Part shown: piece after piece, positions 1 to 64,000 of the stretch
Layout: the number at the start of each line of letters is the position of its first letter
Position numbering within the stretch: the first letter of the stretch is position 1
DNA from: Sphingorhabdus sp. EL138
GTDB taxonomy: Bacteria; Pseudomonadota; Alphaproteobacteria; Sphingomonadales; Sphingomonadaceae
Length of the DNA: 64,000 nt
NCBI RefSeq assembly: GCF_945882965.1
Contig: NZ_CAMCWY010000006.1
Coordinates: forward strand, 1-64,000
Reading direction: 5' to 3'
Translations under genes and position numbers: made by a program
Notes under the pieces: generated by a model
What the model saw: only the letters and a program-made list of their open reading frames with translations
Told to the model about the DNA's origin: nothing
Databases searched by the model: none

Positions 1-155
1 CGTTTCCCGGAATATCCTCTGACGCCAGGACGTCAGGTGGGCACCGTGTGATCTGGACCTTAAGGTTTCCCAAACGGCCCAGGCAGGGACAGCTCCCTTA
101 GATAGATAATCGCCTCAGGGATGTTCTCATCAGTTCGTGCCGGACAGTACCGCCA
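1..155 (-). ncRNA. ssrS: 6S RNA (partial at window edge)
   Basis: 6S RNA mimics an open promoter and sequesters sigma-70 RNA polymerase in stationary phase. Read on the minus strand, the segment folds into a long interrupted hairpin. The outer strands ATCCCTGAGGCG and CGTCAGAGGAT can pair, a local GGGA/TCCC hairpin sits in the 5' strand, and an apical stem CTGGGCC/GGTCCAG is capped by GTTT/AAAC. Its place just downstream of zapA in the same orientation is the classic ssrS position. A TATATT about 10 nt upstream of the proposed 5' end could be its -10 box. The 3' end may run past the window edge. The call rests on context and hand folding, not on a covariance model. Confidence 0.72.
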
Positions 156-178
156 AAAAACAATATAAGCCACTTACG

Positions 179-493
179 TTAATTCTCAAGCCTTAGCGCC
201 AGATTTTCCAGCCGGCTCGCAAGCCTCTCTAATATATCGCAGGATTGCAGCATTGCGGCGGAAGGTCCCGCAGTTTCGGCGGGCGTTGTACGACCTGCGT
301 CATGCAGCTTGTCGGCGAGTAGCAGCGCAGAAAACAGGAGCGCGCGCGTTTCTGTCAGGCCACGGGCGCCGCCAGCTGCTTCAAGCGCAGTGGCGTCCAC
401 CAAAGCGCCCAGTTGCAGCAGGCGCTGCTCTTCACCGGCGTTACACGCAACGAAATAGTCGCGACCAGCGATGGATAATTTAACGTCGGGCAT
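179..493 (-). CDS. zapA: Cell division protein ZapA
   Basis: ZapA is a small cytoplasmic protein that cross-links FtsZ filaments and stabilises the Z-ring. The 104-aa product has the family's size and layout: an N-terminal head (MPDVKLSIAGRDYFVAC) and a C-terminal helical half suited to coiled-coil dimerisation (ending in ERLASRLENLALRLEN). The start codon overlaps the stop of the upstream small gene by one base, so the two are co-translated. 6S RNA follows immediately, the conserved zapA-ssrS arrangement of proteobacteria. Confidence 0.88.
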   Translation of the reverse strand: MPDVKLSIAGRDYFVACNAGEEQRLLQLGALVDATALEAAGGARGLTETRALLFSALLLADKLHDAGRTTPAETAGPSAAMLQSCDILERLASRLENLALRLEN

Positions 494-678
494 CAGCGCG
501 CATCCGCCAGTATCTTGTCCAAATCTTGAATGGCCATAAGCGTTTCAGATTTTAGCTTCTCATGCCGCTCGGCAAGGCCATTATCGCCAGTTGGCGCAGG
601 TGCGATTGCCGATTTTTCGATGCGCGACAGGGCACGCTCTATCCGGCCGATTGCCACAATAAATCGTTGTTCTATCAT
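493..678 (-). CDS. Small coiled-coil protein upstream of zapA
   Basis: A 61-aa, helix-rich, charged protein with heptad-like spacing (RFIVAIGRIERALSRIE, then a polar linker, then a second helix). No catalytic motif, signal peptide or membrane segment is visible. Small coiled-coil genes directly upstream of zapA are common in alphaproteobacteria, and the one-base overlap with zapA suggests a joint role at the divisome; that role is inferred. A good TATAAT box lies about 65 bp upstream. Confidence 0.7.
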   Translation of the reverse strand: MIEQRFIVAIGRIERALSRIEKSAIAPAPTGDNGLAERHEKLKSETLMAIQDLDKILADAR

Positions 679-742
679 GGGTTAGTTTCCTTTGCTGAGG
701 AGTCTTAGCAGAGACTATGCCGTATGCAAATGTGTGAACGCG

Positions 743-748
743 ATTATA
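743..748 (-). promoter_or_regulatory. Candidate -10 box for the zapA transcript
   Basis: A perfect TATAAT on the minus strand, with a start site expected near 736. This gives a leader of about 60 nt before the first gene of the zapA unit. The -35 region is poor (GCTTTT at about 17 bp), so the call depends on the -10 alone. Confidence 0.45.
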
Positions 749-898
749 AGCACAAATTCATGGGGAAAAGCGCCCTCGCTCACTTGACGCTTTGCGCTTG
801 CATCCGCAAGGGTTCGCTCCAACGATTCGGCGGTGCCACACACAACAATGTGCTCCGCCACCCGCTCCCGGCCGGGAGTAACCAGTGGGGAAAAGAAC

Positions 899-2857
899 AT
901 GACCGTTAGTGACCAGCAAATGGCCAATGCAATTCGGGCACTGGCCATGGATGCTGTGCAGGCCGCGAATAGCGGTCATCCCGGAATGCCAATGGGCATG
1001 GCCGATGTCGCAACGGTGCTATATTCGAAATTTCTAAAATTCGACCCAAAAGCGCCCGATTGGGCCGACCGTGACCGGTTTGTTTTGTCCGCAGGCCATG
1101 GTTCGATGTTCGCTTATGCGTCCTTATATCTGACTGGCTATGCCAGCCCGACTATCGACGATATTCGTAATTTCCGTCAATTGGGTAGCCCATGTGCGGG
1201 GCATCCTGAAAACTTCCTGCTCGATGGCATTGAATGCACCACCGGTCCATTGGGGCAGGGTTTTGCTATGGCCGTCGGGATGGCCATTGCGGAACGGCAT
1301 TTGAATGCGCGCTTTGGCGATGATCTGGTCGATCACCGTACTTGGGTTGTGGCTGGCGACGGGTGCCTGATGGAGGGCATTAACCATGAAGCCGTTGGTC
1401 TGGCCGGACATCTTGGGTTGGGACGTTTGATTGTGTTCTGGGACGACAACCGCATCACCATCGATGGTTCGACCGACCTTTCCACCAGCGAAGACATTGC
1501 AGGACGGTATAGCGCCAGCGGCTGGCATGTTGAGGCTTGTGATGGACATGATTTCAATGACATAGAGCGCGCAATTAAGACGGCTTTAGCCGACAACCGG
1601 CCCTCATTAATTGCCTGCCGGACTTTGATCGGCAAGGGATCACCAAATAAAGAAGGCACGAAAGCGCCGCATGGCAGCCCGCTTGGCGCAGATGAAATCA
1701 TTGTGACGCGCGCTGCTCTTGATTGGCCTTATCCTGCATTCGAAGTACCCGACGACATTCTTGGGGCATGGCGTGCAACGGGCGAAGCAGGCGCAGCCGC
1801 GCATGCGGATTGGAAATCTAGGTTCGCCGCATCCGCCAAGAACAGTGCGTTTACGGCGGCCATGGCGGGCGAACTAAATAATGCATGGCTGAAGCCGCAT
1901 CTCGATAGCTTGATTGCGGCACCGCAAAAGATTGCCACGCGAAAGGCATCCGAAATCGCGCTGACGGCTGCTACGGCTGCAATATCGGAATTATTGGGTG
2001 GGTCTGCGGATTTAACGGGCTCCAACTTTACCCGCACGGTGTACACCAACACATTGGATAAAAAAGACTATTCGGGCCGCTATGTCAATTACGGTATTCG
2101 TGAATTTGGGATGGCTGCGGCGATGAACGGCATGGCGCTGCATGGCGGCATCATACCGTATGGCGGTACATTCCTGATTTTTTCGGACTATTGCCGTGCA
2201 GCCATTCGGCTGTCCGCTTTGCAAGAAACGCGTGTCATTTACGTCATGACGCACGACTCCATCGGTGTTGGCGAAGACGGCCCGACGCATCAGCCCATTG
2301 AGCAGATTATGTCGATGCGGCTGATCCCCAATTTGGATGTGTATCGGCCATGTGACGTGATTGAGACCGCCGAATGTTGGGCGCTGGCGATTGAAAGCGC
2401 ATCTACGCCCTCGGTGCTGGCGCTTTCGCGGCAAAATCTACCGCAACTGCGCACGGACATTAGCGAGAATTTTTCCGCCAAGGGGGCTTATAAATTGCTC
2501 GCGGCCACCGCGGCACGCAAGGTCATCCTTGTTGCAACGGGTTCTGAAGTGGAGATTGCTACTGTGGTGGCGGACAAGCTCGAAGCACAAGGCATTGGCG
2601 CAGACGTGGTCTCGATGCCAAGCTGGGAGAGGTTTGACGCACAGCCGGCGGCTTATAAATCGGAACTTCTTCCAACCGATACGCTGCGCGTTTCCATTGA
2701 GGCGGGCACAACCATAGGGTGGGAGCGTTATGTCGGCGACGGCCTTCGGTTCGGTATCGATAGCTTTGGCGCTTCTGCACCCATTGATGCGCTTTACGAG
2801 TATTTTGGCCTGACGGCTGACAAGATTACCCCGCAAATTGTCGCCCGCTTGGGCTGA
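899..2857 (+). CDS. tkt: Transketolase
   Basis: Transketolase moves two-carbon ketol units between sugar phosphates in the pentose phosphate pathway, using thiamine diphosphate. The 652-aa product matches the family length. It has the N-terminal substrate His region ([12 protein letters not shown]), the ThDP-binding GDG segment ([16 protein letters not shown]), and the C-terminal pyrimidine-domain segment with [19 protein letters not shown] chose ATG 899 over the upstream in-frame codon at 833 because conserved sequence begins there and GGGGAAAAG sits just before it. The 11-bp gap to gap and 10-bp gap to pgk indicate one operon. Confidence 0.97.
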
Positions 2858-2868
2858 TAGGAGCAGTT

Positions 2869-3876
2869 ATGACAGTGAAAGTAGCAATTAACGGTTTTGG
2901 TCGTATCGGCCGTTTGGTCGCCCGCGCGATTTTGGAACGCGATGACCATGATCTGGAACTGGTCGCGATTAACGATCTTGCACCTGCCAAGGCAAACGCC
3001 CTGTTGTTCAAACGTGACAGCGTCCACGGGGCCTTCCCCGGCACGGTTGAGGCCGATGGCAATGACATCATCGTCAATGGTAAGCGGATTCATGTGACGG
3101 CAGAACGTGACCCGGCCAATTTGCCGCATGCGGCCAACGGCGTCGATATTGCGCTAGAATGCACCGGTTTCTTTACAGACCGCGTCAGCGCCGAAAAGCA
3201 TCTTGCGGCAGGCGCAAAGCGCGTCCTGATCTCCGCGCCCGGTAAAAATGTGGACAAGACGGTTGTTTTTGGCGTCAACCATAACGTGCTGAGCGCTGCC
3301 GATATTATCGTGTCAAACGCAAGCTGCACCACCAACTGCTTAGCACCAATGGCAAAGGTCCTGAACGACGCCATTGGTATTGAGCGCGGATTGATGACCA
3401 CGATCCATAGCTACACCAATGATCAAAAGATACTCGACCAAATCCACGATGACATGCGCCGTGCGCGTGCTGCGGGCATGTCGATGATCCCGACAACGAC
3501 TGGCGCTGCGCGCGCTGTTGGCGAAGTTATGCCAGAGCTGAAGGGCAAGCTGGATGGTTCTGCGATCCGCGTGCCTACGCCCAATGTCAGCATCGTCGAC
3601 CTGACCTTCACGCCAAAGCGCGATACCAGCGTTGAAGAAGTCAACGCATTGTTGAAAGCAGCATCCATAGGCGCTTTGCAGGGCGTGTTGGCCTATTCGG
3701 ATGAGCCCTTGGTCTCAATTGACTATAATCATTGTCCCGCAAGTTCGACGATCGACAGCTTGGAAACAGCCGTGATCGACGGCAAGCTTGTGCGTGTGTT
3801 GAGCTGGTATGACAATGAATGGGGTTTCTCCAATCGCATGGTTGATACCGCCGGTGTCATGGGCAAGTTTCTGTAA
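2869..3876 (+). CDS. gap: Glyceraldehyde-3-phosphate dehydrogenase, type I
   Basis: Converts glyceraldehyde 3-phosphate to 1,3-bisphosphoglycerate with NAD in the cytoplasm. At 335 aa it is full length. It starts with the Rossmann motif INGFGRIGR, carries Asp in VAINDL (the residue that favours NAD over NADP), and has the catalytic Cys in [12 protein letters not shown]. Substrate-loop ([10 protein letters not shown]) and C-terminal ([13 protein letters not shown]) signatures are intact. The Shine-Dalgarno TAGGAG lies 5 bp before ATG. It sits between tkt and pgk in one transcription unit. Confidence 0.98.
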
Positions 3877-3886
3877 GGATCAATAA

Positions 3887-5083
3887 ATGGCATTCCGCTC
3901 GCTCGACGACCTCGGCGATATCAAGGGCAAGCGTGCTTTGGTTCGCGTTGACCTGAACGTCCCCATGGCTGACGGGCGTGTGACGGAAGAAGCGCGCATG
4001 CGTGCGTTGTTGCCGACGGTGCTGGAACTGGCGGATAAGGGAGCCAAGGTCCTGCTGCTTGCACATTTCGGGCGACCCAATGGCGCGAAGCATAGCGAAA
4101 TGTCGGTGTCGATGGTGCTCGACTCCTTGCAAGAAGTGCTTGGCCGCGAGATCATGTTTGTCCCAGAAATAGCGGGCGACGTTGTTGCGCAATCTGTTGG
4201 TATATTGGCCGATGGTGATGTCGCGCTCCTCGAAAACACCCGGTTTTGGCCGGGCGAGGAAGCGAATGACCCTGAACTCGCACGCGCCGTTGCCGCCAAC
4301 GGCGATTTCTATGTAAACGATGCCTTTTCTGCGGCGCACCGTGCGCATATGTCCACCGAAGGCCTTGCGCATGTCCTGCCAGCTTATGCTGGTCGTGCCA
4401 TGGAGGCCGAGTTGAAGGCGCTTCAGGCTGCCTTGGGCGCACCTGAACATCCTGTCGCCGCTGTCGTTGGCGGAGCAAAGGTTTCCACTAAGCTCGACGT
4501 TCTGAACCATCTGGTCAAGCAGGTTGACCATTTGATTATCGGCGGCGGTATGGCCAATACATTTTTGGCTGCGCGCGGTGTCAATGTCAGGAAATCCTTG
4601 TGCGAGCATGATCTGGCAGATCAAGCCAATGCGATTATGGATGCGGCGGATGTCGCAGGCTGCACGGTCCATCTCCCCTATGATGTCGTGACGTCAGTCG
4701 AATTCCGAGCAAACCCGCCAATCCGGACGGTCAATGTGCATGAAGTGGCGGCGGATGAAATGATTTTAGACGTGGGGCCTGCCGCGGTTGAGGCATTGGC
4801 CGATGTTTTGAAAAACTGCCGCACTTTGGTGTGGAATGGCCCATTGGGTGCTTTCGAGATTGAACCTTTTGACGCTGCAACGGTGTCATTGGCGCGGACG
4901 GCGGCTGCCCTGACCCGGGAAGGGTCGCTGGTGTCGGTTGCAGGGGGTGGCGACACCGTTGCCGCACTGGCCCATGCGGGCGTGACTGAAGATTTTACCT
5001 ATGTTTCGACCGCAGGCGGCGCTTTCCTCGAATGGATGGAAGGCAAGCCGCTTCCGGGCGTCGATGCTTTGAATATCGCTTAA
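3887..5083 (+). CDS. pgk: Phosphoglycerate kinase
   Basis: Transfers the acyl phosphate of 1,3-bisphosphoglycerate to ADP. The 398-aa product shows the N-terminal signature [18 protein letters not shown], the HFGRP substrate loop, [13 protein letters not shown], and the C-terminal nucleotide loop [13 protein letters not shown] with STAGGAFLE. Length and domain order are standard. It follows gap after 10 bp. The next gene, fba, stands 75 bp away behind a possible operator, so pgk may end a tkt-gap-pgk unit. Confidence 0.98.
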
Positions 5084-5120
5084 ACCTGCGGTGCAATGCC
5101 CCGTTTTTTTCAATTGCCCA

Positions 5121-5134
5121 TGCATACGTATGCA
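5121..5134. promoter_or_regulatory. Perfect 14-bp palindrome, candidate operator upstream of fba
   Basis: TGCATACGTATGCA is a perfect palindrome with a central CG, 25 bp before the fba start. The TG-N4-CG-N4-CA layout is what LacI-family regulators usually bind. It lies next to an AT-rich TATTAT that could be a -10 box. The regulator is not identified; this is a sequence-shape inference. Confidence 0.4.
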
Positions 5135-5158
5135 AGACCATATTATAGGATGCCAACA

Positions 5159-6046
5159 ATGAATTACGCCGAAATGCTTGCAAAAGTGTCCACTGCCTCG
5201 GGCTTTATTGCTGCACTCGATCAGAGCGGCGGTTCAACTCCCAAGGCGCTCAAGGGATATGGCATAGAGGAAGATGCCTACACGACCGAAGAAGAGATGT
5301 TTGGCCTCATCCACAACATGCGTGCGCGGATCATTACCGCACCCAGCTTTTCCGGCGAGAAAGTATTGGGCGCGATATTGTTCGAACGCACCATGGACGG
5401 CGAAGCAGGCGGCAAGCCCGTGCCGACAGCATTGCAAGACCGCGGCGTTGTGCCTTTCCTTAAGGTAGACAAGGGGCTGGAGGACGAAGTGAACGGTGTT
5501 CAGTTGATGAAGCCAATGCCAGGTCTGGATGCGTTGCTTCAACGCGCCAAGGCCAAGGGCGTGTTTGGCACAAAAAAGCGCTCCGTCATCAACCAAGCGT
5601 CGCCATCGGGCATTGCCGCGATCGTAAAGCAACAATTTGATGTGGCCGAGCAAATCCTCGCTGCTGGATTGATGCCGATAATCGAGCCTGAGGTGAACAT
5701 CAAAAGTGCTGATCGCGCGCACAGCGACATCATCTTGCGTGATGAAATTTTCAAAGCGCTAGAAACCGTATCGGCTGACCACAAGGTCATGTTGAAACTA
5801 TCGATTCCCGCAGAGGCAGGGACGTTTGACGCGCTCATCAATCACCCACGCGTGCTGCGCGTTGTCGCGCTTTCTGGTGGCTATGCCCGTCCGGAGGCTT
5901 GCGCTGAACTTGCCAAGAATAGCGGCATGATCGCCAGCTTCTCCCGCGCTTTATTGGAAGATTTGCGTCACCAGATGACGGCTGAGGAATTTGATGCCGC
6001 GCTTGCCAGCGCCATTGACGAAATCCACGCAGCATCCGCGACCTAG
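5159..6046 (+). CDS. Fructose-bisphosphate aldolase, class I
   Basis: Cleaves fructose 1,6-bisphosphate to two triose phosphates through a Schiff base, without metal. The 295-aa product has the bacterial short class I pattern: AALDQSGGSTPKALKGYGI near the N-terminus, the segment VPFLKVDKGLE, the IIEPEVNI strand, the MLKLSIP lysine region expected to carry the Schiff-base Lys, and SGGYARPEAC near the phosphate site. ATG 5159 is preferred to 5150 and 5096 because AGGA is correctly spaced only for it. The 75-bp upstream gap allows independent control. Confidence 0.93.
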   Translation: MNYAEMLAKVSTASGFIAALDQSGGSTPKALKGYGIEEDAYTTEEEMFGLIHNMRARIITAPSFSGEKVLGAILFERTMDGEAGGKPVPTALQDRGVVPFLKVDKGLEDEVNGVQLMKPMPGLDALLQRAKAKGVFGTKKRSVINQASPSGIAAIVKQQFDVAEQILAAGLMPIIEPEVNIKSADRAHSDIILRDEIFKALETVSADHKVMLKLSIPAEAGTFDALINHPRVLRVVALSGGYARPEACAELAKNSGMIASFSRALLEDLRHQMTAEEFDAALASAIDEIHAASAT

Positions 6047-6109
6047 GGTCAGGACCGCTTATGCGAAAGATGTTTGCCGCCGGCCTAAAGCCCCGCTAAT
6101 GAGCGCGGC

Positions 6110-6733
6110 ATGAAAGAATCTGCCTGCCAATTATACTTGATCTCACCGCTGGACGTAGGCGGCGATTTTCCCGCCCGGCTTGAGGCTGCCTTATCCGCTG
6201 GCCCCGTTGCCGCGTTCCAGTTTCGGGTCAAAGAATTGGATCAGCATGAGGCGGCGGCCCTTGCAGAGCCATTGCAGGCCATTTGCGCTGCGTATGACGT
6301 TGCGTTCATCGTGAATGACAGCGTTGCTTTGGCCAAGCGGTTAAAAGCCGACGGCGTGCATATGGGGCAGGGCGATGGCGACGTTCGTGAGGCGCGGGAA
6401 ATGCTTGGTAGTAACGCACAGATTGGCGTTACCTGTCACAACAGCCGTCATCTGGCGATGGAGGCAGCGGAGGCCGGGGCCGATTATGTGGCCTTTGGCG
6501 CTTTTTATCCCACGGTTACGAAGACGGTGGAACATGTCGCTGAACTCGACACATTACAGAAATGGTCTTTTGTAACGGAGGTCCCCTGCGTTGCCATTGG
6601 CGGCATTACATCAGACAATGCCAAGCCATTAATCGATGCAGGCGCGGATTTCATAGCGGTGAGCAGCGCGGTGTGGAACCATCCGCAGGGTCCCGCCGAA
6701 GCAGTCAAGGCGTTTAACGCATTGCTTGCCTAA
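6110..6733 (+). CDS. thiE: Thiamine-phosphate synthase
   Basis: Joins the pyrimidine (HMP-PP) and thiazole (THZ-P) moieties to make thiamine phosphate. The 207-aa TIM-barrel protein shows the family landmarks: QFRVKE near the diphosphate site, FIVNDSVALAKRLKADGVHMGQGD, IGVTCHN, DYVAFGAFYPTVTK, CVAIGGI and GADFIAVSSAV. It is co-directional with fba and efp. Its product feeds the ThDP needed by the nearby transketolase, but that link is contextual only. A ThiE-like paralogue with altered substrate is possible. Confidence 0.85.
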   Translation: MKESACQLYLISPLDVGGDFPARLEAALSAGPVAAFQFRVKELDQHEAAALAEPLQAICAAYDVAFIVNDSVALAKRLKADGVHMGQGDGDVREAREMLGSNAQIGVTCHNSRHLAMEAAEAGADYVAFGAFYPTVTKTVEHVAELDTLQKWSFVTEVPCVAIGGITSDNAKPLIDAGADFIAVSSAVWNHPQGPAEAVKAFNALLA

Positions 6734-6814
6734 TTGCGCCGTCATCGTTAATGCCCGCGTCCATCGGCACGTTTTTGCGTGTCTGCTCTTTCCATCTGTC
6801 AAGCGAGTGCACTC

Positions 6815-7378
6815 ATGAAAATCAACGCGGTTGAAATCAAGCCGGGTAACATATTGGAATATGAAGGCGGCCTGTGGCGTGTCGTAAAGACCGCGCACAC
6901 CCAACCGGGTAAAGGCGGCGCGTATATGCAAGTTGAGCTCAAAAACCTCCGCGACGGCCGCAAGAACAATATCCGTTTCCGTTCGGCCGAAAGCGTCGAA
7001 AAAGTGCGCCTTGACCAGAAAGATTTTCAGTTTCTCTATGCCGAGGGCGATAATCTGGTGTTCATGGACACGGAAACCTATGATCAAGTGACTTTGCCAA
7101 CCGATCTTCTGGGTGACGCTTCGGCTTTCCTTCAGGACGGCATGGACGTTGTCATGGAAATGTATGATGACGAAGCGCTCTCAGTCGCTTTGCCGGATCA
7201 GATTGAGGCTACGATTGTCGAAGCAGACGCTGTTGTAAAAGGCCAGACGGCGTCATCAAGCTATAAGCCTGCAATCCTCGACAATGGCGTGCGTGTAATG
7301 GTGCCGCCGTTCATCAGCGCAGGTACGCGGATTGTGGTCGATGTTTACGAACGGGAATATGTCCGGAAGGCTGACTAA
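6815..7378 (+). CDS. efp: Translation elongation factor P
   Basis: EF-P enters the ribosomal E site and relieves stalling at polyproline stretches. The 187-aa protein has three beta-barrel domains and the N-terminal KOW-like start [12 protein letters not shown]. The modification-loop Lys lies in [18 protein letters not shown]. The end ([16 protein letters not shown]) is typical. ATG 6815 is chosen because the protein family starts there; the 36 bp upstream are not conserved in character. Its stop overlaps the next start as TAATG. Confidence 0.97.
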
Positions 7379-8196
7379 TGCCAGCATTAACCGGTCTTTT
7401 GACCATCATGGAAAAAGCAGCCCGTAAAGCGGGCGGCAAGCTTCGCCGCGATTTTGGTGAAATTGAACATTTGCAGGTGTCTCAAAAGGGGCCTGCTGAC
7501 TTCGTATCAAAAGCCGACGAGCGCGCCGAAGATACGATTTTCCGTGAACTTGAAATCGCACGTCCCGATTGGGGCTTTCTAATGGAAGAAGGCGGCGAGA
7601 TTGCAGGGGCGGAGGGTAAACCACGCTTTATCGTCGATCCGCTCGACGGCACGAGCAACTTCCTACATGGCATTCCGCATTTCGCGATTTCGATTGCCGT
7701 ACAAGATCCAAAGCCGGATGGTTCGGGCTGGGGCGATATTTTTGCGGGCCTGGTATACAACCCGATCACCGACGAAAGCTTCTGGGCCGAACGTGGCAAG
7801 GGGGCTTGGCTTGGCAACCGCCGTTTGCGGGTATCTGCGCGCCGTCAGTTGAACGAAGCCCTTATTGCGACGGGCACGCCTTACAAAGGCCATGGCGATT
7901 TTGAAGAATGGACCAAGATTTTTGAGGCCATTGGGCCTTCGGTTTCGGGCATTCGGCGTTTTGGCGCAGCGAGCCTTGATCTCGCTTGGTTGGCCGCTGG
8001 CCGCTACGATGGTTTCTGGGAAAGTGCCTTATCTCCGTGGGATACGGCGGCTGGATGCCTGCTTGTGCGCGAGGCGGGTGGCTTTGTAACCGACTATCGT
8101 GGACGCAGTCCGCACATTGCAGATGTTCAGGTTTTGGCCGCTAACGACATTTTGCACAGCAAGCTGCATAAGCTGTTGGTCGGCGCCATAAAATAA
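7378..8196 (+). CDS. Inositol monophosphatase family protein (SuhB-like)
   Basis: A Mg-dependent phosphatase of the IMPase fold, with a likely substrate of inositol or related sugar phosphates. The 272-aa sequence keeps both metal-binding signatures, IVDPLDGTSNFLHGIPHF (about residue 82) and SPWDTAAGCLLVREAGG (about residue 218), with FLMEEGGE upstream. Its ATG overlaps the efp stop by one base, so it is translationally coupled to efp. SuhB proteins can also bind antitermination complexes; the sequence cannot show whether this one does. Confidence 0.88.
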   Translation: MPALTGLLTIMEKAARKAGGKLRRDFGEIEHLQVSQKGPADFVSKADERAEDTIFRELEIARPDWGFLMEEGGEIAGAEGKPRFIVDPLDGTSNFLHGIPHFAISIAVQDPKPDGSGWGDIFAGLVYNPITDESFWAERGKGAWLGNRRLRVSARRQLNEALIATGTPYKGHGDFEEWTKIFEAIGPSVSGIRRFGAASLDLAWLAAGRYDGFWESALSPWDTAAGCLLVREAGGFVTDYRGRSPHIADVQVLAANDILHSKLHKLLVGAIK

Positions 8197-8233
8197 ACGA
8201 CGAAAATGGCACAAAAAATGACGAGTCTTGGCC

Positions 8234-8262
8234 TTGCAGGTCAGCACTCTTCTGCCTAAAAG
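8234..8262 (+). promoter_or_regulatory. Candidate sigma-70 promoter for the nuo operon
   Basis: In the 102-bp gap before nuoA, TTGCAG (8234-8239) and TAAAAG (8257-8262) are separated by 17 bp. It is a partial match but correctly spaced, with a start site near 8269 and a leader of about 30 nt. There is no other gap before nuoD, so a nuo promoter is expected here. Confidence 0.35.
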
Positions 8263-8298
8263 CGCCGCAACTTACGGGGTTTCGGAAACGAGTCTGAT

Positions 8299-8673
8299 AT
8301 GACTGATTTGTCGCAATATTTGCCTATACTGCTTTTCCTCGTGGTGGCGCTTGCGTTGTCGTCGGCCTTTGTGTTTCTGCCGATAGGTGTTTCGCGATTA
8401 ACGGGCACGCACAAGCCCACAGAGGCAAAGCTCACTGAATATGAGTGCGGCTTTCCTGCGTTCGAAGATTCGCGCAGCCAGTTTGACGTTCGCTTCTACC
8501 TCGTTGCGATTTTGTTTATCATTTTCGACCTTGAAGCTGCCTTTTTGTTTCCATGGGCGGTCAGTCTGGGTGAAACAGGCTGGATTGGTTGGGGCACCAT
8601 GATGCTGTTCCTGTTCGAATTGGTTATTGGATTTATCTATGCATGGAAAGTGGGAGCACTCGAATGGGAGTAA
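8299..8673 (+). CDS. nuoA: NADH-quinone oxidoreductase subunit A
   Basis: Membrane subunit of complex I at the junction of the peripheral and membrane arms. The 124-aa product has three hydrophobic helices (about residues 10-32, 68-90 and 97-118). The conserved loop is [16 protein letters not shown], with the reactive Cys of the quinone-site loop, and [21 protein letters not shown] carries the acidic residues of helix 2. First gene of a 14-gene nuo operon in canonical order. Its end overlaps the nuoB start by 10 bp. Confidence 0.97.
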
Positions 8674-9200
8674 TCGCGCCATCACACTCTGACGTGCAAG
8701 CGCCGGATGCTGCGTTTTTCAAGGATATTGAAAGCGAAGTGAACGACAAGGGCTTTGTCGTGTCTTCGGCCGAAGACCTGTTTAATTGGGCGCGGACCGG
8801 GTCATTGTGGCCAATGACTTTTGGGCTTGCTTGCTGCGCAGTTGAAATGATTCACGGTTACATGCCGCGCTATGACTTTGAACGTTTTGGTATCGCACCG
8901 CGCGCGTCCCCGCGTCAGTCCGACGTGATGATCGTCGCCGGCACGCTTTGCAATAAAATGGCACCTGCGTTGCGCAAGGTTTACGACCAGATGTCTGAAC
9001 CCAAATATGTCATTTCCATGGGTAGCTGCGCCAATGGCGGCGGCTATTATCATTACAGCTACAGCGTGGTGCGCGGTTGCGACCGCATTGTGCCAGTTGA
9101 TATTTACGTACCCGGATGCCCGCCAACTGCCGAAGCGTTGCTATACGGTATTATGCAGTTGCAGCGTAAAATCCGCCGGACAGGGACCATCGAACGGTGA
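8664..9200 (+). CDS. nuoB: NADH-quinone oxidoreductase subunit B
   Basis: Carries cluster N2, the last iron-sulfur centre before quinone. The 178-aa protein has the adjacent Cys pair in GLACCAVEM, a third Cys in [12 protein letters not shown] and a fourth in [17 protein letters not shown] 8664 (MGVIAPSH) is chosen because it gives the normal subunit length; an in-frame start at 8589 would lie deep inside nuoA. The nuoA/nuoB overlap implies coupled translation. Confidence 0.97.
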
Positions 9201-9949
9201 CCCATTCTGCGCCCCTTATCCAAACGCCCGATGGCACGATAGAAGCTATCTCATATACGCTTGGTAAGCATATGGTTTCTATTGAAGAAGCCAATGGTGA
9301 AGTTGCCGTGCACATTCACCGTGATGCGTTGGGTGAGTGTATGTTCAAACTGCGCGACCATTGTGCGTATCAGCAGTTGATGGAAATTGCAGGCGTTGAC
9401 TGGCCCGATCGCGAGCCACGGTTTGAGATTGTCTATTGCCTTTTGAGCCTGACTAAAAACCACCGTATTCGCGTGCATCTGACCACGAATGAAGATCAGC
9501 CTGTGCCTTCGGTCACCAGCATTTGGCCCGTTGCTGGATGGTTGGAGCGCGAAGTGTTCGACATGTATGGCGTGTTATTCTCCGGCAACGCAGATTTGCG
9601 GCGCATTTTGACCGATTATGGTTTTTCGGGACACCCGCAGCGCAAGGACTTTCCATTGTCGGGCTATGTTGAGCTGCGCTATTCCGAAGAGGAAAAGCGC
9701 GTGAAATATGAACCCGCGCAATTGGCGCAGGATTTCCGCAATTTCGACTTTCTTAGCCCCTGGGAAGGCGCGGATTATGTCCTGCCGGGCGATGAGAAAA
9801 CTGGCGAGGGCGCTGGCAACGACGCGCCTCCGCCGGCTACGCCCAAAACAAGCGATACCGCGGCGCAGACGGGCGCGGGTAAGGCAACGAATACAGAAGC
9901 GGTGAAGCGCAGCGTGCATAAACCAAAGTCGACGGGAGACAAAGCATGA
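9197..9949 (+). CDS. nuoC: NADH-quinone oxidoreductase subunit C
   Basis: Peripheral-arm subunit (30-kDa type), separate from NuoD here. It is 250 aa long, starts with GTG inside a GTGA overlap with nuoB, and contains [21 protein letters not shown]-type signature sequence (around residue 120) plus [21 protein letters not shown]. After the conserved domain (about residue 195) comes a low-complexity tail of about 50 residues rich in Ala, Thr, Pro and Lys. The tail is probably disordered and its role is unknown. Confidence 0.96.
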
Positions 9950-11157
9950 CCATGCAACAAGACCTCGCGCCGACCACTGGCGATGAAGTCATTCAGAATT
10001 ACACGATCAACTTTGGCCCACAGCATCCCGCAGCGCACGGTGTTTTGCGTCTGGTGATGGAACTGGACGGTGAAATTGTCGAGCGGCTTGACCCGCATAT
10101 CGGCCTTTTGCACCGTGGCACCGAGAAACTGATCGAATATAAAACCTATTTGCAGGCTTTGCCTTATTTCGATCGGTTGGATTACGCCTCGCCAATGGCG
10201 ATGGAATATAGCTATGTGCTCGCGATTGAGAAATTGTTGGACCTCGAAGTGCCACTTCGGGCGCAATATCTGCGCGTATTGTTCGCAGAACTGACGCGGA
10301 TCAAGAACCACACGTTGAACATTGCGCACCATATTATCGATGTTGGCGCGATGACGCCGCCCTTGTGGCTCTATGAAATCCGCGAAGACATTATGGGCTT
10401 TTATGAACGGGCGAGCGGCGCACGGATGCATGCCGCATGGTTCCGGCCCGGCGGCGTGCATCAGGATGTGCCGTTGAAGCTTTTAACCGACATTGCCGAT
10501 TGGCTCGATGACCGCATGCCCAGCTTATTTGAGGACGCGATGTCGCTGGTGGTCGACAACCGCATTTTCAAACAACGCAATGTCGATATCGCGATTGTTT
10601 CAAAGGAAGACGCGATCAAATGGGGCTTTTCCGGCCCGATGATCCGTGGCGCTGGCATCCCTTGGGATATCCGCAAGAGCCAGCCTTATGATGTTTATGA
10701 CCGGATGGAGTTTGACATTCCCGTCGGCACACGCGGTGACTGCTACGACCGGTTCATGGTCCGCGTCGAAGAGGTGCGCCAATCGATCTGCATCATGAAG
10801 CAATGCCTACAGAACATGCCCGAAGGTCCGGTATGCACCGACGACCGCAAGGTCGCACCGCCCAAGCGCGCCGAAATGAAGCAATCGATGGAAGCATTGA
10901 TCCATCACTTCAAATTGTACACCGAAGGCTTCAAAGTGCCCGCAGGCAGCGTCTATGTCGCCACCGAAAGCCCCAAGGGCGAGTTCGGAGTGTATCTGGT
11001 CGCCGACGGTAGCAACAAGCCTTATCGCTGCAAAATCCGGCCAACAGCCTTTTCGCACCTTCAAGCGATGGATTTCATGACTCGTGGGCATATGCTTGCT
11101 GACACGACCGCAATCTTGGGCGCGCTCGACATCGTGTTTGGGGAGTGTGACAGGTGA
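9946..11157 (+). CDS. nuoD: NADH-quinone oxidoreductase subunit D
   Basis: The 49-kDa subunit that forms the quinone pocket with NuoB. The 403-aa protein has the [NiFe]-hydrogenase-like fold: [21 protein letters not shown] with the quinone-contact His, the HRGTEKL loop, RIKNHTLN, and the C-terminal end at [13 protein letters not shown] overlap with nuoC. The downstream gene is not nuoE, as it usually is, but a tiny membrane-protein gene starting at the nuoD stop. Confidence 0.97.
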
Positions 11158-11336
11158 TGACACGCGAGCTTATGTTTTTGGCATTGGCGGCGTTTGGTTC
11201 GGTCGCATTGGTCGCGGCCTATCTCTATTTGTTTCATGCCGAGGTGTCGGCAAAGGAAGTGGGTTCGACCGCAGCGGCGATGATGTTTGGCGCATATTTG
11301 GGGCGCGTTTGGGGACGGAAAGAAGCGCATGGCTGA
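11157..11336 (+). CDS. Small one- or two-TM protein between nuoD and nuoE
   Basis: A 59-aa protein whose ATG shares one base with the nuoD stop (TGATG). A GTG three bases upstream is an alternative start. It is mostly a hydrophobic helix (about residues 4-26, LMFLALAAFGSVALVAAYLY), then a short polar stretch and a second weakly hydrophobic helix with small residues (STAAAMMFGAYLGRVWG), ending basic. I do not recognise a family. Its tight coupling to nuoD suggests it is made with complex I, perhaps as an accessory or assembly factor; this is inference. Confidence 0.6.
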   Translation: MTRELMFLALAAFGSVALVAAYLYLFHAEVSAKEVGSTAAAMMFGAYLGRVWGRKEAHG

Positions 11337-11399
11337 CCCGCATTGTCTTGAAAATGTAAAAGGCACAGCTCTGTCGCTGTCACTTGGAGCTTTCGCGTC

Positions 11400-11735
11400 A
11401 TGAGCGCGCGCCTGGCTATCGCGCAGCAGATGATCGCGCACTACAATGCGCAAGATGCGGACGCATATGTGGCCTTGATGACCGATGATGCCGCCGAGGC
11501 GGGATATCGTGGGGCCGTTGTACGCGACGGGAAAGAGGGCGTTTGTACGGGATTGAAAGCAATGTTCGCTGAATTTCCGGAAAATAGAGCCGAAATATTG
11601 GCGGGCTATGCCTTGGGCGATTTCGCGGTTTTGCACGAAAAAGTGTATCGTTCAGCGTCGTCCGAGCCCTTTGAAGTCATGACGATTTACAGTTTTGAAG
11701 GCGACAAAGTCAGTCGCGTGGAGTTTGTGCGATGA
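11400..11735 (+). CDS. NTF2/SnoaL-like fold protein inside the nuo operon
   Basis: A 111-aa protein with the size and pattern of the SnoaL/NTF2 cone fold: an N-terminal helix (LAIAQQMIAHYNAQDADAYV), then LMTDDA and a GKEGVCTGLKAMFAEFP segment, then beta strands ending in MTIYSFEGDKVSRVEFVR. Such proteins are often isomerases, cyclases or simply small ligand binders; the active site cannot be assigned here. It lies between nuoD and nuoE, 63 bp after the small membrane gene and just before a repeat element. A role in respiration is suggested only by position. Confidence 0.7.
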   Translation: MSARLAIAQQMIAHYNAQDADAYVALMTDDAAEAGYRGAVVRDGKEGVCTGLKAMFAEFPENRAEILAGYALGDFAVLHEKVYRSASSEPFEVMTIYSFEGDKVSRVEFVR

Positions 11736-11760
11736 CAAATCCTCCGCTCTCTTCATTCGG

Positions 11761-11894
11761 CACCCTGAACTTGTTTAAGGGTCCATCGTGCAGCCAATCC
11801 GGCGCGTGCAGTGAACAAACTGAATCGGAAACATTGCGTTCGATTTCAAAAATTGAGCGTGCGGATAAATGGACCCTGAAACAAGTTCAGGGTG
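11761..11894. repeat. 134-bp inverted-repeat element (type 1) in the nuo operon
   Basis: Two 25-bp terminal arms (11761-11785 and 11870-11894) are inverted copies of each other with one mismatch. Each arm is itself a hairpin: the right arm is CCCTGAA-ACAAG-TTCAGGG, a perfect 7-bp stem. The 84 bp between them are unremarkable and non-coding. The element ends two bases before the GGAG ribosome-binding site of nuoE, so its right hairpin could affect nuoE translation. It resembles a REP pair or a very small MITE; no transposase is present. It is unrelated in sequence to the three 86-bp elements further on. Confidence 0.85.
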
Positions 11895-11906
11895 ACGGAG
11901 TGTGTG

Positions 11907-12575
11907 ATGGCTGATTCAGCAGCAATTCCCAACGAAGCCGAAACCAGTTCCAAATGGGGCAGCTTTGCTTTTGCGCCGGAATATAAGGCAAAGGCCGATA
12001 TGTACATCGGCCGCTATCCTGCCGGACGGCAACAATCGGCCGTGATGGCGTTGCTTGACTTGGCGCAGCGTCAGGTTGGCGAAGAAACACAGACGCAAGG
12101 CTGGTTGCCAGTGCCGGTGATCGAATATGTCTCTGGCTATCTCGGCATGCCGTATATGCGCACTTACGAAGTCGCGACCTTCTACACGATGTACAATCTC
12201 GCGCCCGTTGGCCGCTATCATGTGCAAGTGTGCGGAACGACGCCGTGCATGTTGCGCGGGTCGGATGATATCATCGCGGCGTGCAAGAGCCGTGGACTAT
12301 TGAAAGGTGCGACAACGCCTGACGGCATGTTCACGCTGACCGAAGTGGAGTGCATGGGCAATTGCGCGTCTGCACCTATGGTTCAGATCAACGACGATAA
12401 TTACGAAGATCTCGACCATAGCAGCATGACCGCAATCCTCAAAGGCTTGGCCGAGGGTAAGCAGCCGAAGGTCGGCACCCAGTTGCCGGGCCGTCACACG
12501 GTAGAACCTTATGGCGGCGCAACGACCTTGCATGCCATGGTGGACAAGAACCATGACTATCGGGGGGAATATTGA
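11907..12575 (+). CDS. nuoE: NADH-quinone oxidoreductase subunit E
   Basis: The 24-kDa [2Fe-2S] subunit of the NADH-oxidising module. The 222-aa protein shows the four cluster ligands in VCGTTPCMLRG and ECMGNCASAP, with the thioredoxin-like fold and YGGATTLHAM near the end. ATG 11907 is chosen: GGAG lies 6 bp upstream, whereas the in-frame GTG at 11892 lies inside the repeat element. It is followed by an 86-bp REP-pair element. Confidence 0.97.
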   Translation: MADSAAIPNEAETSSKWGSFAFAPEYKAKADMYIGRYPAGRQQSAVMALLDLAQRQVGEETQTQGWLPVPVIEYVSGYLGMPYMRTYEVATFYTMYNLAPVGRYHVQVCGTTPCMLRGSDDIIAACKSRGLLKGATTPDGMFTLTEVECMGNCASAPMVQINDDNYEDLDHSSMTAILKGLAEGKQPKVGTQLPGRHTVEPYGGATTLHAMVDKNHDYRGEY

Positions 12576-12600
12576 TGCTCGCCTTTGCCGCATCGAACTC

Positions 12601-12686
12601 CGTCGCCCCAGCGCAGGCTGGGGCCCATTACGTCTATCATGCACGGACGACGCGCGAGATAGGCACCAGCCTTCGCTGGTGCGACG
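12601..12686 (+). repeat. 86-bp REP-pair element, copy A (nuoE / small ORF gap)
   Basis: Two inverted arms flank a 36-bp centre. The left arm contains GCCCCAGC-GCAG-GCTGGGGC and the right arm GCACCAGC-CTTC-GCTGGTGC, each a perfect 8-bp stem with a 4-nt loop. The arms differ at paired positions (C-G in one, A-T in the other), so the stems are conserved by compensatory change. Ends are CGTCGC and GCGACG. Same family, length and orientation as the copy at 17861; inverted relative to the copy at 16182. Confidence 0.92.
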
Positions 12687-12720
12687 TGGCGTGTTTTTGT
12701 GAGACGGGGAGATTGCGCTA

Positions 12721-12858
12721 ATGGAATTTCTCTCCCTCATCGGCATTCTTATCGCCGCGTTCGTCGCGTGGAAATTGCTCAAGGGCATTATTAAGCTGGC
12801 CGTTATTGGCCTGCTGATCGCCGGGGCAGCTTGGTTTTTTATTGGAGGTTTGGGCTAA
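12721..12858 (+). CDS. 45-aa single-pass membrane protein between nuoE and nuoF
   Basis: A short ORF starting ATG GAA TTT CTC and ending TAA, whose last base is the first base of the nuoF ATG (TAATG). It reads [20 protein letters not shown], then [20 protein letters not shown], then IGGLG. That is two hydrophobic stretches around a KLLKGIIK turn, so it is either a helical hairpin or one amphipathic plus one TM helix. GGGGAGATT lies upstream. No family recognised. Stop-start coupling to nuoF supports expression, and the role with complex I is inferred. Confidence 0.65.
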
Positions 12859-14153
12859 TGCTCGCTGACAAAGACCGCATCTTCACCAACCTTTATGGCT
12901 ATCAGGAATTCGCCCTGAAAGCGGCGCAGGCGCGTGGCGATTGGGACAAGACCGTTGACCTGATGAAGGTCGGACAGGATGCGATTATTGAGGAAGTGAA
13001 GGCGTCGGGCCTGCGCGGTCGCGGTGGTGCGGGCTTCCCGACGGGGATGAAGTGGAGCTTCATGCCCAAGGCACCAACGCCCGAGCGGCCCAACTTTCTC
13101 GTTATCAACGCCGATGAATCCGAGCCTGGTAGCTGCAAGGATCGCGAGATTATCCGTCATGACCCGCATAAGCTGATTGAAGGCGCGCTGATCGCTGGCT
13201 TTGCCATGCGCGCGCGTGCCGCCTATATCTATATTCGCGGCGAGTATATTTTCGAGGCAAAGGTGCTGGAAAACGCAGTAGCCGAGGCATATTCGGCGGG
13301 ACTACTCGGCAAGAACGCCGCAAAATCAGGCTATGACTTTGACGTCTTCGTCCATCGCGGCGCGGGCGCCTATATTTGCGGCGAAGAAACCGCGATGATC
13401 GAAAGCCTTGAGGGCAAAAAAGGCCAGCCACGCCTGAAGCCACCATTTCCGGCAGGGGCAGGACTATATGGTTGCCCTACGACCGTGAACAATGTCGAAA
13501 GCATTGCGGTCGTGCCAACGATCCTACGGCGGGGCGCGGCTTGGTTCAAAAGCTTTGGTCGCGAGAATAACCATGGCACGAAGCTGTTCCAAATCTCAGG
13601 CCATGTGGAAAGGCCATGCGTTGTCGAAGAAGAAATGGGCATCCCGTTCTTCGAGCTGATTGAAAAGCATTGCGGCGGCGTGCGCGGTGGATGGGACAAT
13701 CTCCTCGCCGTCATTCCGGGCGGTTCGTCAGTACCATTGGTTCCTGCCGCGATGATGATGGACGTGCCGATGGATTTCGACGGCTGCAAGGCTGTTGGCT
13801 CCGGCCTCGGCACTGCGGCAATTATTGTGATGGACAAGTCTACCGATATCGTTCGTGCGATTTCGCGATTGAGCTATTTCTATAAGCATGAAAGCTGTGG
13901 TCAATGTACGCCATGCCGCGAAGGCACTGGCTGGATGTGGCGCGTCATGGAAAAGATGCGCACGGGCAATGCAGAGATTGGCGACATTGATACCTTGTAT
14001 GATGTCACCAAGCAAGTCGAAGGCCATACGATATGCGCGCTCGGCGACGCGGCGGCTTGGCCAATTCAGGGCCTGATCAAGCATTTCCGCCCAGAGATGG
14101 AGCGGCGCATTCATGAAGCCAAGGGCGACAATATGTTGGAGGCGACGGAGTAA
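12858..14153 (+). CDS. nuoF: NADH-quinone oxidoreductase subunit F
   Basis: The 51-kDa subunit that binds NADH, FMN and a [4Fe-4S] cluster. The 431-aa protein carries the NADH loop [13 protein letters not shown], the FMN-binding [26 protein letters not shown], and the cluster ligands in [15 protein letters not shown] plus a later Cys (HTICALGD). The start at MLADKDRIF is fixed by the TAATG overlap with the upstream small gene. GGAGG lies 13 bp before it. Confidence 0.98.
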
Positions 14154-14155
14154 AC

Positions 14156-16156
14156 ATGCCTAAAGTCACCGTAGACGGCCTCGAAATCGAAGTCCCGCAG
14201 GGCGCAACCGTCCTTCAGGCGTGTGAGATGGCGGGGAAGGAAATTCCGCGTTTTTGCTATCATGAACGGCTGTCCATTGCGGGCAATTGCCGCATGTGCC
14301 TAGTTGAGGTTGCCCCCGGGCCGCCAAAGCCGCAGGCGTCTTGTGCGTTGCCCGCTACCGAGGGCCAGATCATTCGCACCGATACGCTGATGGTGAAAAA
14401 GGCGCGTGAGGGGGTGATGGAGTTTTTGCTTATCAACCACCCGCTAGATTGCCCGATTTGCGACCAAGGCGGCGAATGCGATTTGCAGGATCAGAGCGTT
14501 GCTTTTGGTCGGGGTGCTTCGCGTTTTGAGGAAAACAAACGCGCGGTTACCGAGAAATATATGGGGCCGCTCGTCAAAACGGTGATGACGCGCTGCATTC
14601 AGTGCACCCGCTGCGTCCGTTTTGCGCAAGAAGTCGCAGGAATTGAGGAGGTGGGCGCGATTGGTCGCGGCGAGAATTTGCAGATTACGACCTACCTCGA
14701 GCACGCCATGCAAAGCGAGCTTTCGGGCAATGTTGTTGATCTTTGCCCTGTCGGTGCGCTGACGTCGAAGCCATATGCGTTCGAAGCGCGTCCATGGGAA
14801 TTGAAGAAGACGCCAAGCATCGACGTCATGGACGCGGTTGGCACCAACATCCGCCTCGATAGCCGGGGCAGGGCCGTATTTCGGGCGCTGCCACGCATCA
14901 ATGATGACGTGAACGAAGAATGGGCGTCCGACAAAACGCGCCATGCGGTTGATGGCCTCACACATCGGCGTTTGGACAAGCCTTATATCCGCAAAGACGC
15001 AAAGCTTGTCGCGGCAAGCTGGGCCGAGGCGTTTGACGCGATCAAGGCGCATTGGACGGGCGAAGCGGCGGTCGTCGCCGGTGATCAGGTCGATTGCGAA
15101 ACCATGTTTGCCGCGCGCGAGCTTGCTGGCGCGTCGACGTTGGAGGGCCGCCAGACGGGCCTTGCCTATGACACATCCTCGCTGTCGGCAGTGAATTTCA
15201 ACACCACCATCGCTGGCATTGAAAATGCGGACGTGATCCTATTGGTCGGCAGCGATTTGCGGCGTGAGGCACCATTGGTGAACACACGCATTCAAAAGGC
15301 TATGCGCAAGTGTGGGGCAAAGGTGTTTGCCATCGGTCCCGTCACGAACCTGACCTATCAGGTTGAGTGGCTCGGCGATGACCTAAGCGCGCTGACCAAA
15401 TTGCCTAAGCTATTATCTGATGCGCTGAAGTCGGCTGAACGTCCGGCGATTATCGTTGGCGGTGGCGCGTTGCGTTATGAAGGCGTCCACGGCGCGGCGT
15501 TGGCGTTGGCCAACAAGTATAAGCTGGTGCGTTATGGCTGGAACGGGTTTAACGTTCTGCACTTTGCAGCCGCGCGGATGGGCGGGTTGATGCTCGGTTT
15601 TGCGCATGATGGGGGCATTAAGGCGTTGGCGGCGAAGAAGCCTAAGCTGGCATTCTTCCTTGGCGCGGACGAGGCCGATTATGGCCTGTTTGCCGAAAGT
15701 TTCAAAGTTTACGTCGGCCACCATGGCGACAATGGCGCGCATCATGCCGACGTGATTTTGCCGGGTGCTGCTTATTCCGAAAAATCTGGTACCTATGTGA
15801 ACTTGGAAGGCCGCGTGCAGCGCGGCGAGCGTGCGGTATTCCCGCCCGGCGATGCGCGCGAAGATTGGGCCATATTCCGCGCTTTGTCCGATGTTCTGGG
15901 CAAGCGCCTGCCATTTGACAGTCTCGACGCCCTGCGCGCTGAAATGGCGAAGGCAGTGCCTGCTTTGGGTGTTGAAGGGCTGGCGGATTATGGTTGGTCA
16001 GAACCATCTCTGCCATCCGATGTGACTGGCAAAATCGTTGATTATCCGATTAAGGATTTCTACCTGACGAACGCCATTTGCCGCGCGTCCGAAACGATGC
16101 AGAAATGCTCGGCGGAACTGGTGCATTGCACACAATTTTTGGAGGCGGCGGAATGA
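14156..16156 (+). CDS. nuoG: NADH-quinone oxidoreductase subunit G
   Basis: Large iron-sulfur subunit (75-kDa type), 666 aa, beginning 2 bp after nuoF. The N-terminal ferredoxin domain has FCYHERLSIAGNCRMCLVEV. Next come the His/Cys site INHPLDCPICDQGGECDLQD and the Cys motif RCIQCTRCVRFAQEVAG. The rest is the molybdopterin-oxidoreductase-like domain (LILVGSDLRREAPLVNTRI, GAHHADVILPGAAYSEKSGTYVN), which keeps the fold without a molybdenum cofactor role. Normal length, no damage seen. A REP-pair element follows. Confidence 0.97.
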   Translation: MPKVTVDGLEIEVPQGATVLQACEMAGKEIPRFCYHERLSIAGNCRMCLVEVAPGPPKPQASCALPATEGQIIRTDTLMVKKAREGVMEFLLINHPLDCPICDQGGECDLQDQSVAFGRGASRFEENKRAVTEKYMGPLVKTVMTRCIQCTRCVRFAQEVAGIEEVGAIGRGENLQITTYLEHAMQSELSGNVVDLCPVGALTSKPYAFEARPWELKKTPSIDVMDAVGTNIRLDSRGRAVFRALPRINDDVNEEWASDKTRHAVDGLTHRRLDKPYIRKDAKLVAASWAEAFDAIKAHWTGEAAVVAGDQVDCETMFAARELAGASTLEGRQTGLAYDTSSLSAVNFNTTIAGIENADVILLVGSDLRREAPLVNTRIQKAMRKCGAKVFAIGPVTNLTYQVEWLGDDLSALTKLPKLLSDALKSAERPAIIVGGGALRYEGVHGAALALANKYKLVRYGWNGFNVLHFAAARMGGLMLGFAHDGGIKALAAKKPKLAFFLGADEADYGLFAESFKVYVGHHGDNGAHHADVILPGAAYSEKSGTYVNLEGRVQRGERAVFPPGDAREDWAIFRALSDVLGKRLPFDSLDALRAEMAKAVPALGVEGLADYGWSEPSLPSDVTGKIVDYPIKDFYLTNAICRASETMQKCSAELVHCTQFLEAAE

Positions 16157-16181
16157 CGCTCAACCTCAGAACACACAGCTA

Positions 16182-16267
16182 CGTCGCTCCAGCGCAGGCT
16201 GGAGCCTATCTCGTCTTGCGGTTTAGACGGATAGACGTGATGGACTCCAGCCTGCGCTGGGGCGACG
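16182..16267 (-). repeat. 86-bp REP-pair element, copy B (nuoG / nuoH gap)
   Basis: Same family as the copies at 12601 and 17861 but in reverse orientation: its reverse complement aligns base by base with the 17861 copy through both arms and most of the centre. The plus-strand left arm forms GCTCCAGC-GCAG-GCTGGAGC, with a T-A pair where the other copies have C-G, again a compensatory change. It ends 13 bp before nuoH and so sits right on its translation-initiation region. Confidence 0.9.
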
Positions 16268-16280
16268 GGGGAGTGGCATC

Positions 16281-17327
16281 ATGACTTCCTTCTTCCAAAA
16301 TCTCGGCATGAGTTACGAAGGCGCTTGGTTCACAGCCACCATAGCCGGCATCCTCCTGATCGCGCTGCCGCTAATGCTCGCGGTGGCGATGATCATTTAT
16401 GCGGAACGTAAATTATGGGCGGCTTTCGCACTGCGCCGGGGACCCAATGTCGTCGGTCCATTTGGGGTGCTGCAAAGCTTCGCGGATGGCTTGAAGGTGT
16501 TCTTGCAAGAAACCATCATCCCAAGTGCGTCGAACCGCGGCTTGTTCCTGATTGCGCCGATCATCACCTTTACCGTCGCATTGATGGCTTGGGCGGTCAT
16601 TCCCTTCGCCGATGGCGTCGTATTGGCGAATATCAATGTCGGATTGCTCTACATCCTCGCGATCAGCAGCTTGGGTGTTTATGGCGTGGTCATTGCGGGA
16701 TGGGCATCCAACTCCAAATATCCATTCTATTCGGCGATGCGCGCTGCCGCGCAGATGATTTCATACGAAGTCTCCATTGGCTTCATCCTGATCTGCGTCG
16801 TCCTTTGGGCAGGCACATTCAACGTCAGCGGCATTGTCGAGGGGCAGCGTGGCCATGTTTTCGGCTTCATCAACGCTTATGCCTTCAACCCCTTGCTGTT
16901 CCCGATTGCGGTGATGTTCCTCATCAGCTCAATGGCCGAAACCGCACGTGCGCCGTTCGATTTGACTGAGGCGGAGAGCGAGCTTGTTGCCGGTTATCAG
17001 ACCGAATATTCTTCCATGGCCTTCGCTTTATTCTGGTTGGGTGAATATGCCAATGTCCTGTTGATGTGCGCGCTGAACGCGATTCTGTTCTGGGGCGGAT
17101 ATTTGCCACCCGTTGATTGGGCGCCATTATACGCCGTTCCGGGCATCCTCTGGTTCTTTGCCAAAATCCTTTTGATGTTCTTTATCTTCGCATGGGTGAA
17201 GGCAACCGTGCCGCGTTACCGTTATGACCAATTGATGCGTCTGGGCTGGAAAGTGTTCCTGCCGATTTCGCTCTTCTGGGTATTTTTGGTGAGCGGTTAT
17301 CTTATGTTCACAGGACATTTCGCATGA
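16281..17327 (+). CDS. nuoH: NADH-quinone oxidoreductase subunit H
   Basis: Membrane subunit that completes the quinone tunnel, 348 aa with about eight to nine TM helices. Signatures: [23 protein letters not shown] in the first loop, the charged amphipathic segment, and [29 protein letters not shown], whose acidic residues line the E-channel. [20 protein letters not shown] is at the C-terminal side. It overlaps nuoI by 4 bp (ATGA) and follows REP copy B. Confidence 0.97.
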
Positions 17328-17812
17328 CCACCATCGCGCACCTCATCAAAACCTTCACGCTGTGGGAATTCGTAAAGGCGCATATGTTGACCTTGAAATA
17401 TTTCTTCAAGGCAAAGGCGACGATCAACTATCCGTTCGAAAAGAACCCGCTTTCCCCACGTTTTCGCGGCGAGCATGCTTTGCGGCGTTATCCCAATGGT
17501 GAAGAACGCTGCATCGCGTGTAAATTATGTGAGGCGGTTTGCCCTGCTTTGGCCATTACCATCGAGTCCGAACCACGCGACGATGGCAGCCGCCGGACCA
17601 CGCGCTATGACATCGACATGACTAAGTGTATTTATTGTGGTTTCTGCCAAGAGGCATGCCCGGTTGACGCCATTGTCGAAGGTCCGAACCTCGAATTCGC
17701 AACAGAAACGCGCGAGGAACTGCTCTATGACAAGGCCAAGCTCCTCGACAACGGCGCAAAATGGGAACGGGCAATTGCTGCGAACCTTGCCGCCGATGCA
17801 CCCTATCGTTAA
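17324..17812 (+). CDS. nuoI: NADH-quinone oxidoreductase subunit I
   Basis: The 8Fe ferredoxin-like subunit that links the peripheral clusters to NuoB. The 162-aa protein has two CxxCxxCxxxCP motifs, [13 protein letters not shown] (about residue 62) and [16 protein letters not shown] (about residue 101), plus [22 protein letters not shown] overlap with nuoH. A REP-pair element separates it from nuoJ. Confidence 0.98.
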
Positions 17813-17860
17813 GGGCGGCGCTGAGATGACTCAAGGGCTGACCTTTACCAACAAAAACAT

Positions 17861-17946
17861 CGTCGCCCCAGCGCAGGCTGGGGCCCATGACGTCTGTCCG
17901 TTTAGAAAGATAAGCGAGATAGGCACCAGCCTCCGCTGGTGCGACG
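17861..17946 (+). repeat. 86-bp REP-pair element, copy C (nuoI / nuoJ gap)
   Basis: Third 86-bp copy. The left arm is GCCCCAGC-GCAG-GCTGGGGC and the right arm GCACCAGC-CTCC-GCTGGTGC, both 8-bp stems. Its left arm is identical to that of the 12601 copy, the right arm differs by one loop base, and the orientation is the same. The centre (CCATGACGTCT ... GCGAGATAGG) is also shared in outline. nuoJ starts 26 bp downstream. Confidence 0.92.
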
Positions 17947-17971
17947 ATGTTATCATGACTGAGGTATTGGC

Positions 17972-18592
17972 ATGATCCAACTGGTCTCCTTCTATATCTT
18001 CGCAAGCATCGTCATTGCGTCTGCCGCAATGGTCATTTTTGCGCGCAATCCGGTGCACAGCGTGCTCTGGCTCATCGTTGCATTCTTCAACGCGGCAGGC
18101 CTCATGGTCCTCATCGGTGCAGAGTTCATCGCGATGTTGTTGGTCATTGTTTATGTCGGCGCGGTTGCGGTGTTGTTCTTGTTCGTAGTGATGATGCTCG
18201 ACATTGATTTTGCCGAATTGCGTGCAGGTTTCGTCAAAAACGTGCCACTTGGGTTTTTGCTCGCGGTGGTTTTGGTGGCTGAACTGGTGCTTGGTATCGG
18301 CGCGTATCAGGCTGGTGCAGTGAAGCTTGGCACAGAAGAAGCGGGCGTTGCAACGCTGTCGGCGACCGTGCCGAATATCGAGGCGATTGGTGCGTTGCTG
18401 TATAGCAAATATGTGTTCTTGTTCGAAACCGCGGGCTTGATCTTGCTGGTCGCGATGGTCGGCGCAATCGTTTTGACGCATCGCCGCAGCCACGGCACAC
18501 GCGGCCAAAGCATCAGCAGCCAGGTGCAGCGCCGTCCGCAAGACGCGACGCGTAATGTTAATCAGCCCGTCGGGCAGGGGATTGAGCTGTGA
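17972..18592 (+). CDS. nuoJ: NADH-quinone oxidoreductase subunit J
   Basis: Membrane-arm subunit with five TM helices. The 206-aa protein shows [21 protein letters not shown] at the N-terminus and the helix-3 region [20 protein letters not shown] with its conserved Glu and the pi-bulge-type glycine. The last about 30 residues are hydrophilic and cytoplasmic ([18 protein letters not shown]). Its stop overlaps the nuoK GTG start by 4 bp. Confidence 0.97.
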
Positions 18593-18894
18593 TTGGTATC
18601 GAACATTATCTCGTCGTCAGCAGCATATTGTTCGTTATGGGTGTGCTTGGTATTTTCCTGAACCGCAAAAATGTCATCATCATCCTGATGGCGATTGAGC
18701 TCATATTGCTTGCGGTGAACATCAATCTGGTCGCGTTCAGCGTGTTTTTGGGCGACCTGACCGGGCAGATCTTTGCGATATTCGTTTTGACCGTCGCGGC
18801 GGGTGAGGCGGCGATTGGTCTTGCGATACTGGTTATTTATTTCCGCGGCCGTGGCACCATCGCCGTTGATGACGTCAACCGGATGAAGGGATAA
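18589..18894 (+). CDS. nuoK: NADH-quinone oxidoreductase subunit K
   Basis: 101-aa three-helix membrane subunit, GTG start in a GTGA overlap with nuoJ. Buried acidic residues needed for proton transfer lie in [16 protein letters not shown] (helix 2) and [15 protein letters not shown] (helix 3). Normal length for the family. Confidence 0.98.
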
Positions 18895-18900
18895 CATCCA

Positions 18901-20925
18901 GTGACTGCAATCCATTTCATTGTTTTCCTGCCGCTTCTGGCTGCGCTCGTCGCTGGTTTGGGACAGCGCTTCATTGGCGCGTTGGCGGCCAAGACGATCA
19001 CAACCGCAGGGTTATTTATCGCCGCGTTCCTGAGCTGGCCGATCTTCATCGGTTTCCTGAACGGCAGTGAGACCACTTATGTACAGCCGGTGATGACATG
19101 GGTGCAGTCAGGCGACCTGACCTTTGATTGGGAATTGCGCGTTGATGCGCTGACCGCCGTCATGCTCGTGGTGATCACCAGCGTATCGGCGCTCGTCCAT
19201 CTCTATAGCTGGGGCTATATGGAGGAAGACCCCGATCAGTCGCGCTTTTTTGCGTATCTGTCGCTGTTTACCTTCGCGATGTTGATGTTGGTGACGGCCA
19301 ACAATCTGGTGCAGATGTTCTTTGGATGGGAAGGCGTTGGCCTTGCGTCTTATTTGCTGATCGGTTTCTGGTACAAGAAACCAAGCGCAAATGCGGCGGC
19401 AATTAAGGCATTTGTCGTCAACCGCGTTGGCGACCTTGGATTTATGCTCGGTATCTTTGGCATATTCTGGCTTTTTGGAACTGTTTCGATCCCCGAAATC
19501 CTTGCTGCCGCTCCTGATAAAGTCGGCTCAAGCATTGGCTTCCTTGGCCTGCGCATCGACACCATGAGCTTGCTGTGCGTATTGCTGTTCATCGGCGCGA
19601 TGGGTAAATCAGCGCAGCTTGGGCTGCACACATGGTTGCCGGACGCAATGGAGGGCCCAACGCCCGTTTCCGCGCTGATCCATGCCGCGACTATGGTTAC
19701 CGCTGGCGTGTTCATGGTCTGCCGCCTGTCGCCCTTGTTTGAAACCAGCCAGTTCGCGTTAGATGTGGTCACGATTGTTGGCGCCACGACGGCGATTTTT
19801 GCTGCAACTGTTGGTCTTGTGCAAACCGACATTAAGCGTGTGATCGCATATTCCACCTGTTCGCAATTGGGCTATATGTTCTTTGCAGCCGGCACTGGCG
19901 CTTATGGCGCGGCGATGTTCCATCTGTTCACGCATGCCTTTTTTAAGGCATTGTTGTTCTTGGGGGCTGGTTCGGTCATCCACGCGATGCACCATGAGCA
20001 GGATATGCGTTATTATGGCGGCTTGCGGAAACATATCCCGCTGACATTCTGGGCAATGATGGCGGGGACGCTGGCGATCACCGGCGTCGGTATCCTTGGG
20101 GTTGCCGGATTTGCAGGCTTTTATTCAAAGGACGCCATTATCGAGGCCGCGTTCGCCAGTGAATCCACTTATCATATGTATGGCTTTGCCATCGGTGTGA
20201 TCGCGGCTTTGCTAACGAGTTTCTATAGCTGGCGTTTGATGTTCCTAACTTTCTTTGGAAAGCCACGTTGGGATCAGTCGGAGCATATCCAGCACGCGAT
20301 GCATGACCATGGCGACCATGAAGCACATGCGCATAGCGCGACCAGCGAGGGTACCGCAGAATATCATCCCCATGAAAGTCCATGGTCGATGCTGATGCCT
20401 TTGGCGCTGCTGACCATAGGCGCAGTTTTTGCAGGTTTTGTCTTCCATGAAGCATTCATTGATGCGGAGGCTGGCAAGGCATTTTGGGCAAACAGCACCC
20501 TCTATTTCAACGCGCATCTGATGCATGCGATGCACGAGGTGCCGTTGTGGGTGAAATTGTCGTCGACCGTGGCAATGCTGCTTGGCCTAATAACAGCCTA
20601 TCTGATGTACATGCGGTCGCAAGATGCACCACAACGTCTGGCAACCACGTTTGCACCAATCTACCGTTTCTTCCTCAACAAATGGTATTTTGATGAGCTG
20701 TATAACTTCCTGTTCATCCGCCCCGCATTCTGGTTCGGACGTCTGTTCTGGAGGCAAGGCGACATCGGGATCATTGACCGCTTTGGTCCCAATGGTTCGG
20801 CGGTTGTCGTTTCCTTTGGTAGCAAATTGGCTGTGCGCATGCAGTCGGGCTATCTGTATACATACGCGCTTGTGATGCTTCTTGGCTTAGTTATCGCGGT
20901 GAGCTGGATGATGGTGAGAGTGTAA
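18901..20925 (+). CDS. nuoL: NADH-quinone oxidoreductase subunit L
   Basis: Distal antiporter-like proton pump, 674 aa, GTG start. Contains [20 protein letters not shown] with the key Glu, the Lys region [54 protein letters not shown], and the long C-terminal amphipathic helix and final TM anchor. A histidine-rich loop ([18 protein letters not shown], about residues 461-478) precedes the C-terminal helices; such loops occur in related NuoL proteins. Stop-start overlap TAATG with nuoM. Confidence 0.97.
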
Positions 20926-22484
20926 TGAACGCCGCGGATATCCCTGTACTTTCGATCATGCTTGCCATTCCGGTGGTCGCAGCGGCAATGTGCCTGTTCG
21001 TGCGCGCTGAACGTGCGCGTATCATAGCGCTGTCGGCGACATTGGTGAATCTGGTTCTTGGTCTCCTGCTCTGGCTGTGTTATGATCCAGCGGGCGCGCA
21101 GTGGCAGTTTACCGAAAGCGCTACTATGTTCGGGCCAATTGGCTGGCGGCTTGGCATAGACGGTATTTCACTGAGTTTGATCATGCTGTCGGTGTTCCTA
21201 ATGCCGATTTGTATCGGTGCAAGCTGGACATCCATTCAGAAACGCGTCGGCGAATATATGGCGGCGTTCCTGCTAATGGAAACGCTGATGATTGGCGTTT
21301 TTGCGGCGCAGGATTTGTTGCTGTTCTACATCTTTTTTGAAGCTGGTCTCATCCCGATGTATCTTATCATCGGTATCTGGGGTGGGCAGGACCGCATCTA
21401 CGCATCGTACAAATTTTTCCTCTACACCTTGCTTGGCTCACTCGTGATGTTGATCGCAATGCTGTGGATTATCCAATTTGCGGGCACCGCCGATATTCCG
21501 ACATTATTGAATACCGATTTCCCTGCAGAGGCGCAGAAATGGCTGTGGTTTGCATTTTTCGCATCCTTTGCGGTGAAAATGCCCATGTGGCCAGTGCATA
21601 CATGGCTACCCGATGCCCATGTTCAGGCGCCGACCGCTGGCTCAGTCATATTGGCTGGCGTGCTTCTCAAAATGGGCGGCTACGGCTTCTTGCGTTTCTC
21701 TTTGCCGATGTTTCCAGAGGCAAGTGCGGACTTCATTCCATTGGTCTTTGGCCTATCGATGGTCGCGGTGGTCTACACCTCGCTCGTTGCATTGGTGCAG
21801 GAGGATATGAAAAAGCTTATCGCTTATTCCTCAGTGGCGCATATGGCGATTGTAACCGTTGGCCTGTTCACTTTCAACCAACAAGGTATAGAAGGCGCAA
21901 TCATCGTGATGTTGAGTCATGGCCTAGTGTCGGGTGCCCTGTTCCTGTGCGTCGGCGTCATTTATGACCGCCTGCATACGCGTGAAATCAGCCGTTATGG
22001 CGGCCTCAGCGTCAATATGCCTAAATATGCCTTGTTGTTCATGCTGTTCACCATGGCGAGCGTTGGCTTGCCCGGCACCAGCGGATTTGTTGGGGAATTT
22101 TTAAGCCTTGCCGGCGCGTATAAGGTTTCCACCTGGGCCACATTTATTGCGACCACCGGAATTATCCTTGGCGCTGGCTATATGTTGTACCTCTATCGCC
22201 GCATTGCATTTGGGCCGCAGATCAATGCTGATGCCGCTACGATGTCGGACGTCAATATTCGTGAAATGTGGCTTCTCGCGCCAATTGCTGTCGTGGTGTT
22301 GTGGATGGGGGTTTATCCGGAAACATTCCTGGCACCCATTCGCCGCGATGTGGCAACGATTGTCGCCCGCATTGAACGCGCTGCACCCGTTGGTGACAGC
22401 AAGCTGAAATTAGTCGACCCGACAACCGCGCGGTACCGCGTGGTGCATGGTCCGGAAAAAAATATGGCTGAGGGGAGCCATTGA
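20925..22484 (+). CDS. nuoM: NADH-quinone oxidoreductase subunit M
   Basis: Antiporter-like proton-pumping subunit, 519 aa with about 14 TM helices. Signatures: YIFFEAGLIPMYLIIGIWGG with the conserved Glu, AVKMPMWPVHTWLPDAHVQAPTAGSVILAG with the Lys, and QEDMKKLIAYSSVAHM. The C-terminal tail after the last helix is hydrophilic. It overlaps nuoL by one base and runs to just before the nuoN ATG. Confidence 0.97.
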   Translation: MNAADIPVLSIMLAIPVVAAAMCLFVRAERARIIALSATLVNLVLGLLLWLCYDPAGAQWQFTESATMFGPIGWRLGIDGISLSLIMLSVFLMPICIGASWTSIQKRVGEYMAAFLLMETLMIGVFAAQDLLLFYIFFEAGLIPMYLIIGIWGGQDRIYASYKFFLYTLLGSLVMLIAMLWIIQFAGTADIPTLLNTDFPAEAQKWLWFAFFASFAVKMPMWPVHTWLPDAHVQAPTAGSVILAGVLLKMGGYGFLRFSLPMFPEASADFIPLVFGLSMVAVVYTSLVALVQEDMKKLIAYSSVAHMAIVTVGLFTFNQQGIEGAIIVMLSHGLVSGALFLCVGVIYDRLHTREISRYGGLSVNMPKYALLFMLFTMASVGLPGTSGFVGEFLSLAGAYKVSTWATFIATTGIILGAGYMLYLYRRIAFGPQINADAATMSDVNIREMWLLAPIAVVVLWMGVYPETFLAPIRRDVATIVARIERAAPVGDSKLKLVDPTTARYRVVHGPEKNMAEGSH

Positions 22485-22486
22485 TA

Positions 22487-23929
22487 ATGGAACTGAACGC
22501 CTCTCTTTCTCTGGTCCGTCCGGAAGTCATCTTGAGCTTTTCTGCGCTTGGCCTGCTGCTTTTGGCTGCGTGGCGTGAGCAGGCCGGACGCTTGATCAGC
22601 ATATTGGCTGTCGCTGCGCTGGTCGCTGCTGCCGCATTCGTCCTCAACTTTATGATGAATGGCACAAATTTGTCCGCTTTTGACGGTCTTTTAATCAATG
22701 ATGCATTTGGCAATTTCTCCAAGATACTGATTTTCATTGCGGCCGCGATTTCGTTGATCATTGCGCCACGCTTCTTGGAGAATGCAGGGGCGATGCGGGC
22801 CGAATATCCGGTGCTCATCCTGTTGTCTTGTGTTGGCATGGGCGTGATGGTGTCTGCAACCGACCTGATTTCCTTATATATTGGTTTGGAGCTGCAGAGC
22901 CTGTCAGCCTATGTCCTTGCAAGCTTTGTGCGCTCTGACGGGCGTTCAGCCGAAGCCGGGCTGAAATATTTCGTCCTTGGTGCATTGGCCAGCGGTATGC
23001 TCTTGTTCGGCGCGTCTTTGGTTTACGGCTTTGCCGGATCGACAAGCTTTGCTGCTATCGGCGCGGCCATGGATGCGGACGTCGGCCTCGGCCTGATCTT
23101 TGGCATTGTGTTCATTCTCTCGGGCCTCGCCTTCAAAATTAGCGCTGCGCCTTTCCACATGTGGACACCGGACGTGTATGAAGGCGCGCCAACGCCTGTG
23201 ACCGCATTCTTCGCCAGCGCGCCAAAGGTTGCGGCAATTGCGTTGACCATCCGCATCGTACTTGAGGCATTTGGCGCGCAAATATTGGTATGGCAGCAAA
23301 TCATTATCGCCGTGGCATTGATGTCGATCATCATCGGCGCAGTCGGCGCGATTGGGCAGCAAAACCTGAAGCGGCTGATGGCCTATAGCTCGATCAACAA
23401 TGTCGGCTTCATCCTGATTGGCCTCGCCACCGGAACGGAGCAGGGCATTTCTGCGATGCTGGTCTATTTGGTGATCTATGTTGCCATGACCTTAGGCAGC
23501 TTTATCTGTCTTTTGCAGTTGAAGGATAAAGACGACGGCTATCGTGAAGAGTTTGCTGACATATCCGGCCTATCCAAGACGCGTCCGGCCTTGGCCGCTG
23601 CGTTGGCAATATTCATGTTCAGTCTGGCTGGTATTCCGCCATTATTCGGTTTCTGGGGTAAGCTTGTGGTGTTTAACGCCGCTGTGGCTGCTGGCCTGTT
23701 GCCACTGGCCGTGATCGGCATCACAGCGTCCGTCATTGGCGCATTTTATTATCTGAAGGTCGTCAAGGTCATGTATTTTGATGATGCTGCGGATGTCATT
23801 GTCGACAGCGACGACAATGTTCTCGTCTGGACTGGCGGCATATTGGCCGCTGCGAACTCACCTTTGGGCTATTTTGCGATACCTGCGCTTGGCATCTGGA
23901 CGGCCTATGCCGCAAGGGCGCTGTTCTGA
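22487..23929 (+). CDS. nuoN: NADH-quinone oxidoreductase subunit N
   Basis: Third antiporter-like subunit, 480 aa. Shows LYIGLELQSLSAYVLASF with the Glu, LAFKISAAPFHMWTPDVYEGAPTPVTAFFAS with the Lys, and GQQNLKRLMAYSSINNVG. ATG 22487 is preferred to the in-frame TTG at 22481 because AGGGGAG is well spaced to it. Its stop codon overlaps a CTG that appears to start birA. Confidence 0.97.
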   Translation: MELNASLSLVRPEVILSFSALGLLLLAAWREQAGRLISILAVAALVAAAAFVLNFMMNGTNLSAFDGLLINDAFGNFSKILIFIAAAISLIIAPRFLENAGAMRAEYPVLILLSCVGMGVMVSATDLISLYIGLELQSLSAYVLASFVRSDGRSAEAGLKYFVLGALASGMLLFGASLVYGFAGSTSFAAIGAAMDADVGLGLIFGIVFILSGLAFKISAAPFHMWTPDVYEGAPTPVTAFFASAPKVAAIALTIRIVLEAFGAQILVWQQIIIAVALMSIIIGAVGAIGQQNLKRLMAYSSINNVGFILIGLATGTEQGISAMLVYLVIYVAMTLGSFICLLQLKDKDDGYREEFADISGLSKTRPALAAALAIFMFSLAGIPPLFGFWGKLVVFNAAVAAGLLPLAVIGITASVIGAFYYLKVVKVMYFDDAADVIVDSDDNVLVWTGGILAAANSPLGYFAIPALGIWTAYAARALF

Positions 23930-24642
23930 CGCCCATCTTTGAAGAAGTCGCGCTCACTGGGTCTACCAATGCTGATCTTTTGGTACGGGCGGCACAAGGC
24001 GCACCGGAAGGGCTATGGCTTCGCGCAGATGCACAAGATGGCGGCCGTGGACGACTTGGCCGTGCTTGGGAAAGCCCCAAGGGTAACCTCTTTGCCAGTT
24101 CCATTGTGCGCTTGCGCGATACGGACTCTTCGCCCGCCGGTCTGGCTTTCGTAACTGCCGTTGCTGCATATGACGCCATCCGACAGATGGCGCGGCAAGT
24201 TCCAATCATCCTGAAATGGCCAAATGACATTCTGGCGCATGATGGTTCAAAATTATGCGGCATATTGTTGGAGCGCGCGTCTGACGCAGTGATTGTGGGC
24301 ATTGGCCTCAACCTTGTCTGGCACCCGCAAAATCTGGATCGGAAGGTGTCTGACTTGCGGACACTTGGCGCAACGCCGCCCGATGCGCAAACGGCAGTGG
24401 AGATCGTGGCAGAGGCATTCGCCCGCTATCTCAATATTTGGCGGCAGTCGGGGCTGGGCAACATCGTCCGGCATTGGGAAGCGTGCGCTCATCCACGCGG
24501 CACAGCCTTGTCAGCGAAACTGCCGGATGGCACGGAAGTGTATGGTCTATATGCCGGGCTGAATGATGAAGGTGCGTTGCAGCTTCGCTTGGCGGATGGT
24601 GCAATTCGTGCCATTCACGCTGCCGACGTTTTTCTAATTTAA
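23926..24642 (+). CDS. birA: Biotin--[acetyl-CoA-carboxylase] ligase, probable CTG start
   Basis: Attaches biotin to the carboxyl-carrier Lys. The catalytic domain is complete from TGSTNADLL through ADAQDGGRGRLGRAW (biotin-AMP loop), KWPNDIL and KLCGILLE to a short SH3-like C-terminal domain. There is no N-terminal HTH, so it cannot act as a DNA-binding repressor. No ATG, GTG or TTG lies upstream of the conserved STN motif; the first TTG (23980) would delete it. CTG 23926 overlaps the nuoN stop as CTGA, mirroring the ATGA/GTGA junctions nearby, with AAGGGCG about 6 bp upstream. The 238-aa length assumes this start. Confidence 0.85.
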   Translation: MTPIFEEVALTGSTNADLLVRAAQGAPEGLWLRADAQDGGRGRLGRAWESPKGNLFASSIVRLRDTDSSPAGLAFVTAVAAYDAIRQMARQVPIILKWPNDILAHDGSKLCGILLERASDAVIVGIGLNLVWHPQNLDRKVSDLRTLGATPPDAQTAVEIVAEAFARYLNIWRQSGLGNIVRHWEACAHPRGTALSAKLPDGTEVYGLYAGLNDEGALQLRLADGAIRAIHAADVFLI

Positions 24643-24654
24643 CAGGGATGGGCT

Positions 24655-25440
24655 ATGCTGCTCGCGATTGATACGGGTAATACCAATGTGAAATTTGCAT
24701 TGGTCGATGACACTGGCGAAATACTGCAGCGATGGCGCATTGCAACCGATGCGCGGCGCACGTCGGATGAATATGCCGTATGGTTGGATCAATTGATTCA
24801 GATGGCCGGCTTTCACCGCACAGACATTAAAGCGGTCATTATTGCCACCGTCGTTCCGCGCGCTTTGCACAATCTGCAGTTGCTCGCGACACGCTATTTT
24901 GGGTGTGAGGCCTTGGTTGCCGGACGCGATAGTGTGGGTTGGGGTATCCAATTGCATGTGGCCGAACCGCATTCCGTTGGCGCTGATCGCGCAGTGAACG
25001 CCATTGCGGCGCAGTCCATGGCCGACGGGCACAAGGTCGTCATCAGCTTTGGCACAGCGACGACGTTTGATTATATTGGGCCAGATGGTTCCTATCGCGG
25101 GGGCAGCATCGCGCCTGGCGTTAACTTATCACTCGATGCCCTATATGCCGCAGCCGCCATGTTGCCGCGAATTGCAATTGAACCACCACCAAATGAAAGC
25201 GTTCTTGGCACAACGACTGTTGGACAAATGCAGATTGGCATCTATTGGGGCTATGTGGCGATGATCGAAGGGATACTCGCACGGATGAAGGCTGAAATTG
25301 GCGAACAGGTATCGGTCATTGCAACCGGCGGTTTGGCTATTTTGTTTCAGCAACACGGCCATTTATTCGACCGGGTAGAACCCGATTTGACGCTGCGGGG
25401 GCTGGCGCTTTTATATAGGAATAGAGACATAAACTCATGA
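24655..25440 (+). CDS. coaX: Type III pantothenate kinase
   Basis: Catalyses the first step of CoA synthesis with an ASKHA-fold enzyme that needs a monovalent cation. The 261-aa protein begins with the phosphate loop [18 protein letters not shown] and has [16 protein letters not shown] with the catalytic Asp, [13 protein letters not shown], and [20 protein letters not shown]. It lies between birA and rnj, the common alphaproteobacterial order after nuoN. ATGA overlap with rnj. Confidence 0.95.
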
Positions 25441-27080
25441 CGACCCCAAAAAATGAACTGCTTTTCTTGGCCCTTGGTGGGTCCAACGAAATCGGAATGA
25501 ACGTTAATTTATACGGTTGTCAGGGCAAATGGGTGATGGTCGATTTGGGCCTTACATTCGCGAATTCGGAATATCCCGGAATTGACCTTGTCCTGCCTGA
25601 TCTGGAATTCATCGAAAAGCGCAAGGCCGACCTGCTGGGTATCGTGCTGACCCATGGCCATGAAGATCATATCGGCGCAGTTGCCTATTTTGCCGCCGAC
25701 TTGGGCGTTCCACTTTATGCTACGCCGTTTACGGCAACCCTCATCCGGGGCAAGCTGGAAGAAGAAGGCATAGCTGACATCGTCGAACTCAACGTGATCC
25801 CGATGGAGGGCGCGTTTTCCATGGGGCCGTTCGACTTCAAATTCGTTACCTTGGCCCACTCGATCCTTGAAATGAGCGCTTGCCTGATAAGCACGCCTTA
25901 TGGGAATATTTTCCACACCGGCGACTGGAAACTGGATCCGAACCCCGTATTGGGCACGCCGTCGACACAAGAAGCGCTGACCGCCATTGGCGATAGCAAA
26001 GTGTTGGCGATGGTGTGTGATTCTACCAATGTGTTCAATGCAGAAACCAGCGGCAGTGAAGGCAGCGTAAAGGACGACCTGCTGAAGGCTGTCAATGCTG
26101 CCAAGGGCAGGGTCGTTGTCACAACCTTTGCGTCGAATGCCGCGCGGTTGCAGACCTTAAGCGAGGTCGCCCGCGAAAGCGGTCGCACCTTATGTTTCGC
26201 AGGGCGCTCGCTTCACCGGATTATTGAAGCCGCGCAGGCGAATGGCTATTTGAAGAATATGCCTAAGACGGTGGATATGGAGAGCGTCGATAGCCTGCCG
26301 CGTCCCGACGTTATCGTTGTCGCCACTGGCGGGCAGGGTGAGGCACGTGCAGCTTTGGCGCGTATATCCGAGGGCAATCACCCTGTGAAGTTGGAAGCCG
26401 GCGACACGGTTATTTTCTCGTCGAAGCAGATACCGGGTAATGAAATCGCTATTGGCGTGATCATGAACAACCTTGCCGAACGTAACATCCTGACAGTTAC
26501 CGAAAAGCAGGCGCATGTGCATGTATCCGGCCATCCAGGGCAGCCGGAACTTGCCGCGCTCTATGATTGGGTTCGGCCAGAGGTCCTTATTCCCGTGCAT
26601 GGCGAGCGCCGGCATATGGCAGAACAGGCGCGGTTTGCGCGGGCACATGGGGTGCCAAAGGCAGTCGTGCAATCCAATGGCGACGTGGTGCGCCTTGCGC
26701 CAGGTGAACCCAAAATCATCGGCAAGGAACGCACTGGCCGCTTGATCCTTGATGGGGACACCATCATCGCCGCCGACGGCGCGACATTGAACGAACGCCG
26801 CCGCCTGTCATGGTATGGCCTGATTTCCGTCGCCTTCGCGCTGGATGCCAAAGACCGGATGCTCGGCAACCCTGAGATCCGATTGCACGGTGTGCCGATT
26901 GAGGAAGATCTGGACGATTTTCTGGAAGAAGCCACTGCCGCTGCCGTCAAAGCGGTGAAGGACCATCGCGGCGATTATGACAAGTTGCGAGAAACCGTGC
27001 GTTTGGCTGTGCGCCGTGTGGCGGTTAGCTGGACGGGTAAGAAGCCGATCGTGGATGTTTTGATAGTGGAGACCGCATGA
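25437..27080 (+). CDS. rnj: Ribonuclease J
   Basis: Dual endo/5'-3' exoribonuclease of the metallo-beta-lactamase/beta-CASP family, acting in mRNA turnover and rRNA maturation. The 547-aa product has the zinc motif [12 protein letters not shown] (about residue 72), later metal ligands in FHTGDWKLD and [11 protein letters not shown], the beta-CASP segment [12 protein letters not shown], and the C-terminal domain with [13 protein letters not shown]. Full length. ATGA overlaps join it to coaX upstream and the DUF1467 gene downstream. Confidence 0.95.
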
Positions 27081-27349
27081 CCTGGACCTCGATTATTGCC
27101 ATTTATTTGCTGTTTTGGGTTATGTCGGCGTTCGTCATCTTGCCCATTGGTGTACGCACGCATGACGAACTGGGCCTTCCAAAGATCCCCGGTCAAGCAG
27201 ATAGTGCGCCGGGGAATTTCCAACCCCGGAAGATATTGCTGAGAACGACAATGCTTTCGGCTGCTTTATTCGCGTTATTTTATGCCAATTATAGCTTTGG
27301 CTGGATAAACCGTGACAGTTTTGACGGGTTGTTTAACCCGCCCGCTTAA
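27077..27349 (+). CDS. DUF1467 family membrane protein
   Basis: 90-aa protein with two predicted TM helices (about residues 4-25 and 55-73) and the family motif SAFVILPIGVRTHDE after helix 1. Function unknown. It overlaps rnj by 4 bp, the usual neighbourhood of this family in alphaproteobacteria. It ends only 3 bp from the convergent minus-strand gene, with no visible terminator between. Confidence 0.85.
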   Translation: MTWTSIIAIYLLFWVMSAFVILPIGVRTHDELGLPKIPGQADSAPGNFQPRKILLRTTMLSAALFALFYANYSFGWINRDSFDGLFNPPA

Positions 27350-27352
27350 ACC

Positions 27353-29644
27353 TTAGTTGCGCAGCCGCTCAATGGCTTGTGCCAGCGCAACGTAAAGCTT
27401 GCCTATGTCCGACGACAGCAAGGTAACACCTATCGTGTTCCCATCGCGCGTGCTGAGCAACAGGCGCATGATGCCCTCAAAATCATGAACGTAACGGTTT
27501 ACATGTTCGCGAAATTCGCTGTCATCGCCATAATGTTTGGCGATGATCCTTGCCTCACGTGAATCCAACAAGCGAACGGCGCGACGCGTAAACACGCCTC
27601 TGTCGCCCTTCAAATAGGCTGCCCAAGCGTTATCTGTCACGTCGTTGGACAATATTTTGGTAACGTCGATAGCGGTCGAATTCAAAGATTCGGTCAAAAG
27701 CACCATACGGCGGGCAAAGCTGTCGTCTTGGACTGATTCAAAGCCATTTATCGAATTTGCGATACGGTTTTCAAGGCTGATCGTCATGTCGTTGAGTTCG
27801 CCGAGTTGTTTGGTTACCAAGGATGAGGCGGTTTCCGACAATTCAATATTGCGCGATATGGCTTCCTGCACAGCTTCATTCATCGACGCGACCTGCGCAT
27901 CCAGTGCATTGGCCAATGCCGCGCGATTTTGTTCGGTCAACTGATCGGCGATATGCGCCAGTTCCTCGTCGAGGATCTTGCGGCTGCTTTCTGCGGCAGC
28001 GCGCGTTGTTTCACGCACGCGGAGCAAAGATGTCACTAAGCCGTCATTTGCTTGATCCGACATGTCCTGTAGCAGCGACTGTGTTTGCTTGAGCGCAGCG
28101 CCGAGGGCATCCACTTGTTCATGACGTGCGGCAAAATGTGCATCGCTCTGGGCTATCAGCGCGCTAACAGATTCATGTTGCGCGGAAGTTAATCGCTGAA
28201 TGTCGTTGAGCTTTTCAAGCGTTCCGTCGCTTATATTGTTGAGCGATTCTGCCGCAGCGAGCGCTGAGTTCACTTGCTCTATGCCTTGTGTCATGCGCGC
28301 GTTCACGCTGTCCATCGCGGCGGGAATCTTATGACCTATTTCCAGATTGGCTGTGCTGAGTGATCCAATCAACTTTTCCGATTGGTCCAATAAGCTGGCT
28401 GTGGTTGATTGGTTGTCGGACAAAGCGCTACCCAGTGAACGGCTGCTTTCGCCAAGCGCCGATACGGCAAAGGCGAGTTTTGACGTCTGCTCAGTGGCTG
28501 TGCGGTCAATCTGTGAAATCTGCGCGGCGCTGTTGTGAATATGTTCGCTAATATTCGCGATCATGGCCTGAATGCGGACATCTTCCCGGTCAGATTGGGC
28601 TTCAATGTCACCCAAAGCGCGACGGAGGTTAGCAAGGTTAGACAGGATTTGCGTTTTGCTGCGGGTAATGAGGGCATCGGTATCGCTTGACGCCTGCGCA
28701 ATGCCGTTGGAAATCGTTTGTGCGGCGCTTTCCATAAGCGTGGCCATTTCGGCGCTACGGTCGAGCGCTTCTGCACTTTTTGCGTCGAGCAGCTTCACAC
28801 TATTACCCAGCGATTGCTCTAGCCGGTTGGACAAGTCATCTCCGCGCGTTTCGACATTCTCCATATAGTCATTTACTGTTTTACCCGCATCGCTTACGCG
28901 CTCAAGGGCAGCGATCAGCGCCTTAATCTGAACCTGCGCATCATTACCTGCGCTTCCGATCTGGTTGCTGACATCTTTGGCGGCGCTTGTCACAACGGGC
29001 AAATGTTTGCGGAGTTGCTGCAAATTTGTATTGGCGGTGTTGCTCACCAATTCCAGCGTCTTTGCCTTTTCATCGCTATCCGCAAGCGCAGCCGACAACA
29101 TTTGCGCAGAATCCAATAGGCTTTTGGAAGATTGGCGACCCACTGTTTCCAGTTCACGCGCATTTTGGGACAGAAATTGGCGCGCGAGCGATATTTCTTC
29201 GTTCACTGACCGCATCCGTATTGCCAATGCGTCGCTCTCTGTCCGCAACACATTCGCTATCTTGCCAAAGCGTAAGGCCTCTCGGATACTGTTACGCATG
29301 ACCAGCAGCCACAGGACAGCAATTAAAAGCGTAGGAATGGCCCAGGTCGTGATTAGCGTTACAATCCGGTCATTGTTCATACCGAGTTGAGCCTCAGACC
29401 AATATGTCAGGCCAAAAAACGCCGACCACCCGACAAACGCGATCAACAGCAGGGTTGGGGCAACATAATGCCCGGCACCCCGATATTGGGAAGTTTCACC
29501 GGTCCCATGATCATAATTATACTGTGGTGCTTGATCATCTTCAGCAGCGCCTTGGGCATTGCTGTCGACATCCTGCGAAGCAGTTTCGTGTTCGGTTTTA
29601 GCGATTTCGCGGTTCAGGCCGACGATTTTGGAGCGTGTAGTCAT
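27353..29644 (-). CDS. Two-TM membrane-anchored coiled-coil protein (unrecognised)
   Basis: 763-aa protein. Residues 1-58 are polar and acidic (low complexity, HETASQDVDSNAQGAAEDDQ). Two TM helices follow at about 60-82 and 91-114, then some 530 residues of Ala/Ser/Gln/Leu-rich helix with heptad character and no catalytic motif. The last about 100 residues (from DNAWAAYLKGDRGVFTRRAV to GKLYVALAQAIERLRN) look like a compact, better conserved domain. N-terminal two-TM plus long coiled coil is the layout of polarity and scaffold proteins such as Caulobacter TipN, but I see no sequence proof of homology. Divergent from the next gene. Confidence 0.8.
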   Translation of the reverse strand: MTTRSKIVGLNREIAKTEHETASQDVDSNAQGAAEDDQAPQYNYDHGTGETSQYRGAGHYVAPTLLLIAFVGWSAFFGLTYWSEAQLGMNNDRIVTLITTWAIPTLLIAVLWLLVMRNSIREALRFGKIANVLRTESDALAIRMRSVNEEISLARQFLSQNARELETVGRQSSKSLLDSAQMLSAALADSDEKAKTLELVSNTANTNLQQLRKHLPVVTSAAKDVSNQIGSAGNDAQVQIKALIAALERVSDAGKTVNDYMENVETRGDDLSNRLEQSLGNSVKLLDAKSAEALDRSAEMATLMESAAQTISNGIAQASSDTDALITRSKTQILSNLANLRRALGDIEAQSDREDVRIQAMIANISEHIHNSAAQISQIDRTATEQTSKLAFAVSALGESSRSLGSALSDNQSTTASLLDQSEKLIGSLSTANLEIGHKIPAAMDSVNARMTQGIEQVNSALAAAESLNNISDGTLEKLNDIQRLTSAQHESVSALIAQSDAHFAARHEQVDALGAALKQTQSLLQDMSDQANDGLVTSLLRVRETTRAAAESSRKILDEELAHIADQLTEQNRAALANALDAQVASMNEAVQEAISRNIELSETASSLVTKQLGELNDMTISLENRIANSINGFESVQDDSFARRMVLLTESLNSTAIDVTKILSNDVTDNAWAAYLKGDRGVFTRRAVRLLDSREARIIAKHYGDDSEFREHVNRYVHDFEGIMRLLLSTRDGNTIGVTLLSSDIGKLYVALAQAIERLRN

Positions 29645-29849
29645 GAAGCCCTATTTAACACATTATTCGGTAAGAGAAACGCAAACTTATCATAGCACGG
29701 AAAGGGTTATTAAACGGCTTAGGATTAAGGCGTATTTGGCCCTGATCATGGAAAAATGATTAGCGCAATTGAGTGCTTTAGCGTTCATATCTCGGCAGGT
29801 ACCTCATATTTCTGTTGGCAAAACGGCCTTAACGTTCATATCTGCCAAA

Positions 29850-31073
29850 ATGCCTCTCGTTCGAAATCCGAATTTCCCGACAATCGCTTTGCTTTGCGTC
29901 GTCTGCGATAATGACAGTGGACCTGATTCGGCCACCATATCCGGGCGTCCGGACTTGGCAGGCCTATCCTTGGTTGAATATCAGATAACGACGTTAGCGC
30001 GTGCCGGTATTCAAAGGTTCCTGATTGAAGTCGAAAATGTCGACGGTTCGTTAATCGCGCTGGCCGACCGTTGCGCTTCGCGAAAACTGACGGTCGATTT
30101 TGTCCAAACGGGCGCGGATATCATGCGTTACATGGACGCCGACGATCGCATATGGGTGCAATCCGGACAGTTATATGTGCAATTAGGACTCGTTGAAACA
30201 CTTCTCAAATCTCCCGACAATTTCATCGCAACAATTGATGGCCGGGACGAAAATCGGGCGTTTGAACGTATTGATTTAAACACGCGGTGGGTTGGTGTCT
30301 CGGTTGTTGGATATGAAGCTATCGCGATGCTGCGTGACCTGCCCGAAGACTGGAGCATTATATCATCCCTGCTGCGGCAGGCGTTGCTGGCGAAAATTCC
30401 CTTCCGCCCGCTGTCTCAACAGCATGTTCATAATGGCACGCTGACCATCCTAACGGGCGCGCAGGATTTTTCGCAGCTCAATCGCCAGATACTGCGGCGA
30501 CGGGTTGCCAGCAGGGCAGGGTATATTGAGGCACAGTTGTTCGGGCCAATCCTTGCCCGTCTTGTTCCGCTTATCTGGCAAAGCCCAACAGCGGTAACCG
30601 CGACTAAATTCGCCGCCCCTGTCATTGCTTTAGCGGCACTTGCTTTAGGGCTTGGAAATCTAGCCACAGCAGCAACTGTCGCGGCATTTCTATCCATCGC
30701 GGCAAACGCTTTAAGTCTGGCGGTGACAGATGATGCAGATGGCAGTGATCACATACAAAGCCTGTCAGTTGTCACTTGGACGCTGATCATACTGGCGATG
30801 TTCGGTAGCGCGTATGTTGCGACATCTTATCATAACAACGGCTTATTTGGCGCGTTTGCAGTGGCAACGCTCGCCTATCTTACCCATAAAATGGTGTTGC
30901 CTGGCTGGGCCAAGCAGCTGTTGCATTCACCTGCTGCTTTGGCCTCACTTGCTATAATTGGGGCCGTGACCATTGGAATAACGGCTATACTACAATGGAT
31001 TATGGTATTGCAGCTTAGCATCCTGATGATCGCAAGCATGATGCGTGACGCTGAAGGAAAAAAATCAAACTAA
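29850..31073 (+). CDS. Nucleotidyltransferase-like membrane protein (unrecognised)
   Basis: 407 aa from ATG 29850; an in-frame TTG at 29769 would add 27 residues. Residues 1-220 look like an NTP-transferase fold: GRPDLAGLSLVEYQITTLARAG resembles the G-x-P-L-x-EYQ segment, but the usual N-terminal GGxGTRL loop is absent. Residues 245-400 hold about six TM helices, with DDADGSD between helices. That resembles the start of the CDP-alcohol phosphotransferase motif (D-x2-D-G) without its Ala-Arg and distal Asp residues. It may therefore be a decayed or repurposed NTase/CDP-alcohol transferase fusion; function unknown. Confidence 0.7.
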   Translation: MPLVRNPNFPTIALLCVVCDNDSGPDSATISGRPDLAGLSLVEYQITTLARAGIQRFLIEVENVDGSLIALADRCASRKLTVDFVQTGADIMRYMDADDRIWVQSGQLYVQLGLVETLLKSPDNFIATIDGRDENRAFERIDLNTRWVGVSVVGYEAIAMLRDLPEDWSIISSLLRQALLAKIPFRPLSQQHVHNGTLTILTGAQDFSQLNRQILRRRVASRAGYIEAQLFGPILARLVPLIWQSPTAVTATKFAAPVIALAALALGLGNLATAATVAAFLSIAANALSLAVTDDADGSDHIQSLSVVTWTLIILAMFGSAYVATSYHNNGLFGAFAVATLAYLTHKMVLPGWAKQLLHSPAALASLAIIGAVTIGITAILQWIMVLQLSILMIASMMRDAEGKKSN

Positions 31074-31160
31074 GCATAAAGCCGCGTTAACCCACAATCT
31101 CTAAAGCCTTGGCGGCTTAAGGCAGAGGCGCAATTTTTACCTTGCGCCTTCCACGATGAT

Positions 31161-32447
31161 TCAGCGCGCGTCTAAACTTGAGTAAGGACGGTGATTTGGT
31201 CCGGTATACAACTGACGCGGGCGGCCAATTTTCTGCGCCGGATCCGAAATCATTTCATTCCACTGGGCAACCCAGCCAACCGTGCGCGCCAGTGCGAATA
31301 ATACGGTGAACATATCGGTCGGGAAACCGATAGCCGAAAGCACTATCCCGGAATAAAAGTCCACGTTCGGGAACAGCTTCTTCTCAACGAAATAGGGGTC
31401 ATTCAACGCCATTTCTTCGAGTTGCAGCGCAACGTCAAAAATTGGATCGGTCACTTTTAGTTCGGTAAGAAGCTCACGTACCGTTCTCTGCATGACGGTC
31501 GCACGCGGGTCATAATTTTTGTAAACCCGATGGCCAAAGCCCATCAAGCGGAACGGGTCATTCTTGTCCTTTGCCCGTTCAATATAATGCGGGATGCGGT
31601 CAGGCGTGCCGATTTCGCGCAGCATGTTCAATGCAGCCTCGTTCGCGCCGCCATGGGCTGGGCCCCAGAGGCAGGCGATACCGGCCGCCATACAGGCGAA
31701 GGGATTCGCGCCTGATGATCCGGCCAAGCGCACAGTTGATGTAGATGCGTTTTGTTCGTGGTCGGCATGGAGGATAAATATCCGGTCCAACGCGCGTTCA
31801 ATCACAGGGTTCACAACATATTTTTCCGCTGGAACACCAAAGGTCATGCGCAGGAAATTGCCCGTGTAGGACAAGTTGTTGTCGGGATAGACAAAAGGCT
31901 GCCCTAAGGAGTATTTGTACGCCATGGCCGCGATTGTCGGCATTTTGGCGATCAAACGGTGGCTTGAAATCATTCGGTGTGTTGGGTCGCTAATATCGGT
32001 GGAGTCATGGTAAAACGCCGATAGCGCGCCAACTACGCCGCACATGATGGCCATGGGGTGTGCATCGCGGCGGAAACCACGGTAAAAAGTTGCCAATTGC
32101 TCATGCAGCATCGTGTGCCGCGAAATCGTGTAACTAAATTTGTCTAATTGCGCCTTGTTGGGGAGTTCGCCGTTCAACAGCAGATAGGACACTTCCATGA
32201 AGCTCGACTGTTCGGACAGCTCTTCAATGGAGTAACCCCTATGCAAAAGAATGCCCTTGTCACCATCAATAAAGGTCAGCGCAGACTCGCAGCTTGCCGT
32301 TGATGTAAAGCCAGGGTCAAAGGTGAAATGGTCCGATGCCCCATAAAGCTTGCGGATATCGATCACATCAGGGCCTTCTGAACCCTTCATGATGGGCAAG
32401 TCATAGCTGGTTTCGCCAACGGTGAGCGTTGCGTTGTTATCGGCCAT
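31161..32447 (-). CDS. gltA: Citrate synthase
   Basis: Condenses oxaloacetate and acetyl-CoA to enter the TCA cycle. The 428-aa protein is the hexameric bacterial type, with [25 protein letters not shown] near the N-terminus, the catalytic His regions [10 protein letters not shown] and [27 protein letters not shown], and the Asp-containing [11 protein letters not shown] 32447 is chosen over the TTG at 32453 because GGAG lies 7 bp upstream. No clear promoter was found in the 265 bp upstream, which otherwise holds only a short hairpin (CCTTTTTAAAAGG-like, near 32490). Confidence 0.97.
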
Positions 32448-32712
32448 TTTCAAACTCCATATCTACTAAGCTATTTACCGGGTTGCCCTTTTAAAAAGGC
32501 ATGTGTTTCAATGACACGGGACGCAAGAGACGCCCGTGACGACATTCTAAGACCCTTCAAGTGCCAATATTTCGTGGGGAGAATATGGTTATGTCGTTGC
32601 GTAGCCCCATGATAGGAAATTACATGGGCGTCAAGGCAAACAATGGATTGCGCTTCGCGGATGAATTGCGCTTTCGTTTTTTGGTGCTAAATAGCTGGGG
32701 TAGAAACGAAAT

Positions 32713-34815
32713 ATGGCAATTCGGTTGCGGACGGAAACGTGCGGTTCGGTGCGCCAATACCGCTGTTTGCGGTTCTCGAAAACTGGCTTGACCGCGAACG
32801 CGACCAATTACCCTTATGGCTGCCCGTTGGTATCGGATTCGGTGTCGCTTTTTGGCAGTTCTGCTTGGGCCGGATTGGCAATGTCATGCGCTTCCTTATT
32901 GTTTTTTGGGTATTTGGCGCCCCCATATAGCCGGTTGCGGCAAATGGCGCGGATGGCTGCTATTGAGATATTGCTGGTTTTTTCCTGATTGCCTTTCGGT
33001 CAACAACCGTTGCCCAGCCAGTTTTAGGCAAAATATGGACAGGCGAGTTTTACGGGCGGGTTGAAGCGGTTGAAAATACCTCCGCGCGCAATGTCTATCG
33101 GCTGCGGCTCGCCACTGGCCGTAGTTCCGACTTGCCGCGATTTGTCCGCGTCAACCTGTCACCGGAACAATATGACGACGCGTTCCAACCTGGCGCGATA
33201 ATTCGCCTGTGCGCGCGCCTGCTGCCGCCTGCTGGGCCAACCTTGCCCGGCGGGCATGGTTTCAACAGATTGGCGCGACCGGAACGGCTTTGGGCGATGT
33301 CCGGCTGTATCAAAAAGCAGACAGCAGGGCATGGTTCGCGACGCAGCGTGCAGCGCTGACAAAGCATATACTGGATCAATGCCCCTTGGCAACGGTGCCA
33401 TAGGCGCGGCGCTGGGCACCGGTGATCAGGGGCATATCAGCCCCGCCGATGCACAAGCCATGCGGGACAGTGGTTTGGCGCACCTTCTATCGATTAGCGG
33501 GCTGCATGTGACTGCGGTAGTCGGATTCATTTTCATCGCGGTCAGCCGCCTTTTATCGTTGTCTTCATGGCTTGCATTGCGGATTTCTATACCCATCGTT
33601 GCCGCAGCAACGGCGGCTTTAGCTGCGCTGGCGTATACGTTGTTAACGGGGGCCGAAGTACCAACGGTTCGATCGTTCATTGCCGCAGCTCTCATTTTGA
33701 TTGCGCTGGCGTTAGGGCGCGGGGCTCACGCTGCGACTGGTGGCATTTGGTGCATTAATCGTGCTGATATTCTGGCCCGAGGCCATATCTAAGCCGAGTT
33801 TTCAACTCAGCTTTGCGGCAGTTGCGACCATCGTCGTCCTGCATGATCTGCCGTTCATACGGCGGCTGACCGAAAGGCGCGACGAAAGCTTGGCGCGCAA
33901 GGCGGTGCGGGCGGTCGGGTCGCTCATCCTGACCGGCGTCGCCATTGAGCTTGTCCTTACCCCATCGCCCTGTTTCATTTCCACAAGGCAGGGCTTTATG
34001 GTACCTTGGCCAATGTGGCGGCGATCCCGATGGCAACGTTCATCATCATGCCGTTGGAGGCATTAGCGCTGATTTTTGACGTGATTGGCTTGGGGCAGCC
34101 ATTTTGGTGGCTGGCAGGGAAGGGCATCGCCGCGATTCTGGCGCTTGCCTATTCCGTCAGTGGCCTGCCCGGCGCGGTCACTATGGTCCCTGCAATACCC
34201 ACATGGGCCTTTGCAACTTTCGTCGCTGGAGCGTTGATATTTGGCTTGCTGACAACAGGCGTCCGCTATTTTGGTGTTCCGCTATGCGCGATTGGAATTA
34301 TCGCAATGGCCATGGCGCCACGCCCGGATATTCTGGTGACGGGAGATGGCAAGCATCTGGCCTTGGTCAGCGCAGACGGAGAAGTCGCGTTACTGCGCGG
34401 TAGGGCAGGTGATTTTGTACGCGGGATGATTTTTGAAAAAGCTGGAAGCTTTGCAAACGCAACGCCGATTGATGACTGGCCCGGCGTCCAATGCACGTTC
34501 GACAATTGCGTGATTACTGTGAAGTGGGCAGAGCGTTCTTGGACATTACTCGCCACCAGAACACGCACCCCCATAGCGTCCATGGAAATGGCCTCAGCGT
34601 GCAAACGCGTTGACATCGTATTGAGCGACCGATGGTTGCCGCAGTCATGCCGCCCAAAATGGATAAAGGCCGACCGCCGATTACTTGAACAAAGCGGCGG
34701 TCTGGCCTTTTATCTGGATGCACAACGCGTGGTTACCGCGCATGAGGGCAACCGCCATATGCCTTGGGTGCAGGCTGCCAATGCCGCGCGTGCGGCACAC
34801 GCATCAGATCAATGA
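32713..34815 (+). pseudogene. comEC: comEC/rec2 DNA-uptake channel, multiply frameshifted
   Basis: ComEC translocates single-stranded DNA across the inner membrane. Recognisable pieces lie in order but in changing frames: LENWLDRERDQLPLWLPV (from about 32770), stops at 32928 and 32964, then RVEAVENTSARNVYRLRLATGR (from 32985). Next are ARRAWFQQIGATGTALG (about 33246, new frame), LAHLLSISGLHVTAVVG (about 33475, new frame), FWPEAISKPSFQLSFAAVA (about 33770, new frame), and an intact C-terminal part from about 33962 (HFHKAGLYGTLANVAAIPMA). At least five lesions, one in a C-run near 33960. Neighbouring genes are intact, so this is likely true decay. It lies convergent to lexA, with ends overlapping by 7 bp. 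Confidence 0.88.
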
Positions 34816-35492
34816 TATCGGCGTAACAGCCCGGCCAGCTTACCCTGAACCTCAACCTCGTGTGGCGCATAATATTGCGGCTCATAACTGCCATTGGCGG
34901 GATCAAGACGGATTTGCTGACCTTCACGGCGCAGATATTTCAAAGTTGCTTCCTCGCCGCGCACCAAAGCCACCACAATTTCGCCATCGCGCGCCGTGTT
35001 TGCCTTACGGATCAGCGCGTAATCACCATCCAATATCCCCGCCTCAATCATCGAGTCACCGGACACCTCAAGCGCATAATGCTCACCTGCACCCAACAAT
35101 GCCATCGGCACCGACAATGAATTCTGACCTTCAAGTGCCTCAATCGGCACACCAGCCGCGATCTTACCGTGGAAGGGAATTTCCATGACATCATTGGCGG
35201 CAACAGGAATCTGAATTTGCGGTTTGGTTTCCTTCACAGGCGCAAAACGGGCCACATTGTTACTGCCCAGATTCCCGCCTTCGGGCAATTTCATTACTTC
35301 AAGCGCGCGCGCACGGTTGGCCAATCGCCGAATAAAGCCGCGTTCCTCCAACGCGCCAATCAAACGGTGCACCCCGGATTTACTCTTCAGATCAAGCGCC
35401 TCTTTCATTTCCTCAAACGAAGGGGAAATGCCGCTTTCATCCAATCGTTGGTTAATGAATATAAGCAATTCGTGCTGTTTTGCCGTGAGCAT
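34809..35492 (-). CDS. lexA: LexA SOS repressor
   Basis: Transcriptional repressor of the SOS regulon that cleaves itself when RecA is activated. The 227-aa protein has an N-terminal winged helix ([17 protein letters not shown] to [15 protein letters not shown]), an Ala-Gly cleavage site in [11 protein letters not shown], the catalytic Ser in [11 protein letters not shown] and the Lys in [18 protein letters not shown] precedes the ATG. The promoter carries tandem SOS boxes, so the gene is autoregulated. It follows moeA on the same strand but has its own promoter. Confidence 0.97.
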
Positions 35493-35512
35493 ATTCAGGG
35501 CTCCATCCTATT

Positions 35513-35538
35513 GAACATGAATGGAACGATTAGAGAAC
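35513..35538 (-). promoter_or_regulatory. Tandem SOS box (three GAAC half-sites, 7-bp spacing)
   Basis: On the plus strand, GAAC occurs at 35513-35516, 35524-35527 and 35535-35538, each separated by exactly 7 bp. This is the alphaproteobacterial LexA operator GAAC-N7-GAAC (GTTC-N7-GTTC on the lexA strand), present as two overlapping sites that share the middle half-site. The sites cover the -10 box and part of the spacer of the lexA promoter. Confidence 0.92.
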
Positions 35539-35555
35539 AAAAGCGGTTAAGTCAA
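35527..35555 (-). promoter_or_regulatory. lexA promoter
   Basis: On the minus strand, TTGACT (35555-35550) and TAATCG (35532-35527) are separated by 17 bp. The start site falls near 35520, inside the SOS boxes. The overlap with two LexA half-sites explains repression by steric block. Confidence 0.7.
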
Positions 35556-35582
35556 GCACAACATACATATTGTGCCCAGATT

Positions 35583-36776
35583 TTACGACAGGCGCATATA
35601 TTGAACCATGGTGCCTTTTGCGCGTGGCGGAACATGGGGTTGTTGCACGAGCAGCGCATTGGCTTGGGACAGAGTGCGCGTCAGGCCGCTGTCCTGCGAT
35701 AGAAACGGGGCGATATGACCCCCTTCGACCGTTGCGCGCAAATATTCGGCGCGGTCTCCTCCTGATGGCAAGTCGGTCGCGGTCGCCGCTGCATACAATG
35801 CGGGCAGGGGCGCTGCGCACCCCGCCATGTGGCGGATTAGCGGCAAGAGGAACAGAAATGCGGTGACGAACGCGGAGGACGGATTGCCGGGTAAACCAAG
35901 CACCACCGCGTTCCCAACTTTGCCGGCCATAAGCGGTTTTCCCGGACGCATCGCAACTTTCCAGAAATCCATCTGCGCGCCGATATTCAACAACGCGCTT
36001 TGCACGAGATCATGGTCGCCAACCGACGCGCCGCCGGTGGTGACGATGACATCCACTTGTTTGGAAAGCGCCGAAAGGCTGGTCTCAAGCGCCGTCAAAT
36101 CATCGCGCAATATCCCTGCGTCCAACACATCGCAGGGCAGGCCAGCCAGCATGGCTTGCAACATCGGGCTGTTGGAGCATGGGATTTGCGCTGGGCCAGC
36201 GGCGGACCCGGCGGGAACCAATTCGTCGCCAGTTGCGGCAATTGCAATACGCGGGACGCCGCCCACGGCGACCCTGCCATGCCCCGCCATCGCGGCGACG
36301 GCTATTGCCCCTGCGTCCAAATAGGTGCCCTTGGGCAGGACTTCGTCACCAGCGCGAAAATCACCGCCAAGGCGGCGGATATTGGCCCCGCTTATAGGCA
36401 TGCGGTCGACTATCGCGCGCAAACTATCGCCATCGCGCGCGGCGTTTTCTTGTATGAGGACGCAATCGGCATTTTGGGGCACATAAGCGCCGGTAAAAAT
36501 GCGGACCGCCTCGCCACGTTTTAAGTCGCCTGCAAAAGGATGCCCCGCCGCGCTTTCGCCGATCACGCGCCATGGGCCAGGAAACCCGTCAACCGCGATG
36601 GCATAGCCGTCCATCGCCGACAGATCGGCCGCAGGTTGCGTGCGCATGGCCATTAAAGGCGCGTGCAGATAATGCCGCACAGCCTGCATAAGGTCTCGTT
36701 CAACAGGGGGCAAAGGAGAGGCCAAAGGAGAGGCCAAAGCCAGCAATCTGGCTTGCGCTTCGTCCACCGAAATCAT
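35583..36776 (-). CDS. moeA: Molybdopterin molybdotransferase MoeA
   Basis: Inserts molybdate into adenylylated molybdopterin. The 397-aa protein has the N-terminal MoeA domain ([10 protein letters not shown]), the central MPT-binding region with [46 protein letters not shown], and a C-terminal beta-barrel domain. A perfect 12-bp tandem duplication near 36716-36739 encodes the doubled ASPL in [17 protein letters not shown] at the N-terminus, an in-frame and harmless repeat. ATGA overlap with moaC upstream. Confidence 0.95.
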
Positions 36777-37240
36777 GCGCGATAGTCGCCCGATTTGCCG
36801 CCTGTTTTGGAGAGTAAGCGGACGTCGGAAATAATCATCGATTTGTCGAGCGCCTTGGCCATGTCATAAAGGGTCAGCAAGGTGATGCTAACCGCGGTTA
36901 ATGCCTCCATCTCCACGCCAGTCGGCCCGTTTAACCGCACCCGCGCTTCAACGCGAATGGCGGTGGCCTCATATTCAAACTCGACATTTATCTTGGACAA
37001 CATCAAAGGGTGACACAAAGGAATGAGGTCGCTTGTCTTTTTCGCCGCCATTATGCCAGCGATGCGCGCCGTGCCCAACACATCGCCTTTTTTCATATTG
37101 CCCGCGCGTATGACCGCCAGCGCTTCGGCAGACATGGATAGCCGGCCCTCGGCAACCGCCTCGCGCGCGGTATCTGCCTTGGCCGACACATCGACCATAT
37201 GCGCGCCGCCATCGGCGTTCAAATGGGTAAGATCAGCCAT
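36773..37240 (-). CDS. moaC: Cyclic pyranopterin monophosphate synthase MoaC
   Basis: Catalyses the second half of the GTP to cyclic pyranopterin monophosphate conversion in molybdenum cofactor synthesis. The 155-aa protein contains [10 protein letters not shown] and [15 protein letters not shown], the two active-site signatures, and [21 protein letters not shown] at the end. ATG 37240 (MADLTHLN) is chosen because the family starts there; it overlaps the trpC end by 8 bp. Confidence 0.96.
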
Positions 37241-38015
37241 GACCCGACAAAAGCCTCTGCGTTGCTGCCTGAATATCATCTTGCCGCATCAGGCTCTCCC
37301 CCACCAAGAAGGTGTTAATTCCGGCCTCTGCCATGCGCAGGCAGTCGGCATACGTCGATATACCGCTTTCGCAGACGAGCAACACGTCATCGGGCACCAA
37401 TTTCGCTAGACGCTCCGTTGTGGCCAAATCCACCTCAAAGGTTTTCAAATTGCGGTTGTTCACGCCGACCAGCCTGGATTTCAGATGTTTGAGCGCGCGC
37501 TCCAGCTCGGCCTCGTCATGGACCTCAACAAGCACATCCATGTTTTCTTGGCCTGCGGCATCCTCGATTTCCGTCATCACGATATCATCCAGCGCCGCCA
37601 CGATAATCAATATCGCATCGCCGCCCATCGCGCGTGCTTCTGCGCATTGCCAAGGGTCAACCATGAAATCCTTACGGATCACAGGCAAATCACATGCGCT
37701 GCGCGCCGCGATCAGATAATCCTCATGCCCCTGAAAATAAGGCGCGTCGGTCAGCACGGATAAGCAGGCAGCACCGCCCGCCTGATAAGCCGCAGCATGC
37801 GCCGCCGGATTGAAATCCGCACGGATCAGGCCTTTGGACGGACTGGCTTTCTTGATCTCCGCAATGAGCGCGACCCCGGTCTGGCTTTTGGCCCGCAACG
37901 CCGCTTCAAACCCGCGCAGGGCAGACGGCTTTGACCAATGCGTCAGGCCCAGAAGCTTACGCGCCGAAACTTCTACACGCTTCGTCGCGCAAATTTCTGC
38001 AAGCTTGTCCGCCAT
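37233..38015 (-). CDS. trpC: Indole-3-glycerol phosphate synthase
   Basis: Closes the indole ring in tryptophan synthesis. The 260-aa TIM barrel shows [21 protein letters not shown] with the catalytic Lys, [47 protein letters not shown], and the phosphate-binding GESLMRQDD. The start at MADKLAEI is fixed by the ATGA overlap with the trpD stop. Monofunctional; trpF is not fused. Confidence 0.97.
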
Positions 38016-39010
38016 CAATATGCCACCCAACAATTCAGCAATGCATTGGCAAGGCCCTTATCGATGGCCTCCGCTGCTTCTTCCACACCCTCCGGCATAT
38101 TTTCGACAACGCCAGCGACTATCAAGGCTGCTGCCGCGTTAAATAACACAGCGTCGCGATAGGCGCTATGTTCGCCCTGAAGCAATTTGCGTAATGCCAG
38201 CGCATTATGCGCCGCATCGCCGCCACGGATCGCTTTGACGGGATGAACCGGCAGGCCAGCGTCAGCCGCATTTATGCGTTGGAAGCGGATACCGTCGGCG
38301 TCCACCACGGCGACTGCGTTGCCACCGGCAAGGCTCAATTCATCCAAACCTTCGTCGCCTGAAATGATCCGCGCATGTTCGGTGCCCAAATGATGCAACG
38401 CCTCTGCATAAACGGGTACAAAGGCAGGGCGCGCGATGCCGATAAGCTGCCGCTTAACGCGCGCCGGGTTGGCCAATGGGCCCATCAGGTTGAAAATCGT
38501 ACGTTGGCCAATGCGTTGGCGGATAGGCTGAATACGCTTCATCGCGGGATGGTGGTTGGCGGCGAACAGGAAGCAGATGCCCAAGTCCTTAAGCGTTTCT
38601 TCCGCCTTCTGTCCGGCGCGCTCCATGTTGAGGCCAAGCGCCTCCAGCGTGTCCGCAGCACCAGCCAAGGACGATGCTGCCCGGTTGCCATGCTTGGCGA
38701 CAGGCACTTCGCAGGCGGCAACGACGAGCGATACGGCGGTGGAGACATTCAATGTATGATGCCCGTCACCACCCGTGCCACACACGTCTATCGCTCCGTC
38801 TGGCGCATCTATGGGGATCAATCGGTCACGCATTGCCTGCGCCGCAGCCGCGATTTCCACCATCGTCTCGCCGCGCGCGGTTAGCGCAATCAGAAAGGCT
38901 TCTATCTCGTCCTCTGACGCGCGGGCGTCCAATATATCGGCAAAGGCCTGTGCCGCCTCGTCATGGTCGAACAGATGTTGCGGGTCAGGCAAGGTGCCAA
39001 AAGGGTTCAC
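38015..39010 (-). CDS. trpD: Anthranilate phosphoribosyltransferase
   Basis: Transfers phosphoribose from PRPP to anthranilate. The 331-aa protein has [21 protein letters not shown] (PRPP site), [23 protein letters not shown], and [22 protein letters not shown] start in a GTGA overlap with trpG. Separate from trpG, unlike the fused enzyme of enterics. Confidence 0.97.
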
Positions 39011-39606
39011 GGGTTTTCTCTCTGGGCTTTGTCCGTGACATCCACACCAGCAATACGCATGAAATTGGCCAACATTGCGTGGCCGTGCTCCGTCGCGATG
39101 CTTTCAGGGTGAAACTGCACGCCGTGAATGGGCAGAGTCGCGTGACGAAAGCCCATGACATGGCCATCATCGCTTGTGGCATTCACGATCAAATCGGATG
39201 GCACATTTTCGACAATCAACGAATGATAACGCGTTGCCTGAAACGGGGAGGGTAATCCTGCGAACAGGCCGCTATTGTCATGCGTAACGGGTGAAGTTTT
39301 GCCATGCATTAACCCGCCGCGCGCAACGGTCCCGCCAAAATGCTGCCCAATCGTTTGGTGACCAAGGCACACGCCAAGCAGTGGCTTGCCCGCTTCGGCA
39401 CATGCGGCAACGAGATCAAGGCTCACGCCCGCTTCGTTCGGCGTTTTTGGCCCTGGAGAAATCAGGAACGCTTGCGCGCCCGATGACAATGCCTGACCCG
39501 CCGAAATGTCGTCATTGCGAACAACCTCAACCTGCGCCCCAAGCTCCATCAGATAATGGACAAGGTTCCAGGTAAAGCTGTCATAATTGTCGATGACTAA
39601 AATCAT
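39007..39606 (-). CDS. trpG: Anthranilate synthase component II (glutamine amidotransferase)
   Basis: Supplies ammonia from glutamine to TrpE. The 199-aa class I amidotransferase has the oxyanion segment [12 protein letters not shown], the nucleophile Cys in [17 protein letters not shown], and the His-Glu pair in [13 protein letters not shown]. It lies 41 bp after trpE and overlaps trpD. Confidence 0.97.
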
Positions 39607-39647
39607 GCGGCGTCCCTAGCGGCTTTCCCGCGTGGGTGGAAGAGGCA

Positions 39648-41123
39648 CTATTGCCCAAATTTCGCTTCACCCGCCACACGAATAGCCTCGCGCGCAGCGG
39701 CGATCAGGGCGCCTGCCTTTGCCTCACATTCGCGTTGTTCATATTCGGGGTTGCTGTCGGCAACGATGCCAGCGCCCGCCTGCACATGCATGATGCCGTC
39801 TTTCAACACCGCCGTGCGCAGGACAATACAGCTGTCCATGTCGCCATTGGGTGAGAAATAGCCGACACCGCCTGCATAGGCACCTCGGGTTTCCGGCTCC
39901 AGTTCCGCGATGATTTCGCATGCCCGGACCTTGGGTGCACCCGAAACTGTGCCTGCTGGAAAGCCAGCGAATAAGGCATCAATCGCGTCCTTATCATCGG
40001 CAAGTTCGCCCACCACGTTCGACACAATGTGCATCACATGGCTGTAAAATTCGACCATATAACTGTCGGTAACGGTCACGCTTCCGCCCTTTGTCACGCG
40101 ACCAACATCGTTGCGCCCAAGGTCGAGAAGCATGAGATGTTCTGCGCGCTCCTTGGGATCGGCCAGCAAGGAGGCCTTGTTTTCCGCATCTTCAAGGCTG
40201 CTTTTACCGCGCGGCCGTGTTCCAGCAATTGGCCGGATCGTAACTTCCCCGCCGCGCGCGCGCACCAAAATTTCCGGGCTTGACCCGATAAGTGCAAAAC
40301 CCGGCAGGTCGATAAAATACAGAAACGGGGAAGGGTTGATCCGCCGCAATGCGCGATAGAGATGGACGGGCGGTAAAACAAACGGCGCGGTGAACCGCTG
40401 CGCCAATACGACCTGAAAAATGTCGCCCGCCTCTATAAACTCTTTGGCAGAAGCTACCATTTCGGCATAGCGTCCAGAGGGCAAGACCGTCTGCAGCTTT
40501 AGCTCTTGCCCATCGCTCTGTGCCGTCGGTTCCGCTTTGGCGAGATGTCCGGCATCAAGCAGCCGTTCCGCCTCATCCAAACGTTCATGGGCCAGGGCAA
40601 CGGCTTGCGCGTCCTTTATGCCTGACCAGACAGGCGATACCAGAAACATTTCGTCCTTCAAACGGTCAAACAACAGAATGACCGTTGGCCGCACAAACAG
40701 CATGTCCGGTATTTCCAACGCCGATTGCGGTGCGCGCGGCAGCTTCTCGACAAGACCAATGGTCTCATAGCCAAAATAGCCGACAAGACAGGCAAGGGCA
40801 GGTGGCAATTCTTCAGGGACATCCATGCGACATTGCGCGGCCAAGTCGCGTAAGGCATCAAGCGACGGCAGCAAGGAGGGCACAAACGCCTCCCGATCGG
40901 TCATCCATTGGCTGTTAATCTCTGCCTTGTTCCCCGCGGCGCGGAATACAAGGTCAGGTGCGATGCCAATAAGGCTATGACGACCCCGCGTTTCGCCGCC
41001 CTCAACCGACTCCAAAATGAAATCGCCGCGTTCTGCCTCGAACAATTTTAGCGCAGCCGACACCGGTGTTTCGGTGTCAGCAATACGCTTTCGCCAGATG
41101 AGCTGCGGCTTAGTTTCCGTCAC
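39648..41123 (-). CDS. trpE: Anthranilate synthase component I
   Basis: Converts chorismate to anthranilate. The 491-aa protein carries the tryptophan-binding LES segment (FILESVEGGETRGRHSLIG), so feedback inhibition is likely retained. The chorismate site is in IAGTRPRGKSSLEDAENKA, LLDLGRNDVGRVTKGGSV and GTVSGAPKVRACEII. The GTG start lies inside the 3' end of the PpiD-like gene (14-bp overlap). No leader peptide with tandem Trp codons or attenuator was seen; expression probably comes from upstream of the foldase gene. Confidence 0.96.
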   Translation of the reverse strand: MTETKPQLIWRKRIADTETPVSAALKLFEAERGDFILESVEGGETRGRHSLIGIAPDLVFRAAGNKAEINSQWMTDREAFVPSLLPSLDALRDLAAQCRMDVPEELPPALACLVGYFGYETIGLVEKLPRAPQSALEIPDMLFVRPTVILLFDRLKDEMFLVSPVWSGIKDAQAVALAHERLDEAERLLDAGHLAKAEPTAQSDGQELKLQTVLPSGRYAEMVASAKEFIEAGDIFQVVLAQRFTAPFVLPPVHLYRALRRINPSPFLYFIDLPGFALIGSSPEILVRARGGEVTIRPIAGTRPRGKSSLEDAENKASLLADPKERAEHLMLLDLGRNDVGRVTKGGSVTVTDSYMVEFYSHVMHIVSNVVGELADDKDAIDALFAGFPAGTVSGAPKVRACEIIAELEPETRGAYAGGVGYFSPNGDMDSCIVLRTAVLKDGIMHVQAGAGIVADSNPEYEQRECEAKAGALIAAAREAIRVAGEAKFGQ

Positions 41124-43050
41124 GGTTTGTCAGGCGGGTGCGGAGTTCTTCGATTCCGCCTTCATTCTTTTCAGTACCGGCATTTTTTGCGGCAGATACG
41201 ATCATCTGCGCTGCATATTCTTGCTGCAATATGCCCGACAGTTCTTGTTTGCGCGCCATAAGCATGGGTGCATCGCCGCGCGCGTCGCCCTTTTTAATGT
41301 TATTAAGTTGCACAACAAACCAACCGCGATCCCCAACTGCCGCGAGGATTTTTGCCGTGCCCTTTTTCATTGCGAACATCATCGACAATGGTGGGGGCAC
41401 AGGTTGACCTTCGAGTGATATGTCCGCGCGGGTGCCGCTGAGCCTCTCAACTTGTGCACCCTTAATAGCTGCGGCGACAAGCGCCGTTTGAAGCGGTTGC
41501 CCAGCGTCTAAGGCCTTGCGCAAAGCATCCGCAGCAGCGCGTGCGCCCTTTGCGCCTTCCGACAACGCCCATTGTTGCTGCACGATGCTGCGTACGTCAT
41601 TCAATGGCGGCGGCGCAGCTTCTTCAAAATCGGCAACGCTAACCATGGCGAATTTCTGGCCGGGGACCAACTCAATCAATTGCGCCGCGCCATTGGTTTC
41701 CATCTGGAATGCCGCAGGCAACATGGCCTGCATTTCCGGGATTGGCTTATAGGATGGATTGCTGATGTCCTGCCCGGTCGCAAGTAACTTTGGCGAGGTA
41801 TTGATGGTTAAACCGTTTTGCTTTGCGACATCGGAAATCGTTGCGCCGTCCGCAAACGCGTCTTCGATCTCTGCTGTCATCTCGGTCAGCATTTCTTCGC
41901 TGCGCGTTTTCAGCAGCTCCTTCTCAATGTCGGCGCGCGCGGCGGCCAGAGACTTTGCCGCAATATTATTGATTGCATCGACGCGGATAACAGTCCAGCC
42001 CAACTTACCACGCGCAGGGGTCGCAACGCTGCCAGATGCCGCGGCGAATGCCGCGTTGGCCACTGCGGCCGTTGTGGAGCGCGTCAGGCTGTCTTTAGTG
42101 GCATTTGCCGTTGTCGTTACCGATAGTCCCAGTTCATTGGCAACTGCCGATAGCGATTTACCGATAGAAACTTGCGCCAGTACGGATTTTGCAGCCGCCT
42201 CCGTTGGGACGATGACTTGGCTGATATTCCGCGTTTGTGATGCCGCAAACTGCGCAGCATTTGCTTTATAAAAAGCGGCAATGTCTGCTTCGCTCGGCTT
42301 GGCGCGTTGCGCAATGATGTCGGGTCCAAATATCGCGTAGCTAATAGCCCGTTTTTCAGGGATGGTGAACTTTACGGCGTTGGCACTGTAGAACTTGGCC
42401 AACACAGCCTCGCTTGGCGCGCGTGTTGGCAAAAATGCAGTGGCCGGGATGGACGCAATCTGTCCGGCACGTTGTTCCAGTATCAACGACGCATAGGGTA
42501 AAGTCATGCCGTCCGGCGCGGCGGGGCCGTTGGCGGCTACGGGTAGTATCTGCTGTGCGAACAGATTTTGAGTCAAATCGTCGCGGATTGCCTTTTCACT
42601 GATGCCAATTTGCTTTGCAAAGGCGCGAAACGCGTCGGCGCTGAATTTTCCGTCTAATCCCATGGCACCCGGAATCTTGCGTATTTCGGAATCTACCAGA
42701 CGTTTGCTAACCGCCACGCCGTATTTTTCACCAAAAACCGTGATTGCGTAGCGATTAATCAGCTGTGCAAGCGTGGAATCGAGACCGCCGCCATCGACAA
42801 ATTGGGCCATATCAAGCGTTGGATTGTTCTGGCGCTCCGTCCTCAACTGGTTTTCAAGGGAGTCATTCAGCTCACTTAAGGTGATGTTCTTGTCGCCTAC
42901 GCGGGCTACGTTACCGCCGCTTAGTGCACCAAAATTGCTTGAACCGCTCATATCGCCAAGCGCAAAGGCAATGGCGATTAATCCAATGAATATAAGCGCG
43001 AAAATCGCGCCGAATTTTGAATTAATGAGCGAACGGATGGAGCTAATCAT
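41110..43050 (-). CDS. PpiD-like periplasmic foldase (SurA N / PPIC domains)
   Basis: A 646-aa membrane-anchored peptidyl-prolyl isomerase-type chaperone. An uncleaved N-terminal TM helix (FGAIFALIFIGLIAIAFALGD, about residues 13-33) is followed by a SurA-N chaperone region (YGVAVSKRLVDSEIRKIPG...), a parvulin-like central domain (TRNISQVIVPTEAAAKSVLAQV) and a second PPIC-like region. The parvulin core is divergent, so isomerase activity is uncertain and chaperone function more likely. It heads the minus-strand trp-mo-lexA run and is divergent from tpiA. Confidence 0.9.
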   Translation of the reverse strand: MISSIRSLINSKFGAIFALIFIGLIAIAFALGDMSGSSNFGALSGGNVARVGDKNITLSELNDSLENQLRTERQNNPTLDMAQFVDGGGLDSTLAQLINRYAITVFGEKYGVAVSKRLVDSEIRKIPGAMGLDGKFSADAFRAFAKQIGISEKAIRDDLTQNLFAQQILPVAANGPAAPDGMTLPYASLILEQRAGQIASIPATAFLPTRAPSEAVLAKFYSANAVKFTIPEKRAISYAIFGPDIIAQRAKPSEADIAAFYKANAAQFAASQTRNISQVIVPTEAAAKSVLAQVSIGKSLSAVANELGLSVTTTANATKDSLTRSTTAAVANAAFAAASGSVATPARGKLGWTVIRVDAINNIAAKSLAAARADIEKELLKTRSEEMLTEMTAEIEDAFADGATISDVAKQNGLTINTSPKLLATGQDISNPSYKPIPEMQAMLPAAFQMETNGAAQLIELVPGQKFAMVSVADFEEAAPPPLNDVRSIVQQQWALSEGAKGARAAADALRKALDAGQPLQTALVAAAIKGAQVERLSGTRADISLEGQPVPPPLSMMFAMKKGTAKILAAVGDRGWFVVQLNNIKKGDARGDAPMLMARKQELSGILQQEYAAQMIVSAAKNAGTEKNEGGIEELRTRLTNRDGN

Positions 43051-43205
43051 GAACTGCTATTTCCTGCATATACGGCGCTAAATGCCCTTTGCGTGACGCT
43101 TTAGGCGGCAAGCCGCTGGCAATCAAGGGATAGACTTGCCCAAATGGCGGAAAGCATGGATAGCACAAAAAAAGATTCGGGGCCCATGAAGCTTTGAGGT
43201 GTCAG

Positions 43206-43952
43206 ATGCGTAAGTATATCGTCGGGAATTGGAAAATGAACGGCACGTCCAATGATCTCGGCGAAATAGTAGCAATTGGTGCCTTGGCGCAGCTTCATAA
43301 TAATGTGGATTCGGCTTTATGTATTCCGGCCACGCTTATCGAACGTGCCGTCACCGCCGTTGGCGCGTTTCCAATTGGCGGCCAGGATTGCCACATGCAA
43401 GCTTCAGGGGCGCATACCGGCTGCGTTTCTGGCGAGATGTTATCGGATGCAGGCTCTGTGCTGACCATCATTGGCCATAGCGAACGTCGCGCCGCGCAGC
43501 AGGAACAGGACAGTGATATCCGCGCCAAGGCCGAGGCTGCCAACGCTGCTGGCTTGAAAGCCATATTGTGCGTCGGCGAAACGCTTGAGGAACGCGAAGC
43601 TGGCAAGGCGTTAGAAATCGTCCTAGCCCAAGTTACGCAGTCGTTACCTGACGCCGCAGCAGGCGGATGGCTTTGCGTTGCGTATGAACCTGTATGGGCC
43701 ATTGGAACGGGCCGGGTGGCCGAACCAGCCGATGTTACAGAGATGCATGCCGCCATTCGCCGTGCTTTGGTGGAGCGCTTTGGCGCGGAAGGTCAGAAGA
43801 TCCGTATTCTATATGGTGGTTCCATGAACGGCGACAATGCTGCGGTACTTTTGGCATTGCCAAATGTCGACGGTGGATTGATTGGCGGGGCAAGCCTGAC
43901 CGCAGCCCAATTCCAACCGATATTGGCCGCAGCCCAAGCCATCGGCAAATAG
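43206..43952 (+). CDS. tpiA: Triosephosphate isomerase
   Basis: Interconverts dihydroxyacetone phosphate and glyceraldehyde 3-phosphate. The 248-aa protein has VGNWKMNGT with the catalytic Lys, IIGHSERR with the His, and the Glu-containing loop AYEPVWAIGTGRVA; YGGSMNGDNA binds phosphate. ATG 43206 (MRKYIVGNW) is preferred to 43194 because GAGGTG is spaced for it. Divergent from the foldase gene, with a 155-bp gap that should hold both promoters, although none is obvious. Confidence 0.97.
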   Translation: MRKYIVGNWKMNGTSNDLGEIVAIGALAQLHNNVDSALCIPATLIERAVTAVGAFPIGGQDCHMQASGAHTGCVSGEMLSDAGSVLTIIGHSERRAAQQEQDSDIRAKAEAANAAGLKAILCVGETLEEREAGKALEIVLAQVTQSLPDAAAGGWLCVAYEPVWAIGTGRVAEPADVTEMHAAIRRALVERFGAEGQKIRILYGGSMNGDNAAVLLALPNVDGGLIGGASLTAAQFQPILAAAQAIGK

Positions 43953-44031
43953 CATTGAAGAATAGGGATGCGCTCGCTATGTGGGCGCAGTAATCATTAG
44001 CACACTGCTTTTTATATTCGGAATTTCTCTT

Positions 44032-44397
44032 ATGGGTGTTTTTCATTTTCTCATCGTCGTTCAGGGCATTATTGCGGCATCGCTCGTTGGCATTATCTTG
44101 ATGCAGCGTTCCGAAGGCGGCGGCTTGGGCATGGGGGGAAGCCCATCGGGCCTGATGTCAGCCCGTGGCGCAGCAGATTTTTTGACGCGCACAACCACGA
44201 TATTGGCGACCTTGTTCGTCCTGCTGTCGATATCCTTGGCCTTTGTCGCTGCGAAAGAGGGCAAAAGCGGAGAAATCGACAGTAGCTTGCAACGGACCGA
44301 AGTGCCGGCAGCGCCAACCGCGCCAGTCACGAATGCGCCGGTTTCTGCGACGCCTGCCGTCCCTGCGCCTGCTACCGAAGTTCCGCTCGACAAATAA
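44032..44397 (+). CDS. secG: Preprotein translocase subunit SecG
   Basis: Small two-TM subunit of the SecYEG channel. The 121-aa protein has helix 1 (FLIVVQGIIAASLVGIILM), the conserved loop QRSEGGGLGMGGSPSGLMSARGAADFLTR, and helix 2 (ILATLFVLLSISLAFVAA). The last 35 residues are an Ala/Pro/Thr-rich tail (VPAAPTAPVTNAPVSATPAV). ATG 44032 is chosen as the family start. tpiA-secG-pyrG is a familiar order. Confidence 0.94.
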   Translation: MGVFHFLIVVQGIIAASLVGIILMQRSEGGGLGMGGSPSGLMSARGAADFLTRTTTILATLFVLLSISLAFVAAKEGKSGEIDSSLQRTEVPAAPTAPVTNAPVSATPAVPAPATEVPLDK

Positions 44398-44496
44398 TCG
44401 TTTCGGTCGAAAAAACCGTTTTACACAGGTTAATTTTCATCTGCCGGATTCGCGCGCTTGTGTTTTGGTGCAAAGGTAGCTTAAACCTTTCCTCCC

Positions 44497-46131
44497 ATGA
44501 CACGGTTCATTTTTATCACCGGTGGCGTGGTCTCCTCGCTTGGCAAAGGTCTTATGGCGGCATCGCTTGCTGCCCTATTGCAGGCGCGCGGGTATCGCGT
44601 CCGCATCCGGAAGTTCGACCCTTATCTGAATGTCGATCCAGGCACGATGTCGCCATATCAACATGGCGAAGTCTATGTGACGGATGACGGGGCGGAGACC
44701 GATCTCGACCTTGGTCATTATGAACGCTTCACCGGCGTTTCGGCGCGTCAGTCGGACAACATCACTTCGGGCCGGATTTATCAGACGATTATCCAAAAAG
44801 AACGCCGCGGTGATTATCTTGGCGCAACTGTGCAGGTCATCCCGCACGTTACCGACGCCATTAAAGAATTCGCGAAGGCCGAGACACAGGATATGGATTT
44901 CGTGTTGTGCGAAATCGGCGGCACCGTTGGCGATATCGAATCGCTTCCGTTTATTGAGGCTATTCGCCAGTTGCGCAATGAGCTGGGCCGCGAACGCACC
45001 TTGTCCGTGCATGTGACATTAGTGCCGTATATTGCCGCAGCAGGTGAGCTTAAAACAAAGCCGACACAGCATAGCGTGCGGGAATTGACATCCTTAGGTA
45101 TTCAGCCCGATGTGTTGCTGTGCCGCTGCGAACATCCGCTGCCAGAGGCAGAGCGTGCCAAGATTGCGGCATTTTGTAACGTGCGCAAAGAGGCGGTTAT
45201 TCCTGCACTTGACGCCAAAAGCATTTATGCTGTGCCCCTGCAATATCATATCGAAGGACTTGATAATGAAGTGCTTCGGGCATTTGGCCTTGAATCGGAA
45301 GGCGAGCCTGATCTAAGCCGTTGGGACGATATCATCGACCGGCAATCCAACCCCGAAGGCGAAGTGACCATCGGCGTTGTCGGCAAATATGTTGGCCTTG
45401 CTGACGCGTATAAGTCTCTCAACGAAGCTTTAACGCATGGCGGCCTCTCCAACCGGGTGAAGGTCAACATCAAATGGATTGACGCCGAATTGTTCGAGCA
45501 ATCCGAAGATGAAATTGCTACGGCGCTTGAGCCCATGAACGCCATTTTGGTCCCGGGCGGATTTGGGGAGCGCGGCTCCGAAGGGAAAATTGCGGCAGTT
45601 AAATTCGCGCGTGAACGTCAGGTGCCATTTTTCGGTATCTGCCTCGGGATGCAAATGGCGTGTATCGAGGGCGCACGGAACACCGCAGGGCTGTCGGGCG
45701 CATCCAGCACGGAATTTGGTCCCACAAAAGAACCCATCGTTGGCATCATCACCGAATGGATGAGCCAAGAGGGTATTCAAAAGCGCGAAACGGGTGGCGA
45801 TATGGGCGGCACGATGCGGCTTGGCGCTTATGATGCCGTGCTGGATGGCAATAGCCATGTTGCGTCGATTTACGGCACGCAGGAAATATCCGAACGGCAT
45901 CGGCACCGTTACGAAGTGAACGTCCATTATAAGGACGCTCTGGAGCAGGGCGGTTTGGTGTTTAGCGGCATGTCACCCGATGGCGAACTGCCTGAGATTG
46001 TCGAGCGTCCCGACCATCCATGGTTTATCGGCGTGCAGTTCCACCCGGAATTGAAATCACGCCCATTTGCGCCGCATCCCTTGTTCGCCAGCTTTGTGAA
46101 GGCTGCATTGAAACAGAGCCGCTTAGTATAA
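44497..46131 (+). CDS. pyrG: CTP synthase
   Basis: Aminates UTP to CTP with ATP and glutamine. The 544-aa protein starts with the P-loop-like synthetase signature [18 protein letters not shown], has [20 protein letters not shown] and [15 protein letters not shown], then the C-terminal class I amidotransferase with [10 protein letters not shown], the nucleophile in [14 protein letters not shown], and FHPELKSRP. Full length. A 10-bp-stem terminator follows 15 bp after the stop. Confidence 0.98.
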
Positions 46132-46146
46132 TTGGTAAAAGGCGAA

Positions 46147-46180
46147 TTTGGGGCGGTCCGTTTCTACGTCCCGCCCCAAA
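46147..46180. terminator. Bidirectional terminator between pyrG and hsp20
   Basis: A perfect 10-bp stem (TTTGGGGCGG / CCGCCCCAAA) with a 14-nt loop lies between two convergent genes. T-rich ends on both strands are short, but the stem is strong and GC-rich, and its position fits termination of both transcripts. Confidence 0.75.
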
Positions 46181-46183
46181 CGC

Positions 46184-46669
46184 TTAAGCGGCGCGCGGCC
46201 CCTTTTTCTTGGGCGCGTCATCATGTTCAATGACCGTTGGCGTTGTTTTTGCGCCAATCGCAATTTTGCGGGGTTTCAACGCTTCGGGCACTTCACGTAA
46301 TAGGGTGATAATCAAAAGACCGTCGGCCATGTCGGCATCGATCACATGAATGTGATCGGCCAATTGAAACCGGCGTTCAAAGTTCCGGGTTGCAATGCCC
46401 ATATGCAGAAAATCCCGATTATCGTTGCTTTCGCTCTGCTTGCTGCCAGTCACAATCAACAAATTCTGCTGCGCAATTATGTCGATCTCATCGATCTTAA
46501 ATCCGGCAACGGCGACGGTGATTTTATAGTCATTCTCACCCGTGCGTTCAATATTGAACGGTGGGTAATTCTCATTTTGCGCGGCACGGCCCGTGGTTTC
46601 GAGCAGCTCGAAAAGGCGGTCAAAGCCAACGGTGCTGCGGCGATAGGGTGTAAAATCAAAACGCGTCAT
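46184..46669 (-). CDS. Small heat shock protein, Hsp20/IbpA type
   Basis: ATP-independent holdase that binds unfolding proteins. The 161-aa protein has a short N-terminal region (TRFDFTPYRRSTVGFDRLFELL, IbpA-like), an alpha-crystallin domain (YPPFNIERTGENDYKITVAVAGF to IDADMADGLLIITLLREVPE), and a short basic tail. ATG 46669 is chosen because AGGAG lies 8 bp upstream and that site belongs to a ROSE-like hairpin. The promoter looks RpoH-dependent. Confidence 0.94.
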   Translation of the reverse strand: MTRFDFTPYRRSTVGFDRLFELLETTGRAAQNENYPPFNIERTGENDYKITVAVAGFKIDEIDIIAQQNLLIVTGSKQSESNDNRDFLHMGIATRNFERRFQLADHIHVIDADMADGLLIITLLREVPEALKPRKIAIGAKTTPTVIEHDDAPKKKGPRAA

Positions 46670-46757
46670 TACAAATTCTCCTTCAAGCAATTTGGTTCTT
46701 CGCTAACCCCGCTATTGCAGCGGCCAGCATTCTCGTTTTGGAGCCCTGCGGCCTCCG
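46670..46757 (-). promoter_or_regulatory. ROSE-like RNA thermometer in the hsp20 leader
   Basis: The predicted 88-nt 5' leader ends in a hairpin (46673-46693) where the anti-SD UUGCU pairs with AGGA, leaving the middle G bulged or in a G-G pair, with AAA/UUU outside. This is the hallmark 3' hairpin of ROSE elements, which mask the ribosome site at low temperature and melt on heat shock. A GC-rich upstream hairpin (CCGCTGC...GCGGGG region, around 46705-46725) could be the stabilising first stem. Confidence 0.72.
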
Positions 46758-46764
46758 CTGTGGA

Positions 46765-46792
46765 AGATGGGTTGTGTCCAAAAAATTGCAAG
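46765..46792 (-). promoter_or_regulatory. RpoH (sigma-32) type promoter of hsp20
   Basis: On the minus strand, CTTGCAA (46792-46786) and CCCATCT (46771-46765) are 14 bp apart, a near-exact match to the heat-shock sigma consensus (CTTGAA, 13-14 bp, CCCATnT). The expected start near 46757 gives an 88-nt leader. Confidence 0.8.
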
Positions 46793-46836
46793 GCCAAAAA
46801 ATCATGGCAAAACATCGTCCGCAACATTGACCACAG

Positions 46837-46871
46837 CAAAAAAAGGCCGCCCGGATTTTCCGAACGGCCTT
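46837..46871 (-). terminator. Strong intrinsic terminator of an orphan minus-strand transcript
   Basis: Read on the minus strand: AAGGCCGTTCGG, loop AAAAT, CCGGGCGGCCTT, then an unbroken T tract. This is a 12-bp stem with two G-U pairs. No recognised gene ends here; it terminates something started between 46872 and 47117. Confidence 0.85.
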
Positions 46872-47085
46872 GCTCTGCGGCTTTGCTAGCGCTTAGCTTC
46901 AGTCCTCTACCGGTCCCCACCGGCGGGTCTGATTTTTCTCCCTGAACCATCGGCCATATTGGACTTTCGACGAATTCTATGACTTCATCTGCCTTTGCTA
47001 TGTGCTTTGCAAATGGAACCACACTCTGCCTAACGCTTTTCTTCAATGCTGTTGCGCTGCTGCAACAATACTTGCCAGTCGTCAT
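46872..47085 (-). ncRNA. Candidate small RNA or leader upstream of the hsp20 promoter
   Basis: The 245-bp gap upstream of the terminator holds no recognised gene. It contains a hairpin CCGGT-GGGG-ACCGG (about 46909-46922) and an upstream inverted TTGTTGCAGCAGCGCAACA. A 138-codon open frame crosses it but also runs through the terminator, so it is probably not a protein. A 16-codon ORF (MADGSGRKIRPAGGDR) ends just after the hairpin and could be a small peptide. Boundaries are unknown; the 3' end should be near 46837. Confidence 0.4.
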
Positions 47086-47135
47086 GACGGAACCTAAGAA
47101 CAGTCTATGCCGAAATTATGGATGAATGGCCGCAC

Positions 47136-48386
47136 ATGATATTGTCGCGATATGAACGCATGGTCGCACGCCGCTATCTGCTTCCGGGTAAGGGCGAGGG
47201 CTTTATCTTTTTAGTCGCCAGCATCAGCCTGGTTGCGGTTGCCTTGGGTGTTGCGGCGTTGATTATTGTCATGAGCGTCATGAACGGTTTTCGGGCCGAA
47301 TTATTTGATAAGATCGTTGGCCTCAATGGCCATGCCGTCATTCAGGGCTATGGCGGTCGCTTGCAAGATTGGCATCAAATCCTTAACGACGTGAAGCAGA
47401 CCGACGGCGTTACCGAAGCAACGCCGTTGATAGAGCAACCTTTGCTGACGACCTTCAATGGCCGGGTTGAGGCGATTTTGGCGCGCGGCATGTCCGTGAA
47501 TGATATCCTGAAAAACGACACGTTGAACGGAAAGACTGTCGCTGGCGATTTACGCCGGCTAAACGTCAATGAAGACAAGGTTGCGATTGGTTCGCGGCTT
47601 GCCCAAAATCTTGGGGTTCAGGTCGGGCAGAATGTCACGATTATCAATCCAGCCGGTCGCACCACGCCATTTGGCACCGTACCGCGTGAGATATCCTATG
47701 AGGTAGCCGCGATCTTTGAGGTCGGCGTGTATGATTATGATAAGGCGTTTGTTATCATGCCCATCGAGCGCGCCCAAATACTGATGTTGATGGGTGATGA
47801 AATCGGCATGATCGAGATTAAGACCGAAAACCCGGACAAAGTGAACGAGATACTCATGCCCTTATTGCCTAAGCTTGAGAATAAGGGGCAGATTGTCGAT
47901 TGGAAAAGCATGAATGCGTCCTTGTTTGAGGCTTTGGCGGTCGAGCGTGTCGCGATGTTTGTCGTGCTGTCGATCATCGTGTTGGTTGCGGTGTTCAACA
48001 TCTTGTCGTCACTCATCATGCTGGTGCGCGCCAAAACCCGCGACATTGCCATATTGCGCACCATGGGCGCGTCGCGAAAATCGCTGCTGAAGATTTTCAT
48101 GACGGTCGGCTTGCTGATTGGTGCATCCGGAATTGTATTGGGCATGATATTGGGCGCGATATTCCTTTATTTCCGGCAATCGGTCGTGAACTTCATTCAA
48201 TTTGTCACTGGACAAAATTTGTGGGACCCATCGATCCGGTTCCTGACCGAGCTGCCGTCGCGCACTGACCCGTTTGAAGTGCTGGCGATTTGCGGGCTGG
48301 CGTTGCTGTTCAGCTTCCTTGCAACCTTGTACCCGGCGCTAAAGGCGGCAAGTACGGACCCAGTTCAGGTGCTGCGTTATGAATAA
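47136..48386 (+). CDS. lolC: Lipoprotein-releasing ABC transporter permease (LolC/E)
   Basis: Inner-membrane permease that extracts lipoproteins for transfer to LolA. The 416-aa protein has one N-terminal TM helix ([23 protein letters not shown]), a large periplasmic MacB-like domain, and three C-terminal TM helices ([23 protein letters not shown], ...[43 protein letters not shown]). ATG 47136 ([16 protein letters not shown]) matches family starts; ATG 47118 is possible. A single permease gene with lolD suggests a homodimeric (LolF-like) arrangement. Confidence 0.93.
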
Positions 48387-49062
48387 TATCTTAGAACTCA
48401 TCGATGTTCGCCGCAAATTTGTGCAAGGCGATGTCACCATCGAAGTCTTGCGCGGTGTCGATCTTGTTGTTGGGAAAGGCGAGCTGGTGGCGTTGCTTGG
48501 CCCATCGGGATCCGGCAAATCGACCATGCTTCAGGCTGTGGGCTTATTGGAAGGCGGATTTTCTGGATCCATCAAATTGGATGGTGAAGAAGTGAGCGCG
48601 GCGAGTGTTGACCGCCAGACAGAGATACGCCGACAAAAACTGGGCTTTGTATATCAGTTTCACCATTTGCTCCCGGATTTTGACGCATTGGAAAACGTGA
48701 TTTTGCCGCAGTTGATTGCGGATGCCGCGCCCGATGTTGCGCATGATCGCGCGACCTATTTGTTGACGCAGTTGGGGCTGGCCGAACGCCTTTACCATCG
48801 GCCGTCAAAGCTGTCGGGTGGCGAGCAACAACGTGTTGCGGTGGCGCGGGCATTGGCGAACCGGCCAAAGCTGGTGTTGGCCGATGAACCAACCGGTAAT
48901 TTGGACGAGCATACGGCCAATATCGTGCTTGGTGAATTTATGGCGCTGGTCCGCGAAGAAGGATCATCAGCCATCGTTGCCACACATAACGAACGGTTGG
49001 CAGCCAAGATGGACAGGGTCGTGCGTCTGCATGATGGTAAATTGAACGCAGAAAGGGGATAG
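48379..49062 (+). CDS. lolD: Lipoprotein-releasing ABC transporter ATPase LolD
   Basis: Cytoplasmic ATPase powering LolC. The 227-aa protein has Walker [10 protein letters not shown], the Q-loop in [12 protein letters not shown], signature [19 protein letters not shown], Walker [13 protein letters not shown] and the switch His in VATHNERLA. It overlaps lolC by 8 bp. Confidence 0.97.
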
Positions 49063-49065
49063 TTG

Positions 49066-49554
49066 ATGTCAGTATATGATTTTACGGTAAAGATGCCCGG
49101 CGGCGGAGTCGAGGCCATGGGCACGCATCAGGGCAAGGTGTTGCTGGTGGTGAACACCGCCTCCAAATGCGGTTTCACGCCCCAGTATAAGGGCCTAGAA
49201 GCGCTCTATCGCCGATATAAGGACCAAGGTCTCGAAATACTTGCTTTCCCGTGTAACCAGTTCGGCGCGCAGGAGCCTGGCGACGCACAAGAAATCCAGA
49301 ATTTTTGTTCGCTGACTTATGATGTGTCCTTTCCATTGGCGGCGAAAATCGATGTCAACGGAACCGATGAAGACCCGCTGTGGCATTATCTGAAGCAGCA
49401 GCAGGCTGGCCTGTTGGGTTCACGCGGTATCAAATGGAACTTCACCAAATTCCTTGTTGATCGCAAGGGGAATGTCGTCGCCCGCCATAGCCCGCAGGTC
49501 AAACCAGAGGCGCTAGCAAAAGACATCGAAAAATTGCTCGCCGGGGCAGCCTGA
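49066..49554 (+). CDS. Glutathione peroxidase-family protein (Cys type)
   Basis: Thiol peroxidase of the thioredoxin fold that reduces peroxides. The 162-aa protein carries the catalytic tetrad region: Cys in NTASKCGFTPQY (Cys rather than Sec), Gln in AFPCNQFGAQEPG, and Trp/Asn in GIKWNFTKFLVDRKG. Bacterial Cys-type enzymes usually use thioredoxin. ATG 49066 directly follows the lolD stop; the in-frame TTG at 49063 is less likely. Confidence 0.93.
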   Translation: MSVYDFTVKMPGGGVEAMGTHQGKVLLVVNTASKCGFTPQYKGLEALYRRYKDQGLEILAFPCNQFGAQEPGDAQEIQNFCSLTYDVSFPLAAKIDVNGTDEDPLWHYLKQQQAGLLGSRGIKWNFTKFLVDRKGNVVARHSPQVKPEALAKDIEKLLAGAA

Positions 49555-49616
49555 TTGTCCACAGCTTAGCCGAAAACAGACTTTGTCGAATCAGGCGCGT
49601 GTTCTAACAATAGGGC

Positions 49617-52600
49617 ATGGCTTATGTACCCTTCGTCCCCTTGCGCGTGTATTCCGCATACACCATGTTGGAAGGCGCGATTGAGCCTAAGGCCATTGGA
49701 GAAACTGCGAAGAAACTTGGTTTTCCCGCAATCGCGATTTGTGATCGCAATGGCCTTTATGGCGTTATGACGTTTCAGGACGGCGCAAAATCTTATGGCG
49801 TGCAACCGATCATTGGCGCGTTGCTCGGGGTAAGGCGGCCGACGTCTGACGGAAAATTCATCCGCGACTGGCTGCCAGTATTTGCTCAGGATGAAAGCGG
49901 TTATATCAATCTATGTCGATTGGTTTCGATGGCGCATCTTGATCGCCCCGAAGACCTTGACGCGCATGTCACGATGGAACAGCTTTCGGTCCATAAGGAC
50001 GGCTTGATTGCGCTTACAGGGGGCGCAGAGGGCGCGATGGCCCGATTGTTAAGCGCAGGGCAGCATGACGCCGCTTCCGGCTACCTGACGCGTCTTCAGG
50101 CGCTATTTTCCGACCGTTTGTATATCGAACTCAGCAGGCGCAACGACGCGGTTGAAGACGCAGCAGAAGACGCGCTCATGGACCTTGCTTATGCGCGCGA
50201 TATTCCCTTGGTCGCCACCAATCCCGCCTTTTTTGCGGAACCCGATTTCTTTGACGCGCATGACGCCATGCTGTGCATCTCGGACGGCGTCTATATCGAA
50301 AGCGAGGATCGCCGTAGAAGTAGCCGCGACACATGGATTAAAACGGGCAAGCAAATGCGGGAACTGTTTGCCGATGTGCCTGAGGCGCTGGCCAATACGC
50401 TCGTTATTGCGCAGCGTTGCGCCGCCCTTGCGCCATATCGAAGCCCGATATTGCCAAGCCTTGCCGGTGACCGAACCGCCGAAGACGGGCAGTTACGCGA
50501 AGATGGGCGGCTTGGGCTTGAAAAGCGACTTGAGATAGCGGGTATAACTGACCCTGCGGAGCGGATAGTCTATTTTGACCGGTTGAAGTTTGAAGCCGAT
50601 GTCATCTGCGCCATGGGTTTTCCGGGCTACTTTCTGATCGTTGCCGATTTCATTAAATGGGCAAAGGAACAGGACATTGCCGTTGGGCCGGGCCGTGGAT
50701 CGGGTGCGGGTTCGCTGGTCGCTTGGGCGCTGACAATTACCGATCTTGACCCTATCAAGCTCGGCCTTTTGTTCGAACGTTTCCTAAACCCCGACCGTGT
50801 GTCGATGCCGGACTTCGATATCGACTTTTGCGAAACCCGCCGTGGCGAAGTCATTCGTTATGTGCAGAAAAAATACGGCGCGCGCCAAGTTGCGCAAATC
50901 ATCACTTTTGGAAAGCTTAAGGCGCGCGCGGTCCTGCGCGACACAGGGCGCGTGTTGCAGATGAGCTATGGTCAAGTTGATCGGCTGTGTAAGCAAGTCC
51001 CCAATCTGCCCGCTGACCCATGGGACTTAAAACGCGCTTTGTCGGGCGTGGCTGAGTTGCGCGAAGAATATCGGAGTGATGCGCAGGTGAAACGCCTGTT
51101 TGACCTGGCGATGAAGCTGGAAGGCCTGCCGCGCCACAGTTCGACCCATGCTGCCGGTGTTGTGATTGGCGACCGTGAATTATCGGAATTGGCGCCCTTA
51201 TACCGCGATCCGCGTTCGGACATGCCCGTCACGCAATTCGACATGAAATATGTCGAGAGTGCTGGCCTAGTTAAATTCGACTTTTTAGGATTGAAGACGC
51301 TGTCAGTCTTGCAAAAGGGTAGCCAGATGCTCGCCAAACGGGGCGTAGAGATCAATCTCGACCTATTGCCCCATGATGACCCGGCGGTCTATGAATTGCT
51401 GCAACGTGGCGATACCGTTGGCGTTTTCCAATTGGAATCCGAAGGCATGCGACGCACACTTGCGGCGGTGAAGCCAACCAATTTCGGTGACATCATCGCG
51501 CTCGTGTCGCTCTATCGTCCCGGTCCAATGGACAATATCCCGATGTTTGGCCGGCGCAAAAATGGGGAGGAGAGCATTGAATATCCGCACCCCTTGCTAG
51601 AGTCCGTCTTGAACGAGACTTACGGAATATTCGTTTACCAAGAACAAGTTATGCAAGCCGCGCAAATTCTGGCAGGCTACAGCCTTGGGGAAGCCGATTT
51701 GCTTCGCCGCGCAATGGGTAAGAAGATTCAGGCCGAAATGGATGCTCAGCGCGAACGCTTTGTCACTGGCTGCGCAACGCATGCGATCTCTGCGCACCGG
51801 GCGAATGAGCTTTTCGACTTGATCGACAAATTTGCAGGCTATGGTTTTAACAAAAGCCATGCCGCCGCTTATGCTGTTTTGGCGTACCAAACGGCTTGGC
51901 TAAAAACCCATCATCCCGAAGAATTTTATGCCGCGTCCATGTGTTTCGACATGCATCAAACCGACAAGCTTGCGACCTTCATAGACGATATGCGCAGGCT
52001 TGATGTGACGTGTTTGCAGCCGGACATCAACCGGAGCGAGGCCGAATTTACCGTTGAGACCGATGCCCATGGGGAGCATGCCGTGCGTTATGCGTTGGGC
52101 GGCATCAAAAATGTTGGCGAACGGGCGATGGAGATATTGGTCACTGAACGCGCGACGGCAGGACTGTTCAAAAGCCTTGATGATTTTGCGAACCGAGTTG
52201 ATCCAAGTCAAATCAACCGCCGAAGTCTTGAAAATCTCGCTGCGGCTGGGGCTTTTGATGCCTTGGACCCAAACCGTGGCGCGGTACATGCTGCGGCAGA
52301 AACGATTTTGGCGGCAGCGCAATCGGCGCGCGATTCGCGCGAAAGCGGGCAGGGCGGCCTGTTTGGTGAGGGCGGGTCCGACATGGCAGCGTTGCGGATC
52401 GACAGCAGTCTGCATTGGGCACCCAGCGAACACATGAACCAAGAAAAGGACGCGTTTGGGTTTTATTTCTCGGCGCATCCTTGTTCGCAATATGAAGCGC
52501 TGGCCATTAGCCACGGCGCAAAACCTTATGCGGTTTGGCTCGATAGCGGACCAATACCGGAGGGTGTCCGCCGCGCCGCCACGATGTCGGCATTGATCGA

Positions 52601-53093
52601 AGGCGTCCGCTGGCGCGAATCACGCAAGGGAAAGCGTTTCATGATTGCGGATTTTTCGGACAATAGCGGCCAGTTTTCGGTACGCTGTTTTGACGATGCG
52701 CTCGGCGTACAACTTGCCGAGTGGACAAAAGAGGCGGAGTGCCTTTTGCTCAATTGCGAAATGGATATGCGGCCCGGCGACGAAGCGCCAAGCTTTACGG
52801 TGAAAAGCGTAAAGCCGCTCAGCGGCCTGACCAGCGTTTCGCGTCTGAAAATGCAGTTGGATGTGACACATGAAGCAGCCATGGCGCAGCTTGCGCAACT
52901 TGTCACACCCTTGGATGGTGGTCGAAGCGAGTTGGTGGTCAAAACCCGCGCTGCCGATGGACGCTGGGTGCATATCGTGCTTGGTCGCCGCTTCCAGTTC
53001 GAGGCATCTTTGCTTGCCCAAGTGCGTAATATTGACGGTATCGAAAATGCAGAGCTTGCGCCACTGGGTCCTGTTTTGGCATTGGTGCACTGA
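49617..53093 (+). CDS. dnaE: DNA polymerase III alpha subunit
   Basis: Replicative polymerase, 1158 aa, DnaE1 type. Domain order: PHP (1-270), polymerase core with PDFDIDFCETRRGEVIRYV (catalytic Asp pair, about residue 400), VGPGRGSGAGSLVAWAL, the fingers and palm, a (HhH)2 and OB region near GVRWRESRKGKRFMIADFSDN, and the tail. The PHP domain has lost residues: RVYSAYTM where active or metal-binding PHPs have RVHSxYS, and CDRNGLYG. Proofreading should therefore depend on a separate epsilon subunit. The lolCD-gpx-dnaE order is typical of sphingomonads. Confidence 0.97.
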   Translation: MAYVPFVPLRVYSAYTMLEGAIEPKAIGETAKKLGFPAIAICDRNGLYGVMTFQDGAKSYGVQPIIGALLGVRRPTSDGKFIRDWLPVFAQDESGYINLCRLVSMAHLDRPEDLDAHVTMEQLSVHKDGLIALTGGAEGAMARLLSAGQHDAASGYLTRLQALFSDRLYIELSRRNDAVEDAAEDALMDLAYARDIPLVATNPAFFAEPDFFDAHDAMLCISDGVYIESEDRRRSSRDTWIKTGKQMRELFADVPEALANTLVIAQRCAALAPYRSPILPSLAGDRTAEDGQLREDGRLGLEKRLEIAGITDPAERIVYFDRLKFEADVICAMGFPGYFLIVADFIKWAKEQDIAVGPGRGSGAGSLVAWALTITDLDPIKLGLLFERFLNPDRVSMPDFDIDFCETRRGEVIRYVQKKYGARQVAQIITFGKLKARAVLRDTGRVLQMSYGQVDRLCKQVPNLPADPWDLKRALSGVAELREEYRSDAQVKRLFDLAMKLEGLPRHSSTHAAGVVIGDRELSELAPLYRDPRSDMPVTQFDMKYVESAGLVKFDFLGLKTLSVLQKGSQMLAKRGVEINLDLLPHDDPAVYELLQRGDTVGVFQLESEGMRRTLAAVKPTNFGDIIALVSLYRPGPMDNIPMFGRRKNGEESIEYPHPLLESVLNETYGIFVYQEQVMQAAQILAGYSLGEADLLRRAMGKKIQAEMDAQRERFVTGCATHAISAHRANELFDLIDKFAGYGFNKSHAAAYAVLAYQTAWLKTHHPEEFYAASMCFDMHQTDKLATFIDDMRRLDVTCLQPDINRSEAEFTVETDAHGEHAVRYALGGIKNVGERAMEILVTERATAGLFKSLDDFANRVDPSQINRRSLENLAAAGAFDALDPNRGAVHAAAETILAAAQSARDSRESGQGGLFGEGGSDMAALRIDSSLHWAPSEHMNQEKDAFGFYFSAHPCSQYEALAISHGAKPYAVWLDSGPIPEGVRRAATMSALIEGVRWRESRKGKRFMIADFSDNSGQFSVRCFDDALGVQLAEWTKEAECLLLNCEMDMRPGDEAPSFTVKSVKPLSGLTSVSRLKMQLDVTHEAAMAQLAQLVTPLDGGRSELVVKTRAADGRWVHIVLGRRFQFEASLLAQVRNIDGIENAELAPLGPVLALVH

Positions 53094-53161
53094 ACTGCGA
53101 AAATCGTAGACAGAAATTGCGTCTGCGTTATCGTGCAGCGCATGAAGAGGGAGAGGTTTTG

Positions 53162-54760
53162 ATGTACGGCACCATGCAGGATTGGGACCTTCGCGTTCCG
53201 CGTTTGATCGACTACGCAGCCCGCGAACATGGCACGCGCGAAATCGTGACACGTTGGACCGACGGCAATATTGAACGTACAAACTGGTCTGGCGTTGCAA
53301 CCGAAGCGCGCAAATTGTCGCAAGCCTTTGCGGGTTTAGGCCTCCAAAAAGGCGACCGGATTGCCACCTTTGCCATGAACCATCACCGGCATTTGGCCGC
53401 TTGGTATGGCGCTATTGGCTTTGGCGGCGTGATCCACACCGTCAATGTGCGGCTGTTCGACGAAGACCTTATCTACATCATGAACCATGCCGAAGATAAG
53501 GTGTTGATGTATGACACAATGTTTCAGCCTATTATTGATCGGTTGAGGCCGCATCTGAAGACCGTTGAGCATTATGTCGTGTTTGACCGCGACGACAACT
53601 ACGGTGCGCTTATCGCCGCGCAAGATGGCAGTTATGAATGGGCCACCGGCGATGAGCGTGAGCCGTGTATGTTATGTTACACCAGCGGCACAACTGGCAA
53701 CCCAAAGGGTGTTTTGTATCAACACCGCTCGACCATGTTGCACGCGATGGCGGAAATCGCGCCAGCCATTTTTGACCTTAGCCCGCAGTCGGCATTGCTG
53801 CCGATTGTACCGATGTTCCATGCGGCAAGCTGGGGCCTACCCTTTGCTGGCGCTGCTGCGGGCGTGAAGTTCGTGTTTTCGACCACCAATGACGCCGCAA
53901 CCTTGCATGGATTAATGCTTCAAGAAGGCATTACCCACAGCGCGGGTGTGCCCACTGTGTGGCTCTCCATGTTCGCGCATTTGGATGCAGAGGCCGCCGC
54001 CGAGCGTGATGCGACACTTGGCAAATTGCGCTTGGTCACGATTGGCGGGTCGGCTGCGCCGCGTGCCATGATCGAGCGTCTGATGAAATCGGGCGTGCGT
54101 GTGTCGCACGCATGGGGCATGACCGAGACATCCCCCATTGGCACGATGGGGGCGCCAACACCCAATTGGGATGAACTGACGCTGGACCAGCAAATTGACG
54201 TGGTTTGCAAACAAGGCCGCACGCCATTTGGCGTAGAGCTGCGCGTGATCGACAAGGACGGCAATATTGCTCCGCGCGACGGTGTGACATCTGGTGCGCT
54301 TCAGATTCGCGGGCCATGGGTCATTAAACGCTATTTCAAGGCCGAGGCGGACGCAGTTGACGCGGATCAGTGGTTTGATACCGGAGATGTCTCCGTGCTG
54401 CACCCAGACGGCACGATGCAGATCACGGACCGCGTGAAGGATGTCATCAAATCGGGCGGCGAGTGGATTAGTTCAGTTGAACTTGAGAACATCGCGGTTG
54501 GTTGCCCCGGTATTGCCGAAGCAGGCGCAATTGGCATCCCGCACCCCAAATGGGATGAACGGCCAGTTCTGATCGCTGTGAAGAAACCAGGGGCTGACGT
54601 CGATGAAGCGACGGTGAAGGCCTATCTGGCGGAACGCATCGTCAAATGGTGGATGCCCGACCGTGTGCTGTTTGTGGACGAATTACCGCATACAGGCACT
54701 GGCAAAATCCAAAAAGTGGCGCTTCGCGCGCAGTTTAAGGATTTTGTGCTGGTGGATTGA
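53162..54760 (+). CDS. Fatty-acyl-CoA synthetase (AMP-binding family)
   Basis: Activates a carboxylic acid to its CoA thioester through an acyl-adenylate. The 532-aa protein has the P-loop motif [21 protein letters not shown], the [12 protein letters not shown] adenine motif, [27 protein letters not shown] with the ribose Asp, [16 protein letters not shown], and the catalytic Lys in [13 protein letters not shown]. Length and motifs fit medium- or long-chain acid ligases; the exact chain length is not readable. ATG 53162 has GAGGGAGAGG upstream; the frame is open further 5' to 53117. Confidence 0.92.
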
Positions 54761-54811
54761 GGCCTAGTCGCTGGGGCCTTGGGCTAAAATAGGCTTCGCT
54801 GGCTGTTTTAA

Positions 54812-55339
54812 CTACACTTCGCGCAAGCGCGGCATCAGTTCCACAAAATTGCACGGACGATGCCGGCTGTCGAGTTGATGCACCAAAATCTGGTCCCAAC
54901 CGTCTTTAACTGCGCCGTTTGAACCGGGCAGGGCAAAAATATATGTCCCGCCCGCTAGCACGGCGCAGGCGCGCGACTGTATTGTGGATGTGCCGATGCT
55001 TGCGAAGCTTATCCAACGAAACAGCTCGCCGAAACCTGGGATATCCTTCGTCTTTACAAGTTCCAAAGCTTCGGGTGTCACGTCGCGTCCGGTTAACCCG
55101 GTGCCTCCGGTTGAGATGACAACATCGATGTCATCGTCGTCGATCCAACTACGCAGCCGTGCAGCGATTGAAGCGGCGTCGTCGCGCAAAATAGCGCGTT
55201 CAGCGATTTTGTGGCCAGCGGCGACTATGCGTTCTGCCAATAAATCGCCGCTGGTATCGTTTTCGATGCCGCGGGTATCGGACACCGTCAGGACCGCGAT
55301 GTTTACTGGCTTGAACGCCCTGCTTTCATCGAGCGGCAA
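54812..55339 (-). CDS. moaB: Molybdenum cofactor biosynthesis protein MoaB
   Basis: MoaB/Mog-family molybdopterin adenylyltransferase-type protein. 175 aa with NIAVLTVSDTRGIENDTSGDLLAERI, VVISTGGTGLTGRDVTPEAL (MPT-binding GGTG loop) and FALPGSNGAVKDGWDQIL. It overlaps the 3' end of the lytic transglycosylase gene by 14 bp. It complements moaC and moeA found 18 kb away on the same strand, so the organism makes molybdenum enzymes. Confidence 0.94.
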   Translation of the reverse strand: MPLDESRAFKPVNIAVLTVSDTRGIENDTSGDLLAERIVAAGHKIAERAILRDDAASIAARLRSWIDDDDIDVVISTGGTGLTGRDVTPEALELVKTKDIPGFGELFRWISFASIGTSTIQSRACAVLAGGTYIFALPGSNGAVKDGWDQILVHQLDSRHRPCNFVELMPRLREV

Positions 55340-57080
55340 TGATGCCTCCTGTCATGCGGCGCGCGGTGACGGTGCCATTGGTATCGGGAAATTTTGGCCA
55401 CATATATTGGGCTAGGCCCGTCAAGCTGCCCGAAGCCCTGTTTGCACGCATCTCGTAAATCCAGTAATTTCGTAGGATGATCGCCACATAGCCGCGCGTT
55501 TCCCAATAGGGGATAGATTCAATGAAGAGCAGCGGGTCACCATTATCGCGCACTTCGCTATTCCACCGCGTTACCGGCGTTGGCCCTGCATTATAGGCGG
55601 CGATCACCTTGGGCAAAAGTCCACCCGTCGCGGGCAAGTCGCGCAGCTTTTCCAAATAGGACTGGCCATATTCCAAATTGGTTGCCGGACGGTCCAATTC
55701 GGATGCCGTGAAGAACGCACCGCGCGCCCGCGCAAGGTCCTGAGCCGTTCCAGGGCGGACCTGCATGAGGCCGCGTGCGCCCGCAGGGCTGATCACGTCA
55801 GTACGAAAATTGGATTCTTGCAGCGTGTGGGCATAGACCAATGAGGGCGTGACGCGCCAGCCACCGGTAGGTTCCCAACTGGGCAGGGGGTAACGTGCCA
55901 TAATGTTGCTCTGGTCACGTGATGGACCATAATGGCCCAACCAGAATTGGGTGGAAGCTAAGTTCAACGCGCCGGCCAACTGCGCGAGTTTTGCATGCTG
56001 CCGGGCATCACCAATTCTGGCCTGATGGCGAAGCGCCTGATCCGCCAGCTTATTCTGGCCAATTTCCGTCAAAGATACCGCCAAAATCGCGTTTTGCTGC
56101 TCCTTCAAACTCGCCCAATCGAGCTTGACGACTTTCGTTACCTTGCGCACGATTGGTTCCATGCCAAGCGCTTCGCTGGCGAGTAATCCGTAAAAGGTTT
56201 CTGACAGTTGCGCCGCCTTTTGCATCTTGGGCTGCATAAATTGCGGCTGTTTTGCGGCCATAGCCGCGCGTGCGCCCCAGAACAACCCTGCGGCCCTCAA
56301 GTCATCGTTGCTGGCCAAACGGGCAACATGGTCAAAGGCATTATAGGCGGCGGCATAATTGCCGAGCCTCCAAGAAGAGAGGCCAAGCACCCAAGTGGCC
56401 TGCGTACCCCATTCTCCACCGGCAGCTTGCGCGACAGTAGAAACACGCACTGCGGCTGCGTCGTCATTTTCGATGTAATAAGACCATGCCACACGATAGC
56501 GTAACTCCGTCAGCCCTTCGGGCGACAGTTCTAATGCCTTGCTTTCCAAAAATTGTTCGGCGGCAAACGATTGGTCATTTTTAATGAACACCTGCAGTTC
56601 GGCACGTACGCTATCGCTTGCCTTACTTGCGGGTAAATCCCTTTTTGGTGCGCCACCTAGCCATGAAAAGCGGCGGATGCCAGGCCGATCGGGAAGCATC
56701 TCCAGGCCGCGCTTACGTGCCATAGTCGCCAATTGTTCTGCCTGCGGCAAATAAGGTGCAGCCTCAAGCAGGGCTTGCAACTGTGCTGCCTCCACCTTTG
56801 GGCTATTTGGTGCAACATATAATTCTGCGCGCGCCATCGCCGACATCGGGCCTTGGGGCGCCACATCAATCATGCGTGATGCCGCATCCCATTTTTCTGC
56901 ACGGATAGCGTCATAGATTGCCGTGAAAACGGCTTTTTCTTGGGTACTTAGAACATGGGGTGCCGGCTGAGAGAGCGTAATTGCGCGAAATCCGTCGCTT
57001 ATGTTTGCGTGAGCCGTCGCAATGGGGGCGCAAGCCAATGCAAAAGCCAGCCAATTCAAATTGAATATTCTTTTGCTCAT
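55326..57080 (-). CDS. Soluble lytic murein transglycosylase
   Basis: Periplasmic enzyme that cleaves peptidoglycan to form 1,6-anhydroMurNAc ends. The 584-aa precursor starts with a signal peptide (NWLAFALACAPIATAHA, cleavage about residue 25). A long superhelical alpha U-domain follows, then the SLT catalytic domain near residues 430-560: HTLQESNFRTDVISPAGARGLMQ with the catalytic Glu, then AYNAGPTPVTRW. ATG 57080 overlaps the upstream gene as ATGA, which rules out the longer frame. Confidence 0.93.
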   Translation of the reverse strand: MSKRIFNLNWLAFALACAPIATAHANISDGFRAITLSQPAPHVLSTQEKAVFTAIYDAIRAEKWDAASRMIDVAPQGPMSAMARAELYVAPNSPKVEAAQLQALLEAAPYLPQAEQLATMARKRGLEMLPDRPGIRRFSWLGGAPKRDLPASKASDSVRAELQVFIKNDQSFAAEQFLESKALELSPEGLTELRYRVAWSYYIENDDAAAVRVSTVAQAAGGEWGTQATWVLGLSSWRLGNYAAAYNAFDHVARLASNDDLRAAGLFWGARAAMAAKQPQFMQPKMQKAAQLSETFYGLLASEALGMEPIVRKVTKVVKLDWASLKEQQNAILAVSLTEIGQNKLADQALRHQARIGDARQHAKLAQLAGALNLASTQFWLGHYGPSRDQSNIMARYPLPSWEPTGGWRVTPSLVYAHTLQESNFRTDVISPAGARGLMQVRPGTAQDLARARGAFFTASELDRPATNLEYGQSYLEKLRDLPATGGLLPKVIAAYNAGPTPVTRWNSEVRDNGDPLLFIESIPYWETRGYVAIILRNYWIYEMRANRASGSLTGLAQYMWPKFPDTNGTVTARRMTGGIIAAR

Positions 57081-57829
57081 TGGAGCACCCTTTTCGCAAA
57101 CATCTGCAAATCTCTCCATGCCTGCTTTTTCATGGCAGGCCGCGCAATAAGCGTCCGTGGATGAAATGTCGCCAGCGTTGTTATATTGAGGCCATCATGG
57201 TTAACAATTCGTAACTCCGCCCGCGCATGCATCAGTTCTTCGCCCAACAAAGCCTTGCATGCGGCGGAACCGAGTATCACCAGCGATTTAGGTCTAATCA
57301 GCTTTATCTGATGCAGCATAAACGCGGCGAGGTCGGGCAAGTCGTTTTCAGGAACCTCCGCCGTTGACGGCATACTCGTCGCCAACCATGTGCAGTAACA
57401 TTGCGCGATATCGATCCCGATTGCTGCAAGCATCCGTTGTAGGAGAGCCGCATTCAAAGATGCCGTGGTTTCTGGCGAAGGCAAAATGTCTGGCAGATCC
57501 GAAATAATCATCACATCGCAACTAACCGGGCCAACTGACGGGAAGCGGACGGGACCATAAGCATTGCCGGGCAGGGGAGCGCCACCAACCACCATCTCGC
57601 GAAGGGCGGCAATATCGGTGGGCCACATGATACTGGGCATCGCAGGTGCGTCGGCCTGTTTCTTCTCAGCAGTGGCAGCGACGGGTATGTTCGGGGACGT
57701 ATCGACAGCTTCCTGCGTTAGCAAATCCAATGTGCCTTCGCTCACAGCTGAATCAACGCCAGCCAGTTCCCACCAGCCAGATAATGATTCAACCATAGCA
57801 AATGCGGTAATTTTTCCCAGATCCTCCAT
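57077..57829 (-). CDS. Uracil-DNA glycosylase superfamily protein (divergent)
   Basis: A 250-aa protein whose C-terminal 170 residues follow the family 4/5-type UDG fold: PSVGPVSCDVMIISDLPD takes the place of the GEAPG catalytic loop, YCTWLATSMPS follows motif II, PKSLVILGSAACKALLG is the core strand, and TTLATFHPRTLIARPAMKKQAWRDL is the HPxxL...K..W motif. The N-terminal 80 residues are variable. The canonical catalytic Glu/Asp loop and the usual four-Cys Fe-S pattern are not evident, so activity is uncertain. It may excise other lesions or bind DNA or nucleotides only. Confidence 0.75.
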   Translation of the reverse strand: MEDLGKITAFAMVESLSGWWELAGVDSAVSEGTLDLLTQEAVDTSPNIPVAATAEKKQADAPAMPSIMWPTDIAALREMVVGGAPLPGNAYGPVRFPSVGPVSCDVMIISDLPDILPSPETTASLNAALLQRMLAAIGIDIAQCYCTWLATSMPSTAEVPENDLPDLAAFMLHQIKLIRPKSLVILGSAACKALLGEELMHARAELRIVNHDGLNITTLATFHPRTLIARPAMKKQAWRDLQMFAKRVLQ

Positions 57830-57943
57830 AAATCCCTTAAGTCACCAGTTGACGGCAGGGTCAATTGCTTGGCATGGCAATTCCCACAGGCTGTTCGGTT
57901 ATCGGGATGGCCTGAATTATCTGCCGGGTAAAGGATAAAGGCA

Positions 57944-59584
57944 ATGAGTGAACGTGAGTCGATGCCCTATGATGTTGTTATTGTTGGCGCCGGGCCAGCA
58001 GGACTTTCGGCCGCAATCCGCATAAAACAATTATCCCCCGATACCAGCGTCTGCATCCTTGAAAAAGGATCTGAGGTCGGCGCACACATATTGTCCGGTG
58101 CGGTCATTGACCCCAAGGCGCTTGACGAGCTGCTGCCTGACTGGCGCAAGTTGGGCTGCCCGCTGGCCGATACGCCGGTAAATGACAATCAGCATTGGGT
58201 AATGACCAAGACTGGCAAGTTCAATATCCCGCATTTCCTGACCCCCGGTTTCATGCATAACAAGGGTACATATACCGGCTCGCTTGGTAATGTGTGCCGC
58301 TGGTTGGCGGGGCAGGCTGAAAATCTGGGTGTAGAAATTTTCCCCGGTTTTTCGGCCGCAGAAATTCTCTACAACGCCGATGGCTCTGTCAGGGGTGTCG
58401 CGACAGGTGACATGGGCATTGCCCGCGATGGTAGCCATAAAGACGATTATATGCGCGGCATGGAATTGCATGCAAAATACACATTCTTTGCCGAGGGCGT
58501 GCGCGGCCATCTCACCAAATTGCTCAAACCGCAATTTGCGCTGGATAAGGATTGCGAGCCGCAGGTTTACGGCATTGGCCTAAAGGAATTATGGGACATT
58601 TCGCCCGAGCAGCATTCTGCCGGGCGCGTAATCCATAGCCAGGGCTGGCCATTGACCGATGCCAATGGCGGCGCGTTTTTATACCATCATGCGAATAATC
58701 AAGTTGCCTTGGGTTTTGTTGTTTGGCTCAATTATTCAAATCCTTATTTGTCACCTTTCGAAGAGTTTCAGCGTTGGAAAACGCACCCTGAGATTAAGAA
58801 GATACTCGCGGGTGGCCGCCGTGTTTCCTATGGCGCACGCGCGATTAGCGACGGCGGTTGGCAGGCGGTACCTGAACTTGCATTCCCTGGCGGCGCATTG
58901 ATTGGGTGTTCGGCAGGTTTCGTAAACGTGCCGCGTATCAAGGGCACGCATACTGCGATGAAATCCGGTATGCTGGCGGCTGAAGCTGCCGTTGAGGCGT
59001 TGGCTGCGGGCCGTGAACATGACGCGCTCACTTCGTACCAGGCGGCCTATGAAAACAGCTGGATTTATAAGGAATTGCGCATGGTGCGCAACGTCCTCCC
59101 GCTGGTCGAAAAATATGGTAACTTGCTTGGTAGCGCGCTTGCTGGCGTGAACATGTGGCTAGAGAATTTTGGCATAAGGATGCCATTCACGATGAAGCAC
59201 CATCCAGACCACAAGGCGCTTAAAAAGAAAAATGCAGGCGAACGTATTGAATATCCAAAGCCGGACGGGGTATTCAGCTTTGACCGTCTGTCGTCGGTTT
59301 TCCTGTCGAACACCAACCATGCCGAAGACCAGCCAATTCATTTGCAGGTCAAAGATATGGACCTTCAGAAGAATAGCGAGTTTATGGAGTTTGCTGGCCC
59401 ATCAACGCGCTATTGCCCGGCGGGCGTGTATGAGTGGATTGAGGAAGAGGGTAAGGACGCCCGCTACCAAATCAATTCGCAAAACTGCGTCCATTGTAAG
59501 ACTTGTGACATCAAGGACCCGAACCAGAATATCAATTGGGTGACGCCAGAGGGCGGCGGTGGGCCTAACTACCCCAATATGTGA
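57944..59584 (+). CDS. Electron transfer flavoprotein-ubiquinone oxidoreductase
   Basis: Inner-membrane flavo-iron-sulfur enzyme passing electrons from ETF (fatty and amino acid oxidation) to ubiquinone. The 546-aa protein starts with the FAD motif DVVIVGAGPAGLSAAIRI, has EKGSEVGAHILSGAVIDPKAL, GCSAGFVNVPRIKGTHTAMKSGMLAAEA, and the C-terminal [4Fe-4S] ligands in RYCPAGVYEW and NCVHCKTCDIKDPNQNINWV. It complements complex I as a second quinone entry point. The 114-bp upstream gap has a TTGACG but no convincing -10. Confidence 0.96.
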   Translation: MSERESMPYDVVIVGAGPAGLSAAIRIKQLSPDTSVCILEKGSEVGAHILSGAVIDPKALDELLPDWRKLGCPLADTPVNDNQHWVMTKTGKFNIPHFLTPGFMHNKGTYTGSLGNVCRWLAGQAENLGVEIFPGFSAAEILYNADGSVRGVATGDMGIARDGSHKDDYMRGMELHAKYTFFAEGVRGHLTKLLKPQFALDKDCEPQVYGIGLKELWDISPEQHSAGRVIHSQGWPLTDANGGAFLYHHANNQVALGFVVWLNYSNPYLSPFEEFQRWKTHPEIKKILAGGRRVSYGARAISDGGWQAVPELAFPGGALIGCSAGFVNVPRIKGTHTAMKSGMLAAEAAVEALAAGREHDALTSYQAAYENSWIYKELRMVRNVLPLVEKYGNLLGSALAGVNMWLENFGIRMPFTMKHHPDHKALKKKNAGERIEYPKPDGVFSFDRLSSVFLSNTNHAEDQPIHLQVKDMDLQKNSEFMEFAGPSTRYCPAGVYEWIEEEGKDARYQINSQNCVHCKTCDIKDPNQNINWVTPEGGGGPNYPNM

Positions 59585-59631
59585 TGCGGGTGGCGCTTTA
59601 TTAGTCGCCACCCGGGGGTAAAGGTTGTGTC

Positions 59632-60459
59632 GTGGAACATTCTGAAGTCGCTTTTGCAAAGATAAACCTCGCCTTGCACGTCAGGAAACGGCGGGCCGAT
59701 GGATATCATGACATTGAAACGCTGTTCGCCTTTGTGCAGGATGGTGATGTTCTAAGTGCAAGCCTTACGGATACGCTGAGTCTGGAGATCGATGGCCCCT
59801 TTGGAGCTGGCCTACAGGCAGATGAAAGCAATTTGGTCCTGAAAACGGCCTTGTGCTTAAAGACGCACTTTTGCGTTACGCAAGGTGCAGCAATCCGGCT
59901 CGACAAAAGATTGCCGATTGCTTCTGGTATTGGTGGGGGATCAGCAGATGCAGCCGCCACCGCAAGGCTACTTAACCAGCTTTGGGGTTTGGATGTGTCC
60001 GAACAGTTACTGTCCGATATCCTCGCGCCATTAGGGGCCGATATCCCTGCATGTATATATAGCCGCCCGAGTTTTGGCAGCGGCACCGGAACGGCTTTGG
60101 TATTTTTAGACGATGGCAACATCACCGCGCGGCATGTGTTGCTTGTAAACCCGCTTCAATCCGTTTCCACAGCGGCGATATTTAAGGCATGGGGCGGCGT
60201 TGATGGCGGCGCAGTTGGCTGTGGAGACATTTGGGACGCCGCGATTACAGGCCACAACGACCTTGAACCGATTGCTGCGGCGATTTGTCCAGTCATTACG
60301 GATATTCTCGATCTTCTTTCGCTGGCAAACCCCGCGTTCGTGCGCATGTCTGGTTCTGGGGCGACGTGTTTTGCTTTGTTTAATGACAAGATGGATCTTG
60401 AGACCGCACGAGCAACGCTTGACCCGCATTGGTGGTCTATGGCCACTATGCTGCGATGA
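59632..60459 (+). CDS. ispE: 4-diphosphocytidyl-2-C-methyl-D-erythritol kinase
   Basis: Phosphorylates CDP-ME in the MEP isoprenoid pathway. The 275-aa GHMP kinase has FAKINLALHVRKRRADGYHDIETLF, the ATP loop PIASGIGGGSADAAATARLL, GADIPACIYSRP, and RMSGSGATCFALF. GTG start with GGGGGTAAAGG upstream. It overlaps the next gene as ATGA. Confidence 0.95.
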   Translation: MEHSEVAFAKINLALHVRKRRADGYHDIETLFAFVQDGDVLSASLTDTLSLEIDGPFGAGLQADESNLVLKTALCLKTHFCVTQGAAIRLDKRLPIASGIGGGSADAAATARLLNQLWGLDVSEQLLSDILAPLGADIPACIYSRPSFGSGTGTALVFLDDGNITARHVLLVNPLQSVSTAAIFKAWGGVDGGAVGCGDIWDAAITGHNDLEPIAAAICPVITDILDLLSLANPAFVRMSGSGATCFALFNDKMDLETARATLDPHWWSMATMLR

Positions 60460-61193
60460 CCGATGTTCCATTCGAAATACTGGGAACGCCGCAGCAAGGC
60501 GGATTCCTTATCATCAGCGATCATGCTTCGAACCGCGTCCCCGGCGACATTAATCTCGGCATCGACCCCGCGTCCCTTAATACACATATTGCGTGGGACA
60601 TTGGCGTTGCTGAGGTTGCGCGCTTGATCACACAGGACGCGCACTTCGCGGCCTATCTGGGTGGATACTCCCGCCTTGTTGTCGACTTAAACCGCGACGC
60701 GCATGATATCGCAGCGATCCCCACGCAAAGCGATGGTGTGGTCATTCCCGGCAACGACCTTGCGTCCACGGATAAAGAGGCACGGCTTGAACGCTTTTTT
60801 TGGCCGTATCATTCATATCTGGAGCAGTTGCTATCGCAACACCGCCCCGCACTGATTTTATCGCTCCATAGCTTCACGCCAGCCCTTGAGAGCACTCCAC
60901 AAGAGGCACGGCCTTGGCAAGTTGGGGTTTTGTATAATGAACAGGAAACCGCATCCAAATTGGCTATCCCATTGCTTGAAAACGCAGGATATATTGTTGG
61001 CGACCAACTTCCTTATTCCGGCAAGCTGCTGAACGCGACGATGAACCGCCACGCCGAAGCCAGCAACATCCCCTATATCGGCATCGAGATGCGGCAGGAT
61101 ATATCAAGCAACCCCGATGGCCAAGCAAGATACGCACGCACATTGGCAGAAATGTGCCATTTTGTTTCGGAACAGCTTGGCTTATCCATATAA
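60456..61193 (+). CDS. N-formylglutamate amidohydrolase family protein
   Basis: Metal-dependent amidohydrolase fold of 245 aa: [58 protein letters not shown], and [27 protein letters not shown] with candidate zinc ligands and catalytic residues. Related enzymes act in histidine degradation (HutG) or on other N-formyl or N-acyl substrates. No hut genes are present here, so the substrate is open. ATG 60456 overlaps the ispE stop. Confidence 0.85.
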
Positions 61194-61228
61194 AAAGGCT
61201 TAAAGCACTCGGCTTAACGGAGGTTAGT

Positions 61229-62950
61229 ATGCCAAACCAGTTCGACAAGTCCAAATTGCCAAGCCGCCATGTTTCTGTAGGTCCCGAACGCGCCCCGCAT
61301 CGCAGCTATTATTACGCAATGGGCCTGACTGCAGAAGAAATCGCGCGGCCTTTTGTTGGCGTGGTCTCCGCTGGAAATGACAGCGCACCGTGCAACACGA
61401 CATTGGACGCGCAGGCCGATATCGCACGCGTTGGCGTGGAGCAGGGCGGCGGAATGCCGCGCCGTTTCAATACGATCACCGTGACGGACGGCATCGCTAT
61501 GGGGCATCAGGGGATGAAGTCCTCACTCGTCAGCCGCGAAGTGATTGCGGATTCGGTTGAGCTTTCGGTGCGTGGCCATTGCTATGACGCGCTTGTGGGC
61601 TTTGCAGGATGCGACAAGTCGCTGCCTGGCATCATGATGGCGATGTTGCGTTTAAACGTGCCATCGATCTTTGTGTATGGCGGCTCCATTCTGCCCGGCC
61701 GTTATAAGAACAAAGACGTGACGGTTAAGGACGTGTTTGAAATTGTCGGCAAATACGCAGCGGGAGCTTGCCCTTTATCGGAATTGGAAGAACTTGAGCG
61801 GGTGGCGTGTCCCGGCCACGGGGCATGTGGCGGACAATATACCGCAAACACCATGGCCTGCGTTGCAGAAGCGATTGGTCTTTCGTTGCCCAACAGCAAC
61901 ATGGCACCAGCGCCATATTCCACCCGCGACCAAATCGCGCATGCGGCGGGCGTTCAAGTCATGGAATTGCTCGCCCGCAATATCAGACCGCGTGATATAT
62001 GTACGCGCGAAGCCTTTGTGAATGCAGCACGCATTGTTGCCGCGACGGGTGGATCAACCAACGGCGCTTTGCATTTGCCCGCCATGGCGCATGAGGCTGG
62101 TATTGATTTCGATTTGTTTGATGTGGCTGATGCATTTAAGACCACGCCTTATATGGCCGACCTCCAACCCGGCGGCCAGTTTGTCGCGCGCGACATGTAT
62201 GATGCTGGCGGTGTCTACATGCTGATGAAGTCCTTGCTGGCGGAGGGCCTGTTGTTTGGCGACTGCATGACGGTTACGGGCAAAACACTTGGCGAAAATA
62301 TCGACCAAATCACGTGGAACCCCGATCAAAAGGTCATCTATCCCGCAACCGCACCCATAACCCCCACTGGTGGCGTTGTCGGCCTTCGCGGTACGCTGGC
62401 CCCAGAGGGCGCAATCGTGAAAGTTGCTGGCATGGACAGGTTGACCTTCACTGGCCCGGCACAGGTTTTCGATTGTGAAGAGGATTGCTTTGCAGCAGTT
62501 GAAGCAAGGGAAATTCGCGAAGGTTCGGTTATTGTCATCCGCTATGAAGGCCCACAAGGCGGCCCCGGCATGCGCGAAATGCTGTCGACAACTGCCGCGC
62601 TTTACGGGCAGGGGATGGGCGAAAAAGTTGCGCTCATCACAGATGGTCGCTTCTCTGGCGCAACGCGCGGCTTCTGCATTGGCCATGTTGGACCGGAGGC
62701 AGCTTTGGGCGGACCGATTGCCTTGATCGAGGATGGTGACGAGATAATGATTGATGCCGAAACGGGCGTAATCGATCTGAATGTTGCACCTGGAGTCATT
62801 GAAGAACGTCGTAAAAACTGGAAACCGCGTCAGACGGATTATCAGTCTGGTGCAATTTGGCGTTATGCCCAAAATGTAGGTCCAGCCTATAAAGGTGCAG
62901 TGACGCATCCTGGTGGTGCCAAAGAAACGCACGTTTTCGCTGATGTTTAA
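61229..62950 (+). CDS. ilvD: Dihydroxy-acid dehydratase
   Basis: Dehydrates 2,3-dihydroxy acids in valine, leucine and isoleucine synthesis. The 573-aa protein has Cys ligands in [25 protein letters not shown] and [17 protein letters not shown], with the [20 protein letters not shown] signature at the C-terminal side. ATG 61229 ([10 protein letters not shown]) is fixed by CGGAGG 6 bp upstream; the open frame to 61154 overlaps the previous gene and is not conserved. Confidence 0.96.
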
Positions 62951-62991
62951 TCGCCAGTTGATTGCTTGCCCCTTCACGGGCATGGGGCGGT

Positions 62992-64000
62992 ATGGAAACC
63001 ACACAAGAGATTATCCGGGTCGCCGCGCGCGGTGATGGCGTTACTGCAAATGGCCGTTATGTGGCTTTGGCAGCACCAGGCGACAGTGTTGAGCCGTCGG
63101 GTGGGTTAATACATGGCCCGCACCACGTTACGCCGCCATGTCAGCATTTTCCGCTGTGCGGCGGTTGTCAGTTGCAACATCTAGACGAAGACAGTCTGCG
63201 CCTGTTTATTGCAGAGCGCGTGACGCATGCCCTTGCCACGCAACAGGTCGACATCGGCGAAGTGATGCCCGTGCATCTATCGCCGCCAAAGACGCGCCGC
63301 CGTATTGCTGTGCGTTCGGCCTGGGCTGGCAAGCAGTTTCAGCTTGGTTTCAGCACCGAGAAAAGCCATCGGATTATCGACTTACGTCAGTGTGACGTCA
63401 TGGCGCCAGAATTGTTTGCCTTGCTTGCCCCGATGCGGGCCTTGCTTGAGCCAAGGCTAAACCGTGCGCGTCAAGTGCAGATTAAATTGGCAATGGTAGA
63501 CCAAGGCGTCGATGTATTGATTGAGAACTGGATAGCCAATGATCTCGACACGCATGAGCTATTGTCCGAATTTGCCAAGGCTCAAAACATTGCGCGCCTG
63601 TCGCTGGATGAAGGCTATGGTCCCGTACCTTTTTACGAGCCAGAGCCAGTTACTGTCACGCTTGGCGGGGTTGCGGTGGGCTATCAACCCTATGGTTTCC
63701 TGCAAGCCACAGTCGATGGTGAGGCGGCGTTGGTAAATGCGGTCAATGCAATCACTGGCAACGACAACATCGTGGCGGACTTGTTTGCAGGTTCGGGCAC
63801 TTTCGCTTTATCCATGGGGGAAGGCCGCAAAATTTATGCAGGCGAAGCCGACTTGCAGGCGAGCCTTGCGCTTAAAGCGGCGGCGGGGCATGCTGGCCGA
63901 ACGATATTTGCAGAGCATCGCGACCTGTTCCGGCGGCCGCTGATGGTGGAAGAACTCAATAAATTCCAAACGGTGGTGCTTGATCCACCACGCGCAGGCG
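62992..64000 (+). CDS. 23S rRNA (uracil-C5)-methyltransferase, RlmD type (3' truncated by window)
   Basis: 336 codons are visible. No clear TRAM domain is present at the short N-terminus (METTQEIIRVAARGDGVTAN). The [4Fe-4S] ligands are Cys50, Cys56, Cys59 (CQHFPLCGGC) and Cys134 (DLRQCDVM), the RlmD/RumA pattern. The SAM-binding domain has GYQPYGFLQ and DLFAGSGTFALSMGEG, and the visible part ends in LDPPRAG. The catalytic Cys should lie beyond the edge. Other members of the TrmA/RlmC/RlmD group are possible. Confidence 0.9.
   Translation, partial: METTQEIIRVAARGDGVTANGRYVALAAPGDSVEPSGGLIHGPHHVTPPCQHFPLCGGCQLQHLDEDSLRLFIAERVTHALATQQVDIGEVMPVHLSPPKTRRRIAVRSAWAGKQFQLGFSTEKSHRIIDLRQCDVMAPELFALLAPMRALLEPRLNRARQVQIKLAMVDQGVDVLIENWIANDLDTHELLSEFAKAQNIARLSLDEGYGPVPFYEPEPVTVTLGGVAVGYQPYGFLQATVDGEAALVNAVNAITGNDNIVADLFAGSGTFALSMGEGRKIYAGEADLQASLALKAAAGHAGRTIFAEHRDLFRRPLMVEELNKFQTVVLDPPRAG

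Follow-up and report, generated by a model that had tools for sequence, protein, structure and literature searches.

The 64,000-nucleotide window, that is, the whole stretch of DNA analysed here, contains a comEC pseudogene (32691–34815, + strand) located between an intact gltA gene (31161–32453, − strand) and an intact, convergent lexA gene (34809–35492, − strand). The pseudogene was delimited by alignment with 12 relatives, by codon alignment with seven relatives and by its PF03772 (Competence) pieces. The gltA-comEC-lexA locus is conserved, and the broken gene is the comEC of this locus.

To judge the intactness of the surrounding genes, 70 non-overlapping ORFs in the matching 80 kb of a related genome (G027) were used as the reference. 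Among them, 54/70 have a counterpart in the window and 16/70 do not, as the 80 kb partly extends past the window. The counterparts are plainly intact in 48 cases and were flagged in six. In comEC, stops and frame changes occur along the whole gene. In three other flagged ORFs, stops or an unmatched stretch are confined to residues 1–42 of the G027 ORF; the stop in the flagged lexA lies at residue 11 of an ORF that is too long, and the sixth is cut by the window end. We attribute these five flags to start-site choice or to the window edge, less surely so for the ORF at 46187–46801, where the stops at residues 39 and 42 of 214 may reflect a short N-terminal loss. Thus, comEC is the only clearly broken gene among the 54 counterparts. 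For the two long ORFs near gltA, at 27353–29644 (−) and 29769–31073 (+), Pfam gave nothing at 0.001, and the matches in PADLOC, NCBIfam and PHROGs were all weak.

Structure of the comEC pseudogene

The homologous frame of comEC begins near 32691, directly after a TAA at 32688, and ends with a tail stop at 34813–34815; the ATG at 32713 belongs to a different frame. The alignment with 12 relatives revealed six deletions of 11, 1, 19, 1, 2 and 1 bp, located at 32848, 32974, 33253, 33374, 33721 and 33960, respectively, none of which was found in any of the relatives aligned. The initial annotation had described ordered comEC pieces in several frames between intact gltA and lexA and had called the gene a pseudogene, and both statements are borne out by this comparison. 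Its list of lesions was right about the multiple frame changes, but missed the deletions at 32848 and 32974 and included two stops, at 32928 and 32964, that are not mutations. No in-frame stop codon was found in the homologous frame in the codon alignment with seven relatives, and the two apparent stops arise because the first frame was read on beyond the 11-bp deletion.

The deletions divide the gene into seven pieces, all on the + strand. The N-terminal piece (32691–32848), up to the 11-bp deletion, has no Pfam match alone, and the second (32849–32974), up to the first 1-bp deletion, was assigned by alignment. The third (32975–33253), the largest N-terminal piece, extends to the 19-bp deletion and gives a sub-cut-off match to DUF4131 (28 bits vs the cut-off of 31.6). 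The fourth (33254–33374), again assigned by alignment, ends at the second 1-bp deletion. The fifth (33375–33721), identified by Pfam and alignment, covers positions 1–103 of the Competence domain up to the 2-bp deletion, the sixth (33722–33960) covers positions about 99–162 up to the last 1-bp deletion, and the C-terminal piece (33961–34815) covers positions 168–266 and the tail. PF03772 scores over the cut-off in three of the pieces. In the intact orthologue of G040, DUF4131 and the Competence domain lie in one 719-codon frame, a combination described as a main ComEC layout in Alphaproteobacteria (PMC6299819). Within the C-terminal piece, the ORF at 34006–34815 is open over 269 codons, in line with the intact C-terminal third described in the initial annotation.

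The six frame-breaking deletions leave no single open frame able to make the ComEC channel. When a second, intact comEC was sought with PF03772 in the source genome (2.36 Mb, 38 contigs, 99.85% complete), none was found, and only the three pieces of the one copy matched. Programmed frameshifting was rejected, since two of the changes are deletions of 11 and 19 bp that the relatives lack.

Direct repeats mark the sites of both larger deletions. In G021 and G027, a 13-bp repeat with a spacing of 19 bp is present at the site of the 19-bp deletion, and at the site of the 11-bp deletion an 8-bp repeat with a spacing of 11 bp can be read in G040 and G026. Both deletions may have arisen via slippage between the repeats. 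These features, atypical of read errors, speak against the rival view that comEC is intact and is obscured by sequencing or assembly error, or by a consensus of mixed strains. Such an error would be compatible with the 38-contig assembly, with the three 1-bp lesions, one of which sits in a C-run, with the low dN/dS that comEC keeps on the source branch, and with the frame breaks in control genes of two other genus assemblies, G008 and G018 (see below). However, the six lesions are concentrated in 2.1 kb, the remaining genes of the window being open, and a second gene of the pathway, comM, is truncated independently. We consider the error explanation improbable, and the original assessment that random sequencing error is unlikely is supported, given the open window genes and the repeat-flanked larger deletions.

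As judged from these lesions in the sequence, comEC is very probably a genuine, recent pseudogene. ComEC takes single-stranded DNA to the cytoplasm, where DprA and ComM then act, as described for this pathway (PMC11472951). Given this known role, DNA import is predicted to stop without comEC, and the inner-membrane import of single-stranded DNA by the ComEC route would have been lost.

Selection on comEC, comM and dprA in the source genome

Selection was estimated with a two-ratio codon model on eight taxa, the source and seven relatives. For comEC, the dN/dS was 0.155 in the relatives vs 0.213 on the source branch (p=0.11), with neutrality rejected. The value of 0.155 indicates that comEC is kept in the relatives. 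As the relaxation on the source branch is not significant, it is the lesions that point to a lapse of selection. By simple mixing, we infer that the inactivation took place within roughly the last tenth of the branch.

The signal differs along the gene. From 33966 onward, the branch dN/dS was 0.320 vs 0.156 (p=0.03), and neutrality was still rejected (p=7.6e-4); in the upstream part, it was 0.174 vs 0.150 (p=0.57). The rejection of neutrality from 33966, together with the 269 open codons, could be taken to mean that the C-terminal part alone (34006–34815) is retained as a shorter functional protein. Yet the branch dN/dS is raised more strongly in this part than upstream, and G002 has lost most of the C-terminal tail of comEC to a stop at residue 595 of 713, so that we regard a retained short protein as highly improbable, even more so than an error in the assembly.

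In the source genome (G000), comM, which the initial annotation does not mention, is the second broken gene of the pathway. Its first 283 codons are gone and codons 284–502 are kept (contig C35, L080:5114–5773, outside the window). The remnant is flanked by intact GST and S1 genes and lies away from the contig ends. The branch dN/dS of comM was 0.279 vs 0.076 (p=0.0018). Among the control genes, dnaE, gltA (four taxa only) and ppiD were also raised on the source branch, whereas lexA, moeA, trpE and the ORF at 47118–48386 were not. Since 3/7 control genes are raised too, the excess in comM may be partly lineage-wide. A loss of dprA had been suggested as a check, but this gene, which lies on the same contig at a distance of about 38 kb, is intact, with 364 open codons, and its branch dN/dS (0.143 vs 0.115, p=0.54) gives no clear sign of relaxation. 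The order of events would then be that comM was lost before comEC, and dprA has not yet been lost.

The loss of type IV pilus genes had also been suggested as a check. PilT above the cut-off is indeed missing from the source genome, but it is equally missing from all the genus genomes (0/45), whether comEC is intact or not, and is therefore uninformative about the source genome. The strong PilT-family match of G000 was rejected as PilT, as it belongs to a GspC-to-GspL type II secretion operon (contig C10, L096). The single gene transfer agent (GTA) marker used, PF13547, was likewise found in 0/45 genus genomes; in the control, Caulobacter alone matched, among the matches listed. A GTA-recipient role for comEC, comM and dprA is without support from this one marker.

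Recurrence across the genus and the family

Across the genus sample of 45 genomes, comEC is broken in 8 of the 44 testable genomes (G000, G002, G011, G020, G024, G030, G032 and G036), comM in 9/43 (G000, G011, G012, G014, G018, G020, G030, G032 and G036) and dprA in 4/43 (G011, G015, G032 and G036). The broken cases were checked at the gltA-comEC-lexA, GST-comM-S1 and plsY-dprA-topA loci, with neighbours missing from some of the stretches checked (comM of G018 and G020), and in most of the other genomes comM and dprA were judged by search-table coverage and an open frame. G008 (78% complete, lacking comEC in the loci examined) was set aside for all three genes, as were comM of G001, split over two contigs, where an insertion could be hidden, and dprA of G030, at a contig end. 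The comEC of G019, cut by a contig end, was counted as open. Two further cases were kept outside the main counts: comEC of G039, which has a stop at codon 30, is open afterwards and is probably broken, and comM of G035, which has a frame change in the last 30 codons.

The genes are mostly broken by differing lesions, and the losses lie on the tips of the FastTree tree. G032 and G036 lie in one clade with an internal support near 0.75, and their comEC losses may be one event, giving a total of seven or eight comEC losses. In comM of G012 (L083), two bases have been inserted in a run of nine Gs around codon 208; a poly-G hotspot was rejected, as this run is absent from most of the comM copies compared. 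Genome size was not significantly smaller in the eight genomes with broken comEC (p=0.34).

As a control for frame breaks, 483 complete gene-genome pairs were scored, with 43 more, cut by locus or contig ends, left out. The 28/483 flagged pairs comprise 23 of moaC and ORF 48379, two of trpG and three clear frame breaks. The stops in the former lie near the gene ends (residue 11 of 168 in moaC, 224 of 227 in ORF 48379 and 195 of 199 in trpG). The clear breaks affect pyrG and the ORF-47118 homologue in G008 (L148) and dnaE in G018 (L143), which suggests that these two are error-prone assemblies. The breakage of comM in G018 is accordingly doubtful.

Losses of comEC and comM coincide. In 43 genomes, both genes are broken in six, comEC only in two, comM only in three and neither in 32 (Fisher p=3.3e-4; weaker, at p=0.013, with the losses placed by branch length). 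Adding G039 and G035 changed the counts to 6, 3, 4 and 30 (Fisher 2.2e-3; 0.053 under the branch-length null), leaving out G018 gave a Fisher p=1.4e-4, and leaving out G036 left five shared cases (p=1.2e-3). The corresponding counts were 3, 4, 1 and 35 for comEC with dprA (p=0.011; not significant under the branch-length null, 0.077), and 3, 5, 1 and 33 for comM with dprA (p=0.018; branch-length null 0.12).

Of 297 genomes sampled from the family, five lack PF03772 and six more have it split or weak, among the matches listed, and full-length matches holding a TAG occur in at least two genomes (G047 and G172), among the matches listed. At ≥95% completeness, the genus had 5/35, compared with 10/289 for the family's remaining genera (p=0.015). 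ComM falls below the cut-off in 45/297 genomes; many of these copies share a best E-value close to 1e-97, a pattern that would fit breakage at a single site around the Walker A region. The best-ranked named matches to ComM come from Sphingopyxis, Sphingobium, Novosphingobium and Sphingomonas, which suggests that the source is a sphingomonad. Five of the 11 PF03772-deficient genomes, among the matches listed, are low for ComM (p=0.015; p=0.067 without four fragmented assemblies). In one locus, L245 (Sphingopyxis sp. GW247-27LB), comM matches from codon 212 onward only, and the ORF just upstream resembles, by eye, what we take to be an IS21 helper ATPase.

Decay of the DNA-import pathway and comparison with known systems

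Our preferred reading, to which we give a probability of roughly 0.85, is that a recent inactivation of comEC is being followed by decay through small deletions, owing to a lapse of selection for DNA import in the lineage. The rival in which import was instead dropped under active selection, for instance through a cost of foreign DNA or a conflict with mobile elements, could draw on the coincidence of comEC and comM breakage (the six shared cases of 43, p=3.3e-4) and on reports that mobile elements interrupt comM in Acinetobacter (PMC11472951) and comEC in Piscirickettsia (PMC12955456). Relaxation accounts for the same association, however, and the lesions observed are deletions, frame changes and stops. 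No transposase or integrase was found among the ORFs in the gaps at the decayed loci (eight ORFs searched with Pfam, five also with PHROGs); these ORFs were HU-like, DUF4440, AHSA1, Competence or without a Pfam match. Active selection is thus very improbable, slightly more so than an assembly error.

Beyond the source genome, it is possible, though we propose it only tentatively, that this genus is losing the DNA-import pathway in many parallel, stepwise events, with comM or comEC first and dprA later, by plain deletion decay and with neither a GTA nor PilT detected. If true, the genus would supply natural replicates in which to ask what maintains selection for DNA uptake. A comparative test of this question would be possible, as comEC would have been lost seven or eight times at a single conserved locus, with intact sister species. 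The overlap of the comEC and comM losses suggests that both serve one pathway here, though no GTA marker or PilT was found. Within the partial coverage of the literature available, judged in part by title, we found no published loss of comEC or transformation in Sphingomonadaceae, Sphingomonadales or Sphingorhabdus, and the relevant passages of PMC8116508 report no loss.

The gene set corresponds to that described for GTA recipients in Alphaproteobacteria, namely comEC, comF, comM and dprA (PMC10883770), from which the present case differs in that PF13547, the one marker used, matched none of the 45 genus genomes. In Acinetobacter baumannii, as here, comM is reported to be broken in a sizeable share of genomes, 22% of strains there and 9/43 genomes here. 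There, the breakage is mostly within that one species and by mobile elements, with comEC loss being rare (PMC11472951). Here, the affected genomes belong to different species, the cases examined show deletions, frame changes or a stop, and comEC is often broken as well. The comEC pseudogenes described in Piscirickettsia salmonis (PMC12955456) resemble ours in that a single comEC is broken and dprA is intact, but there transposable elements interrupt comEC and comM is intact, whereas here the lesions are small deletions and comM is truncated. Three Pasteurellaceae species (PMC1626085) are described as combining, as here, an ancestral pathway with recent lineage-specific defects; they belong to another bacterial class and have a known uptake system, while here no PilT scores over the cut-off. 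As competence-gene loss is reported as established in these other groups (PMC1626085, PMC12955456), the decay of comEC described here adds a case to a type of gene loss that is already recognised.
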